DNA from: Actinotignum schaalii
GTDB taxonomy: Bacteria > Actinomycetota > Actinomycetes > Actinomycetales > Actinomycetaceae
Direction of reading: 5' to 3'
Assembly (NCBI RefSeq): GCF_028864145.1
Contig: NZ_JARBHJ010000001.1
Coordinates: 86,678 to 150,677 of the forward strand
Length of the DNA stretch: 64,000 nt
The translations under genes were made by a program, and so were the position numbers. This document shows, piece by piece, positions 1 through 64,000 of the stretch; within the stretch, counting starts at the first letter, position 1; every line of letters begins with the position of its first letter. The notes under the pieces were generated by a model. That model was not told the origin of the DNA, ran no database searches, and saw only the letters and a program-made list of their open reading frames with translations.

Positions 1-2
1 TG

Positions 3-1196
3 TACCTCGACGCGGTAGATAAGGCCGGGCGCGGGATCGTGGTACGTGACGGGATGACCACGGACTCTTATGCCCGTGAGGTGCTGGCCTGCCTCGGTTT
101 CGGTTCCAATCCGGTCAGCTCGGCAACCATCGGGGTGTGCGGGGGAGATTTCCCGGATGAGAAGCTTCCCTTCGCGGGTTATACCACCGCCGGGGTGCAT
201 TCGCCGGTCTATTACTTCCTGACCGCCTGGCTAGCCAAGCCCTTCACCATGCTGGGAATGGGCTTGCTGGGTAGCGCTCGCCTCACCAGCGTGCTCTGGT
301 TGGTGGTGGGTATGACGGTGCTGGCGTGGGGGATGCGCCGTGTTGGTGCCACCTGGGCGATGGCGCTCACGGTGCCGCTCCTTATCACGTCCATGCCCAC
401 GTTCCGCACCACGAATTGCTATATCACCCCGGACGCGCTCAACCTCCTTGTTGGCACCCTTATTATCTTCGGGAGTATTTTCTACGCGCGCCGGCAGTGG
501 TCAATCGGCTGGCTCATCCTCATCTCCGCGGTGGCCTGCGTGGTGAAAATGCAAAATATTTTCGCGGTGGTGGCAGCCCTCATTTTCCTGGTGTGGTACC
601 GGATACGGCCCGGCCACGGCTGGGGTAAGAAAGCCGCTGCTGATCCCGCTAAGCTGCCGCGCTGGTGGGAAATTGGTGCCCTCGGGTTGGTCTCCGCGAT
701 AGCAGGCGGTGCCTGGCTGGTTATTCGCACGTTCATTCCGGTGGCACGCCCGGATATTGTGGTGGATCCTACCGGGGCGCTTGATCTTCGTCAGTTGCCC
801 TATATGACCGATGATGCGCTTCAAATTATTTTCGCTGGCATTGGCGGGACTTCCGAGCAATATCCGAAATCACCCTTCGCGAGTGTGGTGCTCTGGCTGG
901 GAATTACCGCCATTGTAAGCGTGGCCTGGATCCTGGAACGTCACTCCACTTTGGCGCAGCGTTTCTGCCAGGCAGCCGCGGTTTCTTTCCTCGGCATCGC
1001 TCCGGCGGTGGTGCTCGGGTTCAATATTCTTTCCGGCTCACTCACCTTTATGCAGCACCGCTACGGGATGGTTCTTATCCCGCTCTTCTGCGCCGCTGCC
1101 GCCTGGATCAAGCTGCGCCACTCCGTGACCTGGGGTTTGGCGCTCCTCACCGCCTGCGTATATGGATACGCCCTCATTATTCCCTCGGCAACGTAG
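3..1196 (+). CDS. DUF2142-like polytopic membrane protein, 5' end outside window
   Basis: The frame is open from base 3, so the N-terminus probably lies upstream; the first internal start codon is a GTG at 39. The visible part has an extracytoplasmic-looking loop with two cysteines, then a pattern YTTAGVHSPVYYFLT and about eight to nine hydrophobic segments. The HSPVYYFLT motif matches the HPPLYY / NYPPLYY motif in the other large membrane proteins of this locus (starts near 16765, 18361, 20082 and 51808), so it looks like a member of the same DUF2142-type, GT-C-like family. Such proteins are thought to use lipid-linked sugars, but the substrate is unknown. It converges on the fusion glycosyltransferase that ends at 1327. 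Family membership is fairly sure; function is not. Confidence 0.7.
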   Translation, partial: YLDAVDKAGRGIVVRDGMTTDSYAREVLACLGFGSNPVSSATIGVCGGDFPDEKLPFAGYTTAGVHSPVYYFLTAWLAKPFTMLGMGLLGSARLTSVLWLVVGMTVLAWGMRRVGATWAMALTVPLLITSMPTFRTTNCYITPDALNLLVGTLIIFGSIFYARRQWSIGWLILISAVACVVKMQNIFAVVAALIFLVWYRIRPGHGWGKKAAADPAKLPRWWEIGALGLVSAIAGGAWLVIRTFIPVARPDIVVDPTGALDLRQLPYMTDDALQIIFAGIGGTSEQYPKSPFASVVLWLGITAIVSVAWILERHSTLAQRFCQAAAVSFLGIAPAVVLGFNILSGSLTFMQHRYGMVLIPLFCAAAAWIKLRHSVTWGLALLTACVYGYALIIPSAT

Positions 1197-1223
1197 CACA
1201 TTGCCGCAACGCAGCAGCTGATC

Positions 1224-1277
1224 ATGCCGGCGGCATGAGGGATGCCCGCGGAACGCACCGAGCGATCCGCGGGCATC
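1224..1277. terminator. Bidirectional hairpin terminator between convergent genes
   Basis: A 12-bp perfect inverted repeat (GATGCCCGCGGA at 1241-1252 with TCCGCGGGCATC at 1266-1277) follows a smaller ATGCC/GGCAT hairpin at 1224-1236. It lies between two convergent genes and has no long T-run. Confidence 0.65.
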
Positions 1278-1306
1278 TGTGCACCTTCCTCAGACGCACG
1301 AGGGGC

Positions 1307-1333
1307 GACTAGGTGGACTAGGTGAACTAGATG
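1307..1333. repeat. 9-bp tandem repeat over a stop codon
   Basis: GACTAGGTG occurs at 1307-1315 and 1316-1324, followed by AACTAGATG at 1325-1333. The stop codon of the minus-strand glycosyltransferase (CTA at 1327-1329) lies in the third unit. Because the period is 9, every unit puts a TAG in frame. Confidence 0.85.
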
Positions 1334-3774
1334 TACTTGCGCAGCCGGGACTTCACCTTCGAGGCCAGCACCTTCGGGCCGCCGGTACGCAGGTAATCCA
1401 CCACGAGTTTGAGATCACGCATCGGGTTGAAACCGGGGTCGATAAAGCCGAGCATGGTTCCCGGCACATCGTCCCCGGCGCGGAAAGCCACATCCGCAGC
1501 CCGGCGTGGATGCCGGCAGAACTCCAGCAGCGGAGCCAGCGCCCGATCCCAGTGGAACTGCTGGGCGAAACCGGCAATATTCGCACGCGCGCGAGCCGCT
1601 GCGGCGTCGTCGTACAGCAGTGTTTCGAGCGCGGCGGCGAGGGCCTCCACGTCGCGCGGGGGTACCGAGATGCCGATGCCTTCGCTATCGAGGGCATTCC
1701 CGAAAGAATCCCCGCTGGTCGCCACGATCGGCAGCCCGGCCCACAGGTAGTCGAGGATACGGGTACGGAAAGAGAATTGGGTTTCCACGTGCTCGAAATG
1801 GGTGGAGACTCCCACGTTCGCATCAAGCAGGTAGTTCTGGCGCTCGTGGTAGGGAACCCAATCGTGGTTGAAGAACACGTGCCGGTTCGTCAGGCCCAGC
1901 TCATCGGCCAGGGCCACCGCTTCGGAAGCGACCCGCATGGCCGGTACCCCCGGATTCGGGTGTTTCATCCCCAGGAAGTAGAGGCGCACGTCGCTATGGG
2001 TGCGGGAAAGTTGCGCCACCGCGCGAATGAGGGAGAGCGGGTCGAACCAGTTATAGACCCCGCCGCCCCAGAGAATCACCTTGTCATCCATACCGATGCC
2101 GGGAACCTTCCCGCGGATGGCGTGCTCGGTTTGCCGGGGGGCTTCTTCGCCCAGACCGAAAGGCGCAATATCGATAAGGCTGCGCACATCCGCGTTGTCG
2201 GGAAGGACATTGCGGTTGATGCGGCCCATACTCGCCAGCTGCCCCAGCCAGAAATTGCGCTGTTTATCCGAGGCGCACAGGAATTTATCGGCGCGAGCCA
2301 GCTGCCGGTTGAGCACGCCGGTCACCCCGGTGATGGAACGTTCGCGGCCCTCCGGCCCCTGGTCGCGGGCCTGTTCGAGCTGCTCGAGGTGCATGGGATC
2401 GTAAATATCGGCCACGATGATCTTTTCCGAGCTCATGAGCCACGGGGCGCTTTCCAGCAGGAACCCCTGGAAAATAATGACGTCCGCCCAGTCGGTGCAG
2501 GCGCGCAGGGTATCGGTATCGCCATTGTGGATCTCGAAAGCCTGGGGTACCACCTTCCCTACGCCGGCTGTGGAGCACAGCCGTACCGGGTGTTCGAGCG
2601 CCAGGCGGGTACACATTTCCCAGGCGCGGATAGCCGGCCCGGCCATTTTCTCCCCGATGGGTTCGCCAGTCACCACCAGCACCTTCGCCTGCCCGGAGAA
2701 ACGCTTGGCAATCCCGAAGAAACGCGCTAGCGCCTCGTGGAGGTCCAGGTAGCGGGGGAGCGGGTAGGCCGGCTCCATAGCATTACGCATGAGAGTGATG
2801 ATTTCCGCGTCTGACTTTTTACGCCCGGCCTGGATTTCCCGGCGCGATTCGACCAGAGAAGGCAGAATATCGCGGAAATACGACACCGCGTAGGGCGAGG
2901 TGGCCGCCATCTTCGTGATGGTGCCCTCCGCGGCGCGGTAAGAATCCGGGCCGCGGCGCGCCTCCACCTCACTGCGTTCGGCGCTGCGTTCGAGTGCAAA
3001 AGCGAGGGCCGGGGCGAAAACCGTGCGCAGCAGATCATCCCCGAGATTCTTATACAAGCAGGCCAGCGCATTGCGTTCCAGGAAATACGTTTCGCGGAAA
3101 TTCCCAAACTTTTTCATGGTGACGTGGTGGCGGTGGTAGGCCACCGACTCGGGCACATAACGCACATCGTATCCGGCCAGATTGGCACGCCACCCGAAAT
3201 CAGCATCCTCGTAGAACATGAAGTAACGGTCATCGAAACCGCCCAGTTCCTCGAAAACGTGGCGCGGCACAAACATGGCGGCCCCGGTGGGGAAGAGCAC
3301 ATTCTTCGGGGTATCCCAGGCGCCGGTATCCTCGCGTTCCGCCTCGCGCTTGTAGCCCATGCCGAACCACGTCATCGAGGAATCCACGAAATCGATCTTG
3401 TCACCCTCCCAGGTGAGCACCTTCGATGCCACGCACCCGACCTTCGGATCCGCCTCGATGGCCTCCACCGCGGCGCGAATCCACTTCTTACCGGGCCGGG
3501 CATCATTATTGAGGAAGGCCACGATCTCCCCGCGCGAATGCTCCACCCCAAAGTTACAGCCCCCGGTAAAGCCCAGGTTGGCACCCGATTGCAGGACCTG
3601 GCAGTCGGGCAACTGCGCGCGCAGGCGCTCGAAAGAACCATCCCCGGAATTATTATCGACGACGACGATCTCCAGATCCTGCGCGGGCCAGTCACATTCA
3701 CGCAGGTAGCGCGCGGCGGCAATCGTATCCTCCGCCCCGCGGAAATTGACAAGAATAACGGAAACAGAGGTCAC
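1327..3774 (-). CDS. GT2-GT4 fusion glycosyltransferase
   Basis: The protein has 815 aa and two catalytic modules. Residues 4-240 are a GT-A (GT2) domain: SVILVNFRG at the start, VVVDNNS at 37-43, the DxD-like FLNNDA at 87-92, and the acceptor-loop motif EDADFGWR at 189-196. Residues about 365-770 are a GT-B (GT4) domain, with KIIVADIYDP at 451-460, ARADKFLCAS from 493, and a C-terminal FRTRILDYLWAGLPIVAT motif typical of the nucleotide-sugar-binding half. No membrane segment is obvious, so it is probably cytosolic and adds two sugars in succession to a lipid-linked glycan. Its GTG start overlaps the stop of the upstream 507-aa gene by 4 bp (GTGA), so translation is probably coupled. Sugar specificity cannot be read from sequence. 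Confidence 0.88.
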   Translation of the reverse strand: MTSVSVILVNFRGAEDTIAAARYLRECDWPAQDLEIVVVDNNSGDGSFERLRAQLPDCQVLQSGANLGFTGGCNFGVEHSRGEIVAFLNNDARPGKKWIRAAVEAIEADPKVGCVASKVLTWEGDKIDFVDSSMTWFGMGYKREAEREDTGAWDTPKNVLFPTGAAMFVPRHVFEELGGFDDRYFMFYEDADFGWRANLAGYDVRYVPESVAYHRHHVTMKKFGNFRETYFLERNALACLYKNLGDDLLRTVFAPALAFALERSAERSEVEARRGPDSYRAAEGTITKMAATSPYAVSYFRDILPSLVESRREIQAGRKKSDAEIITLMRNAMEPAYPLPRYLDLHEALARFFGIAKRFSGQAKVLVVTGEPIGEKMAGPAIRAWEMCTRLALEHPVRLCSTAGVGKVVPQAFEIHNGDTDTLRACTDWADVIIFQGFLLESAPWLMSSEKIIVADIYDPMHLEQLEQARDQGPEGRERSITGVTGVLNRQLARADKFLCASDKQRNFWLGQLASMGRINRNVLPDNADVRSLIDIAPFGLGEEAPRQTEHAIRGKVPGIGMDDKVILWGGGVYNWFDPLSLIRAVAQLSRTHSDVRLYFLGMKHPNPGVPAMRVASEAVALADELGLTNRHVFFNHDWVPYHERQNYLLDANVGVSTHFEHVETQFSFRTRILDYLWAGLPIVATSGDSFGNALDSEGIGISVPPRDVEALAAALETLLYDDAAAARARANIAGFAQQFHWDRALAPLLEFCRHPRRAADVAFRAGDDVPGTMLGFIDPGFNPMRDLKLVVDYLRTGGPKVLASKVKSRLRKYI

Positions 3775-5294
3775 TTGCGTTCTCCCTTGAGAGTGGTTGC
3801 CAGGCCGCGCAGCACGCGGCGCAGATGGGGATGCTTGCGGGCGCCGGACTTACCGGGCTCCTCGTAGAGCTGGGTGGTGCCCACCCGTTCATAGGCGTGA
3901 ATCGGGGAGCGCAGTGCGGCGAGGGCCGCCGCAATACCGCCGTTTTCTTGGGCGACGAGGCTGGTGAGAGAGTGATCGTCGTCGTACGTATTTTGATCGA
4001 GGCGATAGTTCCCGGACAGGGCCCCGAGCACAAAATCACGCTGGGCGGTATCCGCGGTGATCAAGCGGTCCGCAATACTGAGCGTTTCGTTGAGAACGCT
4101 GGCGTTCGCCCCCAGGCTCTCCGTGCCGGTCACCCCCACCCAATCGGTGCGGACCATCGCCGTGAGGTTCGCGGTGGTGACATCAGCGATGATCACCCCG
4201 TGGTTCCCGCTCCACGGGACGGCACGGGCCGGCAGGTTGAGAATATAGGTCACCGCAATTGTGGCGACGGCGCTGCCAATATCGCGGCGGGCCGGTTGGA
4301 ACGGTGCGGTGGGGTCGACACTCCGCTCGCTCAGCTCTCTGCTTTCCGGATCCCACAGGTAAAGCGGCTCGGGAATTTCAGCGGCGATCCGGGCGAAACG
4401 GGCACGGGCCGCGGTATCGGAACCGGCCACCGCGAAAGCGATGCTCGGCTCATGATCGCGGCGCACATCCGCGAAAGCCATGTCCAGGAACTCCCGTTCG
4501 GAGGCGGGGATGCCGGCGCTGGCCCACACCAGGTCAAGGAAATCAGCCACATGGGGCAGGCGGCGGTCCGGGATACGGGCAGCGCCAAGAGCCGCTTCAT
4601 TGCGGCTTTCCAAGCCGGCTAGGGAGGCAGCCCAGTCCCGCACCACCTGGGCCCCGCCGAAAGTGGTGGAGGGGATCTGGAGCGTTGGTACGTCGTCGTT
4701 CCCGGGGCGGCGGGCAAGATCGAGGGCCGCGGTATCTACCCCGGAGCTGCGGATCGGGTGATCGATGAGTGCGAGGAAAAGCGGGGCGAGGAATTCCAGC
4801 TGGTAGGCCGGAGAAAGATTCTTCGTGAGGATACGCAGGTAGTCCACGGTATCCAGATCGGGGATGCCGGCTTCGAGGAGCGGGGTAGCACGCTGCTCAC
4901 CGGGCACCCCGGCGGCGCTCAGGCGCCACTGGGCATCCACGGCCAGGGCCGGAAGCGTAAAAGCGGTATCGAGGCCGCCGCACAGGTGCAGCGCCCGCGA
5001 ATCGAAGGTGTAGACCGGGGCGGGAACCGCGAGGACACCGCGGGACTCGGATGCGTTCGGCTCTTCGGAACGCGGGGCACCCCACGCGGTATTGCGCCCC
5101 GGGGTGGCAAGGAGCTGCGCGAGAGCTGTTTTCGTCACAGCACCGGGATCGGTCACCACCGCGGTCACCGTTTCCCCTGCTGTGAGATCCGCGCGCGGGG
5201 CGGGCTGGCCCGCAATGAGCTCCGCAACACGGTAGGGGAGGGCGCGCGCTAAAGCCGGCCCGGCTCCGGCGGGAACAAGAACACAAACACTCAT
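3771..5294 (-). CDS. Degenerate GT4-like protein of unknown function
   Basis: No standard family is recognised for this 507-aa protein as a whole. Residues 366-447 align by eye with residues 450-534 of the fusion glycosyltransferase encoded just downstream. VIIADV matches IIVADI, ADRLITADTAQRDFVLG matches ADKFLCASDKQRNFWLG, and the following NYRLDQNTYDDD matches RINRNVLPDN. The similarity stops there, and the C-terminal half of a GT4, which binds the nucleotide sugar, is absent; only about 60 residues with a basic tail remain. The N-terminal 350 residues are unlike a GT2. It may be an inactive partner or scaffold for its neighbour, with which it is translationally coupled (4-bp overlap). The ATG at 5294 follows GGAGGA by 12 bases. 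Confidence 0.7.
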   Translation of the reverse strand: MSVCVLVPAGAGPALARALPYRVAELIAGQPAPRADLTAGETVTAVVTDPGAVTKTALAQLLATPGRNTAWGAPRSEEPNASESRGVLAVPAPVYTFDSRALHLCGGLDTAFTLPALAVDAQWRLSAAGVPGEQRATPLLEAGIPDLDTVDYLRILTKNLSPAYQLEFLAPLFLALIDHPIRSSGVDTAALDLARRPGNDDVPTLQIPSTTFGGAQVVRDWAASLAGLESRNEAALGAARIPDRRLPHVADFLDLVWASAGIPASEREFLDMAFADVRRDHEPSIAFAVAGSDTAARARFARIAAEIPEPLYLWDPESRELSERSVDPTAPFQPARRDIGSAVATIAVTYILNLPARAVPWSGNHGVIIADVTTANLTAMVRTDWVGVTGTESLGANASVLNETLSIADRLITADTAQRDFVLGALSGNYRLDQNTYDDDHSLTSLVAQENGGIAAALAALRSPIHAYERVGTTQLYEEPGKSGARKHPHLRRVLRGLATTLKGERK

Positions 5295-5600
5295 GACTGC
5301 CTATCATCCTCCGCGGGGCGGCAAGCGCGGCTCACGTAGCCGCGGCGGCTCGCGGGTGAAACTTACTTTCTCTATCGTACAAGGCGACGCGAGCTAGCGC
5401 TGACATCACGCCGCAGGGCCTGCTACCGGAGGAGTGCGCGCTTCGGCGCGCGGCCCGGTGCGTGGCGCGGCACGTGTGCTGGTACGCGGCCCGGCGCGCG
5501 GAGCGGCCCGCAGCTGGGTAATATGAGACAGATAGGTGCATGCGCGCGGCTAGCCCGGGTGGGTAGTGAGAAGCGCGAATGCCGGTAGGAAAGGTCGGGT
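5295..5600. other. Divergent intergenic region with GC-rich imperfect repeats
   Basis: These 306 bases separate the minus-strand glycosyltransferase pair from wzm. No convincing gene is present. Imperfect GC-rich repeats built on CGCGGCCCGG occupy about 5445-5512. A TAATAT at 5519-5524 could be a -10 element for wzm, with no good -35. Confidence 0.5.
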
Positions 5601-6527
5601 ATGGCAACAGGGCGCGAACGCGAGGTGGGTCCCGAGGCGCAGGCACGCTTCGAAAAACTCGCCGGCCAGGATCTCACGCGCGTGGCTATTGACACCGGGT
5701 TCTTTAGCGGGTGGCGGGCTTCCATCCGCGATATTCTCGCGCATCGCCACCTTCTCGGCCTGCTCACCCGGCGGGAGCTCAAGGCACGCTACAAGGATTC
5801 GGTGCTCGGCTACGTGTGGACCCTGGTACGCCCACTTATCAACCTGCTCATCTACTACTTCGCCATCGGCAAGGTATTGGGCGCCGAACGTGCCATCCCC
5901 GATTTCGCCATCTATGTTTTCGCCGGGCTCACCGCCTGGGGGCTTTTTTCCCAGATCGTGGCGGCCTCCACCGGTGCGATCGTGAGTAATTCCGGGATCG
6001 TCAAAAAGGTGTATCTCCCGCGCGAAATCTTCCCGCTCTCCGCGGCCGGTGCCGCCTTCGTGGACTTCCTCTCTCAGCTGGCCATTTTGGTGTGCGGGGC
6101 CCTTATTATCCGCGGGGTGCCGTGGGGGAGTACCCTCATCTACTTCCCGATCTCCCTGGCCGTGGTGGTGGTGTGGGCGGTGGCCTTCGGGCTTTTCCTC
6201 TCCGCCGCGAATGTTTACCTGCGGGATGTGCAATACCTCGTGGAAGTTATTCTCCTCATCGGTTTCTGGCTGACCCCTTCGGTGTACTCCTTCGCGATGA
6301 TTGCCGGAGCAGCCCCCGGTTGGATGATCAACCTCTATCTCCTCAACCCCACCTCGGTGGCGGTTATGGGCTTCCAGCATTCCTTCTGGGCGGCCGGGCA
6401 GGGCGCTCTGCTGCCCTCCCATCTCCTCAGCCGCCTGGGAATCTTCCTTATTATTGGGCTGGTGCTGCTCTGGCTCGCACAGCGCTACTTCGCCCGCATG
6501 CAACGTAATTTCGCGCAGGAACTCTAA
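5601..6527 (+). CDS. wzm: ABC-2 type polysaccharide export permease
   Basis: This is the transmembrane subunit (308 aa) of a two-component polysaccharide exporter. A cytoplasmic N-terminal stretch of about 50 residues contains RDILAHRHLLGLLTRRELKARYKDS, here shown only as the usual coupling-helix region before the first membrane span; the motif LKARYKDSVLGYVW is characteristic of this permease family. Six hydrophobic segments follow, and the length is typical. The ATG has GGAAAGG upstream. The ATP-binding subunit starts 24 bp downstream, so the pair is an operon. It probably exports the undecaprenyl-linked glycan made by the flanking glycosyltransferases. Confidence 0.92.
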   Translation: MATGREREVGPEAQARFEKLAGQDLTRVAIDTGFFSGWRASIRDILAHRHLLGLLTRRELKARYKDSVLGYVWTLVRPLINLLIYYFAIGKVLGAERAIPDFAIYVFAGLTAWGLFSQIVAASTGAIVSNSGIVKKVYLPREIFPLSAAGAAFVDFLSQLAILVCGALIIRGVPWGSTLIYFPISLAVVVVWAVAFGLFLSAANVYLRDVQYLVEVILLIGFWLTPSVYSFAMIAGAAPGWMINLYLLNPTSVAVMGFQHSFWAAGQGALLPSHLLSRLGIFLIIGLVLLWLAQRYFARMQRNFAQEL

Positions 6528-6551
6528 AAGAAAGGCGAGGCAAGGATTCTC

Positions 6552-7799
6552 ATGTCACGTCCCGACGTCATTCAAGTTGATGGAGTTTCGAAGAAATTTA
6601 TCGTCCACAAAGATAAATCCCTCAAGGAACGCCTGGTTAACGCCGCACGTTCACGCACCCACGCGGAAGAATACTGGGCGCTCAAGAATGTCTCCTTCAG
6701 CGTGGCTGCCGGAGAATCGGTGGGCCTGGTGGGTGCGAACGGTTCGGGTAAATCCACCCTTCTCAAAGTGATCGGCGGGATCCTCACTCCCGATGCCGGG
6801 CAGGTGCGCACCCGGGGGCGCATGGCGGCGCTCCTAGAACTGGGTGCCGGTTTCCACCCCGACCTGACCGGTATGGAAAATATTTATCTCAACGCTTCTA
6901 TCCTGGGGCTTTCTGAAGCGGAGATCGATGCCCAGCTCGATTCGATTATTGAGTTTTCGGGGATCCGGGATTTCATCCACACCCAGGTGAAGTTCTATTC
7001 CTCGGGGATGTACGTGCGCTTGGCTTTTGCGGTGGCGGTGCATTCGGATCCCGATATCCTCCTCGTGGACGAAGTGCTCGCGGTGGGCGATGAGCCTTTC
7101 CAGAAGAAGTGCATGGAGAAGATTCGCCAATTCCAGCGCGAGGGGCGCTCCATTATTCTGGTTTCACATTCCGCGGCGCAGGTCATCGAGGTGTGTGATC
7201 GCGCCGTCGTTCTGGATAAAGGCGCCATGGTCATGGTGGGGGACGTGCGCGACGCGATGTCTCGCCTCCACCAGGGCTACCAGGCCCAAATGCTGGCTGA
7301 ACTGGCCGCGAAGAACGGCGGGGTGCTCACCGCGGTGGATACCCACCCGTGCAGTATTGAGAACGCCGCGATTGTGGACGGGGTGCGCACCTCCGATGAT
7401 GGGCTCTTCGTGCATATTAGCGGTGACACCATGCGCATCGCCTTTGATCTGGTGGCCCATGAGCCTTTGCATGATTATGGCGTGGTGGTGGAAATCGCCA
7501 CGATGAACGAGGGCACCCCGGTTTTCGGGATGTCGAGCCGCCGCCTCCAACTTCCCCTGCCACCCATCACGGACCGGGAAACTATCATGGTTGTTCTTCC
7601 CGACCTGCCGATTGGGGAGGGCGATTACATTGTTAATCTTGCGATTCTCAACAGTGCGGATATTGAAATCGAGCGGCGTAATAGCGTTGCGCTCTTCACC
7701 ACCAAATCCGATGGCATGACCACGGGATTCGTCAAAACCTTCCCCGAAGTCTATGTTCATAATGTTAAGATCGAGGCGGGGAGCGCAACGAGCCACTAA
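6552..7799 (+). CDS. wzt: ABC exporter ATP-binding protein with C-terminal glycan-binding domain
   Basis: A 415-aa ATPase partner of wzm. The nucleotide-binding domain (about residues 1-245) has Walker A GANGSGKST, the signature region HTQVKFYSSGMYVRLAFA (SSGM replaces the usual LSGG, as is normal in polysaccharide exporters), and Walker B DILLVDEVLAVGD followed by the switch histidine in LVSHS. Residues about 265-415 form a beta-rich domain like the Wzt C-terminal module, which in O-antigen systems recognises the finished chain before export. AAGGA lies about 10 bases before the ATG. The next gene, a membrane protein, starts 44 bp downstream in the same direction. Confidence 0.92.
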   Translation: MSRPDVIQVDGVSKKFIVHKDKSLKERLVNAARSRTHAEEYWALKNVSFSVAAGESVGLVGANGSGKSTLLKVIGGILTPDAGQVRTRGRMAALLELGAGFHPDLTGMENIYLNASILGLSEAEIDAQLDSIIEFSGIRDFIHTQVKFYSSGMYVRLAFAVAVHSDPDILLVDEVLAVGDEPFQKKCMEKIRQFQREGRSIILVSHSAAQVIEVCDRAVVLDKGAMVMVGDVRDAMSRLHQGYQAQMLAELAAKNGGVLTAVDTHPCSIENAAIVDGVRTSDDGLFVHISGDTMRIAFDLVAHEPLHDYGVVVEIATMNEGTPVFGMSSRRLQLPLPPITDRETIMVVLPDLPIGEGDYIVNLAILNSADIEIERRNSVALFTTKSDGMTTGFVKTFPEVYVHNVKIEAGSATSH

Positions 7800-7843
7800 C
7801 CGCGTTCGCGGCCACCACGCTCCCGCGAACAGAGGGGAACCAC

Positions 7844-9682
7844 GTGCCAGTTATCGATGCCCAAGCGCGCAGCGCTCCGCTGCGGTGGCGCACCCGTGGC
7901 TTCGCGGGCCTGGGCGCTCTCCTCTATTCCCTCGCCCTGTCGTTTATCTACGGTGTGAACGCGTGGGCCATCGGCCCGGTGCACGCCTGGGTGGCCGACC
8001 TTGGGCGCCTGCAATGCGGAACTGAGTTTCCGCGCCTGTACCTGCAAGAAGGGCGCTGCCCCACCATCGGTTTTCCGGAAGGGACAGCCACGGTCAACGG
8101 CGGTATTTTTAGCCGCGCGGCCACCTTCTTTTCATTAATATTTCCCGGCGACGCCGCCGCAACGCTCTCTGCGTGGTACCTCATCTGGATCGTCCTGGCA
8201 CTGGTGGGCGCCTACGGGCTGTTCTTCTGGCTCACGGCGCACCGCCTGATCGCGGCACTGGCTGCCGCGGTATGGATGATCAACCCGTCCCTTATCGGAA
8301 TGGGGAATTTTGGTACCACCTTCTGGGGCGCTCTCCTTCTACCCGCCACCATCTACGTGGGCACGGTGCTGCTGCGTTTCTGGCTGCAGCCGCCCTGGTG
8401 GCGCCGGCTTCTTGCCGGAGCCGGTTGGTGCGGGGTTCTTACCTGGGCTGTTTTCCTTGATGGTTATTCTTTCGTCATGCTCGGCTTCACCGCTGGGGTG
8501 GTGGTTATTGTGCTACCGCTGCTGCGCGGGCGTAGCGGTCTGCGGGATGCCGGTCTGGGCTTTGTCTATATGTCGGTTGCCAGCGCAGTTGCGCTAGTGG
8601 TCTATTACCGCAGCGCCGGTGGTGCCCTGGCCGGCATGGGTACCAGCGAAGATTTCTTCCGCTCCATGGGAGTGGATGTAGCTACCACGATTATCCCCAC
8701 CTCGAGCGTATGGTGGGCCGACCTCCTCGGAATTGGGCTGGATGCGGATGTGCTGTGGGGAGACGGCACCAACGTCCGCTGGAATTACATCGGTATCGCG
8801 GCCTTGGTGCTGCTCGTTTGTGTGCTGGTCTGGGCGCGCGGGCCACGCCGCTACGTGCTGCTCTGGGCTTGCGTGGCGCTGGTGGCCTTTGTTATCGCCC
8901 TGGGGCCCTCGCTGAAATGGTGGGAGATCCGCGGTCCGCTGACCCCGCCGATCCAGGTGAGCGACTACCTGATGCCCCGCTCGGAGGCCGTGTGGACTTT
9001 CCCGTGGGCACCGCTGTATGAGGAGCTCCCGGGGCTCGATCTCATGCGGGCGATCTACCGCTGGATGCTGGTGGTCCGCCTGGCTCTTCTCGCGGCGCTC
9101 GCGAGCGGTATCAGCGCATTGGTGCGCAGCGAAGCGCGCGGCAGCTGGAGGCGGGTAGCCTGCGGAGTTTTAGCCACGCTGGCTGTGGTGGGCTCCGCCC
9201 CGAACTTCGCCGGCCTAGCGGTAGGGGCCAGCTACCGTGCCACCCATCTTGAGGCACTTATCGGTGAGATTCCGGAAAAACTTGATGCGGCTCTGCCGGA
9301 CGATGCCGTGGTGGCTTTCAGTTCCCCGGTATCAGGCGGTAATGATTTCCTAGCCGGGGTGCTCGCGAGCGAGTCTGACCTGGTCCTCTACAACACCTTC
9401 GGAGATAAAGATGTGGCCCGGGCCCGCGAAAACTGGACCCCGGAAATGCAGGATGTCATCGGTTCGCACGTGAACTTTGGGCATTCGGTGTGGCAGGTGC
9501 TCTACACCGGGCAGGTGCAAGCGGTTATCATCCCGAATTTTGATTTACGGTGGGGAATTGAACAGGGGTCCACGGATACTTTTGCCGCGGAGGCGCAAGC
9601 GTTGCGTGAACAAATTGCGTCCGATCCGCGCCTGCGGGTGGAACCCCATAAGGATTTCACCATCGTGACGCTCGCGGAATAG
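7844..9682 (+). CDS. Large polytopic membrane protein, GT-C-like
   Basis: The 612-aa protein has about 12 to 13 hydrophobic segments in residues 20-455 and a soluble C-terminal domain of about 150 residues. A long first loop carries two cysteines (LQCGTEF, GRCPTIGFP) and an FPEGT motif like that seen in YfhO/GT-C-type membrane glycosyltransferases. It has no recognisable DUF2142 PDE motif. The GTG start follows GAGGGGAACC. It sits directly behind wzm-wzt and may transfer or modify a sugar on the outer face of the membrane. Substrate and activity are unknown. Confidence 0.7.
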   Translation: MPVIDAQARSAPLRWRTRGFAGLGALLYSLALSFIYGVNAWAIGPVHAWVADLGRLQCGTEFPRLYLQEGRCPTIGFPEGTATVNGGIFSRAATFFSLIFPGDAAATLSAWYLIWIVLALVGAYGLFFWLTAHRLIAALAAAVWMINPSLIGMGNFGTTFWGALLLPATIYVGTVLLRFWLQPPWWRRLLAGAGWCGVLTWAVFLDGYSFVMLGFTAGVVVIVLPLLRGRSGLRDAGLGFVYMSVASAVALVVYYRSAGGALAGMGTSEDFFRSMGVDVATTIIPTSSVWWADLLGIGLDADVLWGDGTNVRWNYIGIAALVLLVCVLVWARGPRRYVLLWACVALVAFVIALGPSLKWWEIRGPLTPPIQVSDYLMPRSEAVWTFPWAPLYEELPGLDLMRAIYRWMLVVRLALLAALASGISALVRSEARGSWRRVACGVLATLAVVGSAPNFAGLAVGASYRATHLEALIGEIPEKLDAALPDDAVVAFSSPVSGGNDFLAGVLASESDLVLYNTFGDKDVARARENWTPEMQDVIGSHVNFGHSVWQVLYTGQVQAVIIPNFDLRWGIEQGSTDTFAAEAQALREQIASDPRLRVEPHKDFTIVTLAE

Positions 9683-9769
9683 CGCATTGGCGTACTAGCA
9701 GGCAAGTGCGCCAATGCGCCAGCGCATGATCGGCGTGCGCGTTACCCGGATGAGCGGCAACGCGCACGC
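9682..9769. terminator. Two tandem 11-bp-stem hairpins between convergent genes
   Basis: GCGCATTGGCG (9682-9692) pairs with CGCCAATGCGC (9709-9719), and GCGTGCGCGTT (9733-9743) pairs with AACGCGCACGC (9759-9769). Both stems are perfect 11-mers in the 110-bp gap between convergent genes. The first stem begins at the last base of the upstream stop codon. Confidence 0.75.
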
Positions 9770-9792
9770 TTCGCCCCCGATGCCCTCGGTGC

Positions 9793-11874
9793 TCAGACGC
9801 GCGTAATCCCCGCGAAATCAAAGGCGGCCGCGAGATCCTGGTGGAGGCGCGGCACGCCCATAATCTCCTGAATATGGCGCTCACCCGCGGTAGCGAGGCG
9901 CTCCCACAACTCATCATCACGCATGCCGTCCACGATGGCCCGGGCGAATTCCTCCGGGCTATTGGCGATCAGCGCGGTGTGGCGGTCCTCCAAGCCCATA
10001 CCCTCTGCGCCGATATCGGTGGTCACAATAGGCACGCCCCAGGAGAGAGATTCTCCGACCTTGCCCTTCACGCCAGCACCGTAGCGTAGCGGCGCGATGG
10101 AGAGCCGGGCCGGATTATAAACATCGGCTAAATCAGCGGCGTAGCCGCGTAGCTTCACACCGTTCCCCTCAAAAACGCGCAGGGATTCCGGCGGGTTCTT
10201 CCCGTACACATTGACCTCGACATCACCGAGCTCTTTACGCACCAGCGGGTGCACCTCGGTGAAATACCATTTCAGGCCATCCGCGTTCGGGGGATGGGCG
10301 AAGGAGCCAATAAAACTGATGCTGCGCCGGCCCGTCAAACCGGCGGGGTGCTCTACCGGGACGTGCACATTCCCCACTACAAAGACCGGAAGTTCGGGGT
10401 GGTCCGCATGCAGCATCTTGGCCTCTGCGGAGGACACAACCAGGGTGGCGGTGCTCGCTCGCATAACCCCGAGCTCCAATTCCTTAGTTTGATGCGCGGC
10501 GGTGATAAGAGCAGCGTCATCGGCAAGTTTCGCTTCGCGTAATTCGCGGGTACCGTGCAGATCCACCGTGTCAAAAATAACGGGGACACCCGGAAGTGCG
10601 TGGGTAATGGGGAAGAGGCTTGCGGCGGCTACCCCGACTCGGGAGAGTATCACCCCGCGCACATTCCCGCGCAGCAGGATGGTGAGGGCTTGCCCGCTAA
10701 TATTCGCGCGGCCCATATCGTTATATGTATCGTAGACAACCTGGATCCCGTACGCGGTCAAATTGCCGACATAGGGTTCGTGGCGGGTTTTGTTTTGCGG
10801 AATGAAGATGGGTTGGTATCCGAGCCGGAGCAGTTCCAGCAAAATCTGTTCCATTCGCACCGAACCCGAGTCCAGATCCGGGGTGATAACAGCGCCGTCG
10901 CATACAATAACAACATTTTTCGTATGAACGGCTCTTTCGATCTCAAAATCGGGATCCTCTTCTGGACTTAACGGCTGCGCGGCCAGCTCAGCCGCCCATT
11001 TTTGCCGGAACTTGTCCCGATTGATGACCTGGTAACGTTTCGTTCCAGACGAGGTTTCGGTCCCGTTCGATACGCCTTCGTGGTGAATAACGAGGGAGCG
11101 CGGTTCATAAACGGTGCGGTAGCCCAAGCGCCGTACTTCAAAAGCCAGATCGGTATCTTCGTAGTAGGCGGGAATATAGCGTTCATCAAAGCCGCCCAGT
11201 TCATCAAGAATGGACTTGCGTACCGCCAAGCACGCTCCGGAACAGTAATCAACATCCCGGAAATAGGTATAGGAGTGATTTTCGGGATTATCTCCCTTCC
11301 CGTAATTCCAGGCGCTACCGTCAGAAAATACCACGCCGCCAGCTTCCTGCAACGTACCATCTGCGTACACCAAGCGCGCTCCCACCAGCCCAATGGTGGG
11401 ATCCTTCAGGCGTTCCACAATGGGCAGGAGCCAGCCGGGATTCACTTCGGTGTCATTATTGAGATAGATAACAATCTCACCGCGCGCATACTGGAGTCCG
11501 GTATTGCAGGCCCGAATAAAACCGCCGTTTTTCGGCATATGAACAACGCGCAAGCCGATAATGCGATCCAGCTTCTTGCCGGTGGAATCCGGGGAACAAT
11601 CATCTACCGCGATGATTTCATAAGGAATATTCCCTGCCGTTTCCGCCACCGCTTTCAGGCAGGCAAAAGTTTCCTTCCAGTGCCCGTAGACAGGAATAAT
11701 GATGGACACCAGCGGCCGCTCCGAGCAGGGCACCTGGTAGAGAAGCTTCTGGAGTACCTTGCGCCCGGCAGTTTCCGCTCCCGGAACGCGGCGCAGCGCG
11801 GAACGGAGGGCAGTCATGGCCGAGGAAGAAGAAACATTCGTCACGGCGGAATCCTTTGGTTGAAGAGGCGGCAT
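9793..11874 (-). CDS. GT2-GT4 fusion glycosyltransferase
   Basis: A second two-domain glycosyltransferase (693 aa). Residues 55-290 are GT2: VSIIIPVYGHWKET, AVDDCSPDST at 89-98, YLNNDTEV at 137-144, and YYEDTDLAFEVRRLGYRTVYEP. Residues about 330-690 are GT4, with FIGSFAHPPNADGLKWYF, LRGYAADLADVYNPARLSIAPLRYGAGVKGKVGES and the glutamate-containing GAEGM segment. The order matches the fusion at 1327-3774, but the sequence is clearly different, so the two are not recent copies. A minus-strand -10 (TACAAT) at 11894-11899 would give a leader of about 12 bases. It may extend the backbone by two consecutive sugars. Confidence 0.87.
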   Translation of the reverse strand: MPPLQPKDSAVTNVSSSSAMTALRSALRRVPGAETAGRKVLQKLLYQVPCSERPLVSIIIPVYGHWKETFACLKAVAETAGNIPYEIIAVDDCSPDSTGKKLDRIIGLRVVHMPKNGGFIRACNTGLQYARGEIVIYLNNDTEVNPGWLLPIVERLKDPTIGLVGARLVYADGTLQEAGGVVFSDGSAWNYGKGDNPENHSYTYFRDVDYCSGACLAVRKSILDELGGFDERYIPAYYEDTDLAFEVRRLGYRTVYEPRSLVIHHEGVSNGTETSSGTKRYQVINRDKFRQKWAAELAAQPLSPEEDPDFEIERAVHTKNVVIVCDGAVITPDLDSGSVRMEQILLELLRLGYQPIFIPQNKTRHEPYVGNLTAYGIQVVYDTYNDMGRANISGQALTILLRGNVRGVILSRVGVAAASLFPITHALPGVPVIFDTVDLHGTRELREAKLADDAALITAAHQTKELELGVMRASTATLVVSSAEAKMLHADHPELPVFVVGNVHVPVEHPAGLTGRRSISFIGSFAHPPNADGLKWYFTEVHPLVRKELGDVEVNVYGKNPPESLRVFEGNGVKLRGYAADLADVYNPARLSIAPLRYGAGVKGKVGESLSWGVPIVTTDIGAEGMGLEDRHTALIANSPEEFARAIVDGMRDDELWERLATAGERHIQEIMGVPRLHQDLAAAFDFAGITRV

Positions 11875-11893
11875 CGGCTGTTCTGTTCTTTGA

Positions 11894-11899
11894 ATTGTA
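11894..11899 (-). promoter_or_regulatory. -10 element for the GT2-GT4 fusion gene
   Basis: Reading the minus strand, TACAAT lies about 20 bases ahead of the ATG at 11874. No good -35 is visible. Confidence 0.4.
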
Positions 11900-12060
11900 C
11901 TGTAGCGGCGCGCCGCGGCGCGGGAAGCACGGACCTCGCGGCGCGGGATACTGTTGGGATGCCGGCGCCCTCCCAGCGTGCACCTGCGTATCTCCCCGTG
12001 CGAGCCCGCGTAGCTTGTTAGGCTAGGTGCTGGATAATCGCTGATATGGCGGAGAGGGAT

Positions 12061-13110
12061 ATGAAACTATTTGTGCAGGTTCCGTGTTTGAACGAGGAAA
12101 AAACCTTGCCCCTGGTACTGGAGTCCATTCCCAAGGAAATTCCGGGCATCGATAGCATAGAGATCCTTATTATCGACGACGGATCGACGGACGCGACCGT
12201 GGAGGTCGCTAAATCCTACGGGGTCACACACTTTGTACGCCACGCCCGCAACCAGGGCCTGGCACGCTCCTTCCGGGACGGCGTGGAATACGCGCTCGCG
12301 AACGGCGCGGATATCGTGGTGAATACCGACGGTGATAACCAGTACCCCCAGGAAGCTATCCCGGAACTGGTGGCCCCCATTGTGGCCGGGCGGGCCGATA
12401 TTGTGATCGCGGACCGGCAAACCTCCAAAATCGCGCACTTCTCCCGTTTCAAGAAGCTCATGCAGAATGTGGGTTCCCGGGTGGTCAATCGGGCGGCCGG
12501 CACCAAACTCCCGGACGCTGCCTCCGGTTTCCGCGCCTACTCCAAGGGCGCGCTCTACCGCCTCAATGTGGTCACCCAATTCTCCTACTGCATGGAGACT
12601 ATTATTCAGGCCGGTAATAAGCGCTTGCGTATCGACTCCGTACCCATTACCACCAACCCGAAAACTCGCGAATCGCGCCTGTTTTCCAATATTTTCCAGC
12701 ACATGTTCAAATCGGGAACCGCGATTGTGCGTTCCTACCTCATGTTTAAACCCCATGTGCCCCTCGGCTGGACGGCAGCGATTACCGGGATCCTCGGTGC
12801 CATTCCTTTTATCCGCTTCCTCATCTTCTACTTCATGGGGCAGGGCGCAGGCCATATCCAATCTCTTATTTTCGGTTCGGCCATGATCGTGGCTTCGATT
12901 ATTTCCATCACCATCCTCATCATCGCGGACCTGCTGAAAACCAATCGCGTGCTCCTCGAACAGCAACTGGAGGGCATTAAAGCCCTGCGCTTCGGCCCGC
13001 CGCGCCCGCTGGCTGCCACCGCGAGCATCGAGCAAGCCCCCCATGCGCTCGAGGTGCCCGATGAGCTGGAATCCCGCCAGGTGGGCGAGGCGGGGGAGGC
13101 CCGCGCGTGA
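12061..13110 (+). CDS. GT2 glycosyltransferase, dolichol-phosphate-mannose-synthase-like
   Basis: The enzyme starts KLFVQVPCLNEEKTL, followed by IDDGSTD, a long GT2 loop and DGDNQYPQ. This is the signature of polyprenyl-phosphate glycosyltransferases (DPM1/GtrB type), which move a sugar from a nucleotide donor to undecaprenyl phosphate. Two hydrophobic C-terminal segments (about residues 235-260 and 270-295) probably anchor it. The product could feed the GT-C-like membrane enzymes of this locus. An ATG exists at 12046, but GGAGAGG at 12051-12057 places translation start at 12061. The stop overlaps the next gene's GTG by 4 bp. Confidence 0.87.
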   Translation: MKLFVQVPCLNEEKTLPLVLESIPKEIPGIDSIEILIIDDGSTDATVEVAKSYGVTHFVRHARNQGLARSFRDGVEYALANGADIVVNTDGDNQYPQEAIPELVAPIVAGRADIVIADRQTSKIAHFSRFKKLMQNVGSRVVNRAAGTKLPDAASGFRAYSKGALYRLNVVTQFSYCMETIIQAGNKRLRIDSVPITTNPKTRESRLFSNIFQHMFKSGTAIVRSYLMFKPHVPLGWTAAITGILGAIPFIRFLIFYFMGQGAGHIQSLIFGSAMIVASIISITILIIADLLKTNRVLLEQQLEGIKALRFGPPRPLAATASIEQAPHALEVPDELESRQVGEAGEARA

Positions 13111-14297
13111 GAATCCTGGGCTTTGGTACCTACAACACCGCGAACCACCCCCGGGTAGGGGTGCTGCTGCGCGGATTGGCTGACCACGGGCATACCGTGC
13201 GTGAACTCAACTACCCCCTCGATACCGGCACCGCCGGGCGGGTAGCTGCGCTCGCCAGCGCCCGCGGGGCACTTTCTTTCGGTGCGGATATTGCCCGGCA
13301 CTGGTGGCGCCTGGTGCGCGGAGCCCGGCGCTTTCGCGGCCCGCACGCCCCGGACGTTATCGTGGTGGGCTACCTCGGCCACTTTGATGTGCTCCTCGCC
13401 CGTCTCCTTTTCCCACGCACCCCCATTGTGCTCGACCACCTTATTTTCGCCTCCACCACCGCCACTGACCGCGGCCTGAACACCGGCATCAAAGACCGCC
13501 TGCTGCGCACCCTGGATAGCGCCGCTATTCGCGCCTCCACCATCACGGTCCTGGATACCCCCGCGCACCTGGCACATATGCCCGAAGCCCTGCGCGCTCG
13601 CGGCGTTGTTGTTCCCGTGGGCTCGCCGGAAAGCTTCTTCGCGGCCCGCAGCGCGCATCCGGTCCACACCCCACCCCGCGTGGTTTTTTACGGCCTCTTC
13701 ACGCCGCTGCAGGGCACTGTCACGATTGCGCGTGCCCTGCGCCTCGTCGAGGAACGCGGCGTGGACCTCGAGGTTACCCTCATCGGTACCGGTCAAGATT
13801 ATGCCGAAGTGCGCGAGATTCTGGCGGGCGAGGGCGCGCACGTCCGGGTGACGTGGCGGGATTGGGTCGACGCCGCCGCGCTGCCGCGCGATATCGCCAC
13901 CCATGACCTCTGCCTGGGAATCTTCGGAACTTCGGATAAGGCCCAGCGTGTGGTTCCGAATAAGGCCTATCAGGGCATGGCCGCCGGCCTGGCCCTCATC
14001 ACCTCGGATACCGCCCCGCAACGCGAGATGCTCAAAGAAGCCGCCTGCTACGTTCCCGCGGGGGATGCCAGGGCGCTAGCCGATATGCTCGTCCGCCTTG
14101 CCGCGGAGCCGGAAGTTGTTACCGCGGCACGCACCCGCGCCGCCGCGCGCGCGGATCTAGCTTTCCACCCCGCCCAGGTGGTGCGCCCCCTCCTCGCCGC
14201 CCTCGACCGAGTCCCGGGCCGGCGCGGCACGAGCCGCAGCAAAGTCCCAGATTTTGGTGCAAATATCCACCAGAGCGGCGAAAAGAGCACCCGGTGA
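13107..14297 (+). CDS. GT4 glycosyltransferase
   Basis: A 396-aa GT-B enzyme. The N-terminal half has GTYNTANHPRVGVLLRGLADHGH, typical of the acceptor-binding Rossmann fold. The C-terminal half has VVFYGLFTPLQGTVTIARAL, a LIGTGQDY segment and the GIFGTSDKAQRVVPNKAYQGMAAGLALIT motif, in which the lysine and glutamine region contacts the nucleotide sugar. It is encoded between a DPM-like GT2 and a flippase-like gene with 4-bp overlaps on both sides, so the three proteins are almost certainly made together. Confidence 0.87.
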   Translation: MRILGFGTYNTANHPRVGVLLRGLADHGHTVRELNYPLDTGTAGRVAALASARGALSFGADIARHWWRLVRGARRFRGPHAPDVIVVGYLGHFDVLLARLLFPRTPIVLDHLIFASTTATDRGLNTGIKDRLLRTLDSAAIRASTITVLDTPAHLAHMPEALRARGVVVPVGSPESFFAARSAHPVHTPPRVVFYGLFTPLQGTVTIARALRLVEERGVDLEVTLIGTGQDYAEVREILAGEGAHVRVTWRDWVDAAALPRDIATHDLCLGIFGTSDKAQRVVPNKAYQGMAAGLALITSDTAPQREMLKEAACYVPAGDARALADMLVRLAAEPEVVTAARTRAAARADLAFHPAQVVRPLLAALDRVPGRRGTSRSKVPDFGANIHQSGEKSTR

Positions 14298-15217
14298 AGA
14301 AAATTCTTAGCGTCCTGCAAGCACCTCCCATGCGGGCCGGGTTTATGATCCTCGCGGTCATTGCCGCGATCTGGGCCATCGTGGCCAACCGGGAGGCCGT
14401 GGGAGAGGCGCTAGCCGCACTGCCCTGGTGGGTGAGTTTGGCCGGAATCGCGCTATCTCTCCTCTACGTGGCTTGCACGATGGTTTCCTGGCGCTACCTT
14501 CTCAATGACGTGGGCCAGCCCGTCCCTGCGCGGGTAGCCCGGCGTATTTTTTATAGCTCCCAAGTGGCGAAATACCTGCCCGGCGGAGTGTGGAATTTCG
14601 TGGCGGCCGCGGAAATGGGCGCGGCGCATTCCATCGCCCGGCGGCGCTCCTTCGTGGCGTTGCTCGTCTCCATGGTAGTTTCCATCGTTACCGGCCTGGT
14701 GCTCGCGGTCCTCGCGCTGCTCCTCGGCCCGGCCGGCCTCATGGCGGATTACGGCTGGCTTGCCCTGGCCATCCCGGTGGGCGTGGTGGCCCTGATTCCA
14801 CCGGTTCTCAATAAAATCATTAGCCTGGGCCTAAAAATTCTGCGGCGCGGGCAACTGGAAGCACAGCTGAGTTGGCGCGGCACCGGCCTGGCGGCATTGT
14901 GGGCCGCGGCCGGATGGCTCCTCATGGGCGCCCAGCTCTGGCTCATGCTCATATACCAGGGCATGGCCGCCTCGATCCCCACCTTCCTGCTCGCCACCGG
15001 CGGTTACGCGCTAGGCTGGACCGTCGGTTTTCTTGTTTTCTTCGTCCCGGCCGGGGTGGGGGTGCGGGAACTGGCTCTTGCCGCAGTACTGTCTACCGCG
15101 GTTGGGAGCGGGCCGGTTGTCGTCGTCGTACTACTCTCGCGCGTTTTCACGACTCTCGCGGACGTGAGCCTCGGGCTCCTCGCCGGTTTCGCCGCGCGCC
15201 GTGCGGCCCGCCGCTAA
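14294..15217 (+). CDS. LPG synthase TM-domain family membrane protein, flippase-like
   Basis: The 307-aa protein has about eight membrane segments and the family pattern SSQVAKYLPGGVWNF, seen in the transmembrane domain of lysylphosphatidylglycerol synthases and in the AglD/YbhN relatives (UPF0104). A late segment GVGVRELALAAVL is also typical. Stand-alone members often sit in glycan loci and are proposed to help lipid-linked sugar translocation or transfer. It closes a three-gene operon. Its last 87 bases overlap the convergent DUF2142 gene, a sizeable sense-antisense overlap. Confidence 0.82.
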   Translation: MKKILSVLQAPPMRAGFMILAVIAAIWAIVANREAVGEALAALPWWVSLAGIALSLLYVACTMVSWRYLLNDVGQPVPARVARRIFYSSQVAKYLPGGVWNFVAAAEMGAAHSIARRRSFVALLVSMVVSIVTGLVLAVLALLLGPAGLMADYGWLALAIPVGVVALIPPVLNKIISLGLKILRRGQLEAQLSWRGTGLAALWAAAGWLLMGAQLWLMLIYQGMAASIPTFLLATGGYALGWTVGFLVFFVPAGVGVRELALAAVLSTAVGSGPVVVVVLLSRVFTTLADVSLGLLAGFAARRAARR

Positions 15218-16765
15218 AGTCTGCGGATGCAGATACTCGCGCCACGCGGCACGTAGCGCGCTCAGATGCGGGCGGTAGCGGCGCACAACAACGTACGCAA
15301 CCGCGCAGGAAAGTCCCACGCACAACAGGAGACCCAGGAGCGCGCGGGGCGGCGTCGTCCAGGCGACCGCGAACACCGGGGTACGCAAGCCCACGTAAAA
15401 ACGCCAGGCCATCCGCACCGTGAAATCAATGGTGGTGACGGCGAAGAGCAGTGCCCCGGCCAGGGAAAGAACCGGAAGGAGGCGGGAGGCACGCGCGGGA
15501 TCCGTCTGTTTACGCAGGTCGTGATGCTGGAGGAGGGCCGCCGCGCATGTCACCAAGAACGGGAAAACGAAGGGGAACCAATAGCGTCCCTGCCACATAA
15601 CCAGCGGGATACGATCCGCCACCGCAGTATTGAGGAGCAGGGCGCTGAAGGGGAGAACCACCACCCCGAAAATAACCGCGCGGCGGTGGTGGCGTGCCCC
15701 GGCCCGGTAGACCGCGATAAGCAGGCAGGCGAAGAAAATTACGTAGCACAGGGAGACCGGGCTGCTCGGCTCCACGTTTCGCCAGCCCGCGGTACCTATT
15801 GTTTCGTGGATGTAATAGGGCATGGTCCCCAGGATTTGTAGACCCATGCGGAAAGCACCCTTATTCGCCACCGGATCGGGTGCTTTCCCGTAGGTGGAGG
15901 ACAGGTAATTCCATCCGAACCAGGCGAGGCACCCCAGGGCACATAGCGCGAGGAAAATCCAGAATCCGGGGGTGCGCAGGTAGCGCTGTACCGCCACGCG
16001 CCCAAAAATAATTGCGAAAAGTAGACACAGCAGTATCGCCCAGTAGGGACCCACCGGGCGCGCGCAAATGAGGGGGATAGCGGCTAGACCCCCGCCGATC
16101 CAGCGCCACAGCTCTTCGCGGGCGGGAACGTGGTTGAGGAGGGGGAGGAGGAAACCGGTGAGGGCCAGGGCCGCCCCGATTTCCATCGATTGCGGATTAG
16201 AAAAACCGCTGAGGGAATAGAAACCCGGAGCGAGCAGGCCGATGGTGAGATAGGGGAGCGCCGCGCTGCGCAGCCCCGCGTAAAGAGAAGAGAAGCCGAG
16301 CGCGGCCAGCCCGGCGAAAAGCCCGGCGGAGAGCACCCGGATACCCCAGAGCACATATTTCCCGGAGGCCAGCAGCAGGGGCCAGTGGGTGAGGTAGTAG
16401 TAGAGCGGCGGATAGTTAACCGCCGAGGTGCCCTGGGAGATGAGTTCGTCATTTGTGGTGAAAATACGGGAGCAGAAAGCGGTGGCGGCCGGGTCGTGGC
16501 GCCAGCAATCGGGGGCACCGCGCCGCAAAAAAGCGGGGGCATCCACGCGGATACTCTTTTGGGGGATTTGCCCGGTGACCACGGCATAGCCGTAAATTTC
16601 GTGCTGGGTTTCATCGGGGCCGCCGTTGAGCGGGGTGAGCAAACTGAGTCCCATCGCATAGATAAAGAAACCCACGAAGGCGAGGAGGAACACTTTTCCG
16701 TGCACTACCCGCCGGCGGTCCCGCGAAAAATCGATGGAACGCGCCTCAGCAGCATCGCCGCCCAT
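15131..16765 (-). CDS. DUF2142 family membrane protein
   Basis: A multi-pass protein with about 11 hydrophobic segments. The family motif NGGPDETQHEIYGY follows the first span. A cysteine-bearing loop and SAVNYPPLYYYLTHWP follow, and FSNPQSMEIGAALALTG comes later. These are shared with the adjacent 512-aa gene, so the two are tandem paralogues. DUF2142 proteins are GT-C-like; the PDE acidic residues after the first helix resemble the catalytic region of that fold. An in-frame GTG occurs at 16771, but GAGGTGAT immediately precedes the ATG at 16765, which is preferred. The C-terminal 35 residues are charged and overlap the convergent flippase-like gene. Confidence 0.83.
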   Translation of the reverse strand: MGGDAAEARSIDFSRDRRRVVHGKVFLLAFVGFFIYAMGLSLLTPLNGGPDETQHEIYGYAVVTGQIPQKSIRVDAPAFLRRGAPDCWRHDPAATAFCSRIFTTNDELISQGTSAVNYPPLYYYLTHWPLLLASGKYVLWGIRVLSAGLFAGLAALGFSSLYAGLRSAALPYLTIGLLAPGFYSLSGFSNPQSMEIGAALALTGFLLPLLNHVPAREELWRWIGGGLAAIPLICARPVGPYWAILLCLLFAIIFGRVAVQRYLRTPGFWIFLALCALGCLAWFGWNYLSSTYGKAPDPVANKGAFRMGLQILGTMPYYIHETIGTAGWRNVEPSSPVSLCYVIFFACLLIAVYRAGARHHRRAVIFGVVVLPFSALLLNTAVADRIPLVMWQGRYWFPFVFPFLVTCAAALLQHHDLRKQTDPARASRLLPVLSLAGALLFAVTTIDFTVRMAWRFYVGLRTPVFAVAWTTPPRALLGLLLCVGLSCAVAYVVVRRYRPHLSALRAAWREYLHPQTLAAGRTARGETGEEPEAHVRESRENARE

Positions 16766-16822
16766 GATCACCTCGATTAGTCATTGATTTACGTACATCT
16801 CATAACAAGTAAGCCCAAGGAA

Positions 16823-18361
16823 TTATATGACGGGCGCGGGAGAATCGGCACATCTGCGCGCGTAGCGCCACGTGAACACCAGGTACGTTCCCGCTACCGT
16901 GATGGCGAGCGCGGCGCCGATGAGGGCGTGCGGCGGGGTATCGGTGAGGACCCGCCCCAGTGGCGCCGTGGTGATGCCCGCGTAAAAACGCCAGGCCATC
17001 CGCACCGTGATATCAACGGTGGCCAGGAAGAAAAGAGCGGAGGTCGCGCGAGCGAGTGCCCCGCTCACCGTGGAACGACGGCGCCCGGAGGTCGCTATGA
17101 GCATCACGCACACCCAGAAGAGCGGGAAGAGGAAGGGGAAGCCGTAGCGGCCCTGCCAGATAGGGAAGGTGGTGCGGCTGAGCACCAGGGTATTCATGAG
17201 GACGGCGCTGAGCGGTAGCGATATAAAAGCCAGGGCGATAGACACCCGGTGCCGCGCCTTCCCCCCATGCCACGCGGCCGCCACAACGGCGAAGATGACC
17301 ACCCAGTAGAGCACCGTGACCGGTACCGAGGTGGTGACCGAGCGCCAGCCGGCCGTTCCGATGGTTTCGTGCATGTAGTAGCGGAAGTTCCCGAGCAGGC
17401 GCAAGGTGAGAGCACCCCAGCCGTCGTTGATAACTTCGGTGGGAGTGGGGCCGTAGATTGTGGAGATGCGGGTCCAGGTCAGCCAGCCCAGGCACCCGGC
17501 CGCGCAGAGTGCCATAAATATCCCGAAAGCGCGGGTACGAATATAGGTGCGCACCCGCTCGCGCCCTAATACCCCGGCCAGCAGCAGGCACATGGCAATA
17601 GCCCAGTACGGACCTACCGGGCGTGCCAGAATGAGCAGGACTGCCGCGCAGCCTCCCGCGATCCACCGCCTCGCCGTTTCCCGCGGGGAAAGGGACTGAA
17701 CAAGCGGGATGAGGCACCCGGCCATGGCGAGGGCCGCCCCGATTTCCAGACTTTGGGGATTAGAAAAACCCGCGAAGGTGAAAAAAGCCGGGGTGAGGAC
17801 GGTGAGGGCGATGCAGGCTTCGAGGCGATGGGGTAAGCCGGCCACGAAGGCGGAAACCCCGAAAGCTGCCAGTAACGAAAAGAGCAGCGCGGAACATATT
17901 CGCACGGCCCAGAGCGCCGCCGCACCGCTGAGAAAACGCAGGGGCTGGTGGGTGAGGGCGTAGTAGAGGGGCGGGTAATTGACCGCGCTTGTTCCCATTT
18001 CCCGCAGGGTGGCATCGGAGCTGAGCGGGGGTGAACACCACGCCGTTTGGGCGCGGGTGGTGCGCCAGCAATCGGGGGCACCCGAACGCAGGTAGCGCGG
18101 GGCGAGTACCCGTTCCGATTCGAGCGGGATATTACCCGTGACCACCTGGTACCCGTAAATTTCGTGCACGGGTTCATCCGGGGAGCCCTGCAGCGGGGTG
18201 AGCAGGCTCAAGCCTGTGGTGTAGCAGAGAAAAGCGAGAAAAGAAAAAAGGAAAATCCGAGGGGACCACAGGCCGCGGGCGGTGGGAGCGGGCGGGTCGG
18301 TCGGAGCGGGCGGGGCAGCCGGAGCAGCCGGAGGAGCGGGGCGGTGCGGACGAGGTGTCAT
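16823..18361 (-). CDS. DUF2142 family membrane protein, tandem paralogue
   Basis: A 512-aa protein with a proline- and alanine-rich cytosolic N-terminus (about 30 residues), a first span, QGSPDEPVHEIYGYQ, a loop with two cysteines (APDCW, TAWCS), SAVNYPPLYYALTHQP and FSNPQSLEIGAALAMAG. Identity with the neighbouring DUF2142 protein is high around these motifs and low elsewhere, which suggests an old tandem duplication with diverged acceptor preference. Its ATG overlaps the stop of the upstream GT2 by 4 bp (ATGA). It probably transfers a sugar, perhaps from a polyprenyl-phosphate donor, to the glycan outside the membrane. Confidence 0.83.
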   Translation of the reverse strand: MTPRPHRPAPPAAPAAPPAPTDPPAPTARGLWSPRIFLFSFLAFLCYTTGLSLLTPLQGSPDEPVHEIYGYQVVTGNIPLESERVLAPRYLRSGAPDCWRTTRAQTAWCSPPLSSDATLREMGTSAVNYPPLYYALTHQPLRFLSGAAALWAVRICSALLFSLLAAFGVSAFVAGLPHRLEACIALTVLTPAFFTFAGFSNPQSLEIGAALAMAGCLIPLVQSLSPRETARRWIAGGCAAVLLILARPVGPYWAIAMCLLLAGVLGRERVRTYIRTRAFGIFMALCAAGCLGWLTWTRISTIYGPTPTEVINDGWGALTLRLLGNFRYYMHETIGTAGWRSVTTSVPVTVLYWVVIFAVVAAAWHGGKARHRVSIALAFISLPLSAVLMNTLVLSRTTFPIWQGRYGFPFLFPLFWVCVMLIATSGRRRSTVSGALARATSALFFLATVDITVRMAWRFYAGITTAPLGRVLTDTPPHALIGAALAITVAGTYLVFTWRYARRCADSPAPVI

Positions 18362-19290
18362 ACTGCCGCATCACCGATGCGTCCGCCGCGCCGCCGCCGC
18401 GCATCACGTAATCCCTGGCGCATGAGCTGGCGCCGCTCGGCCCCGCGGTCGAGGAGCAGCCCGTTAAAAGCCAGGTATTTCGCCAGCCACCAGGCATAGC
18501 GCACCCGCCACTTGCCCGGGAATAGCGAACTGCCAATCACCCGGGCGGTATTGCGCACCAGATAGTAATTGCGGATCGGGGCATGGACGTGGACCGGTTG
18601 CGTGCGCCCGGGAAGAAGAACGACGGCGTCACCTAGGGAGTGGTAGAGCCGGGCGGCCGTCACGCACACCAGGCGCCACCCCTGGCTGCGGGCCCGCACG
18701 CCCCACTCCAGGTCCACGTGGTCGATAAAGAGGGCGGTGCCCATCCCGCCCACGTCATCGAGCGTCTCCATCCGAATGAGGCAGCCGGAGGCGATAAGGA
18801 AAGCAACGTCGAGGACCGGGCGTTCCAGTTCGGCCGCGGTGGCGCGCTTGGGGGCCCACTCGCGGGCAACGTAGACCAATTGGTCCTCCCCTTCGCGTTC
18901 TTCGCTGGGGAGGGGGCCGGCGGCACCGATCTGAGGATCACCGGCCAGTACCTCGAGCAGGCGGGCCACCATATCCGAGCCGACCAGGGAATCCTGATCC
19001 ATGAGCAGTACGAAACGAGCGCCGCGGGCGCGAGCCTGCTCAATGCCGATATTCGTGGCCGCCGCAATCCCGAGATTCTGGGTGAGTGAAATGAACTGGG
19101 CATCCACCGCGCGGGCGCTTTCCGCTACGGCTGCCCGGCGCGATTCTTCCGAACCGTTATCAATAACCACCACGTGCCCGACCTGCATGGCCAGCGCGGT
19201 GAGACGAGCGGCGCAATTCCCGTCCGGGTTATAGGTGATAACGACCGCGGTGACCTGGTTGGCAAGGGCAGATAGCTCAGCCCGCTTCAT
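18358..19290 (-). CDS. GT2 glycosyltransferase, rhamnosyltransferase-like
   Basis: The 310-aa enzyme has VTAVVITYNPDG at the N-terminus, VVIDNGS, LTQNLGIAAATNIGIEQA, and the DxD-type FVLLMDQDS. These match the RfbF/WbbL rhamnosyltransferase group. IDHVDLEWGVRARSQGW is the acceptor-side motif. The gene starts 3 bp after rmlC and follows GGAGCTAA, so dTDP-rhamnose synthesis and transfer are co-transcribed. Rhamnose specificity is an inference from family resemblance and context. Confidence 0.85.
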   Translation of the reverse strand: MKRAELSALANQVTAVVITYNPDGNCAARLTALAMQVGHVVVIDNGSEESRRAAVAESARAVDAQFISLTQNLGIAAATNIGIEQARARGARFVLLMDQDSLVGSDMVARLLEVLAGDPQIGAAGPLPSEEREGEDQLVYVAREWAPKRATAAELERPVLDVAFLIASGCLIRMETLDDVGGMGTALFIDHVDLEWGVRARSQGWRLVCVTAARLYHSLGDAVVLLPGRTQPVHVHAPIRNYYLVRNTARVIGSSLFPGKWRVRYAWWLAKYLAFNGLLLDRGAERRQLMRQGLRDARRRRGGRIGDAAV

Positions 19291-19293
19291 AAT

Positions 19294-19911
19294 TTAGCTC
19301 CGCAGAGTGCCAAGGAATGCCTGGACATCCTCGTAGCGGGGGAGGAGCCCGCTGCGTTCAGCCTCGTCAAGACCGGGGGCCTCGGTATCCTTCGGGGAGA
19401 GCAGCAGCTCGAGCTTTTTGCCCTGCCGATCAGTTTCCGGGAAGACCAACCCCACCTGCGAGCACAGTGGATTCACCCCGTGTTCCCGCCCGGGCGCGTA
19501 TTGCGCCGAGCACAGGTAGACCACGGTGGAATCATCTTCCAAAGCTACGAAGCAGTGACCCAGGCCCTCCGAAATATAAATGGCTTTCCGGGTGTCATCA
19601 TCGAGAAGAACGGAATCCCATTTTCCGTAGGTGGGGGATCCCACCCGAATATCGATAACAAAATCGAGAACCGCACCGCGCGGGCACATCACGTACTTTG
19701 CCTGGCTGGGCGGCACATCAGCGAAGTGGATACCGCGGACGGTGCCGGCCTTCGACACGGAGGTATTTACCTGGCGCACATCCAAACGATGACCGATTGT
19801 CTCTTCAAAAACGGAGGATTTGTAGGCTTCCAAGAAAATACCGCGTTCGTCGGGGAAATGTTTGGTGGTGATTTCCCATGCGCCCGCAATCGCTAATTCC
19901 CGAATCTCCAT
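19294..19911 (-). CDS. rmlC: dTDP-4-dehydrorhamnose 3,5-epimerase
   Basis: RmlC epimerises dTDP-4-keto-6-deoxyglucose at C3 and C5, the third step to dTDP-L-rhamnose. The 205-aa product begins MEIRELAIAGAWEI and has the cupin core with RGIHFADVPPSQAKYV, which supplies the catalytic histidine and an active-site lysine. YISEGLGHCFVALEDDS follows, then the VVYLCSAQYAPGREHGV region. An upstream in-frame extension to 20025 is possible, but AAGGATAACGTC directly before 19911 and the family N-terminus fix this start. It leads an operon rmlC - GT2 - DUF2142 - DUF2142. rmlB, the preceding pathway enzyme, is not in the window. Confidence 0.93.
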   Translation of the reverse strand: MEIRELAIAGAWEITTKHFPDERGIFLEAYKSSVFEETIGHRLDVRQVNTSVSKAGTVRGIHFADVPPSQAKYVMCPRGAVLDFVIDIRVGSPTYGKWDSVLLDDDTRKAIYISEGLGHCFVALEDDSTVVYLCSAQYAPGREHGVNPLCSQVGLVFPETDRQGKKLELLLSPKDTEAPGLDEAERSGLLPRYEDVQAFLGTLRS

Positions 19912-20081
19912 GACGTTATCCTTATGTCGGCTACTCGATGTACGGGAACTACGATACCGTCTCCGCGCCGGTGATGCGGAAGCTAGACTGGAAGAGCTAG
20001 CGCCTTTCCTTGGTCCCGGCCTCATTTAGCCGGTGAGGAGGGCAGGCCGCCAGGCGCCCTGTCAATTCCCCGAAGGACCGT

Positions 20082-21776
20082 ATGAGAAGCACCGATACCA
20101 CCATGAGCTCACGCCGTTTCTTCACGTGCGCGGGCTTCCTCACGGTTCTCTTCCTTCTGTGGCAAATGCTCTGGGCCCTTGGCAGCCCGCCGCTGCGTAC
20201 CCCGGATGAACCCCATCACCTCAATTCCATTATTCGACTCGAGCAGACGGGGCAGTGGCCCGACCCGGGAACAAGCTGGCTCTACCGCGATATTTTTGAG
20301 GCGTCGCGGGCTAGTGGTCTGCTCGTGGAGGGTGCCCCCAGCTACTCCTTGCATTACCGCACTCGCCTGGGGCGAGATGCCTGGATAGGTGCGGATCCGG
20401 ATTCTTATCCCAGCCAGAAAATTCTCCCGCACGAGCAGCGCAGTTCCCTACGGGCCGAGGGGACAGTTCCGATTTTGGATCAGATGACCCAGCATCCCCC
20501 GCTCTATTACGCCGGCGGGGCACTGGTGCTCCGCGCCACCGGGCTGACGGATGCCCCCTGGGATCGCCAGATCCTCACCCTGCGGCTCTATTCCATTGTG
20601 CTGACGTCGCCCCTGGTGCCCTGCCTTATTTTCGCGGCCCGGCGCGCCGGTCTCAGCCGACGTGGCGCTCTGCTGGCCTCCGGCACCGTGTACGCAATCC
20701 CCATGCTCGCCTTTATCTCCGCTTCGGTTACCAATGACGCGCTCTTCATCGGTGCCGGAGCCCTCACCATGGCAGCGGTGAGCGCGGCCATGTTCGGAGC
20801 CGGGCGGTGGCGTACCGTATTCGGGGCGGGGCTTGCCCTGGGGCTCGGCTTGTGGAGCAAGGGGATTTTCATTCCCATGGGCTTGGTGGTCTTTCTCGCC
20901 TTCCTTGCCAATCCGCGCGTAGGAACATGGGGGCGGCGCCTGGCCCAGGGACTGAGTGCGGGACTCATCGGTGTTGTGACGGGCGGGTATTGGTGGTTGC
21001 GCAATATCCTGCGCTACGGCGTTATCCAACCGGATGGTTTCCAGGCCGAAGCCAAAGCGCCGGGCAGAGACATCGGCTTCTTTGCCGAGCGGGTGACCAC
21101 GTCCTTTGTGGACTCCTTCTGGTCGGACTTCGGGTGGTTAGATGTCACTTTTGCCCCGCCGCTCCTCATTCTTCTTACTCTTCTCGCACTTATTCTTCTT
21201 GTTCGCGCCCTCCGTACCCACCCGGATAAGCTGTGGCGCTTCCTCATCTTCACCTCGAATATTGTGCTGGTCCTAGGAATGCTTATCGTGCAGGCGTATA
21301 GCCAGTACCGAGGATTGGGAATTATCGGCGGAGTGCAGGGCCGCTATCTTTTTGCCGGAGTTGTGGGCTTGCTCGTGGTCATCACGATGGGCGCGGCCGG
21401 GCACCACTGGGATCCGCCACTGCCCGAAACCGCGAGCCGGCCCCGCTACCGCGAAGAAGCAGGGTGGCGCAGTTTCCTCCTCCCCGCGCTGGTGGCCGGA
21501 AGCATGCTCCTCTCCGCGTACGCGATGCTGCTGTGGTTGCGCTCGTGCTACCCGGGGGCTTTCTTGGGCATAGGTGTAGAACGCTGGGCACGTGCGGCTG
21601 GACTGCCGGCACCGTTGCTCGTGAGCGTCGCGGCCCTCGGGTATGCCGCGCTCCTGGCGGCCGGGGTAGTGTGTTATCGGCTTACCCGCGCCCAGCTGCT
21701 GCCCCAGTTTCGCCCCGTGAGGCCGGCGCATCAGAGTGCCAGCTCATCTCACCCTGCCGCGGCTTCGGTCCAATGA
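20082..21776 (+). CDS. DUF2142-like polytopic membrane protein
   Basis: A 564-aa protein with about 12 hydrophobic segments. After the first span comes the family motif SPPLRTPDEPHHLNSII. A long extracytoplasmic loop precedes MTQHPPLYYAGGALVLRA, and ASVTNDALFIGAGAL is a conserved helix start. The C-terminal half has paired spans and a short hydrophilic tail. It is divergently oriented from rmlC. The ATG at 20082 has GAAGGACC upstream; a second in-frame ATG lies at 20103. It overlaps the leader of rmlD, so the two genes are probably one transcript. A role as membrane glycosyltransferase is inferred. Confidence 0.8.
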   Translation: MRSTDTTMSSRRFFTCAGFLTVLFLLWQMLWALGSPPLRTPDEPHHLNSIIRLEQTGQWPDPGTSWLYRDIFEASRASGLLVEGAPSYSLHYRTRLGRDAWIGADPDSYPSQKILPHEQRSSLRAEGTVPILDQMTQHPPLYYAGGALVLRATGLTDAPWDRQILTLRLYSIVLTSPLVPCLIFAARRAGLSRRGALLASGTVYAIPMLAFISASVTNDALFIGAGALTMAAVSAAMFGAGRWRTVFGAGLALGLGLWSKGIFIPMGLVVFLAFLANPRVGTWGRRLAQGLSAGLIGVVTGGYWWLRNILRYGVIQPDGFQAEAKAPGRDIGFFAERVTTSFVDSFWSDFGWLDVTFAPPLLILLTLLALILLVRALRTHPDKLWRFLIFTSNIVLVLGMLIVQAYSQYRGLGIIGGVQGRYLFAGVVGLLVVITMGAAGHHWDPPLPETASRPRYREEAGWRSFLLPALVAGSMLLSAYAMLLWLRSCYPGAFLGIGVERWARAAGLPAPLLVSVAALGYAALLAAGVVCYRLTRAQLLPQFRPVRPAHQSASSSHPAAASVQ

Positions 21777-21813
21777 GTACAATTACGCGGGTATAGACAA
21801 GGAAAGGACACCC

Positions 21814-22671
21814 ATGCGCTGGATGGTTACCGGAAGTCGGGGAATGCTCGGCCAGGATCTCGTTGCTTTGCTCGCACAGCGCGGGCAGAACGTGCTCGCC
21901 GTGGATAAGAGCGAGCTGGATATTACCGATCCGGCCGCGGTAGCGCACCTGGTCGATAAGGTCGACGTCGTCGTTAATGTTGCTGCGCACACAGCCGTAG
22001 ATAAAGCCGAAAGCGAGGAGGCTGCGGCCTTCACCATCAACGCAACCGGCCCGCAGATCCTGGCCCGGCGCACCGCCCGCATCGGCGCGAAACTGGTGCA
22101 GGTGTCCACCGATTATGTATTTTCCGGCGACGCCGTGGACCCTTACGAAGAAAATGACGTCATGAACCCCAAGGGTGCCTACGGGCGCACCAAAGCCGCA
22201 GGCGAGTGGGCGGTGCGTGCCGAAACGGACGACTACTACATCGTGCGGACCGCGTGGCTCTACGGCGCGCAGGGTAATTGTTTCCCGAAGACGATGGCAC
22301 GCCTGGCCTCCGAACGCGATGCGCTGTCCGTCGTGACCGATGAAGTGGGCCAGCCCACCTGGACCGTGGACCTCGCGGATCTGATTTACCGCATGGTCGA
22401 GGCGAATATTCCCTCCGGGACCTACCACGGAACATCCTCGGGAAAGACGAACTGGTGGAATTTCACCCGCGAGATCGTTTCGACGCTGGGCAAAGACCCG
22501 GCGATGGTAGGGGAGACGACGGCGGCTGCTTTCAACCGCCCCGCCCCGCGCCCGCATTTCTCGGTGCTCTCGCACGGTGCCCTGCGCCGGGCCGGTATCG
22601 AGCCGATCGGGGATTGGAAGGAACGCTGGGAAGCCGCGGCCCCAAGCGTGCTCGCGGAGTACCTGGGCTAG
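21814..22671 (+). CDS. rmlD: dTDP-4-dehydrorhamnose reductase
   Basis: RmlD reduces dTDP-4-keto-L-rhamnose with NAD(P)H to dTDP-L-rhamnose, the last pathway step. The N-terminus WMVTGSRGMLGQDL is the dinucleotide-binding GxxGxxG motif. VSTDYVFSGD carries the catalytic threonine, and YGRTKAAGE has the YxxxK pair of short-chain dehydrogenases. The protein has 285 aa, normal for the family. A longer in-frame reading to 21736 is unlikely because GGAAAGGA at 21801-21808 marks 21814. A 17-bp duplication covers the stop codon (22657-22690). Confidence 0.94.
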   Translation: MRWMVTGSRGMLGQDLVALLAQRGQNVLAVDKSELDITDPAAVAHLVDKVDVVVNVAAHTAVDKAESEEAAAFTINATGPQILARRTARIGAKLVQVSTDYVFSGDAVDPYEENDVMNPKGAYGRTKAAGEWAVRAETDDYYIVRTAWLYGAQGNCFPKTMARLASERDALSVVTDEVGQPTWTVDLADLIYRMVEANIPSGTYHGTSSGKTNWWNFTREIVSTLGKDPAMVGETTAAAFNRPAPRPHFSVLSHGALRRAGIEPIGDWKERWEAAAPSVLAEYLG

Positions 22672-22690
22672 TCGAGTACCCGGGCTAGTG
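22657..22690. repeat. 17-bp tandem duplication over the rmlD stop codon
   Basis: Two adjacent 17-mers (22657-22673 and 22674-22690) share 15 of 17 bases, GAGTACCYGGGCTAGTS. The first contains the rmlD TAG. Confidence 0.85.
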
Positions 22691-22710
22691 AACTAGCTCG
22701 GTAGACGAAC

Positions 22711-22739
22711 GGGGCGGCCGACACCATGTCAGCCGCCCC
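22711..22739. terminator. Bidirectional terminator hairpin, rmlD/rmlA
   Basis: GGGGCGGC (22711-22718) pairs with GCCGCCCC (22732-22739) in the 122-bp gap between convergent rmlD and rmlA. No T-run is present. Confidence 0.65.
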
Positions 22740-22793
22740 GATTGCTTGAGCAGACCCGAGTCACGCGCCCGGCGGGCTCGCTCGAGTAGCGCT

Positions 22794-23684
22794 TTAGTAG
22801 CTTGCCGAAGGAATATCGTGCTGGGCTTCCAGGATCCCGAGCAGGTAGTCCCCGTAACCGGATTTACGCAGTTTCTCCCCGCGTTCCCGCAGTTCCGCAT
22901 CGGTGAGGAATCCGCGCCGCCAGGCCACTTCCTCCGGGCAGCCCACCGAAAGACCCTGGCGGGCCTGGATGGTGCGTACGAAGCTGGTGGCATCCGCGAG
23001 GGAATCGAAGGTGCCGGTATCTAGCCACGCGGTACCGCGGTCGAGCACCTCAACCTTGAGTTTGCCAGCTTCCAGGTACTTGCGATTGACATCGGTAATT
23101 TCGTATTCCCCGCGTGCGGACGGTTCGAGGTTGCGGGCGATCTCGATAACGTCGTTGTCGTAGAAGTACAGACCCGGCACCGCGAAATTGGACTTCGGGT
23201 GGGCGGGCTTTTCCTCAATGGAGATCGCCTTGAAATTCTCGTCAAATTCGACGACGCCGTAGGCGCGCGCATCCGAGACATGGTAAGCAAAAATAGCGCC
23301 ACCATCAGGATTGGTATTGCGTTCCAAGCGGCGGCCCATCGTGGGGCCGTAGAAAATATTATCTCCGAGCACCAACCCGGCCGGTTCGTTACCGATGAAA
23401 TCGGCGGCGATGGTGAAAGCGGTAGCCAGGCCGTTGGGCACTTCCTGCACTGCAAAAGAAATGCTGATGCCGAATTGGCTGCCGTCCCCGAGGAGCCGGT
23501 GGAAGGCCGGGGCATCTTCGGGTGTTGTAATGACCATGACGTCACGAATCCCGGCGAGCATCAGGGTGCTCAGCGGATAGTAGATCATCGGTTTGTCATA
23601 CACGGGTACCAGCTGCTTGGAGGTGCCCAGCGTAACGGGATGAAGTCGAGTGCCGGAGCCTCCGGCCAGAATGATTCCACGCAT
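22794..23684 (-). CDS. rmlA: Glucose-1-phosphate thymidylyltransferase
   Basis: RmlA makes dTDP-glucose from dTTP and glucose-1-phosphate, the first step to dTDP-rhamnose. The 296-aa product begins [16 protein letters not shown], the nucleotidyltransferase signature, then [18 protein letters not shown] with the catalytic lysines. [12 protein letters not shown] holds the metal-binding aspartate, and [13 protein letters not shown] and [10 protein letters not shown] complete the family pattern. An in-frame extension to 23720 is possible but lacks conservation. The gene stands alone, convergent with rmlD and divergent from whiB. Confidence 0.95.
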
Positions 23685-23805
23685 AGGGTCATTTTTGCCT
23701 ATTTGCAGGCCGGGCGCCACCGGCCGGGCCGGTTACGCCCGCGGTGATTGTGAGCAAATCGCCCAAGCGGCACAAGGCGCGCCCGGACGCGGCAACACGC
23801 CGCAC

Positions 23806-23821
23806 TCGAACGAAAGTTCGG
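23806..23821. promoter_or_regulatory. Candidate LexA (SOS) box
   Basis: TCGAACGAAAGTTCGG contains perfect CGAAC-N4-GTTCG, the core of the actinobacterial LexA site. The inverted repeat extends to 9 bp with one G-T pair (23803-23824). It lies 22 bp upstream of the whiB -35 and 122 bp from the rmlA start. Confidence 0.45.
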
Positions 23822-23843
23822 GTGGGCAATATACCGCTTTCGC

Positions 23844-23875
23844 TTGACTTTTGGGGTATGACACGCTTGTAATTT
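23844..23875 (+). promoter_or_regulatory. whiB promoter
   Basis: TTGACT at 23844-23849 is a near-perfect -35. A -10 lies in TTGTAATTT (23867-23875), with 17-20 bp spacing depending on register. Transcription would begin about 20-25 bases before the GTG at 23905. Confidence 0.55.
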
Positions 23876-23904
23876 ATAAAGACACCTTGGTTAGAGGAGG
23901 ACAT

Positions 23905-24255
23905 GTGCGGAGGATTAATCCCGGCTTGCGCGTCGCGGGGAACGGCGGATTGACGCCGCAGGACGCCCAGGACGCCATGCTCGATATCTTCGACCTCGGT
24001 TATGAGAAGGCCGATTCGGCATCCCTGCACTGGCGTGAATCCGCGCTGTGTGCCCAAACCGATCCCGATATTTTCTTCCCGGAAAAAGGCGGCTCCACCG
24101 CCCCCGCCACCTCGATCTGCCACGAATGCCCGGTGCGGGAGGAATGCCTGGAATACGCCCTCCAACATGATATTCGTCACGGTATCTGGGGCGGCATGTC
24201 GGATAATGACCGCCGGCGCCTGAGTCGGCAACGCCGCCGCGTCGGCGAGGCATAA
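23905..24255 (+). CDS. whiB2: WhiB-family iron-sulfur transcription regulator
   Basis: A 116-aa WhiB protein. Four cysteines (residues 49, 72, 75 and 81; pattern C-N22-C-N2-C-N5-C) bind a [4Fe-4S] cluster, and GIWGGMSDNDRR is the turn that contacts sigma factor region 4. A basic tail RRLSRQRRR probably contacts DNA. The position before a GT2, DUF5719, DUF3499 and MtrA block matches the WhiB2/WhmD group, which controls septation and division in relatives. AGAGGAGG lies 4 bases before the GTG; an in-frame ATG at 23851 falls inside the promoter and is rejected. Confidence 0.92.
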   Translation: MRRINPGLRVAGNGGLTPQDAQDAMLDIFDLGYEKADSASLHWRESALCAQTDPDIFFPEKGGSTAPATSICHECPVREECLEYALQHDIRHGIWGGMSDNDRRRLSRQRRRVGEA

Positions 24256-24291
24256 CCGCCCAGCGCCCGCGCTGGCGTAGCATCAACAGCA

Positions 24292-27291
24292 ATGCAGTTC
24301 AGAATTCGCGCTCTCGTTATTACCCGGCCGGGCTCCGCCTACCTGGAGGACACCCTCGCCGCGCTGGAATCCTCCACCCGGAAACCCGATGCCATCAGCG
24401 TGCTCACCGGAAAACTCGGGCTGGCGGTCAATGAGGCGCTTGCCGCGGATAGTCGTAACGCAACGGGCGGTGAACCGCGCGATACCGAAGAATCCAGCAG
24501 CGCAGAATCCACCACCGGCTACGACGCCTACTGGATCCTCCACGACGATAGCGCCCCCGCCCCGGATGCCCTCGCGAATCTCGCCCGCACCCTGGAAAAC
24601 GCCGCGAATATTGGCGCGGTGGGTTGCAAACAGGTGGACTGGTCCGATCCGGGTGCGCTTCTGGAAGTCGGAATCCGCGCCACCCGCAGCGCGCGGCGGG
24701 TTCCCGAAGTGGCCCTGGACGACCGCGACGGCGGGCAGCTGGATGGGCGTTCTGATGTTCTCGCGGTGGGAAGCGCCGGCATGCTCGTGCGCGCCAGCGC
24801 CCTGCGCGACGTAGGCGGTTTCGATACCTGGCTGGGGCCTTTCGGGGACGGACTCGAACTTTCGCGGCGTTTGCGCGGAGCGGGCTGGCGCGTCGTCGTC
24901 GAACCTGCCGCCACCGTGCGCCACGCGCGTGTGTCCCTCGGAAACGACGGCCGTGATTCTTTCGCGGCCCGCCGCGCCGCGCAACTCTATAACGCGCTGC
25001 TCGCCGCGCCCGCGCTGCTCGCGCCTTTCCTTTTCCTCGGTTACGTGCTGCTCGCCCCGGTGCGGGCGCTGGTGCGCCTCCTCGGGAAAGAGGCACGGCT
25101 TGCGGACGGTGAAGTGCGCGGGGCCGCCCGCCTGATCACGAGCCTTCCCGCGCTGGTGCGGGCGCGCCGGCGGCGCCGTCGTACCGAAAAGAGCCGCGCC
25201 GGACTCGCGGCCCTCGAAGCGCGCGGGCGCGATGTACGTGCGGCCCGGCGCGAAATGACACGCAGTGAACGGGAGAAAATCCGTTTGGTGGCGCGTCCGA
25301 ATCCACTCGAAGAAGCAGAACGACGGCGCTGGCGACGGTCCACCGCACACGCCCGGCGCACCGTCCTCCTCCTGACCGCCCTCGTGGCGGGTGTGGCTGC
25401 CTTCCCGCTGCTGCGCGGCGGGTACCTGATGGGCGGGGCGCTGCGCCCCGATGCCCTTAGCGGCACGGAACTGCTGCGCGCCAGCCTGCCCGGCTGGCTC
25501 GCGGTAGGGGATGGCACCCCGGGGCGCATCGACGCGCTGTGGACCCTCCTTTCCCCGCTGGCCCTGGTACTACAACCCTTCGGGGGCACCCTGGGGGACG
25601 CGGCGGTACTCCTGCTTCTCGGCGCGCCCGTGCTGGCCGGCATGACGGCTTTCTGGGCGGCCCGCACCCTCACCTTCTCCCCGCACGTGCGCGCGGTGGC
25701 CGGCCTGGTGTGGGCCGGAGCCGGGCCCCTGGTGGGGGCACTGAGCGCGGGCCATGTGGCCGGAGCGCTCGTCCATATTCTCTTGCCGGTGCTGGCCGCC
25801 TCGGTGCTATCCGTGTGGCGCCTGCCCCGCACCCGCGACCGTATCGAATCCACCGCGGGCCTGGGCACCGCGGCGCTGGCCGGTATCTACCTGGCCGCGG
25901 CCGCCCCGGTGATGCTCGCCGTTCTTCTTCTCATTGCGCTGGTGGGGGCACTGCGCTGGCGGCGTGCCCGCTGGCTGTGGGTGGTGATCCCGGCGGCCGT
26001 TGTGGTCATTCCCGGGCTGGAGGCAAACTGGCGGCTGCTTTTCGCCACTCCGGGAGAGCCCTTCGCCGCCCGCCCGGTCCCGCTCGATCTCCTTTCCTTC
26101 TTCCCGCTCACCCAGCCGAACTCCCTCCCGTGGCTCGGGGAGATTGCCATGATCTGCGCGGCTTGCCTCGTGGTCATCGCGGTGCTGGCCCTGGGGCGTG
26201 CCCGCAACTGGCAGCGCATCCGCGCCGGCTGGCTTATTGCCGCGGCCGGTTTCGCCTGGGCGGTTGCCTCCACTCACGTTTCCGTGGCCCGGGTGTACGA
26301 CGGCGCCACCGCACTCAGCGCGCCGGCCTGGAGCGGTATCGGCTTGAGCGTGGCCTTTGGCGGGTTGTGGATTGCCCTGGTGAGTGCCGGGGACGGCCTG
26401 CGTACCGATATGAGCGGACGCTCCTTCGGGCTTTTCCAGCTCCTGGGGCTCGGATCCGTCGCGGTGCTCATCCTCAGTGCTCTGGCTGGGTCGGGTCTTT
26501 ACCTCAGCCGCGCGCTCACCGGCACCACCGAGCTGCACCTAGAAACCGGCCGGCAGGTGCCGGCTGCCGCCACCCTCGAAGCATCCTCCCCGGACCGGGT
26601 ACGGGTCCTGGCGCTCTACCCGGCTGAGGATGGTATCCGCGCCGAAATCTGGCGCGGGCCGGGCCGCCAACTCACCGATAGCACCATGGTCGGCGCGCTC
26701 GCGGCCCTGGAAGGAAGCTTCGCGAATGACGCCGCCGCAGCGGACTTAGCCAGCGCCGTCGCCGATATGAACGCCGGAAACCCGCGCGCCGCAGAGACTC
26801 TAGCCGAACACGCCATCTCCTACGTGGTCATCCCCGCCCAGGCCCCGCGCGCCGGAGAGCTGGCCCGCGCCCTGGGCGCAACCGGGCGTTTCGATATGAT
26901 CAGCTCCAATGAGCAGCAGCTTTCCTGGCGGCTCACCCGCAGCGAGGCGCGCGCCGTGGACGCCGCGCGCCTCACCCTGGACGGCAGCGCACTACCCGCC
27001 GGGCGCTACCGCGCGGATACCGAACTCTCCGAGCGGGCGGGGCGCAGCGGCGGGATTGTGCGCCTGGCCGAACGGCATGATCCGCTCTGGGAGGCTCGCC
27101 TGGACGGCCAGCTCCTCCCCACCTATAACGCGGGATGGGCCCAGGCTTTTGAGATTCCACCCGGGAGCTCCGGGCGCCTGACAATCTCCTATAACCGCAC
27201 CGGGGACGGGCTGGTGGCCGCAGCGCGGATCCTTGCCGTGGCCGCAGCGCTCGTGGTCGCCATCCCTGTGCGGCGGAAGGTGGTCGAGTAA
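24292..27291 (+). CDS. GT2 domain fused to a large polytopic membrane region
   Basis: The 999-aa protein has a GT2-like N-terminal third: ALVITRPGSAYLEDTLAALE, the acidic HDDSAPAPDAL in place of the DxD loop, and VGGFDTWLGPFGDGLELSRRLRGAGW as acceptor motif. A basic cytosolic linker follows (residues about 285-355). From about 360 to 740 there are roughly ten to twelve hydrophobic segments, and about 200 residues form an external C-terminal domain. Homologues occur at this position, between whiB2 and DUF5719, in many actinobacteria and are believed to act in envelope glycan assembly. It overlaps the next gene by one base at its stop. Confidence 0.82.
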   Translation: MQFRIRALVITRPGSAYLEDTLAALESSTRKPDAISVLTGKLGLAVNEALAADSRNATGGEPRDTEESSSAESTTGYDAYWILHDDSAPAPDALANLARTLENAANIGAVGCKQVDWSDPGALLEVGIRATRSARRVPEVALDDRDGGQLDGRSDVLAVGSAGMLVRASALRDVGGFDTWLGPFGDGLELSRRLRGAGWRVVVEPAATVRHARVSLGNDGRDSFAARRAAQLYNALLAAPALLAPFLFLGYVLLAPVRALVRLLGKEARLADGEVRGAARLITSLPALVRARRRRRRTEKSRAGLAALEARGRDVRAARREMTRSEREKIRLVARPNPLEEAERRRWRRSTAHARRTVLLLTALVAGVAAFPLLRGGYLMGGALRPDALSGTELLRASLPGWLAVGDGTPGRIDALWTLLSPLALVLQPFGGTLGDAAVLLLLGAPVLAGMTAFWAARTLTFSPHVRAVAGLVWAGAGPLVGALSAGHVAGALVHILLPVLAASVLSVWRLPRTRDRIESTAGLGTAALAGIYLAAAAPVMLAVLLLIALVGALRWRRARWLWVVIPAAVVVIPGLEANWRLLFATPGEPFAARPVPLDLLSFFPLTQPNSLPWLGEIAMICAACLVVIAVLALGRARNWQRIRAGWLIAAAGFAWAVASTHVSVARVYDGATALSAPAWSGIGLSVAFGGLWIALVSAGDGLRTDMSGRSFGLFQLLGLGSVAVLILSALAGSGLYLSRALTGTTELHLETGRQVPAAATLEASSPDRVRVLALYPAEDGIRAEIWRGPGRQLTDSTMVGALAALEGSFANDAAAADLASAVADMNAGNPRAAETLAEHAISYVVIPAQAPRAGELARALGATGRFDMISSNEQQLSWRLTRSEARAVDAARLTLDGSALPAGRYRADTELSERAGRSGGIVRLAERHDPLWEARLDGQLLPTYNAGWAQAFEIPPGSSGRLTISYNRTGDGLVAAARILAVAAALVVAIPVRRKVVE

Positions 27292-28670
27292 TGGATCAGA
27301 TTCGTGATGCAGCCGAAGCGGGGCGCGCCAGCGGGCGCGGGGCGCGCTGGCGGCACCTGACGGTGCGAGCCGGTAGCGCACTCGGGGTGGTGGGAATCGG
27401 CGCCGCGGTAGCGGCGGCCGCCGTCGTTCTTCCTACCGCCGCACCCCGCGCGGTAGAAGCGGAGGTGGCCAGCGCGGGAGAAGCCCCCACCCAGCTGCTG
27501 TGCGGGGGTGGATTTGAACAAACTATTTCCGCGGGTATGACCGTGGAAGGCACGCCCGCGGCAAACGCGGACAACATCGCCACCCAGGTGCTGCTTTTCG
27601 GCACCGCGGATAAGGAGGCGCGCGCCGCGCTTCCCACCGGAACGATCCTGAGTGCCGATCCCGGTGAGGTCCTCTCCGGCGCGGTGGCCTACAGTGCCCA
27701 GGGCGGTAACGGGCGCGGCCTGGCCGCTAATCCCTGCGTGAGCGGGGCGGGGGACCTGTGGATCACCGCTTCGGCCACCAGCGTGGGGTACTCCAACCAG
27801 CTTCTGCTCACCAATCCGGGCGCCGCGCCTATCACCGTGCGGGTCGACGGCCTGGGCGGTGCCGGGCCGCTCGGCACGGTGCGGGTGGCCGTTCCCGGGC
27901 GCTCCACCGTACGTCACACCCTGGACGGGCTGCTCGCTGAGGACTCCCGCCTCGCCCTCCACCTGAGCACCCCGGCCGGCACTTTCGGGGCGACCCTGCA
28001 AAATCAGCGTATTTCCGGCACCAGCGGTGCCGGGGTTGATTTCACCACCGGGGCCCCCGCCGCCACGGAGCTCACCATCCCAGGGATCCCGGAGGGTTCC
28101 ACCCTGCGTATTGCCAACCCGGGCGAAGCCACTACGTTCACGGTGCAACTGACCGGAGAAAACGGCACCACCCGCACCCTTCCCGGTGGGGAGGACGTGG
28201 AGATTGCCGCAAATTCGGTTATGGACCTCACCCTGGCCGGTATCGACCCGGGCACTTACGCGGTGCAGGTGCGCGGGGCGCAGGCCCTCGCCGCGGGTGT
28301 GGCGCTGAGCGGCGGCGGAGATGTGGCCTGGGCCAGCCCGGTTGCCCCGGCCGCCCGCACCGCGGGAAGTTTCGGGCCCGGCCCGGCCCGCCTGGCCCTT
28401 GCCGGGCGCGGCCACGTGGAAATCACCCCGGTGGGAGCCGACGGCGTGGACCTCGACCCCGTAGATGCCCAAGTTTCGGGGTACACCGCGGTGGAACTAC
28501 CCGAAGCTGCGCGCGGCTACCGCATCGAGGCGGAAAACCCGGTGAGTGCCGCCGTGCTTGTCCTTGCCCCGAACGGGGAAGCAGGCGGGGCGAGCGGAAT
28601 TGATTGGGTGAGCGCGGTCGCGGACCAGCGTGAAGCGCTCTCCGCCCGCGTCGCGGTGCGCCAGAACTAA
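27291..28670 (+). CDS. DUF5719 family secreted or anchored protein
   Basis: A 459-aa protein with a basic N-terminus, one hydrophobic segment (about residues 28-48, GSALGVVGIGAAVAAAAVV) and a long extracytoplasmic domain rich in beta-type repeats. This matches DUF5719, a family found next to the whiB2-associated GT2 in actinobacteria. Two cysteines (LLCGGG, NPCVSG) may form a disulfide. Function is unknown; the tight coupling to the GT2-membrane protein (stop and start overlap) suggests they form one envelope system. The C-terminus meets the convergent zincin-like gene with a 4-bp overlap. Confidence 0.78.
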   Translation: MDQIRDAAEAGRASGRGARWRHLTVRAGSALGVVGIGAAVAAAAVVLPTAAPRAVEAEVASAGEAPTQLLCGGGFEQTISAGMTVEGTPAANADNIATQVLLFGTADKEARAALPTGTILSADPGEVLSGAVAYSAQGGNGRGLAANPCVSGAGDLWITASATSVGYSNQLLLTNPGAAPITVRVDGLGGAGPLGTVRVAVPGRSTVRHTLDGLLAEDSRLALHLSTPAGTFGATLQNQRISGTSGAGVDFTTGAPAATELTIPGIPEGSTLRIANPGEATTFTVQLTGENGTTRTLPGGEDVEIAANSVMDLTLAGIDPGTYAVQVRGAQALAAGVALSGGGDVAWASPVAPAARTAGSFGPGPARLALAGRGHVEITPVGADGVDLDPVDAQVSGYTAVELPEAARGYRIEAENPVSAAVLVLAPNGEAGGASGIDWVSAVADQREALSARVAVRQN

Positions 28671-29104
28671 AAACCGCGCCGCAAAAAATCGATGTCCTCG
28701 GGGTGGCGGGAAATCGCCGCGGCAAGCTGTTCGGTGACGATATCGTGAATGACGATACGGGGGAAAGGGCTGGCCATCGCGGTGCGCATCATTGGCATCC
28801 GGTAAAACAGCAGGCGGGCCCGCACCGCGCCGCCGCGCTCGAAGGGAAGGAGACGCGCGAGGGGCACCCCATCCTCCCAGGGGGAGGGATCGGAAGCCGG
28901 AACGTCCATGACCGCGAAATCAAGATCGCGCATTTCTTCACCGAAATGGGCGCGATACGTCGCTAATTCAGAGGCGATGATGTCGTCGAATTTATCTGCG
29001 CGGGTGCGCCAGGCGGGCAGGGTATAGGGGAGCACCGGTCCTTGAATTCCCCGTCCGTGCCGATCACGGCGGCGGGGGCGAGGCGTGGAAGGAAAAGTGT
29101 CCAT
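28667..29104 (-). CDS. Metallopeptidase-family (zincin-like) protein lacking HExxH
   Basis: The 145-aa product resembles the small zincin-like family that accompanies DUF3499 in actinobacteria: DDIIASELATYR, LDFAVMDVPASDP and FYRMPMMRTA are recognisable. The segment that should hold HExxH reads IVIHDIVTEQLAAAI, so the glutamate and second histidine are missing and zinc catalysis is doubtful. It is divergent from DUF3499 with 36 bp between start codons. TAACCT six bases before the ATG suggests a leaderless transcript. Confidence 0.75.
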   Translation of the reverse strand: MDTFPSTPRPRRRDRHGRGIQGPVLPYTLPAWRTRADKFDDIIASELATYRAHFGEEMRDLDFAVMDVPASDPSPWEDGVPLARLLPFERGGAVRARLLFYRMPMMRTAMASPFPRIVIHDIVTEQLAAAISRHPEDIDFLRRGF

Positions 29105-29140
29105 ACCCCAAGGTTACACGGGCGTGCTAACGTCTAAGGC

Positions 29141-29530
29141 GTGAGTCCGTTGAGAAAGTGTTCCCGCACCACGTGCCAGCAGCCGGCTGTTGCCACGTTG
29201 ACCTACCAGTACGCGGAAGCAACCGCCGTGATCGGGCCGCTCTCACCGGTGGCCGCCCCGGGCACCTTTGACCTGTGCGAAGCGCACGCGGAATCGGTAA
29301 CGGTCCCGCGCGGCTGGCAGATGATCCGCTTGCGCACCGAATTTGAACCGGCCCCGCCCTCGGATACCGACCTCATGGCCCTCGCGGATGCCATCCGGGA
29401 AACCGCCACCCGCCAGCCACCCGAACCCACCCGCGCCACCCGGCGGGTGAGCCGCCCCTCCGATGTGGCGGTGCGCCCGCGCCTGAGCGTGGTACGCGGT
29501 GAGGAGCCGGAAACGCCGGCAGCCGACTAG
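29141..29530 (+). CDS. DUF3499 family protein
   Basis: A 129-aa protein with CSRTTCQQPAVATLTYQYAEATAVIGPL and DLCEAHAESVTVPRGWQMIRL, the defining core of DUF3499. Three cysteines and a histidine (CxxxxC and CxxH) look like a zinc site. The C-terminal 45 residues are low complexity. The GTG lies 7 bases after TAACGT, consistent with a leaderless mRNA. The family occurs near phosphomannomutase and mtrA in relatives; the phosphomannomutase gene is absent here. Function unknown. Confidence 0.88.
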   Translation: MSPLRKCSRTTCQQPAVATLTYQYAEATAVIGPLSPVAAPGTFDLCEAHAESVTVPRGWQMIRLRTEFEPAPPSDTDLMALADAIRETATRQPPEPTRATRRVSRPSDVAVRPRLSVVRGEEPETPAAD

Positions 29531-29564
29531 CTGTTGTGTGCACGGGAGCCGGCTGCCAACTAGC
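29515..29564. repeat. 17-bp direct repeat flanking the DUF3499 stop
   Basis: GCCGGCAGCCGACTAGC (29515-29531) holds the TAG stop; GCCGGCTGCCAACTAGC (29548-29564) repeats it 33 bp later with three or fewer differences. Confidence 0.75.
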
Positions 29565-29664
29565 AAGACTCGAGCACGACGGCGCATCTTCGGCCGCGCG
29601 CCCCTTCCGCACGCTATTCGCGCATTTTTCTGCACGATTGCCACGAACGTGAGAAAATGGCGCT

Positions 29665-30348
29665 ATGACTATGCGCGTTCTTGTGGTCGATGACGATCCC
29701 GGTATCTCTGAAATGGTGGCGATCCTGCTGGAATCGGAGGGATACGCCGTGACGGTGTGTGCCACCGGCACCAATGCGCTGCCTATTTTCCGGGCAGAAA
29801 CACCGGATATTGTGCTTTTGGATGTCATGCTGCCCGGAATGAGCGGGGTGGAGGTGGCCCGCCAGCTGCGCGAAGAAAGCGATGTGCCCATCATTATGAT
29901 GAGCGCGCTCACCGATTCGGTGGACGTGGTGGCCGGCCTGGAAGCCGGGGCGGATGATTACGTCACCAAGCCCTTTGAGAACTCGGTGCTCCTCGCGCGC
30001 ATTAAGGCGCGCTTGCGGCGCACCGAACCGGAAGTGGAAACGCTGCGGGTTGCCGATCTGGTTATCGACCCGCGCGCCCACCAGGTCACGCGCAACGGGG
30101 AAGATCTCCACCTAACGCCCCTCGAATTTGAGCTGCTCACCACCCTGGCGCGCAAGCCCTACCAGGTGTTCTCCCGCGAAGAGCTCCTGGAACAGGTGTG
30201 GGGCTACCGCCACGAGTCCACCGATACCCGCCTCGTGAACGTGCATATTCAGCGCCTGCGTTCCAAGGTGGAAAAGGATCCTGATAACCCCGAGGTGGTT
30301 ATTACCGTGCGCGGGGTGGGGTACCGGGCGGGGGCAACCCAGGAGTGA
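29665..30348 (+). CDS. mtrA: Response regulator MtrA
   Basis: An OmpR/PhoB-type regulator of 227 aa. The receiver domain (1-118) has acidic residues D9-D11, phospho-acceptor D53 in LLDVMLPG, and K102 in YVTKPFEN. The winged-helix domain (about 130-225) ends VRGVGYRAG. MtrA controls cell wall hydrolases and division genes in actinobacteria and is phosphorylated by MtrB. GAAAAT six bases before the ATG suggests a leaderless start. The stop overlaps mtrB's GTG by 4 bp. Confidence 0.96.
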   Translation: MTMRVLVVDDDPGISEMVAILLESEGYAVTVCATGTNALPIFRAETPDIVLLDVMLPGMSGVEVARQLREESDVPIIMMSALTDSVDVVAGLEAGADDYVTKPFENSVLLARIKARLRRTEPEVETLRVADLVIDPRAHQVTRNGEDLHLTPLEFELLTTLARKPYQVFSREELLEQVWGYRHESTDTRLVNVHIQRLRSKVEKDPDNPEVVITVRGVGYRAGATQE

Positions 30349-32237
30349 GTCAATTTTCGCGGCGCGGCTATATCCATCGCAGCCTCGGGAGCATGGGGCG
30401 TGGCGCGCTCACCTCATTTTCACAATCCTGGCGCACCTCCCTCAACGCGCGGGTGGTTTCCGCGATTGTGGCTATCGGCGTGCTCACGAGCATCGTGACC
30501 GCGGTTATTGTTGCCAACCAAACGCGTTCGCAACTTTATGACCGTGCCGTCAGCGCTGCCACCGAGCAATTCTACGGTGCCCGCTCCCAAGCCCAATATG
30601 TTTTTGACTCAGCTAATGCCCAAACTTCCGGGGCGGTCCAAGAAATCGCGAACGCGCAGGTGCGCTCCCAATTCGAGCCGATCCGCGGGGTGGTGGGCAC
30701 GGCCCTCATTCGCTCTCCGGGGCAGAATACCGGTAACTACCTGGTAGCTGATGTGGGAGCGCCCACTCCCGCAACCGTCATGGATGTGCTCACCCCGGAA
30801 TTACGGGAGGCGGTGCAGGAATCTTCCAGCCCGCAATGGCAGGCGGTTGCTATTGCGAAGGGGGAGGAGGCCACCCTGCCCGGGATTCTTATCGGTGCGA
30901 CCGTGCGCCTTCCCAATGCTGGAATGTATGAGTTTTACACGCTCTATTCTCTAGAAAACGAAGAGGTGACGGTGGCGCAGGTGTCTCGGGTGCTTATGCT
31001 CGCCACTGTCGCGCTTCTTACCATCGTGGCGGTGGCCACCGGTGTGCTCGTTAATGTGGTCTTGAAGCCGGTGCGGGCCGCGGCGGAAAATGCCCGCCAG
31101 CTGGCCGGGGGTGCTTTCGATGTGCGGATGGATGATCGCGGGGAAGATGAATTAGCGCAGCTCGGCTCCGCTTTCAACCAGATGGCAGAATCTCTCCAGG
31201 ATCAATTCACGCGCCTCGAGCGGCTCTCCCAGGTGCAGCAGAATTTCGTATCCGCGGTGTCCCATGAATTGCGCACCCCGGTTACCACCATCCGGATGGC
31301 CGGCCAGCTCATCTACGATAAGCGCTCCGAACTTCCCTCCAGCCTGCGCCGCTCGGCCGAGCTCCAGCATTCCCAACTTATTTCCCTGGACACCATGCTC
31401 TCCGACCTACTGGAGATTTCCCGTTTCGATGCGGGTTCGATGGTGTTGGAAACCAGCAAAATCGACGTTGTAGAAATTGTGCGGCGCGTGATTATTTCCC
31501 AGGCACCCCTCATCGAAGCGAACGGGGTGCCCGTCACGCTGTCCGCGCGCGGGGAAACGGTGGCGAGCGTGGATTCGCGCCGTATCGAACGTATCGTGCG
31601 CAACCTGGTGGTCAACGCGGTGGAACATGCCGAAGGAGGCCCCGTCAAAGTGCGGGTGGTGGGTTCGGATACCGCGGTGGCGGTGGAAGTATCCGACCGC
31701 GGTATCGGCTTGAGCCCCGAGCAGGCCTCTCATGTTTTTGATCGTTTCTGGCGTGCTGATACTTCCCGGGTGCGAAAATCCGGGGGAACTGGCCTGGGCC
31801 TGACCATCGCTCGCGAGGATGCTCTGCTCCACGAGGGTCGCCTGCAAGCCACCGGCGAACTGGGGGTGGGATCGACGTTCCTCCTCACCGTGCCCCGTAC
31901 CCAGAAAGCAGCCTTCACCCCGCCGCTGCCTTTGCGGGTGGCGGCCGCGGAAGATTGGGACGATAGCGGGGATATTCCCATTGAAATCGTGCGTGCGGAT
32001 ACCACCGGGTCCCTGACCGCGGTGGGAACTACCGGCACGATTCCTGCGATCCGCGCGAGGGCGGTAGCGGCCGCGGACGCAAGCACCGGGGCCGCTGCGG
32101 CGTCGTCGCCTCAATCCGCTGCAACGGGTACGGGTGTGTCCGGTACGACGGCGCCAAGCGCGAGCGCGCCCACCGGGCCAGTGGCGCCTACCGGAACAGC
32201 AGCGCCCACCGGGCCAGCGGGAAAGGAGGAGGCATGA
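30345..32237 (+). CDS. mtrB: Sensor histidine kinase MtrB
   Basis: The 630-aa kinase has a first membrane span near residues 40-65, an extracytoplasmic sensor domain, a second span near 205-235 and a HAMP domain. The dimerisation domain has SHELRTP with phosphorylated H307. The ATPase domain shows NLVVNAVEHA, DRGIGLS and GGTGLGLTIA. About 130 residues follow the kinase core; the last 60 are an Ala/Thr/Pro/Gly-rich tail with TGPVAPTG-type repeats, longer than usual. It is translationally coupled to mtrA and lpqB. Confidence 0.95.
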   Translation: MSQFSRRGYIHRSLGSMGRGALTSFSQSWRTSLNARVVSAIVAIGVLTSIVTAVIVANQTRSQLYDRAVSAATEQFYGARSQAQYVFDSANAQTSGAVQEIANAQVRSQFEPIRGVVGTALIRSPGQNTGNYLVADVGAPTPATVMDVLTPELREAVQESSSPQWQAVAIAKGEEATLPGILIGATVRLPNAGMYEFYTLYSLENEEVTVAQVSRVLMLATVALLTIVAVATGVLVNVVLKPVRAAAENARQLAGGAFDVRMDDRGEDELAQLGSAFNQMAESLQDQFTRLERLSQVQQNFVSAVSHELRTPVTTIRMAGQLIYDKRSELPSSLRRSAELQHSQLISLDTMLSDLLEISRFDAGSMVLETSKIDVVEIVRRVIISQAPLIEANGVPVTLSARGETVASVDSRRIERIVRNLVVNAVEHAEGGPVKVRVVGSDTAVAVEVSDRGIGLSPEQASHVFDRFWRADTSRVRKSGGTGLGLTIAREDALLHEGRLQATGELGVGSTFLLTVPRTQKAAFTPPLPLRVAAAEDWDDSGDIPIEIVRADTTGSLTAVGTTGTIPAIRARAVAAADASTGAAAASSPQSAATGTGVSGTTAPSASAPTGPVAPTGTAAPTGPAGKEEA

Positions 32238-33955
32238 ACGCGCACGTGCTGAAGAAACCCGGGGTGGGGCGTGCCCTCGCGGCGCTGCTCAGCGTGATGA
32301 TCCTGGCGCTGGCCGGATGTGGGCGACTGCCGCGGTCCGGGCCGGTTAATGAGGCGAGCGTGCCTCCCACTGAAGAAGCTGTTTTCGGTCTCACCCCGGC
32401 CGGCCCGGCTACCGGCGCTTCACCCGAAGAAGTGATCCGCGGTTTCCTGCTGGCCGGGAGCAGCGGGGCGGGCGATGATTACGCCACCGCCCGCCAATTC
32501 CTCACCAAAGAAGCCGGCCGCACCTGGAACCCGCGCTCCCAGGTGCGCGTGTACCCGAATTCTCAAAACATTTCCCCCACCCAACGGGAGGACGGCACCT
32601 ATGTTATTTCGGTGACCGCGCAGGGGACCGTGGACACCGGCGGGCGCTACACCGAGGCATCCACGGACGCCATCCACTCCACCACGTTCAAACTGGATCG
32701 TAATGCCAGCGGCGAATGGCGCATTGCCGAATTGGAAGACGGCATCATGATGACCGATAGCCTCTTCGCCTCGATGTACGTGCGTACCCCGCTCTACTTC
32801 ATCGGGCCCGGCTCGGATACCATGGTTCCCGACCTGCGCTTTTACCCGCGTATGACCTTTATTTCCTCCACGATTGCCGGGCTGCTGGCCGGTCCTTCGC
32901 CCTGGCTTGCCGATGCGGTGCACTCGGAAATTCCGACCACCTTGCGCATGGCCTCCAGCCCGAAACTGGAAAGCGGCGTGTTGACTTTGGATGTCACGGC
33001 CGAAATCTCCACCCTCAGCCGAGAATCCCAGGCCCGCGCCGTGCAGCAAATCCAGCGTTCCTTTACCGGCCAGAGCGTGGTGCCGGTGCATTCGGTAAAT
33101 ATCACGGTTTCGGGTGAGCCGCTGGATACCATCGCCATCGCGGACCTGCCCACGTACCCTTACGGTGCGTATGACCTTACGGTGCTGGAGAATAACCGGC
33201 CCTACAAGGTGGAAGAAGGCAAAACCCGCCCGGTCTTTACCAGCGGTGTGTTCGACGATATTCACGTGGCTCGCATGGCCGGGAATTATTCCGATTCGGT
33301 GGCCTCCTACGCCCTGCTCACCGCCCAGCGCGATGCCCTGGTACGGGTAAGTACCGACGGTTTCCAGCCCTTTACGATGGTGCGCGGGGAAAACTTGGTG
33401 GAGCCCTCCTACGACTACTGGGGCTGGGTGTGGACTTCCGAGGTTGATAACAAGGGCGTGGTGCTGGCCGCGGCTGATGACGGCCGAGTGCGCGAATTGA
33501 CCGCGCCTTTCCTCAAGGGGGCGCGGATTCGGGAAGTGCGGGCTTCCCGCGAAGGCGCGCGGCTGCTGATCGTGGCGCAGGTGGGGGACACCGTGCAGAT
33601 GCTTATTGCTCCTATTCAGCGCGATGCCCGCCACGAGCCGACGGCGCTCGGAGATCCGCTAGAGGTGGGGCAGCGCCTGGCGGATGTGAGTTCGGTGGCC
33701 TGGATTTCCAGTACGGATATCGCGGTGCTCGGACGCGCCACGGCCGGTACCGATCCGCTGATATTCGCAGTTCGGGTGGGCGGGCCCATGGAACGCCTCA
33801 ACGTCACCCCCTATCCGGGGTCGGTGCGGCTGACCGCCGGGCGCGGGGAACAATCGATCGTGGTCCTCACCGACCAGCAGGTTGTTGCCACTCGCGACGG
33901 CGGGGCCTGGCGCCCGGTTGCCACCGGCGTCACGGATATCGTGCTGCCGGGGTAG
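32234..33955 (+). CDS. lpqB: Lipoprotein LpqB
   Basis: A 573-aa lipoprotein with signal LSVMILALAGCG; lipobox cysteine C29. The mature part has a GerMN-like domain (about 220-330, including LTLDVTAEISTLSRE) and a beta-propeller-like C-terminal half. LpqB interacts with the MtrB sensor domain and tunes MtrA phosphorylation in mycobacteria. GAAAGGAGG precedes the ATG inside mtrB, and the genes overlap by 4 bp. The stop codon is the first of seven identical 9-bp units that run to 34013. Confidence 0.95.
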   Translation: MNAHVLKKPGVGRALAALLSVMILALAGCGRLPRSGPVNEASVPPTEEAVFGLTPAGPATGASPEEVIRGFLLAGSSGAGDDYATARQFLTKEAGRTWNPRSQVRVYPNSQNISPTQREDGTYVISVTAQGTVDTGGRYTEASTDAIHSTTFKLDRNASGEWRIAELEDGIMMTDSLFASMYVRTPLYFIGPGSDTMVPDLRFYPRMTFISSTIAGLLAGPSPWLADAVHSEIPTTLRMASSPKLESGVLTLDVTAEISTLSRESQARAVQQIQRSFTGQSVVPVHSVNITVSGEPLDTIAIADLPTYPYGAYDLTVLENNRPYKVEEGKTRPVFTSGVFDDIHVARMAGNYSDSVASYALLTAQRDALVRVSTDGFQPFTMVRGENLVEPSYDYWGWVWTSEVDNKGVVLAAADDGRVRELTAPFLKGARIREVRASREGARLLIVAQVGDTVQMLIAPIQRDARHEPTALGDPLEVGQRLADVSSVAWISSTDIAVLGRATAGTDPLIFAVRVGGPMERLNVTPYPGSVRLTAGRGEQSIVVLTDQQVVATRDGGAWRPVATGVTDIVLPG

Positions 33956-34013
33956 CCGGGGTAGCCGGGGTAGCCGGGGTAGCCGGGGTAGCCGGGGTAG
34001 CCGGGGTAGCCGG
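33951..34013. repeat. Seven perfect 9-bp tandem repeats starting at the lpqB stop
   Basis: Seven exact copies of GGTAGCCGG. As 9 is a multiple of three, each copy supplies a TAG in the lpqB frame. No gene is in the region; comF follows at 34115. Confidence 0.97.
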
Positions 34014-34114
34014 GTTTATCGGGTAGCTATCCACAATCTTCCCGAACGCTGCGTGTATCCACAGCCCGCGGGCCCGTGGCTGCGTTCGCGGAAAACATGC
34101 GGCACGCTGGAGCC

Positions 34115-34987
34115 ATGTTTGTTGCTACGCTGCGCTCCTGGGCCACTGCTCTCGGTGACCTTATCTTTCCGCGCTGGTGCGCCGGATGCGGGGCCTGGGA
34201 TACCACCCTGTGCCCGGTCTGCACCCGGGAGGTAGCCGGCAGCTGGCGCGGCGGGGAAGGCCGCGCCCCGGCCCTCATGCAGATCCTCCCCAACGGTGAT
34301 GAAGAAGCCCTTTTCCCGGTTTTCGCCCTGGGGGAATATATCGGGGTACGCCGGCAGGCACTCCTCACTTGGAAACACGGGAACGACGCCGCACTCACCG
34401 CCCGCTTCGCCACTCTTTTCGCGCAGCGCTGCCGGCAACTCGCCCCGCTGTGGGAAGGCACGGCGCTCAGCGTTATTCCCGCGCCCTCCGGGCCGGCGCG
34501 CCACCGGTCCGGGCGTTTCATCGCCGGGCATTTAGCGCAAGCCGCAGCGCGGGGTCTGGGTGCCGGGGGAGTAGATGCGCGGGCCGCACCGGTGCTCCTG
34601 AGCGGTGAAACCCAGGGTGGTGCGCCGCTTGGTGCTGGCAACGGTGTGCTGAGCATGCTGCCGGCGCAGTTGCGGGACCGGGCACTACACGCGGCGAAAG
34701 AAAAGCGGGCCCGGGCCGGAAAACGTCACCTTGCCGGGCAGCGCGAGCGGGCCGCAAAAGGCCGCGGAATCCGGTTGCGCCCGGGTATCACCATCCCCGG
34801 GCGGGTTATCCTCGTTGATGATGTTCTGACCACCGGTTCTACCCTGGCTGGTTGTGCCCGTGCCATCGCGCAGGCTGGTGGGCAGGTGCTCGCGGCCTTG
34901 GTCCTAGCCCTGGCTCCGGATCCGCGTCCAGCGAACTCGCGCACAGCGTTATCGCTGCTCCAGCCCTTTCCGAATGTTGTGAACTGA
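34115..34987 (+). CDS. ComF family phosphoribosyltransferase-like protein
   Basis: The 290-aa product has an N-terminal zinc-ribbon-like CAGC...CPVC pair and a type I phosphoribosyltransferase fold, with VILVDDVLTTGSTLAGCARAI as the PRPP-binding loop. ComF proteins act in DNA uptake in competent bacteria, but most actinobacterial homologues have no proven role. A longer reading to 34076 exists; CTGGAGCC five bases before the ATG at 34115 favours the shorter form. It is placed between lpqB and hpf, a conserved order in actinobacteria. Confidence 0.87.
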   Translation: MFVATLRSWATALGDLIFPRWCAGCGAWDTTLCPVCTREVAGSWRGGEGRAPALMQILPNGDEEALFPVFALGEYIGVRRQALLTWKHGNDAALTARFATLFAQRCRQLAPLWEGTALSVIPAPSGPARHRSGRFIAGHLAQAAARGLGAGGVDARAAPVLLSGETQGGAPLGAGNGVLSMLPAQLRDRALHAAKEKRARAGKRHLAGQRERAAKGRGIRLRPGITIPGRVILVDDVLTTGSTLAGCARAIAQAGGQVLAALVLALAPDPRPANSRTALSLLQPFPNVVN

Positions 34988-35174
34988 ACTACACTTAATG
35001 CCAAGAAATAACGGTGCCGGCCGCGTTAGCGGGTGAAACGAGCAATGGCGAACGTTGATCCAGGCGCGCACCGGGTGACCCAGGATAGGGGGTGGTGCCT
35101 CTCTTATCCGCGTGAGAAGCGGGCATTTTTTTCAGCGGGCCGCGCGCCCGCCACTACATCCCAAGGAGGACACC
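34967..35174 (+). promoter_or_regulatory. hpf promoter and long structured 5' leader
   Basis: TACACT at 34990-34995 with TTTCCG 17 bp upstream predicts transcription from about 35002 and a leader of about 170 bases. The leader can fold AGGC-CACC (near 35061-35072) against GGTG-GCCT (near 35091-35100). CCGC/GCGG (35108-35122) followed by GCATTTTTTT resembles a weak attenuator. Confidence 0.4.
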
Positions 35175-35828
35175 GTGGAGATTATCGTCAAGGGTAGGAA
35201 CACTGAAGTTTCGGACCGTTTCCGCAATCACATTGAAGAAAAAATCGCGAAGGTGGAACAGTTCGCTCCGCGTGCTCAGCGCGTTGAGGTAGAGGTGTCG
35301 AAGGAAAAGAACCCCGCCCAAGCGGATAACTCGAAAGTTATCGAAATCACGGTTATTGACAAGGGCCCGGTTATTCGGGCTGAGGCCTCAGCTGCTGATC
35401 AGTACAGCGCCCTCGATCTTGCATCCGGAAAGCTTTTCGAGCGGCTGCGCCGCTCGCGTGATCGCCGCAAGTCCCATCGGCGCGTGGTTGAGAAGGTGGG
35501 CGAACCGCTCACGCTTACCGCGGAGGATCTCGCGGCGGAAGCCCAGGCGGAGTCAAGGCCCGAAGTAGAAGTGGAAGCAGCGCATCCCACCCGTCCCGAG
35601 ACTACCGGGGAAGCGGTAGAAACCCAGCTGGGGGATTCCCCGGTTGTGGTGCGCGATAAGCTCTACGAAGCCAATCCCATGTCCGTGGATCAGGCTCTCT
35701 ATGAAATGGAAATGGTGGGGCATCCCTTCTACCTCTTCATTGACGAAGAAACGAAGCAACCGTGCGCGGTTTACCTGCGCCACGGCTGGACCTACGGGAT
35801 TATTCGTCTCGACACCACGGTGCACTAA
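35175..35828 (+). CDS. hpf: Ribosome hibernation promoting factor, long form
   Basis: Long HPF (217 aa) binds the 30S subunit and makes inactive 100S ribosomes when growth stops. The N-terminal domain (1-100) starts MEIIVKGRNTEVSDRFRNHIEEKI with the basic FERLRRSRDRRKSHRR stretch. A linker rich in Glu and Thr joins the C-terminal dimerisation domain, with ANPMSVDQALYEMEMVGHPFYLF. AAGGAGG at 35163-35169 sets the GTG start and excludes the longer frame from 35112. A hairpin with an 11-bp stem follows at 35926. Confidence 0.95.
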   Translation: MEIIVKGRNTEVSDRFRNHIEEKIAKVEQFAPRAQRVEVEVSKEKNPAQADNSKVIEITVIDKGPVIRAEASAADQYSALDLASGKLFERLRRSRDRRKSHRRVVEKVGEPLTLTAEDLAAEAQAESRPEVEVEAAHPTRPETTGEAVETQLGDSPVVVRDKLYEANPMSVDQALYEMEMVGHPFYLFIDEETKQPCAVYLRHGWTYGIIRLDTTVH

Positions 35829-35925
35829 ACACCGCACCCGGCGGCGGCCCGTGCCGTGCTTCCCGCACTGAAGAGCGGGATACTACTAGCGGAATATAAG
35901 CGGGCTGAAGCCACGAATACACACT

Positions 35926-35964
35926 AAGGCGAGGGATCGAGCGTCATGCCCGGTCCCTCGCCTT
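35926..35964 (+). terminator. hpf terminator hairpin
   Basis: AAGGCGAGGGA (35926-35936) is the exact inverse of TCCCTCGCCTT (35954-35964): an 11-bp stem with a 17-nt loop and no T-run. Confidence 0.7.
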
Positions 35965-36010
35965 ATGCCCGGCTCATACCCGACCATGCGCAGCCGCCTT
36001 CGACAACAGA

Positions 36011-36124
36011 GTGCAACGCTATCTACATAATTAATAGGATTTCATGTCGTCAGGTTGCATCCTGTGGGATTCGCTGTTCTCGGGTTGCATCCTGCGAGCC
36101 GCGATGTCGAGGTGTTGCTTTTTG
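36011..36124 (+). repeat. Intergenic element copy A (anti-core plus 30-bp-period cores)
   Basis: Anti-core GTGCAAC at 36011, ATCTAC at 36021, TGTCGT at 36045, core GTTGCAT-CCTG at 36054 and again at 36084, and a decayed third unit GTTGCTTTTTG at 36114. Offsets match copies B and C exactly. Direction is given by analogy among the copies. Confidence 0.85.
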
Positions 36125-36170
36125 AGAGCCTCGGCAGAACTGACTGCCTATCATCGGATCGGATCACAAA

Positions 36171-36254
36171 ATGGTACTGGAGCTACAGTCACCACCCGGT
36201 TTTCTGTCGTGCAGTACCATTCTGGGCGGCTCGATGTTCCCCAGTACCACCCTG
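36171..36254 (+). repeat. Intergenic element copy C with a different core
   Basis: Anti-core ATGGTAC at 36171, AGCTAC at 36181, TGTCGT at 36205, core GTACCAT-TCTG at 36214 and GTACCAC-CCTG at 36244. The layout equals copies A and B, but core and anti-core have both changed and remain complementary. Confidence 0.82.
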
Positions 36255-36312
36255 CCCGCAGTGAGCGCGGCTCGCTAAGATAGGGGAGGTGAACGCAGAA
36301 GGAGAGTTAGCC

Positions 36313-37800
36313 GTGACACATACATCCCCCGCCCCGGAGCACGCCACTTCGCATTCCGCATCGGAGCAGGATTCGCCGGCAGCAACCAAACAGGCCACAC
36401 CTGAGCAGGCCACACGGGAACGCCCCTATCGGGTAGCGGTGATCGGCGCGGGACCGGCCGGGATTTACGCCTCGGATATCCTCAGTAAATCCGATATCCC
36501 GGTCAGCATTGACCTTTTCGATAAGCTCCCCACCCCTTACGGTCTGGTTCGCTACGGGGTTGCCCCGGACCACCCGCGCATCGGCTCGATTATCAAAGCC
36601 CTCCATGCCATCCTCAAGCGTGGCGATATTCGCTTCCTCGGGAACGTAAAAATCGGGGAAGACGTCCACATGTCTGAAATTCACGAGTTTTACGATGCCG
36701 TCGTCGTCGCCACCGGCGCCGATCAATCCGTACCCCTCGATATTCCGGGCGCCGATCTTCCGGAAGTCTACGGGGCCGCAGATTTCGTTTCTTGGTATGA
36801 CGGCCACCCGGATGTGCCGCGCACCTGGCCCCTCAACGCCCGCAACGTTGCGGTGATCGGAGTGGGGAATGTGGCCCTCGATATTTCCCGCATCCTCGTG
36901 CGATCTGTGGATGACCTGCGCGCCCACACCGATATTCCCGAGAATGTGGAGCGCGGGCTACGCGCCAACCCCGTCGAACACGTGCATATCTTTGGGCGGC
37001 GCGGCCCGGCCCAGGTGAAGTTCACCCCGCTTGAGCTGCGCGAATTGAGCGAAGTGCCCGGGGTAGATATTCAGGTGTATCCCGAAGATTTCCAATACGA
37101 TGCCGGGTCTCAAGAGGCTCTGGATTCCTCGAAGATGACCCGTCAAGTGGTGGACCTCCTCACCGACTGGGTTTTCAACGACCCGGAGGAGATGACCTCC
37201 CCGCGTCGAATTCATATTCACCTCATGCAGGCCCCGGTGGAAATCCTCGGCACGGATCACGTGACCGGGATCCGCATGGAACGCACCCAGCTGCGGGGGG
37301 ACGGCACCGTGGCCGGTACTGGAGAAACCGTGGATTACCCGGTAGAAGCGGTCTACAGCGCTATCGGCTACGCTTCCGAGCCGCTGGACGGGCTGCCCTG
37401 GGATCCGATCCATCGGGTTATCCCGAATGTGGAGGGTCGCATCATCACCGAAACGGGGGAGACCATTCCCGGTTACTACGTGACAGGGTGGATCAAACGC
37501 GGCCCCGTTGGCCTGATCGGCTCCACGAAATCCGATGCGCGCCAAACCATTCGCCACCTTATTGCCGACGCTCAAGCTGGAATCGCGCGCGCCACCGGGG
37601 ATGGCTCGGGCGGGCGTGGGCTCCTTGACCTCCTCACCGAACGTGGTGTGAAATGGACCACCTGGGAAGGGTGGGAGCTCCTGGAAGCTTTCGAAGAAAA
37701 CCTCGGAGCCCAGCAGGGGCGCGCCCGGGTCAAGGTGGTCAACCGTGACACGATGACCGCGATTTCTCGCGGGGAGTCGCACGACGGCGCACTTGTCTAA
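36313..37800 (+). CDS. fprA: Ferredoxin/flavodoxin-NADP+ reductase
   Basis: A flavoprotein of the adrenodoxin-reductase/FprA type that passes electrons between NADPH and ferredoxin. The FAD site is VAVIGAGPAGIYASDIL; the NADP site is VAVIGVGNVALDISRIL. PTPYGLVRYGVAPDHP and GYYVTGWIKRGPVGLIGSTK are family blocks. About 35 low-complexity residues precede the FAD domain. Two GTG starts are possible: 36289, seven bases after TAAGAT (leaderless), and 36313, seven bases after GAAGGAGA; I chose the latter. The lipoate ligase gene follows 45 bp downstream, so the pair may be one operon. Confidence 0.92.
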   Translation: MTHTSPAPEHATSHSASEQDSPAATKQATPEQATRERPYRVAVIGAGPAGIYASDILSKSDIPVSIDLFDKLPTPYGLVRYGVAPDHPRIGSIIKALHAILKRGDIRFLGNVKIGEDVHMSEIHEFYDAVVVATGADQSVPLDIPGADLPEVYGAADFVSWYDGHPDVPRTWPLNARNVAVIGVGNVALDISRILVRSVDDLRAHTDIPENVERGLRANPVEHVHIFGRRGPAQVKFTPLELRELSEVPGVDIQVYPEDFQYDAGSQEALDSSKMTRQVVDLLTDWVFNDPEEMTSPRRIHIHLMQAPVEILGTDHVTGIRMERTQLRGDGTVAGTGETVDYPVEAVYSAIGYASEPLDGLPWDPIHRVIPNVEGRIITETGETIPGYYVTGWIKRGPVGLIGSTKSDARQTIRHLIADAQAGIARATGDGSGGRGLLDLLTERGVKWTTWEGWELLEAFEENLGAQQGRARVKVVNRDTMTAISRGESHDGALV

Positions 37801-37845
37801 CTATCCGCTTATCCCTCCCTATCCGTGACAGAAAGAAGAACGCTC

Positions 37846-38895
37846 ATGCACGGCGAATACAAGGAACTCGGCCAGAAAATGGCGATTGTTGACCTCGATG
37901 TGGTCGATAACAAACTCGCGAATGTTCGCCTCTCCGGCGATTTCTTCATCGAACCGGATAGCGCGCTGTGGCGCATCACCGAAGCAATCGAAGGTCTGGA
38001 CGCGGATTCTTCCGCGGAGGCCATCACCCAGGCGGTGGAGGCGGCGGTGCTGCCCACCGATAACCTTTTCGGACTGAGCTCACGCGGGGTTGCGGTAGCG
38101 GTGCGGCGCGCGGTGGGCCACGCTCTGGCCTGGGAAGATATCGATTTTGAGGTTCTCCACACCCCGGTCATCCACCCCGTTCTCAATATGACCATGGATG
38201 AAACCCTGCCCGAAGCGGTGGCGCGCGGGGAACACAAGCCGTTCTTACGCATCTGGGAATGGGATCGCCCGCTCGTGGTTATGGGCTCCTACCAGTCCTA
38301 TTCCAATGAAATCAATCAGGACGGGGTGGATCGCCACGGCATCACCGTGGGGCGGCGTATCACCGGCGGGGGCACCATGTTCATGGAGCCGGGCAACTGC
38401 ATCACCTATTCGCTGGTGGTACCCACCGCGCTCGTGGATGGGATGTCTTTCCTGGAGTCCTATCCTTTCCTCGATTCCTGGGTGATCGAGGCCCTTGCAC
38501 GGGTGGGGGTAAAAGCCCACTACGTCCCCCTCAACGACATCGCCTCCGACCGTGGCAAAATCGGCGGAGCGGCCCAGAAACACTTCGCGACCGGCTACAT
38601 GGTGCACCACGTCACCCTCGCCTATGACATCGACGCGGACAAGATGATGGACGTGCTCAATATGGGAAGCGCGGGCAAGAAGAACCGCGGGCACCGCTCC
38701 GCGAATAAGCGCGTGGATCCCATGAAGAGTCAGACCGGGATGGCGCGCGATGCCATTATCGAGGTGTTCAAGGACGTTTTCACCCAGAAATACGGGGCGA
38801 GCCAGGGGGAGATCACCGCGGAGGATCTGCGCGTGGCCCAGGAGCGTTACGACAAGAAATTCTCCACCCCCGAATGGATTCACCGGCTGCCTTAA
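37846..38895 (+). CDS. lplA: Lipoate-protein ligase family protein with permuted domain order
   Basis: The enzyme attaches lipoate to lipoyl domains of 2-oxoacid dehydrogenases or GcvH. Residues about 110-330 are the catalytic fold: NMTMDETLPEA, GSYQSYSNEIN, RRITGGGTMFMEPGNCITYS and the lysine in KIGGAAQKHF. The first 95 residues (LANVRLSGDFFIEPDSAL ... LFGLSSRGVAVAVRRAV) resemble the small accessory domain, which is C-terminal in E. coli LplA. Thus the order is swapped. AGAAAGAAG precedes the ATG; an upstream GTG at 37825 has no site. Confidence 0.86.
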   Translation: MHGEYKELGQKMAIVDLDVVDNKLANVRLSGDFFIEPDSALWRITEAIEGLDADSSAEAITQAVEAAVLPTDNLFGLSSRGVAVAVRRAVGHALAWEDIDFEVLHTPVIHPVLNMTMDETLPEAVARGEHKPFLRIWEWDRPLVVMGSYQSYSNEINQDGVDRHGITVGRRITGGGTMFMEPGNCITYSLVVPTALVDGMSFLESYPFLDSWVIEALARVGVKAHYVPLNDIASDRGKIGGAAQKHFATGYMVHHVTLAYDIDADKMMDVLNMGSAGKKNRGHRSANKRVDPMKSQTGMARDAIIEVFKDVFTQKYGASQGEITAEDLRVAQERYDKKFSTPEWIHRLP

Positions 38896-38936
38896 AGGCG
38901 AGGAGAGTGGTGGTGGCCACGTTCCCGCCTCAAAAG

Positions 38937-38966
38937 TTGACAGTAACTTTCCTCCCTGGGTAATCT
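38937..38966 (+). promoter_or_regulatory. tRNA operon promoter
   Basis: Perfect -35 TTGACA (38937-38942), 18-bp spacer, -10 TAATCT (38961-38966). It is 77 bp upstream of tRNA-Tyr. Confidence 0.75.
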
Positions 38967-39042
38967 CATCTGGTGCCTTACGGAAGGGCGGTGAGTTAGC
39001 CTTTCTTCCGCGGGTGATAAATACTTCTTCGGAAGTTATATT

Positions 39043-39123
39043 GGCGGGTTTCCCGAGCGGCCAAAGGGACCTGACTGTAAATCAGATGCGTTACGCTTCG
39101 TAGGTTCGAATCCTACACCCGCC
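39043..39123 (+). tRNA. tRNA-Tyr (GTA)
   Basis: Acceptor GGCGGGT (39043-39049) pairs with ACCCGCC (39117-39123). Anticodon GTA is at 39077-39079 in a CTGACT/ATCAG arm. At 81 nt with an extended variable arm it is class II, as expected for bacterial tRNA-Tyr. No CCA is encoded. Confidence 0.96.
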
Positions 39124-39167
39124 ACGAAATGTCGAAATGGTTGATCTGTTTCACATTTCTCTCACTG

Positions 39168-39196
39168 TTGGTTTTTCAGCGTGAATCGAGTAAGCT
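39168..39196 (+). promoter_or_regulatory. Internal promoter for tRNA-Thr/tRNA-Met/rpmG
   Basis: TTGGTT (39168-39173), 17-bp spacer, TAAGCT (39191-39196), in the 98-bp gap after tRNA-Tyr. Confidence 0.5.
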
Positions 39197-39221
39197 TGGT
39201 ACTCGTTGCGAAATCGGCATC

Positions 39222-39294
39222 GCCCCGATAGCTCAGTCGGCAGAGCGTCTCCATGGTAAGGAGAAGGTCAAGAGTTCGATTCTCTTTCGGGGCT
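39222..39294 (+). tRNA. tRNA-Thr (GGT)
   Basis: Acceptor GCCCCGA (39222-39228) pairs with TCGGGGC (39287-39293), discriminator T. The anticodon loop ATGGTAA between TCTCC and GGAGA gives GGT at 39255-39257. Length 73 nt. Confidence 0.96.
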
Positions 39295-39321
39295 CCGTTG
39301 CCGCCTCATGCGGTGACATGA

Positions 39322-39395
39322 GGCGGGGTAGCTCAGATGGTCAGAGCGCACGACTCATAATCGTGAGGTCGCGGGTTCAATCCCCGCCCCCGCTA
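39322..39395 (+). tRNA. tRNA-Met (CAT)
   Basis: Acceptor GGCGGGG (39322-39328) pairs with CCCCGCT (39388-39394) through one G-T pair. Anticodon CAT is at 39356-39358, T-arm GCGGG/CCCGC. The first-pair match and lack of three G-C pairs in the anticodon stem favour elongator over initiator tRNA. Length 74 nt. Confidence 0.93.
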
Positions 39396-39434
39396 CTGAG
39401 TACCAGTAGGGCACAACCTTGAGGAGAAAAAGGA

Positions 39435-39605
39435 ATGGCTAGCAAGTCTGCTGACGTGCGTCCCAAGATCACCCTCGCCTGCGAGGTGTGCAAGGAACGC
39501 AATTACATCATGAAGAAGAACCGCCGCAACGATCCGGATCGTCTGCAGCTCAAGAAGTACTGCTCGCGGTGCAATGCCTCCACGAACCATCGCGAAACCC
39601 GCTAA
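39435..39605 (+). CDS. rpmG: 50S ribosomal protein L33
   Basis: A 56-aa protein: [20 protein letters not shown], then [19 protein letters not shown]. Two CxxC pairs (CEVC, CSRC) form the zinc-binding form of L33. GAGGAGAAAAAGGA precedes the ATG. It follows tRNA-Tyr, tRNA-Thr and tRNA-Met, a common actinobacterial order, and is probably co-transcribed with them. Confidence 0.96.
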
Positions 39606-39663
39606 AAGCGCGGTGGCGTGATGGTCTCTCACCGGGCTTAGCCCGGTTGGGATGGCACAGCTC

Positions 39664-39691
39664 AAGGGAAGCCTCAATGGCTTCCCTTTTT
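39664..39691 (+). terminator. Rho-independent terminator of the tRNA-rpmG unit
   Basis: AAGGGAAGCC (39664-39673), loop TCAAT, GGCTTCCCTT (39679-39688), then T-run to 39691. A shorter palindrome ACCGGGCT-T-AGCCCGGT lies at 39631-39647. Confidence 0.92.
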
Positions 39692-39779
39692 GCTTTTCCG
39701 GTGGCCCGGGCTGCGCCGTCGTTCCGGCAGTGCGCGGGCCACAGCTGCGCCGTCGCCGCTAAAGCCGTAGGCTAGAACA

Positions 39780-40946
39780 ATGAGCTGTACTCTTCCCGAA
39801 CCTCCCGAACCGCATCACGTGAGCGCGCCGGTCCTCTCCACCCGAGCCCGCCGCGGCGCAAGCACCCTCGCTGAACTCACCACCATCGGCGTGGGCGGTA
39901 CGTTCACCGAACTCGTTGAAGCCACCACCGAAGCCGAGGTGGTGGATACCGTGCGCCGCGCGGACGCGAGCGGCATCCCGCTCCTCATGATCGGGGGCGG
40001 CTCGAATATCCTCCCGGCCGATAGCCATTTCGACGGGATTGTGCTGCGCGATATGCGCTCTGGAATTGTGCTGGACTCGCTGGGTAGCTGCGAAGGCGCG
40101 AATTTCTCCGTGCTGCCCGGAACTCCGTGGGATGACCTCGTGGTCCACGCGATCTCCCAGGACTGGGGCGGTTTTGAGGCGCTTTCTGGTATCCCCGGGA
40201 GTGTTGGGGCGGCGCCGGTGCAGAATATCGGGGCCTACGGGCAGGAAGTGGCGGCCACGCTCGCGCGTCTCAAGGTCTATGACCGGCGCGAAGAACGCAT
40301 CCGCACCCTGTTTCTTGCGGATATGCGCCTGGGGTATCGCACCTCGATCCTCAAGGAAACCATTGGGGAATACGGGCCTAGCCCGCGCTATATCGTCCTC
40401 GAGGTAACCTTCCAAACGAAACTTTCGAATGTGTCCGATCCCATCGGCTACGCCCAGCTGGCTCGCCACCTCGGGGTGGAGCTTGGGGCGCGGGTGCCTT
40501 CGGACCGGGTGCGTGAGGCGGTGCTGGACTTGCGCGCCGGCAAAGGTATGGTCCTCAATAACGCCGACCGCGATACCTACTCCTGCGGTTCCTTCTTTAC
40601 CAACCCGGTGCTCACCACCGCGTACGCGCAGCGACTTCCGCACGATGCCCCGCGGTATGAGGTGCACGACGCCGCGCACGCAACCCTGAGCGGTGGTGTT
40701 CCGGTGGTCGATGGGCTGGTCAAAACGTCCGCCGCGTGGTTGATTGAGCACGCCGGGTTCACCCGCGGCTACGGGCACGGCCCGGCGCGGCTCTCCTCCA
40801 AGCACACCCTGGCGCTCACCAATGCCGGGGGAGCTACCGGTTCCCAGTTACGCGCCCTCGCCCGGGAAATCCAGGCGGGTGTGAAAGAAGCTTTCGGGGT
40901 GGTCCTCCACCCCGAACCGGTGGTGCTTGGCGGCCTCGAGGCCTAG
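39780..40946 (+). CDS. murB: UDP-N-acetylenolpyruvoylglucosamine reductase
   Basis: MurB reduces the enolpyruvyl group to give UDP-MurNAc. The 388-aa protein has the FAD-binding features TTIGVGGTF, LMIGGGSNIL, LSGIPGSVGAAPVQNIGAYGQEV and LGYRTSILK. The catalytic serine is in YSCGSFFTNPV, and the C-terminal AAWLIEHAGFTRGY block with a glutamate near the end places it in the type I group. TAGGCT at 39768-39773, six bases before the ATG, with no ribosome-binding site, points to a leaderless mRNA. It overlaps the convergent adenosine deaminase gene by 4 bp. Confidence 0.96.
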   Translation: MSCTLPEPPEPHHVSAPVLSTRARRGASTLAELTTIGVGGTFTELVEATTEAEVVDTVRRADASGIPLLMIGGGSNILPADSHFDGIVLRDMRSGIVLDSLGSCEGANFSVLPGTPWDDLVVHAISQDWGGFEALSGIPGSVGAAPVQNIGAYGQEVAATLARLKVYDRREERIRTLFLADMRLGYRTSILKETIGEYGPSPRYIVLEVTFQTKLSNVSDPIGYAQLARHLGVELGARVPSDRVREAVLDLRAGKGMVLNNADRDTYSCGSFFTNPVLTTAYAQRLPHDAPRYEVHDAAHATLSGGVPVVDGLVKTSAAWLIEHAGFTRGYGHGPARLSSKHTLALTNAGGATGSQLRALAREIQAGVKEAFGVVLHPEPVVLGGLEA

Positions 40947-41962
40947 TTATCTGCCTCCAGCCACGCATCAACCTCCGCGAGCCAGGCGCGCTTAGCGGAG
41001 GCCGAGGCGAAGGAGGCCCGGATGGAACGCCGGGCCAATTCGGCCAGTTCGGAATCGGAAAAACCCTGCCGGCGCGCAATATCGTACTGGTCGTTGAGGC
41101 GGGCCAGGAAGAGTAGCGGGTCATCGGCACCCAGGGCAATGAGCGCCCCGGCATCGAAGAGGGTGCGCAGGGGAACATCCTCATTTTCCCGGAACACTCC
41201 GAGCGACACATTTGAGGCGGGGCAGACTTCCAGCGCGATCCCGCGCTCCACAATTTCGGCAATGAGGCGGCGATCCTCGGCGGCCCGTACCCCGTGCCCG
41301 AGCCGGTCCGGAGTCAGGTGCGTGATGACTTCGCGCAGATGCTCAGGGCCGAGCAATTCCCCGCCGTGGGGAACTGAACGCAGGCCGGCTCGCCTGGCGA
41401 TGCGGAAAGCTGCCTCAAATTCCGCGGTGCGCCCGCGCCGCTCATCGTTGGAGAGCCCGAAACCCACGACCTCACCGGGGGCGTCCCCGGCGTAGCGGGC
41501 AGCCAGGCGGGCCAGGGTGCGGGCATCAAGGGGATGGCGGGTACGCGAGGCCGCCACGATGATCCCGATATCAACACCGGTATCCCGGGTGGCCGCTTTC
41601 GCCTCGTCTAGGACAATTTCGAGGGCCGGGGTAATACCGCCGACGTAAGGTGCGTAGGAGGTCGGGTCGATTTGAATTTCGAGGCGGCGTGATCCTTCCG
41701 CCCGGTCGGCTCGAGCTGCTTCGCGTACGATACGCCGCATTGCTTCTTCGGATCGTACGACGGCGCGCGCAGCATCATACGCACGTTGGAATCGGAACCA
41801 TCCCCGCTGGTCCGCGGGCACCTGCATCGCCACGTTATCGGTCAGGTTCTCGGGCAGGCGCACGCCGGCGCTCCGGGCCATATCCACGAGGCTGGGCACG
41901 CTGAGCGAGCCGGTGAAGTGCAGATGCACATGGGCTTTGGGGAGGGCTGCAAGGTCACGCAC
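40943..41962 (-). CDS. add: Adenosine deaminase family protein
   Basis: A metal-dependent amidohydrolase that deaminates adenosine to inosine or a related substrate. MRDLAALPKAHVHLHFTGSL carries the HxH zinc ligands. PHGGELLGPEHL holds the catalytic glutamate, DRLGHGVRA the catalytic histidine, and LGADDPLLF the metal aspartates. Family N-termini begin at the RDLxxLPK segment, so the GTG at 41962 is chosen; another GTG lies at 42001. The HFTGS in place of the usual HLEGS is a mild variation. The promoter region overlaps that of the divergent kinase gene. Confidence 0.88.
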   Translation of the reverse strand: MRDLAALPKAHVHLHFTGSLSVPSLVDMARSAGVRLPENLTDNVAMQVPADQRGWFRFQRAYDAARAVVRSEEAMRRIVREAARADRAEGSRRLEIQIDPTSYAPYVGGITPALEIVLDEAKAATRDTGVDIGIIVAASRTRHPLDARTLARLAARYAGDAPGEVVGFGLSNDERRGRTAEFEAAFRIARRAGLRSVPHGGELLGPEHLREVITHLTPDRLGHGVRAAEDRRLIAEIVERGIALEVCPASNVSLGVFRENEDVPLRTLFDAGALIALGADDPLLFLARLNDQYDIARRQGFSDSELAELARRSIRASFASASAKRAWLAEVDAWLEADN

Positions 41963-42027
41963 CCCTCCATCTTCCCACGCCGCGCGCCCGCATTGTGCCA
42001 CCGGGGTGGATGCGGCACTATTGTTCT

Positions 42028-43368
42028 ATGGCTGCATCTTCGGAAAGTGCTGATTTGGCGCTGCTCACCGGCCCGGACGCCGGGTCGATGCTCGCCACCG
42101 CTCTTCCCGCTTGGCAGCTCAGTTCCTGGGCGGTCCACCGCGTCAATCACCGCCCCGGGGCCGGGGTGACGGTCAGCTACACCGTGACCGCCCGCGCGCG
42201 TGGAGAAGGCGGGCGTCCCACCGGTAGCCCGCGGGAAAAATACCTCTGTGCCTCCACCGCGCAGCTCTCTCAAACCTTCACCCCGACCCTCGTTCGCCTC
42301 ACCCACCGGGACACCGCCGTCTGGGTGTGGGAATACCCCAATGATCCAGAGCTTCCCGCCTTGCCGCTGGCCGTCACCCCGAGCCGGATATCGGCATTTT
42401 TGGGAGAAAAAGCTGCGGTCGAGCTCAAGAGCTACCGGCCTACCAGGCGCGCCGTCGTCAAAGTCACCACCCGCAGTGGCGGAAGCGTATTCGCGAAGGT
42501 GCTGCGCCCGCCCGCCGCGCAATCCCTGGCCAAACGCCATCGCATGCTCGGGGAAGCCGGGGTGCTGGCCCCGCGGGTGGTGCGCGAAGACCCGAGCGGC
42601 CTCGTCCTTATCTCTACCCTCCCGGGCGAACCGCTGGCGAATTGGCTGGCACGCGGGCTGGGGGAGCACAGCATCGCGCTTTTCGACACCCTCTGGAATC
42701 TCCAAGAAAGCCTGCCGGCCGCGGCCGTCCACCTCACGCACCGCCCGGCCTGGGCGGACCGGGTAGGCCACTACGCGCACGCTGCCGCGGTTGCGCTCCC
42801 CGGTATCGCAGCTCGTGCCCACGCGGTAGCCAGCGGGGTGACGCAGATGATGGCCAGCCTCGATCCCGGACCCATCGTGCCCGTGCACGGAGACTTCTAC
42901 GAAGCCAATATTTTCGTGCAGCGCGGCCCGTCCGCTCCAGCATTCGCGCCCGCTCTCGCACCCGCGCCAGCGTTCGCGCACGCTCCCGCGCCCGCACCCG
43001 CGGCCGCGCCTACCGGGTGGATCGCGGGGGTGATTGATGTGGATTCCCTCGGCCCGGGATATCGCGCCGACGACTGGGCCTGCTTGCTCGGGCATATGAG
43101 CGTGCTGCCTCACCTGGCTCCGACCGCCTATCCGCACCTGCGTTCCATCCTGGGGCAGTGGTGCGCCCTACTAGAACAGCGTTTACCTGCCGCTCCCGTA
43201 TACGCGCGGGCTGCCGGAGTGACCCTCTCCCTCGTTGCCGGGGCCGCGCGCACCGACGGCACCCGCTGGGAACACGATGCCCTCGGGAGGCTGCGCGAAG
43301 CCGAACACTGGCTCTCACGGGCTCGTTACCTGGCCGGATACGGGGGGAATGCCTACTCGCGCGGATAG
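42028..43368 (+). CDS. Phosphotransferase of the aminoglycoside kinase-like family
   Basis: A 446-aa protein with a kinase-like core: VPVHGDFYEANIF is the Brenner motif (catalytic Asp, Asn ligand), and GVIDVDSLGPGYRADDWACLLG is the metal-binding DxD region. FAKVLRPPAAQSLAKRHRMLG probably holds the N-lobe ATP lysine. An Ala/Pro-rich insert of about 30 residues lies between the two catalytic motifs. The substrate is unknown; relatives phosphorylate sugars, amino alcohols or antibiotics. CACTAT seven bases before the ATG suggests a leaderless message. GATGCGCCC repeats start just after the stop. Confidence 0.82.
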   Translation: MAASSESADLALLTGPDAGSMLATALPAWQLSSWAVHRVNHRPGAGVTVSYTVTARARGEGGRPTGSPREKYLCASTAQLSQTFTPTLVRLTHRDTAVWVWEYPNDPELPALPLAVTPSRISAFLGEKAAVELKSYRPTRRAVVKVTTRSGGSVFAKVLRPPAAQSLAKRHRMLGEAGVLAPRVVREDPSGLVLISTLPGEPLANWLARGLGEHSIALFDTLWNLQESLPAAAVHLTHRPAWADRVGHYAHAAAVALPGIAARAHAVASGVTQMMASLDPGPIVPVHGDFYEANIFVQRGPSAPAFAPALAPAPAFAHAPAPAPAAAPTGWIAGVIDVDSLGPGYRADDWACLLGHMSVLPHLAPTAYPHLRSILGQWCALLEQRLPAAPVYARAAGVTLSLVAGAARTDGTRWEHDALGRLREAEHWLSRARYLAGYGGNAYSRG

Positions 43369-43370
43369 CA

Positions 43371-43399
43371 TGCGCGCCCGATGCGCCCGATGCGCCCGC
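43371..43399. repeat. Short tandem repeats just after a stop codon
   Basis: GATGCGCCC occurs twice in tandem (43380-43397) after a related GCATGCGCGCCC unit that begins 1-3 bases past the TAG at 43366-43368. Confidence 0.7.
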
Positions 43400-43492
43400 G
43401 GGCCGGCGGGCGGCGTCGTCGCCATGACCGTGCCTAGTGCGTGCCTGAATATTCACGCGCGTACCGCGCGCCCACCGCATATCCCACGCACT

Positions 43493-43511
43493 GTTAACCT
43501 CCGCGTTACAT
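43493..43511 (+). promoter_or_regulatory. Candidate PhoP-type box before the phosphatase gene
   Basis: GTTAACC (43493-43499) and GTTACAT (43505-43511) are spaced like the 11-bp direct repeats of actinobacterial PHO boxes (here 12 bp). The second unit overlaps a possible -35, with TAAATG 16 bp downstream as -10. Weak match; inference from position and gene. Confidence 0.3.
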
Positions 43512-43585
43512 TCTGATTGCTTTCTGGTAAATGAATTAAGTGAATCTAGGAGGGCCCACGTTCTGTTAGAAGGGATAAAAGGACA

Positions 43586-46500
43586 ATGGGATCCTCACAT
43601 TTCACTGCCCGGCGCGCGGTGGCAGCAGCAGCTGTTGCCGCGGTCGGCTTCTCGGCGCTCGCGGGAGGTGCCGCTTCGGCGGAAAACACCACCTACCGCA
43701 CCGCAAACGGGCCGGAAAACTGCGTAATTTTCGATTCGCAAGGAAACGTTATTCCGCCCAAACCCGGTGATTGCGCGCAATTCGGTAAGGCGGGCCAGGG
43801 GCGTTCCAACGCCAAGGCCCGCAACGTTATCCTCATTATTGGTGACGGCATGGGCCAGTCGGAGATTACCGCGGCCCGCAACTACCTCAAGGGCGCCTCG
43901 GGGCGTTTTGAAGGTATTGATGAGCTCACCTCTGAAGGCATGTACACGCACCATTCTGTCAATAAGGATGGTTCTTTCAATTACGTGACTGATTCGGCCG
44001 CCTCGGGTACCGCCTGGGCCACCGGTACGAAGACGTACAACGGAGCTATCGGCGTGGATCTGGCCGGCAAACCGGTGCAGAACCTCATTGAGCAGGCCAA
44101 GAATGCCGGAATGCGTACCGGCAACGTGACCACCTCCGATATTCAAGATGCCACCCCGGCCGTGATGGGTGCGCATTCCACCAGCCGCAGCTACTACGCT
44201 CCCTCCGGGAAGTCGAAGCCGGCCAAGGGCGCGGATCTGCGGGAAAACGGCGGGCTCGGCTCCATTTCGGAGCAGATTGTGGATACCCGCGCCGATGTCA
44301 CCCTGGGTGGCGGTGCGAAGTACTTCGATGCCACGGTGACCACGGCCTCCGGAAACACCAACCCCTTCCTCGAGGGCGCGGCCAAGTACAACACCCAGTG
44401 GGAAGCCAATAAGTCGGTTGTTGATAACGCCCGCGCGAACGGTTTCCAGGTGGCAACCACCGCGGATGAACTCGCGGGAATCACCAAGGCAAACCAGGAG
44501 TCCCCGGTTCTCGGGCTCTTCGCTCCCTCGAATATGACCACCGCGTACAAGTCCTCCCAGGCGAAGGTGGGCGGGGCCAAGGCCGATCCGCTCACCTGCG
44601 AAAAGCAGGATATTGGCACCCAGCCCGAGCTGGTGGATATGACCCGCAAGGCCATCGAGCTGCTCGATGATCCGAGCGCGGAAAAGGGCTTCTTCCTCCA
44701 GGTCGAATCCGCCTCCATTGACAAGCGCGATCACGCTTCGGATGCTTGCGGGCAGATCGGGGAAACTGATCGCCTCGACCAGGCCACCAAGGTCGCCCTG
44801 GACTTCGCGAAGAAGGACGGTCAGACCCTCGTTATCGTGACCGCGGATCACTCGCATACCGCGCAGATTGTGTCCGACGGCGACGACCACGTGGGCCCCG
44901 TGACCCGCCTGACCACCGCCGATGGTTCCCCGATGTCCATCCTCTACGGCACCACTCCGGTGCGTGAGGACGGCACCAATGCCGGTTCCCAGCAGCACAC
45001 CGGTGCGCAGCTGCGCGTGGCGGCCTACGGCCCCGGCGAAGAAAATGTGCTGGGCCAAACCGACCAAACCGACCTCTTCTACACCATCGGTAATGCGCTG
45101 TCGCTCAACGCCGAAGCCTCCACCGCTGCCAGCGATGCCGACCTGGCCAAGCCGGTAGCCGGCGGGGCCAAGATGGCCATCGCCGTGGACGAAAACGGCA
45201 AGGTGACCGTGCCGGCCCCCGGTGACTTCGCCCAGTACGGGAAGAACGGCGAGCAGCGTTCGGATGCCAAGGCTAAGAACGTGGTGCTCTTCATCGGTGA
45301 CGGGATGGGTGATTCGGAAATCACCTCTGCCCGCAACTACCTCTACGGTGCGAACGGGCGCCTGCCCGGTATCGATAACCTCGAGTACACCGGTTCCTAC
45401 ACCCACTTCTCCATTGACCGCGACGGCGCCATTAACTACGTGACCGATTCGGCCGCTTCGGGCACCGCCTGGGCTACCGGTACGAAGACGTACAACGGCG
45501 CTATCGGCGTGGACCTGGCGCAAAAGCCCCAGGAGAACCTCCTGGAGAAGGCGAAGCGGGCCGGGCTCAAGACCGGTAATATCACCACCTCCGAAGTGCA
45601 GGATGCGACCCCGGCGGTGATGGGTGCCCACGTGACCAGCCGTTCGCATTACGCTCCCTCCGGGAACGCGAAACCGGCCAAGGGCTCGGATCTGCGTGAA
45701 AATGGCGGAATGGGTTCGATTTCCGAACAGCTCGTGGATACCCGCGCGGACGTGACGATGGGCGGTGGCGCGAAGTACTTCGACGCCGAAGTCCAGGTGT
45801 CCGGTACCTGGGGTGAGACGACGCGGTGGACGGCCGGTAAGTCCGTGCTGGAAAACGCGCGTGATAACGATTTCCAGATTGTGACGACGGCGGAGCAGAT
45901 GGCTGCCCTGACCGAAGCCAACCAGGATAAGCCGGTTCTCGGCCTCTTCACCCCCGGTAATATGCCGCGCATGTTCAACGAGTCGGTCCCGACTCCGGGT
46001 AAACCGGAAAACTACGAGACCTGCACGATCAACCCGAAGCGCACCGCCGATGTTCCCACCCTGGCGGCCATGACCCAAAAGTCCATGGATCTGCTCAAGA
46101 ACGACACCGGATTCTTCCTCCAGGTGGAAGCCGCCTCGATTGATAAGGCTGATCACGGCGCGGATGCTTGCGGTCAGATTGGTGAGCTGGATGATTTGGA
46201 TCAGGCCGTTGCGGTGGCGCAGCGCTGGGCCAAGGAGAATGGCGAGCCCACCCTTATCCTCGTGACTGCCGATCACGCTCATACCTCGCAGATCGTGGGG
46301 GTGGGAAGCACCACCTCGGGCGTGAACACCATCCTCAAGACGGTGGATGGCGATTATATGCAGATGTCCTACAACACCGCGGCCTCCAATGAGGTGGCGC
46401 GCGGCGGCCAGGGCCACACCGGCGCGCAGCTGCGTATCGCGGCCTCGGGTCCGGGCGCAGAAAACGTGATCGGGCGTACCGACCAGACCGACCTCCACTA

Positions 46501-47374
46501 CACCGTGGCGAATGCGCTCGGCCTGGATAAGGAATCGCAGCCGGTTGTCAACCAGTTCGTTAAGGAAGGTGCGAAGCCGGATCCGAGCGTGGAGCCGAGC
46601 GTTGATCCCAGTGTTGATCCGACCGTCAATCCGACGCCGGATCCGACCGTGGATCCCACCCCGGATCCCAGCGCTCCGGTAACGCCTTCCGATAACGGAA
46701 ACACCTTCTACGTCTCCAACAACTGGACGGCCACCGTGGCTCAAGCTGTGTTCAGCTTCGGACGCGCCGGCGACGACGTATTCGTGGGTGACTGGAACGG
46801 GGATGGCAAGGATACCTTCGCGGTGCGCCGCGGCAATACCTTCTACGTTTCCGATACGCTCCAGGGTGGCAAGGCGCCCGTTGAATTCTCCTACGGTAAG
46901 GCCGGGGACACCGTGCTCGTGGGTGACTGGAATGGCGACGGTAAGGATACCTTCGCGGTCCAGCGCGGCAATACTTTCTACGTAGCGAACTCGCTCAAGA
47001 GCGGGGACGCGGATGAAGTTATCAGCTACGGCCGCTACGGGGACACCCCGCTGGTCGGTGACTGGGATGGGGATGGCAAGGATAGCTTCGCGGTGCGCCG
47101 CGGCAACGTTATCTTCGTCAAGAACACCATTGTCTCGGGGAACGCCGATACCCAGTTCTCCTACGGTAAAGCCGCCGATGACGTCTTCACTGGAGATTTC
47201 GACGGTAATGGCACGGACACCTTCGCGGTGCGCCGCGGCAACGCGCTGCTCGTGAAGAACTCCCTCAATGCGGGACCGGCCGATCTCACGCTCCATTACG
47301 GGCGCGTTGCTGACGAACTCTTCGTCGGTGACTGGGACGGTAACGGCACCGACACTCCGGCGGTGCGGCGCTAA
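43586..47374 (+). CDS. Secreted tandem double alkaline phosphatase with C-terminal repeats
   Basis: The 1262-aa protein has a signal peptide (residues 1-32, cleavage after AASA) and two alkaline phosphatase domains. Domain 1 has metal motif IIGDGMG (85-90), nucleophile Ser140 in DSAAS and VTADHSH. Domain 2 has FIGDGMG (570-575), DSAAS (621-625) and VTADHAH. Both look catalytically complete. An acidic Pro-rich linker (about 998-1035, DPSVDPTV type) leads to five repeats of about 46 residues with GDWNGDGKDTFAVRRGN, like FG-GAP/calcium-binding blades, probably for wall attachment. No LPxTG is present. AAAAGGA precedes the ATG. It likely releases phosphate from extracellular esters. Confidence 0.93.
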   Translation: MGSSHFTARRAVAAAAVAAVGFSALAGGAASAENTTYRTANGPENCVIFDSQGNVIPPKPGDCAQFGKAGQGRSNAKARNVILIIGDGMGQSEITAARNYLKGASGRFEGIDELTSEGMYTHHSVNKDGSFNYVTDSAASGTAWATGTKTYNGAIGVDLAGKPVQNLIEQAKNAGMRTGNVTTSDIQDATPAVMGAHSTSRSYYAPSGKSKPAKGADLRENGGLGSISEQIVDTRADVTLGGGAKYFDATVTTASGNTNPFLEGAAKYNTQWEANKSVVDNARANGFQVATTADELAGITKANQESPVLGLFAPSNMTTAYKSSQAKVGGAKADPLTCEKQDIGTQPELVDMTRKAIELLDDPSAEKGFFLQVESASIDKRDHASDACGQIGETDRLDQATKVALDFAKKDGQTLVIVTADHSHTAQIVSDGDDHVGPVTRLTTADGSPMSILYGTTPVREDGTNAGSQQHTGAQLRVAAYGPGEENVLGQTDQTDLFYTIGNALSLNAEASTAASDADLAKPVAGGAKMAIAVDENGKVTVPAPGDFAQYGKNGEQRSDAKAKNVVLFIGDGMGDSEITSARNYLYGANGRLPGIDNLEYTGSYTHFSIDRDGAINYVTDSAASGTAWATGTKTYNGAIGVDLAQKPQENLLEKAKRAGLKTGNITTSEVQDATPAVMGAHVTSRSHYAPSGNAKPAKGSDLRENGGMGSISEQLVDTRADVTMGGGAKYFDAEVQVSGTWGETTRWTAGKSVLENARDNDFQIVTTAEQMAALTEANQDKPVLGLFTPGNMPRMFNESVPTPGKPENYETCTINPKRTADVPTLAAMTQKSMDLLKNDTGFFLQVEAASIDKADHGADACGQIGELDDLDQAVAVAQRWAKENGEPTLILVTADHAHTSQIVGVGSTTSGVNTILKTVDGDYMQMSYNTAASNEVARGGQGHTGAQLRIAASGPGAENVIGRTDQTDLHYTVANALGLDKESQPVVNQFVKEGAKPDPSVEPSVDPSVDPTVNPTPDPTVDPTPDPSAPVTPSDNGNTFYVSNNWTATVAQAVFSFGRAGDDVFVGDWNGDGKDTFAVRRGNTFYVSDTLQGGKAPVEFSYGKAGDTVLVGDWNGDGKDTFAVQRGNTFYVANSLKSGDADEVISYGRYGDTPLVGDWDGDGKDSFAVRRGNVIFVKNTIVSGNADTQFSYGKAADDVFTGDFDGNGTDTFAVRRGNALLVKNSLNAGPADLTLHYGRVADELFVGDWDGNGTDTPAVRR

Positions 47375-47388
47375 ATACCAGCGCTAAA
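47368..47388. repeat. 8-bp direct repeat over the phosphatase stop
   Basis: GCGCTAAA at 47368-47375 contains the stop codon; an identical GCGCTAAA lies at 47381-47388. Confidence 0.75.
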
Positions 47389-47412
47389 CTTGCCTGACTA
47401 ACGGGTAACAAC

Positions 47413-47448
47413 ACTGTGGGCCGCGGCGGAAACGTCGCGGCCCACAGT
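47413..47448. terminator. Bidirectional terminator, 13-bp stem
   Basis: ACTGTGGGCCGCG (47413-47425) pairs perfectly with CGCGGCCCACAGT (47436-47448) between convergent genes. Confidence 0.85.
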
Positions 47449-47464
47449 ATTGAAAAGAAGGCTG

Positions 47465-48679
47465 TTAGGCGAAGTACTCGCGCAGTCGCGCCATGCCTTC
47501 GGCCAGCTCGACATCGGAGAGCGCGTAGGAGAAGCGCAGGAAGCCGCCTACCCCGAAAGCCTCCCCGGGCACCGCGGCCACATTAATATCGCTGAGAAGC
47601 TGATCGGCCAGTTCCAGGGAGCTCGTGGCGCGGCGGGGGCCCGTCCCGCCCAGCAGGCCTGCGACGTCGGCAAAAACATAGAAAGCGCCATCCGGGGGCG
47701 CAACGTTCACCCCGTCGATACTGGCCAGTTCGCTGACGATGCGGCTGCGGCGCCGCGCGAAGCCCGCGCGCATCTCCTCAATGCGGTCGCGCGGGCCGGT
47801 GAGTGCGGCGATGGTGGCACGCTGCGCCACATTATTGATATTCCCGGTCAGATGCGAATGCACCCGTTTGACCGCGGCGATGACGTCCGAGGGGCCGTAA
47901 AGCCAGCCAACCCGCCACCCCGTCATGGCGAAAGACTTCGAGACCCCACCGATAACGAGGGTTTGCTGGGCCAGTTCGGGAACTTCGGCCAGCGGGTAGG
48001 CCGTGCGTACCCCGTCGTAAGTGAGGTGTTCGTAAATTTCATCGACCACCAGCCAAATCCCGTGCTCGAGGGCCCAGGCACCGATGGCGCGCACTTCCGC
48101 GGCGCTATAGACCGCCCCGGTGGGGTTGGTGGGTGAGCACAGCAGCAGCGCCTTCGTCTTATCGGTGCGGGCCGCTTCGAGCTGCGCCACGCTCACTTTG
48201 AAGCCCTGCGCCGGGGGCGCGTACACCTCGGTGACGGTACCGCCGAAGAGCTTAATGACTTCCGGGTAGGTCACCCAGTAGGGGGAGGGGAGGAGCACGT
48301 TATCGCCCGGGTCGATAAGCGCCGCCCAGGCTTCAAAGTTCGCTTGCTTGGCGCCGTTAGTAACGACGACGTCGCCCGGGGAAATCCGCACCTTCGCATC
48401 GAACGCGACTTTGGCGCAAATCGCCTCGCGCAGTTCCGGCAAGCCATTGGGATCGGAATACTTGTGATTCCGGATATCCCCGGTGGCGGCGGCCGCTGCG
48501 GCCACGATATGAGCCGGGGTGGGGAAGTCCGGTTCCCCGGCCCCGAAGGAAATAATGGGGCGGCCGGCCGCCCGCAGCTCACGCTGGCGGGCATCCACCG
48601 CGAGAGTGGCGGAGGGTGCAAGTGCTTCCAGGCGCGCAGAAACGCGGCGCGGGGTCTTCGACGTCGGTGTAATACTCAC
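47465..48679 (-). CDS. aspC: Class I aminotransferase, aspartate aminotransferase-like
   Basis: A PLP-dependent aminotransferase of fold type I (about 404 aa) that probably moves amino groups between aspartate and 2-oxoglutarate. FGAGEPDFPTPAHI is the substrate-side glycine loop; SPTNPTGAVYS and VVDEIYEHLTY position PLP; GGVSKSFAMTGWRVGW contains the Schiff-base lysine. LRFSYALSDVEL holds the conserved carboxylate-binding arginine. The start is uncertain: a GTG at 48694 has no site, while the GTG at 48679 follows TTTAAT by six bases. It precedes tRNA-Trp and secE as in other actinobacteria. Confidence 0.93.
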   Translation of the reverse strand: MSITPTSKTPRRVSARLEALAPSATLAVDARQRELRAAGRPIISFGAGEPDFPTPAHIVAAAAAATGDIRNHKYSDPNGLPELREAICAKVAFDAKVRISPGDVVVTNGAKQANFEAWAALIDPGDNVLLPSPYWVTYPEVIKLFGGTVTEVYAPPAQGFKVSVAQLEAARTDKTKALLLCSPTNPTGAVYSAAEVRAIGAWALEHGIWLVVDEIYEHLTYDGVRTAYPLAEVPELAQQTLVIGGVSKSFAMTGWRVGWLYGPSDVIAAVKRVHSHLTGNINNVAQRATIAALTGPRDRIEEMRAGFARRRSRIVSELASIDGVNVAPPDGAFYVFADVAGLLGGTGPRRATSSLELADQLLSDINVAAVPGEAFGVGGFLRFSYALSDVELAEGMARLREYFA

Positions 48680-48851
48680 CCTCCCATTAAACACTGTTCT
48701 GGATGGAGCTGTGACCTTTCTCCAAGGACAGGGACGGAAGTGGACGTCCGGAGCGTTATCGACTATGCTATTCCGGGTATGACGGCCTTACGGTCGTGAT
48801 GCACCAACGTCCACCTGGCGGCCGGCGCTCGCGGAGCGTTCCGGTTTCAGG

Positions 48852-48857
48852 CATAAT
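48852..48857 (+). promoter_or_regulatory. -10 element of tRNA-Trp
   Basis: CATAAT lies 18 bases before the tRNA. No clear -35 is visible. Confidence 0.4.
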
Positions 48858-48874
48858 GGTGGAGTTGCCAACCT

Positions 48875-48947
48875 AGGGTAGTGGCGCAATTGGTAGCGCA
48901 TCGGTCTCCAAAACCGGCGGTTGGGGGTTCGAGTCCCTCCTACCCTG
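48875..48947 (+). tRNA. tRNA-Trp (CCA)
   Basis: Acceptor AGGGTAG (48875-48881) pairs with CTACCCT (48940-48946), discriminator G. The anticodon loop CTCCAAA gives CCA at 48908-48910. Length 73 nt. It precedes secE, the usual actinobacterial arrangement. Confidence 0.97.
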
Positions 48948-49002
48948 CTCCTGCCCCGCCAATACTGACGGGGCATTGTTACGACGAGGAAAAGGACGCA
49001 CT

Positions 49003-49242
49003 GTGAAGGAAGTTGCAGCATCCAAGTCCTCCAAGGGCGCTGCGGAGAAGAAGGGTTTCTTTGCCCGGCTCGCGCAGTTCTTCCACGAAATCTTCGGTGA
49101 ATTGAAGCGCGTCCAGCGCCCCTCCCGGGAGGAACTGGGGCAGCTGTTCACCACGGTGGTGCTCTTCATTCTCGCCGTGATGGTCTTTATCGGAATCTTC
49201 GATCTTATTTTCGGTCGCGCCACCGTCTGGATCTTCGGGTAG
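49003..49242 (+). CDS. secE: Preprotein translocase subunit SecE
   Basis: A 79-aa single-span SecE. The cytosolic amphipathic helix FFARLAQFFHEIFGELKRVQRPSREEL precedes one membrane segment (TTVVLFILAVMVFIGIFDLIF). The GTG at 49003 follows GAGGAAAAGGA; an in-frame start at 48976 is not supported. It is followed 42 bp later by nusG and they are probably one transcript. Confidence 0.95.
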   Translation: MKEVAASKSSKGAAEKKGFFARLAQFFHEIFGELKRVQRPSREELGQLFTTVVLFILAVMVFIGIFDLIFGRATVWIFG

Positions 49243-49284
49243 GTCCAGAACCAGGGCCGGCCCCAAGAACAGTGAGGGAACAGC

Positions 49285-50160
49285 GTGTCTGAGAACGTTA
49301 CCGAACACGGCGATCTTTTTATGGAACCGGGTGCCACCGTGCCTGCTGCGGAGGCTGCTCCCAGCGCGGATTCCCTCACCGATACCACCACCTCGGAAGC
49401 TGTAGCCGCGGAAGAAACCGCCGGTGCCACTCTTGAAGAAGCTCCCGGAGCCGCCGCGGAAACTGACGAGTCCTCCGAAACCGAGGCCCCTGCACCCGCC
49501 GCGGATGCCGCTCCCCGTTCTTCCAAGAAGGACAAGAAGAAGGACGGCATCGTCACCGAAGAAGAGGTGCGAGCCAAGCTCAAGGGCCTGGAAGGCCGCT
49601 GGTACGTGCTCCATACGTACTCCGGTTACGAAAAGCGCGTCAAGCAGGACTTGGAAGTCCGTCTCGTCTCCATGAACATGGAGGACTACATCTTCCAGAT
49701 CGAAGTCCCCATGGAAGAAGTCTTCGAAGTGCGCCGCGGGCAGCGCAAGCTCGTGTCCCGAGTGCGCATGCCCGGTTACGTGCTTATTCGCATGAATCTC
49801 ACCGATGATTCCTGGCGCGTGGTGCAGTCCACCAACGGCGTCACCGGATTCGTGGGCAATGGTCGTACCCCGGTGGCCCTCACCTTTGATGAGGTTGTCA
49901 CCATGCTGACTCCCGTGGTGGAAGCCGCCGCGGCGGACGAAGCGCGCGCGGCGGGCCTGCCCACCGGCGCGGCCCCGGAAACCATCGCTCCCTTCGAGGT
50001 GGGCGATCCGGTTACCCTCACCGCCGAACCGTGGGCCGGGATGCCGGCCACCGTTTCGGAGATCGACGCCGAAAACCAGCGCCTCACCGTTATGATGACC
50101 CTCGTCGGCCAGGAAACCCCGGTGGAGCTCTCCTTCGCCCAGGTGCGCAAGGAAGACTAA
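49285..50160 (+). CDS. nusG: Transcription termination/antitermination protein NusG
   Basis: NusG (291 aa) binds RNA polymerase and couples it to ribosome or Rho. An acidic, Ala/Glu-rich N-terminal extension of about 105 residues is typical of actinobacteria. The NGN domain starts RWYVLHTYSGYEKRVKQDLE, with VSRVRMPGYVLIRM and VRSTNGVTGFVG-like segment. The C-terminal KOW domain contains FEVGDPVTLTAEPWAGMPATVSEID. A hairpin terminator at 50264 separates it from rplK. Confidence 0.96.
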   Translation: MSENVTEHGDLFMEPGATVPAAEAAPSADSLTDTTTSEAVAAEETAGATLEEAPGAAAETDESSETEAPAPAADAAPRSSKKDKKKDGIVTEEEVRAKLKGLEGRWYVLHTYSGYEKRVKQDLEVRLVSMNMEDYIFQIEVPMEEVFEVRRGQRKLVSRVRMPGYVLIRMNLTDDSWRVVQSTNGVTGFVGNGRTPVALTFDEVVTMLTPVVEAAAADEARAAGLPTGAAPETIAPFEVGDPVTLTAEPWAGMPATVSEIDAENQRLTVMMTLVGQETPVELSFAQVRKED

Positions 50161-50263
50161 CGCCCTCCTGGCCGCTGCGCCGTCGTCGTACTTTTATACT
50201 CGTGAGTGCGTATAGGCGTGCCCGTTTTGAGAAAACCTGCACGTATCGCGCGTCATTTTGCAT

Positions 50264-50297
50264 AAGCTCCGCGGTGTGTCTCACACGGGCGGGGCTT
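50264..50297 (+). terminator. secE-nusG terminator hairpin
   Basis: A long imperfect hairpin formed by AAGC, CCGC and GTGTG pairing with CACAC, GCGG and GCTT in order. It lies just before the rplK promoter. Confidence 0.6.
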
Positions 50298-50324
50298 TGT
50301 GCATCGCTCACTTTCCCGTAATAT
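50297..50324 (+). promoter_or_regulatory. rplK-rplA promoter
   Basis: TTGTGC (50297-50302), 16-bp spacer, TAATAT (50319-50324). The predicted leader is about 50 bases. Confidence 0.55.
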
Positions 50325-50382
50325 AGATAGGCGTGCCGTCGCTAGCCATTGCGACGGCTGTTCAATGAGAAAAGGACCAGAT

Positions 50383-50817
50383 ATGGCACCGAAGAAGAAG
50401 GTTGCAGGCTTCATTAAGCTACAGATTCCTGCCGGCCAGGCCACCCCGGCCCCGCCGGTTGGTCCGGCTCTCGGTCAGCACGGCGTGAACATTGTTGAGT
50501 TCACGAAGGCGTACAACGCCGCGACCGAATCCCAGCGCGGAAACATCGTCCCGGTGGAAATCACCGTCTACGAGGACCGCACATTTGATTTCGTTCTCAA
50601 GACCCCGCCGGCGGCGCAGCTCATTAAGAAGGCTGCCGGGGTGCAGAAGGGTTCTCCCACTCCGCACACCCAGAAGGTTGGGCACCTCACGGCTGACCAG
50701 CTTCGCGAAATCGCGAAGATCAAGGAGCCGGATCTCAATGCGAATGACATTGATAACGCCGCCCGCATCATTGCCGGCACCGCCCGCTCTATGGGCATCA
50801 CCTCGGACGCTATCTAA
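50383..50817 (+). CDS. rplK: 50S ribosomal protein L11
   Basis: L11 (144 aa) forms the GTPase-associated stalk base with 23S r[40 protein letters not shown] is the methylated and thiostrepton-contacting N-terminal domain; KSxxP-type PHTQKVG and the C-terminal RNA-binding domain follow. AAAAGGACC precedes 50383, and the longer frame from 50299 is not supported. The stop lies inside an 18-bp perfect inverted repeat (50809-50826). Confidence 0.97.
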
Positions 50818-50826
50818 ATAGATAGC
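50809..50826. repeat. Inverted repeat over the rplK stop codon
   Basis: GCTATCTA-AA-TAGATAGC. The left arm is the last codons and stop of rplK. Confidence 0.8.
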
Positions 50827-50888
50827 TGAGTTGTTGGCGGGGCGGCGCCGTCGTTCCACCACGAACCGAGATCACAACTTAACCGGAC

Positions 50889-50942
50889 CTGAGAGCATCG
50901 AGCAACCGCGCTCTCAGCGTCTGCAGGTTCCCGCGCGGAACC
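50889..50942 (+). promoter_or_regulatory. Two hairpins in the rplK-rplA spacer
   Basis: CTGAGAGC (50889-50896) pairs with GCTCTCAG (50910-50917), and GGTTCC (50926-50931) with GGAACC (50937-50942). In a spacer of 179 bp they may serve L1 autoregulation or mRNA processing. Confidence 0.5.
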
Positions 50943-50996
50943 GTGGAAGGGCCACGCAGGCTCGTTGACCACACCTGCACTAAAGGAGAAGCAGAA

Positions 50997-51698
50997 ATGG
51001 CAAAGCGCTCGAAGGCATACCGCGCCGCAGCAGAAAAGATTGCGGACGGCGTGCTCTACACCCCCGCGGAGGCAATGCGCCTCGCGAAGGAAACGTCGGT
51101 GACGAAGTTTGACGCAACCGTTGAGGTTGTGTTCCGTCTCGGCGTGGATCCGCGTAAGGCGGATCAGATGGTTCGCGGTACCGTGAGCCTGCCCAATGGC
51201 ACCGGCAAGACCGCCCGGGTGATCGTCTTCGCCCAGGGCGAGCGGGCCCAGCAGGCGATCGAAGCTGGCGCGGACGAAGTTGGCAGCGACGAACTCATTG
51301 AACGCGTTGCCGGCGGCTGGACCGATTTCGATTCGGCTGTGGCCACCCCGGATATGATGGGCAAGGTCGGTCGCCTCGGCCGCGTGCTCGGCCCCCGTGG
51401 TCTCATGCCGAACCCCAAGACCGGCACCGTTACCATGGACGTGGCGAAGGCTGTCAGCGATATTAAGGGCGGCCGTATCGAATTCCGCGTGGACAAGAAC
51501 TCCAACTTGCCCTTCATCATCGGCAACACTTCCTTCACCGAGCAGCAGCTCCTGGAGAACTACGCTGCCGCTTACGAAGAGATCATGCGTCTCAAGCCGT
51601 CCTCCTCGAAGGGCCGCTACATTCTCAAGGCCACCGTGTCCACCACGATGGGCCCGGGTATTCCGATTGACGCTGCCAAGACTCGCGCCGAAGCCTAA
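50997..51698 (+). CDS. rplA: 50S ribosomal protein L1
   Basis: L1 (233 aa) binds 23S rRNA at the L1 stalk and usually represses its own operon. The protein begins [18 protein letters not shown]; domain II has [22 protein letters not shown], the family signature, followed by [24 protein letters not shown] precedes the ATG. A start at 50943 is rejected for lack of site and conservation. Confidence 0.97.
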
Positions 51699-51731
51699 GG
51701 TAGAGCTGCGGGCTCGGCAGTAATGCTGTAT

Positions 51732-51777
51732 CGCGAAAGGCGGGGATCCTCAGGGGTCTCCGCCTTTCGCGTTTTTT
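51732..51777 (+). terminator. rplKA operon terminator
   Basis: CGCGAAAGGCGGGGA... pairs with ...TCCGCCTTTCGCG (51732-51771), followed by six T. This is a strong intrinsic terminator. Confidence 0.95.
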
Positions 51778-51807
51778 CTTGTCGTAACCGTGCTTTAGGC
51801 TAGATCC

Positions 51808-53139
51808 GTGACTTCCCATCCGCATGTACGTGACACATTGCTCGCCTGCCTCCTCATGGCGCTCTGCCTGGGGTGGGCGGCCTGGGCCTTCGCGCACAAC
51901 CCGTCCATCAATCCCGTGGGGGAGTGGACCTACCTGGACTACTCCCTCAAAGCCTCCCACGGCAGCATTCCCGCTCCCGGGGATGTGATGGCCCCGCAGG
52001 CACGTCAAGCTTGGGCCTGTCACGCCCCGGCGGGCACGGCCATCACCCCGCCTCCCTGCGCGGCATGGGATCAGGTGGCCCCCGCGGAGTGGCCCTATCG
52101 TGCGGAAAACTACAATGCTTTCCACCCGCCGCTGTATTTTTTGGTCGACGGCGCCATCGCACGCCTGGCCGGTATGGCGGGACTGAGCTTTCTCACGGGG
52201 GCGCGCCTGGGTTCGGCCGTGCTGGTGGCTGTCGGCGTGGGGCTCTTCTATGCCGCACTGCGCGCGTGGCGGTTGAGCCCGGCGGTGTCCTTCGCCGCGG
52301 CGCTTTTCTTCCTGGCGGTGCCCTCGGTGGCGGCAAGTGCCACCATGGTGCATAACGATGCCGTTGGTCCGCTGGCCGGTGCGGCCGCGGTCTGGCTGAG
52401 CGCGCGCATCGTGGTGGGGAAAAAGACCGGCTGGGTGCTGCCCGCGCTTATAACCGCAGCTATTTGCCTTTCCCGAGTCATTTCCGTTACCGGAATTCTG
52501 GCCGTGCTGGTACCTGTCGCGCTTGCTATCTGCTGGCCGCGAGTGGCCGGATTCGGGCGCACGGAGCGGCGGCCCCTCGCGGTGTTGCTCGGTACTCAGA
52601 TCCTCACGGTGGCGGCCTGCTACCTGGGCTGGGATGCAATCCAGGGCGCTCGAACCCCGGAGGGGTATGTGCCCGCTATTAACGCGATTTCCACCTCCCC
52701 GGTCAGTGAAGCTAGCACCGGAACCTTGCTTCTCAGCCTCCTCAACCCCTATGGCCTGACTAATCCCGGAGCGAAGTATCACTTCTCCCCGGAGCTCATC
52801 TCCACTCCCACCCAAATCTGGGGGACGGCTGCCTACCTGATATTGCTGGCTGGCCCGTTGCTTGCCCTGGTGCTGGGGTTGCGCTCGGTGCGCGGGCGGG
52901 TTCTCGGGCTTTCGGGCGCTACCGGGCCCCTCATCGTCGGAGTGGTGGTCCAGGTGCGGGAAATTATCAACGGCGGCCTGTATTTCCGTTCCATTCCGCG
53001 CCGCTACGGAATCGCCAATGTGGCTGGGGCGCTAGCCGCCATCGCCCACCTCGCTGACCGGCCTATCTGGCGCGGTGTGCTCATGGGTGCGGGGGCGCTG
53101 GGTTACCTGTGTATGCTCGCTGGGCCGGTATGGGCCTAG
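51808..53139 (+). CDS. DUF2142-like polytopic membrane protein
   Basis: A 443-aa protein with about ten hydrophobic segments. It keeps the family layout: first span, acidic GEWTYLDYSLKASHG, a loop with cysteines (WACHAP, PPCAAW), then NYNAFHPPLYFLVDG and SATMVHNDAVGPLAGAAA. It is a relative of the membrane proteins in the polysaccharide locus but sits alone between rplA and rplJ, an unusual place. TAGGCT six bases before the GTG suggests a leaderless transcript. Function is probably sugar transfer at the membrane; substrate unknown. Confidence 0.78.
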   Translation: MTSHPHVRDTLLACLLMALCLGWAAWAFAHNPSINPVGEWTYLDYSLKASHGSIPAPGDVMAPQARQAWACHAPAGTAITPPPCAAWDQVAPAEWPYRAENYNAFHPPLYFLVDGAIARLAGMAGLSFLTGARLGSAVLVAVGVGLFYAALRAWRLSPAVSFAAALFFLAVPSVAASATMVHNDAVGPLAGAAAVWLSARIVVGKKTGWVLPALITAAICLSRVISVTGILAVLVPVALAICWPRVAGFGRTERRPLAVLLGTQILTVAACYLGWDAIQGARTPEGYVPAINAISTSPVSEASTGTLLLSLLNPYGLTNPGAKYHFSPELISTPTQIWGTAAYLILLAGPLLALVLGLRSVRGRVLGLSGATGPLIVGVVVQVREIINGGLYFRSIPRRYGIANVAGALAAIAHLADRPIWRGVLMGAGALGYLCMLAGPVWA

Positions 53140-53193
53140 CTGCGCCGTCATACCTCCCGGCTGCGCCCGTGAGGCAAGCCACGCTACTCGGCC

Positions 53194-53222
53194 TTGGCGT
53201 GGCCGCGCGAAAACGATAGACT
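53194..53222 (+). promoter_or_regulatory. rplJL promoter
   Basis: TTGGCG (53194-53199), 17-bp spacer, TAGACT (53217-53222). Confidence 0.6.
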
Positions 53223-53227
53223 AGCCG

Positions 53228-53380
53228 ATGCCAAAGACCGCAGGTTCCAACGGGATCAAACTCGCACCGCGAGGCCAGCGCAGGTAAGAACAGAGCTGAA
53301 TGTTGCCGTGCTCACGGCAGGTCATCCAAGCCCCGTGCCTTACCGCGCGGGGCTTTTTCGTTGCCGATCCTGCGGGTAAG
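53228..53380 (+). ncRNA. Ribosomal protein L10 leader with attenuator
   Basis: The conserved AGACCGCAGG segment (ACCGCAGG at 53237-53244) can pair with CCTGCGGGT at 53369-53377, the closing stem of the L10 leader. Between them is an intrinsic attenuator: AAGCCCCG (53328-53335) with CGGGGCTT (53348-53355) and a T-run. Free L10(L12)4 is expected to bind the leader and favour termination before rplJ. Confidence 0.85.
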
Positions 53381-53396
53381 ACCGGAAGGAGGCCCC

Positions 53397-53918
53397 ATGG
53401 CACGGACCGATAAGTCTGCAGCGATTGCGGAACTCAAGGAGCTCTTCGAGAACTCCACCGCTGTGCTGTTTACTGAGTACCGTGGCCTGACGGTCGGCCA
53501 GATGAAAGATCTGCGCCGGTCGTTCCAGGGTGGAGCTGTCTACAAGGTCGCCAAGAACACTCTTCTTGACATCGCCGCGAAGCAGGCCGGAATCGAGGTA
53601 GCGGAGGGGACCTTCCAGGGTCCGACCGCCGTTGCTTTCGTTACCGGTGAAGCTCCGGAAGCCGCGAAGGCTCTCAAGACCTTCGCCAAGGAGAACGAAG
53701 CCCTTATCCTCAAGGGCGGCGTGATGGACGGCGCTCAGCTGTCCGCAGACGACGTCAAGCAGCTCGCGGAACTCGAATCCCGCGAAGTCCTGCTGGCCAA
53801 GTCCGCCGGTGTTCTCAAGGCGCTCATGTACCAGGCAGCGTACGTACTCAACGCGCCGGCCACCAAGGCCGTTCGCACCATCGACGCCTTGCGCGCCAAG
53901 CAGGAAGCGGCTGCGTAG
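53397..53918 (+). CDS. rplJ: 50S ribosomal protein L10
   Basis: L10 (173 aa) anchors L7/L12 dimers to the ribosome. It begins MARTDKSAAIAELKELFENS, with TEYRGLTVGQMKDLRRSF and a C-terminal helix region AYVLNAPATKAVRTIDAL that binds L12. GGAAGGAGG precedes the ATG; in-frame start 53361 lies in the leader. The stop sits in the loop of a perfect 10-bp hairpin (53903-53926). Confidence 0.97.
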   Translation: MARTDKSAAIAELKELFENSTAVLFTEYRGLTVGQMKDLRRSFQGGAVYKVAKNTLLDIAAKQAGIEVAEGTFQGPTAVAFVTGEAPEAAKALKTFAKENEALILKGGVMDGAQLSADDVKQLAELESREVLLAKSAGVLKALMYQAAYVLNAPATKAVRTIDALRAKQEAAA

Positions 53919-53967
53919 CCGCTTCCACCTCGAGATATTACGGATATCGGATATCACGAATATCTCG
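53903..53967 (+). promoter_or_regulatory. Two strong hairpins in the rplJ-rplL spacer
   Basis: GGAAGCGGCT (53903-53912), loop GCGT, AGCCGCTTCC (53917-53926): 10-bp perfect stem over the rplJ stop. CGAGATATT (53931-53939) pairs with AATATCTCG (53959-53967). They could set the L10 to L12 ratio by processing or partial termination. Confidence 0.65.
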
Positions 53968-54027
53968 GAGTTTTCGCGGCTCGGCATACGCGTCGCGGAG
54001 CGGCCCTCAGCCGCGCACCCAGTTAGA

Positions 54028-54056
54028 TCTGCCGGCCAGGTAAGTCTGCCGGCCAG
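54028..54056. repeat. 12-bp direct repeat before rplL
   Basis: TCTGCCGGCCAG at 54028-54039 and again at 54045-54056, period 17; each contains the palindrome GCCGGC. Confidence 0.8.
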
Positions 54057-54094
54057 ATAGAGATCTGCTCGCTAGAGCGGAAAGGAAGGCCATC

Positions 54095-54484
54095 ATGGCT
54101 AAGCTCTCGACCGAAGAGCTCATTGCAGCTTTCAAGGAGCTCACCCTCGTTGAGCTCAACGATTTCGTCAAGGCGTTCGAAGAGGAATTCGACGTTGAAG
54201 CCGCGGCTCCCGTTGCCGCCGTTGCCGCTCCGGCCGCTGCCGGTGGCGACGCCGGTGCCGCCGCCGAAGAAAAGTCCGACTTCGATGTTGTCCTCGAAGC
54301 CGCTGGCGACAAGAAGGTTGCGGTCATCAAGGAAGTCCGCGCCCTCACCTCCCTCGGCCTCAAGGAAGCCAAGGACCTCGTGGACTCGGCCCCCAAGGCC
54401 GTCCTCGAAGGTGTGGACAAGGATACCGCCGACAAGGCCAAGGAAGCCCTCGAGGGCGCCGGCGCCACCGTTACCCTCAAGTAA
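54095..54484 (+). CDS. rplL: 50S ribosomal protein L7/L12
   Basis: L7/L12 (129 aa) is the multi-copy stalk protein that recruits translation factors. The N-terminal dimerisation helices ([21 protein letters not shown]), an Ala/Pro hinge of about 25 residues ([16 protein letters not shown]), and the C-terminal domain [24 protein letters not shown] with [14 protein letters not shown] are all intact. GGAAAGGAAGG precedes the ATG. Four hairpins follow the stop. Confidence 0.98.
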
Positions 54485-54492
54485 CACGGCAC

Positions 54493-54596
54493 GCCGAGTC
54501 ATTCGGCTTATCGGCTGAGCAATCAGCCGGCGGGGCGCGAGCTTTGTGCTCGCGCCCCCGTTTTACAAGCGGATACGCCCCGGCGTATCCGCTTGT
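54493..54596 (+). terminator. Four consecutive hairpins after rplL
   Basis: Stems are GCCGA/TCGGC (54493-54507), CGGCTGA/TCAGCCG (54512-54529), GGGGCGCGAGC/GCTCGCGCCCC with T4 (54532-54564), and a 15-bp stem ACAAGCGGATACGCC/GGCGTATCCGCTTGT (54565-54596). The third is a standard intrinsic terminator. Confidence 0.9.
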
Positions 54597-54838
54597 TTGT
54601 GTATGCGCTCTCACGTGAAGTTTCTCGACATCGCGGAGAGCGCGGCCTGCCCACTCACAAAGTGCAACGGCAACTACGTTAAGAAATTGTTTTGATGTCG
54701 TGGGGTTGCATCCTGTGGGCCCCGCTGTTGTGGGGTTGCATCCTGTGGGGTGTGGTGTTGTGGTGTTGCATCCTGTAGGCCCGGCGGCCGCGCCCGCGGC
54801 TAGCCCTTCGAAGAAAGCTCTCGACTACACTGGCACGG
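54597..54838. other. Intergenic region with element B
   Basis: No gene is evident. The stretch contains element copy B (54662-54775) and TACACT at 54826-54831, seven bases before the next GTG. Confidence 0.6.
54662..54775 (+). repeat. Intergenic element copy B, best preserved
   Basis: Anti-core GTGCAAC at 54662, AACTAC at 54672, TGTCGT at 54696, core GTTGCAT-CCTG at 54705, 54735 and 54765. The 30-bp units also share CGCTGTTGTGG-like spacers. Offsets equal those of copies A and C. Confidence 0.88.
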
Positions 54839-56095
54839 GTGAGCCTGGAAACAGATCCGGGTACTAGGTCGCGTACTAGGCCGGATACGAAGCCGGATAC
54901 GAAGCCGGATACGAAGCCAGATACGAAGCCCGATCCGAAACTTGATCTGAAGCCGGGTGCGAGCCTGAAGAAGACAACGAAGACTAACGCGAAGACGAAC
55001 GTGAAAATGACGCAGGAAACGACGACGAATCACAACCCCGAATCACGCCCAAACCAGAGCTCAATGCAGAACCCAATGCAGAGCTCAACGCAGAACCCAA
55101 TGCAGAGCTCAACGCAGAACCCAATGCAGAACCCTACGCAGAGCTCGAAAAACAGCTCGAACCCGAGTTCGAGTGCAGCCCTGAGCTGGCGTCCGCTCAC
55201 CCCGGGTGATATCCCTGCCTGGGCCGCACTGGGCGCGGCGGATCCTTCGCTGCTCCATTCGGACACCGAGCGCGATCTGCGCGATTTCCTCTCCAATCCG
55301 GAGGTTGATCCGGCCACCGAAACCCTCGCGCTCTACCGCGGGGAGCACCTCCTTGCCGGCGCTACGGTGTCCATTATGGGCGACGTCGACCAAGATGATG
55401 ACTTGGATATTTATATCGGTTATGCCTGCCCGGACCTCACGTACCTCCCGGAGCTTCTCAGCCGGTGCGAGGAACTTGCCACCGGGCTTGCCGAGCGCTC
55501 CGAAATTCGCTATTCCGGACTGTCGGTGCAGGTGGCGCGTGACGATGACGCATCGGAAACGAACGCGGCGCTGGGGGAGCTCGGCTATCACCCCACCCGT
55601 AAGTACGAGGTAATGCGCCGCCCGGCCGCCGAACTTCCTGCCACTCACATAGCTGGAGTTAGCTTCCGCGCCCCCACGCTTGCCGACGAAGAACCGCTGC
55701 GCCTCGCCCATGCCGAAGCTTTCCATGACCATTACGGGCGTTATGATTACGACGCCGCATCCTGGCACTCCTTCCTCACCGGGTGGCGCATGCGTCTGGA
55801 CTGCTCAGTCGTGGCGCACAGCGAAGAAACCGGTGCTGTGGTGGGCTATGCGCTGGCGAATGACTACGGCACGGAGCTGTACATCGAATACCTCGGATCT
55901 TTGCGCGCGGTGCGCGGGCGCGGAGTGGGTGGCCAGCTCGTGGATCGTGTTATTACGAACGCGGCGCGGGCCGGGTATGCCACCGTCGGATTGGACGTGG
56001 ATACCCATAGCTCCACCGGAGCCGGCCGACTCTACGTTGCGCACGGTTTCGAAGGATACTGCGCTGAAGTGACCCTGGAAAAACGCTTGCGTTAG
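54839..56095 (+). CDS. Tandem GNAT acetyltransferase with repetitive N-terminus
   Basis: The first 113 residues of this 418-aa protein are low complexity: four DTKP units from a 12-bp DNA repeat and QNPMQSST units from a 24-bp repeat. From about residue 114 (SWRPLTPGDIPAW) two GNAT folds follow. The second has the acetyl-CoA loop LRAVRGRGVGGQLVDRVI and ends with GAGRLYVAHGFE. The paired layout resembles mycothiol synthase MshD, but specificity is unproven. TACACT seven bases before the GTG suggests a leaderless start; an internal ATG at 55008 could give a shorter protein without most repeats. Confidence 0.75.
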   Translation: MSLETDPGTRSRTRPDTKPDTKPDTKPDTKPDPKLDLKPGASLKKTTKTNAKTNVKMTQETTTNHNPESRPNQSSMQNPMQSSTQNPMQSSTQNPMQNPTQSSKNSSNPSSSAALSWRPLTPGDIPAWAALGAADPSLLHSDTERDLRDFLSNPEVDPATETLALYRGEHLLAGATVSIMGDVDQDDDLDIYIGYACPDLTYLPELLSRCEELATGLAERSEIRYSGLSVQVARDDDASETNAALGELGYHPTRKYEVMRRPAAELPATHIAGVSFRAPTLADEEPLRLAHAEAFHDHYGRYDYDAASWHSFLTGWRMRLDCSVVAHSEETGAVVGYALANDYGTELYIEYLGSLRAVRGRGVGGQLVDRVITNAARAGYATVGLDVDTHSSTGAGRLYVAHGFEGYCAEVTLEKRLR

Positions 56096-56194
56096 CGGAA
56101 AGTGACCACGCGGGGCCGCGGCGTCGTCGTGCTGGTGGAGGGGTGCGTTGAGCTGCCTCGACGCGCCCGCACTTGCATGTACGCCATTCTTGTG

Positions 56195-56208
56195 CGAAAG
56201 TACTTTCG
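56195..56208. promoter_or_regulatory. 14-bp perfect palindrome upstream of rpoB
   Basis: CGAAAGTACTTTCG, 81 bp ahead of the predicted -35. It could be an operator for a dimeric regulator; GGACGATGAAGTTCGG follows it. Confidence 0.4.
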
Positions 56209-56288
56209 GACGATGAAGTTCGGATGAGATACCGGTACCACCGCGCGCTGGTATCCCTATATGTGACCCCTCGCATAGGCCGGGGGCC

Positions 56289-56317
56289 TTGGTTCTTGCC
56301 GTTAAAACGTGTAGTGT
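56289..56317 (+). promoter_or_regulatory. rpoBC promoter
   Basis: TTGGTT (56289-56294), 17-bp spacer, TAGTGT (56312-56317). Confidence 0.5.
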
Positions 56318-56442
56318 AGAAACTTGCGTTGACACTCCTATGCCCTTGATCACCTCCGCAGCGCTTTTTGGCGTGATATCGCGGTTTTCGGTGAGGGTGA
56401 CTGGATTGTCCTTCTGCCAGATTCGTCAGGGAAGGATCCACT

Positions 56443-59940
<3,498 letters not shown>

Positions 59941-59985
59941 ACTCTCAAATCTTCTTAGTGGCGCACAACATCGGAAGTAGGAATC

Positions 59986-63863
<3,878 letters not shown>

Positions 63864-63873
<10 letters not shown>

Positions 63874-63884
63874 ACAAGTTCTCC
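63864..63884. repeat. 7-bp direct repeat around the rpoC stop
   Basis: GTTCTCC at 63864-63870, then TAAACAA, then GTTCTCC at 63878-63884. Confidence 0.75.
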
Positions 63885-63905
63885 GGTAGCGGGGGAGTTC
63901 CCAGC

Positions 63906-63951
63906 GGGGGGGGGGGGGGGGGGGGGGGGCGCGGCCCCCCCCCCCCCCCCC
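63906..63951. repeat. G24 and C17 homopolymers, hairpin-forming
   Basis: Twenty-four G (63906-63929), CGCGG, then seventeen C (63935-63951). It may be the rpoC terminator badly read, a sequencing or assembly artefact, or a genuine hypermutable tract. No gene is visible from 63874 to the window end. Confidence 0.9.
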
Positions 63952-64000
63952 GGCGCCGGGCTAGAGAATTTCGGCATGGTCATTACCGCAACTAGCACGC

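Follow-up and report, generated by a model that had tools for sequence, protein, structure and literature searches.

The question raised by this locus is why three short elements of intergenic DNA in Actinotignum schaalii, copies A, B and C, carry an anti-core and several cores whose letters change between copies while the two remain complementary. We call the window the whole stretch of 64,000 nucleotides that was analysed (contig NZ_JARBHJ010000001.1, positions 86,678 to 150,677). A preliminary description had seen in such compensatory change a sign of base pairing in RNA or single-stranded DNA; our analysis confirms the change and gives a different leading interpretation of it.

Direct reading of the window found the layout and offsets claimed for all three copies present as stated. 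Copy A has the anti-core GTGCAAC at 36011, ATCTAC at 36021 (+10), TGTCGT at 36045 (+34), the core GTTGCAT at 36054 (+43) and again at 36084 (+73), and a decayed core, GTTGCTT, at 36114 (+103). In copy C the anti-core ATGGTAC (36171) is followed by GTACCAT at 36214 (+43) and GTACCAC at 36244 (+73), and in copy B the anti-core GTGCAAC (54662) is followed by cores at 54705, 54735 and 54765. The anti-core had been taken for a 7-bp complement of the core; it is complementary, but it is really part of an inverted copy of a whole unit of about 21 bp. A module thus consists of one such unit, present once inverted and then repeatedly as direct copies. The features are as follows.

35175..35828, + strand: hpf-type gene, transcription unit upstream of A and C (PF02482 and PF16321)
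35925..35965, + strand: terminator-like hairpin between hpf and module A (inverted repeat, 18 nt arms, 89% complementary)
36005..36067, + strand: module A (class 1), inverted and first direct unit (covariance-model match, 59.9 bits; in the model)
36075..36096, + strand: module A, second direct unit, core at 36084 (direct reading, motif match)
36105..36124, + strand: module A, third direct unit, decayed, GTTGCTTTTTG (direct reading)
36165..36227, + strand: module C (class 2), inverted and first direct unit (covariance-model match, 67.3 bits; in the model)
36235..36254, + strand: module C, second direct unit (direct reading, motif match)
36289..37800, + strand: gene downstream of C, start uncertain (open reading frame; relatives found by search)
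54095..54484, + strand: rplL, 50S ribosomal protein L7/L12, transcription unit upstream of B (TIGR00855, found on L145:1973-2362, position converted)
54565..54596, + strand: terminator-like hairpin between rplL and module B (sequence reading)
54656..54718, + strand: module B (class 1), inverted and first direct unit (covariance-model match, 66.9 bits; in the model)
54726..54775, + strand: module B, second and third direct units, cores at 54735 and 54765 (direct reading, motif match)

We take the gene at 35175..35828 to be the ribosome hibernation factor gene hpf, and the one at 36289..37800 presumably encodes a relative of ferredoxin/flavodoxin-NADP+ reductase; the latter is 92% identical to its counterpart in A. 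schaalii FB123-CNA-2. Elsewhere in the window, at about 33950-34010, a short tandem repeat reading (GSR)n lies inside an open reading frame between two genes.

The motifs are well above chance in the window. Allowing up to one mismatch, GTTGCATCCTG matched 7 times against a shuffle mean of 1.24, and AGTACCAYYCTG 3 times against 0.41; none of 100 shuffles reached either count. A covariance model, with A, B and C themselves among the sequences used to build it, recovered these three in the window and otherwise just two weak antisense echoes (of C and B; E up to 1). Beyond the window, a core-free pattern, which covers two core classes (GTGGTAC/GTACCAC and RTGCAAC/GTTGCAY, plus one single-letter variant), gave 65 hits in five of the six genomes of the genus, and the reversed control pattern one hit in one genome. 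The model search of the genome and its relatives that had been proposed yielded dozens of further copies in five genus genomes: 46 matches in the window's own genome, 52 in G001, 43 in G003, 62 in G004 and 68 in G005, a total of 271 that may include antisense echoes, and none in the sixth genome, G002. Under stricter filters, at which weak matches are lost, 94 of 99 relatives had no match, nor had 208 of 213 family genomes, the matches falling in the other five. A, B and C are therefore three modules of one dispersed repeat family that is restricted to the genus and present in five of its species. Two 21-mers had no exact match among viral contigs and the window's 36000-36290 none in a plasmid collection, and we reject a phage or plasmid origin. 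From 107 fetched loci, to whose alignment 150 of 177 matches were admitted, we took 186 non-redundant modules (171 unique) out of 249 aligned rows; these are a subset of the model matches, with further places among the matches listed for family genomes, so the family has at least 186 members.

Spacing is rigid in these further copies, as the preliminary description had supposed from three. The inverted unit lies 43 bp before the first direct unit in 127 of 159 modules, 42 in 31 and 41 in one, so that 158 of 159 have an offset of 42 or 43; direct units follow at steps of exactly 30 bp in 139 of 144 cases and 31 bp in five, and a module has 0-7 of them by a strict rule, all these tallies predating the reassignment of four rows first labelled class 3. 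At orthologous sites the number of units differs. An apparent tandem duplication in L155 was set aside, having a stretch of N between its copies that may mark an assembly artefact.

There are at least six core classes, and the units inside one module agree. Classes 1 to 4 share a unit plan of TGT, about 8 bp, the class-specific core, and CAY; the class 2 unit, for example, is TGTCGTGCAGTACCACTCTGT in its direct form and TGTAGCTCCAGTACCACTTTGT in its inverted form read on the other strand, and class 2 modules, like MITEs of the DDE type, have terminal inverted repeats (CAAAGTGGTACTGGAG ... CTCCAGTACCACTTTG). The flanks of the first copies supplied four more classes with the layout unchanged: class 3, GTG(CGC/GGC/TGC/GGT)GTAAGAG; class 4, RTGTACRT..TGACA; class 5, AAGCAAC or ATGCAAC..GTTGCTTT; and class 6, GTGCAAAT or GTGCAAGT. 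Class labels come from a simple rule that mislabelled four of 66 initial class-3 rows (L143, L173, L175 and L260); these were moved for the recounts of order, compensation and unit identity given below, and the last two recounts also drop class-3 rows that are shifted or interrupted, namely those of L261, L159 and L155.

We compared unit 1 with unit 2 at a fixed distance of +30, without selecting for similarity. Agreement in the TGT patch was 91, 75 and 78% in classes 1, 2 and 3, 59% in class 4, and 30 and 39% in classes 5 and 6; in the core with its CA it was 79, 78 and 75% in classes 1 to 3 and 62-88% across the six classes (88 and 75% in classes 5 and 6). The spacer agreed at 64, 33 and 31% in classes 1 to 3 (31-40% across classes 2-6), and the sequence upstream of the unit at 25, 20 and 18% in classes 1 to 3. 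Because the patches agree and the spacer and upstream sequence do so less, units 1 and 2 are not recent duplicates, at least in classes 2 and 3. Where both patches are present they lie about one helical turn apart.

Our preferred explanation, tentative and drawn from sequence comparison, is a BOX-like, genus-restricted, modular DNA repeat built of putative protein-binding sites. The units would be double-stranded recognition sites of a putative protein, a recombinase or an architectural or other DNA-binding protein, which would occupy all units of one module together. On this proposal the patches are conserved, the spacing is rigid and nearly phased, and all units agree because the units are jointly bound sites. 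Further points in its favour, detailed below, are the order and orientation of modules, the slots in which different modules survive, the absence of isolated class-2 units, the level core counts of G.U and A.C and the small strand preference in folding. Most likely the family would have spread in the ancestor of the five species as non-autonomous DNA beside terminators, its copies now persisting as mostly immobile slots. Several observations count against this explanation. Several core classes would need several proteins or one tolerant protein; the TGT patch is poorly kept in class 4, and classes 5 and 6 lack it in that form; G.U outnumbers A.C at pair 1 and across the eight pairs together; most modules fold better on the sense strand than their shuffles do, although this should be true of any inverted repeat; and the orientation of modules, sense to the gene before them, is more readily explained for something transcribed.

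The main rival, which we regard as a substantial possibility though a less probable one, is a hairpin in RNA or single-stranded DNA. Here the anti-core would pair with one of several cores as a 3′-end structure or switch, in read-through 3′ RNA or in single-stranded DNA, each module's own stem preventing cross-pairing of neighbours. That both halves change and stay complementary across many core types is confirmed. Of the 65 pattern hits, 64 pair over seven-base arms with G.T allowed (55 without any G.T), and the sole exception has two mismatches. In a first alignment of 41 modules, where loop-side letters are conserved and stems variable, as a hairpin would have it, every row pairs at columns 10-12, each of which has three kinds of pair, one kind being a single U.G. 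The test for covariation that had been called for was positive: the score was 0.464, whereas shuffles gave 0.171, with none of 500 reaching 0.464, and sliding the partner gave at most 0.161. Taken alone this score is biased, since the 41 rows were selected partly because their arms pair. Among 131 unique modules outside the training set, core pairs 4-7 comprise 474 Watson-Crick, 13 G.U, 16 A.C and 21 other pairs out of 524, in 31 core combinations; this count, too, leans toward pairing, as the model encodes pairing and some of the modules are near copies of training rows.

The step from compensatory change to base pairing, in contrast, is not supported. Selected pairing on the sense strand should make G.U exceed A.C and the sense strand fold better. 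In the core G.U and A.C are level (19 versus 18). Over all eight pairs G.U does lead (77 versus 40), which speaks for hairpins, the excess coming from pair 1 (30 versus 5) and pair 8 (24 versus 13). Sense-strand folding is also more stable than in shuffles (mean z -3.1, below -2 in 121 of 171 unique modules), yet the antisense strand folds nearly as well: sense was the more stable in 91 of the 171 and antisense in 76, with a mean difference of -0.64 kcal/mol. The inner stem, moreover, is largely conserved and shows little covariation, the loop is nearly fixed in length, and no Rfam family matched.

Unit 2, which lies outside the proposed hairpin and outside the covariance model, covaries as well. 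In class 3 its letter at the subtype position equals the anti-core letter in 47 of 48 rows, against a mean of 16.9 and a maximum of 28 after shuffling; the 48 are those of 62 rows that have CA where unit 2 should have it. When each slot and core letter is represented by a single row, the match is 31 of 31 (shuffled mean 10.3, maximum 19). Such a match of unit 2 to the anti-core is expected of repeated copies of one recognition site, though alternative pairings of one anti-core with several cores, as suggested earlier, are compatible with it too. In favour of a switch, class 3 has two mutually exclusive pairings: the first unit pairs inward along as many as 13 bp, the last one outward.

Genomic position bears on both explanations. 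Where an upstream transcription unit is present in the locus, 175 of 178 modules lie downstream of one on their own strand, a sense orientation on the 3′ side that counts in favour of hairpins. By context, the 186 modules divide into 113 tandem sense, 3 tandem antisense, 55 convergent and 0 divergent, with 7 lacking a gene seen downstream and 8 a gene seen upstream. Orientation is informative in tandem pairs only, since between convergent genes either orientation counts as sense, and in tandem pairs it is sense for 113 of 116 modules. Counted by site family and its majority, 20 families are tandem sense, 13 convergent and 1 tandem antisense; none is divergent, and 2 have no upstream gene called. 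All these counts use gene calls from an uncurated codon-based script. Among the upstream units are rplL, hpf, eno, fructose-bisphosphate aldolase, gnd, glmM, sucB, trpS, glgB, carD and tRNAs. Of the 30 upstream proteins scanned, 11 matched no NCBIfam family within the limits applied, including one that Pfam identifies as CarD; for one slot (L293) the gene chosen as upstream is on the opposite strand. Between the gene end and the module, a strong hairpin was found for 69 of 100 cluster heads (mean score 17.7 versus 10.5 shuffled), which makes transcription of the modules doubtful and so weighs against hairpins in RNA.

The three antisense modules fall into two situations. One, in a slot common to three species, has a 52-aa reading frame directly upstream on its own strand. 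This frame (MYGFIWRHLPGPTWLKVIEALII...; L197, L157 and L180) is nearly identical in the three species, precedes a class-2 module in each, and is below the length that many gene callers accept. The other two, from one slot (L156 and L293), follow a non-coding stretch of about 300 bases that is very similar in two species; at its end, on the strand of the module, is a strong terminator-like hairpin. The stretch had no Rfam match and is perhaps an undescribed RNA.

The loci form 36 slots, of which 7 occur in five genomes, 7 in four, 6 in three, 9 in two and 7 in one, so that 29 are common to two or more genomes; one site family (L270/L275/L286/L292) has two loci from one genome and possibly merges two slots. 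Modules within a slot follow a preferred order. Counting neighbours, 5 precedes 2 (11), 2 precedes 3 (15), 3 precedes 4 (13), and R follows 3 (19), 2 (18) and 4 (9) and precedes 1 (11) and 6 (3), where R is a conserved hairpin-like stretch (GTGTTTTTCCGAG..TGTACTTCGCATGTACGACA..CTCGGAMAACAC) that terminates or splits many arrays (L143:2702, L148:2734 and many others); its middle has no match in the window with up to 2 mismatches. Altogether the order 5-2-3-4-R-1/6, itself derived from these data, is respected by 107 of 127 neighbour pairs; the exceptions include 6 before 3 (5), 4 before 3 (3) and 1 before 2 (3). Species often differ in which modules they retain in a given slot, which is what independent losses from a longer array would produce. 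In one slot a class-3 module has apparently been lost between short direct repeats (GCCCMGG) in two species (L196 and L148 compared with L158 and L179).

Past mobility is inferred only, since neither a target-site duplication nor a clean empty site was seen. Among 48 class-2 and class-3 modules, one had a duplication of at least 5 bp where 0.71 were expected, the copies being old, and the one partly empty site inspected was not clean; we therefore reject simple insertion with target duplication. For an autonomous insertion sequence ending in class-2 units, the one class searched, no candidate appeared: all 86 occurrences of AGTACCACTTTG, which matches class-2 units, lie within about 150 bp of a module start, and none is isolated. 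Separately, an IS110-family element (PF01548 and PF02371) appears to use the repeat as its target. At four loci of G001 (L159:2691-4124, L155:2709, L160:2869 and L161:2421), with one end or both seen per locus, it interrupts a class-3 module at one and the same point of its first direct unit, with ACGCG(C) on one side and CACTTGACGG on the other.

This history is also what a parasitic or neutral repeat might leave, its units homogenised by template switching, slippage and recombination between modules, with no function and no bound protein. Variable unit numbers, the loss between direct repeats, the different modules retained in the same slots, and the lack of matches in the sixth genome of the genus and in the further genomes searched all agree with it. 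So does the pattern of change among same-class modules of one slot, where pair-breaking core changes on one arm (10) are as common as pair-keeping changes on both (9); a further 6 one-arm changes keep a G.U pair, and 4 positions changed on both arms include some unpaired state. Within slots, then, compensation is seen in class 3 alone, and even there it is loose. Homogenisation, however, should not leave units that have diverged outside a few short conserved patches, as those of classes 2 and 3 have, nor does the spacing show erosion, and we consider a purely parasitic or neutral repeat unlikely.

A more functional version of bound sites is a genus-specific boundary system. Arrays of phased, directional putative protein sites, written in several core dialects distinct from one another and each occupied as a unit, would follow the terminators of numerous housekeeping genes and tRNA operons and form a barrier against read-through. 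The model for it is the boxes bound by terminator proteins downstream of eukaryotic rRNA genes. We think this a rather improbable reading of the arrays.

Less probable still are recombination sites with a free overlap (the core), recombining within their own class: some tyrosine or serine recombinases do leave the overlap free and require only identity between partner sites, and the modules have free yet shared cores, constant flanks and adjoining inverted and direct copies, but the preferred order and orientation argue against frequent inversion or shuffling, and a 30-bp spacing is too short for recombination between neighbours.

Integron attC sites have imperfect inverted arms, an internal mismatch region, a variable loop and core triplets. 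The modules resemble them in the first three features, but the triplets fit classes 1 and 5 only and the neighbours are shared, conserved housekeeping genes, and on these grounds the integron reading is rejected.

The preliminary description knew of no family with this layout. This holds for Rfam and for the papers listed, whereas the general kind, a BOX-like modular interspersed repeat, is known. Rfam found only tRNAs in the window, and in eight module loci two matches with E up to 1 and far below the gathering score (26.8 of 45 and 26.4 of 67 bits), so a known RNA family is rejected, tRNAs apart. Among the papers listed, most subscription papers being outside the coverage, no mention of such a repeat was seen, and a search for terminator-linked repeats gave none that matched. 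The accessible part of the A. schaalii genome paper (PMC5720513) does not mention it either and gives a different 29-bp repeat for CRISPR, which is thereby rejected.

The closest likeness is to BOX of Streptococcus pneumoniae. According to the accessible part of its description (PMC3049150), BOX is an old modular intergenic repeat, boxA-boxB(n)-boxC, with a variable number of units, that occurs almost exclusively in a few related species and has some half of its sites in common between all strains; it is over-represented between convergent genes, and target-site duplications are reported. Our modules, compared with that description and not with the boxA, boxB and boxC sequences, are likewise small and intergenic, with outer modules around a variable number of internal units, outer parts capable of forming a stem, many convergent sites and a range of a few related species. 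They differ in their class-specific core, in having at least six classes in a preferred order, in the 30-bp steps, in the strong sense orientation, and in that no target-site duplications were seen. SPRITE, as far as the same source describes it (PMC3049150), is also a hairpin repeat near gene 3′ ends, but is itself a terminator-like long duplex with a T tract, while the modules often stand behind a separate terminator-like hairpin and have no such T tract in the copies read. REP, BIME and REPIN sequences with RAYT form mosaics of intergenic inverted units (PMC2817692, in the part available); neighbouring modules here, in contrast, mostly have one orientation and do not alternate. The Y1/RAYT transposase (PF01797) was found in none of 6 genomes, with the control positive in 5 of 14, which rules out REPIN/RAYT. 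A MITE of Porphyromonas gingivalis with an internal minisatellite is similar in being an inverted-repeat element with internal tandem repeats, from what is accessible of its report (PMC4596501).

Covariation between repeat arms is usually read as a sign of RNA or DNA hairpins. With well over a hundred unique copies in five species and a third arm copy that covaries, this family makes pairing and shared-site recognition separable by experiment. That its modules, across 36 slots, so consistently point the same way as the transcription unit they follow is, to our knowledge, uncommon among dispersed repeats of bacteria. Should all units of an array be occupied together, one would have to ask how, with so many core dialects, an array is recognised as one.
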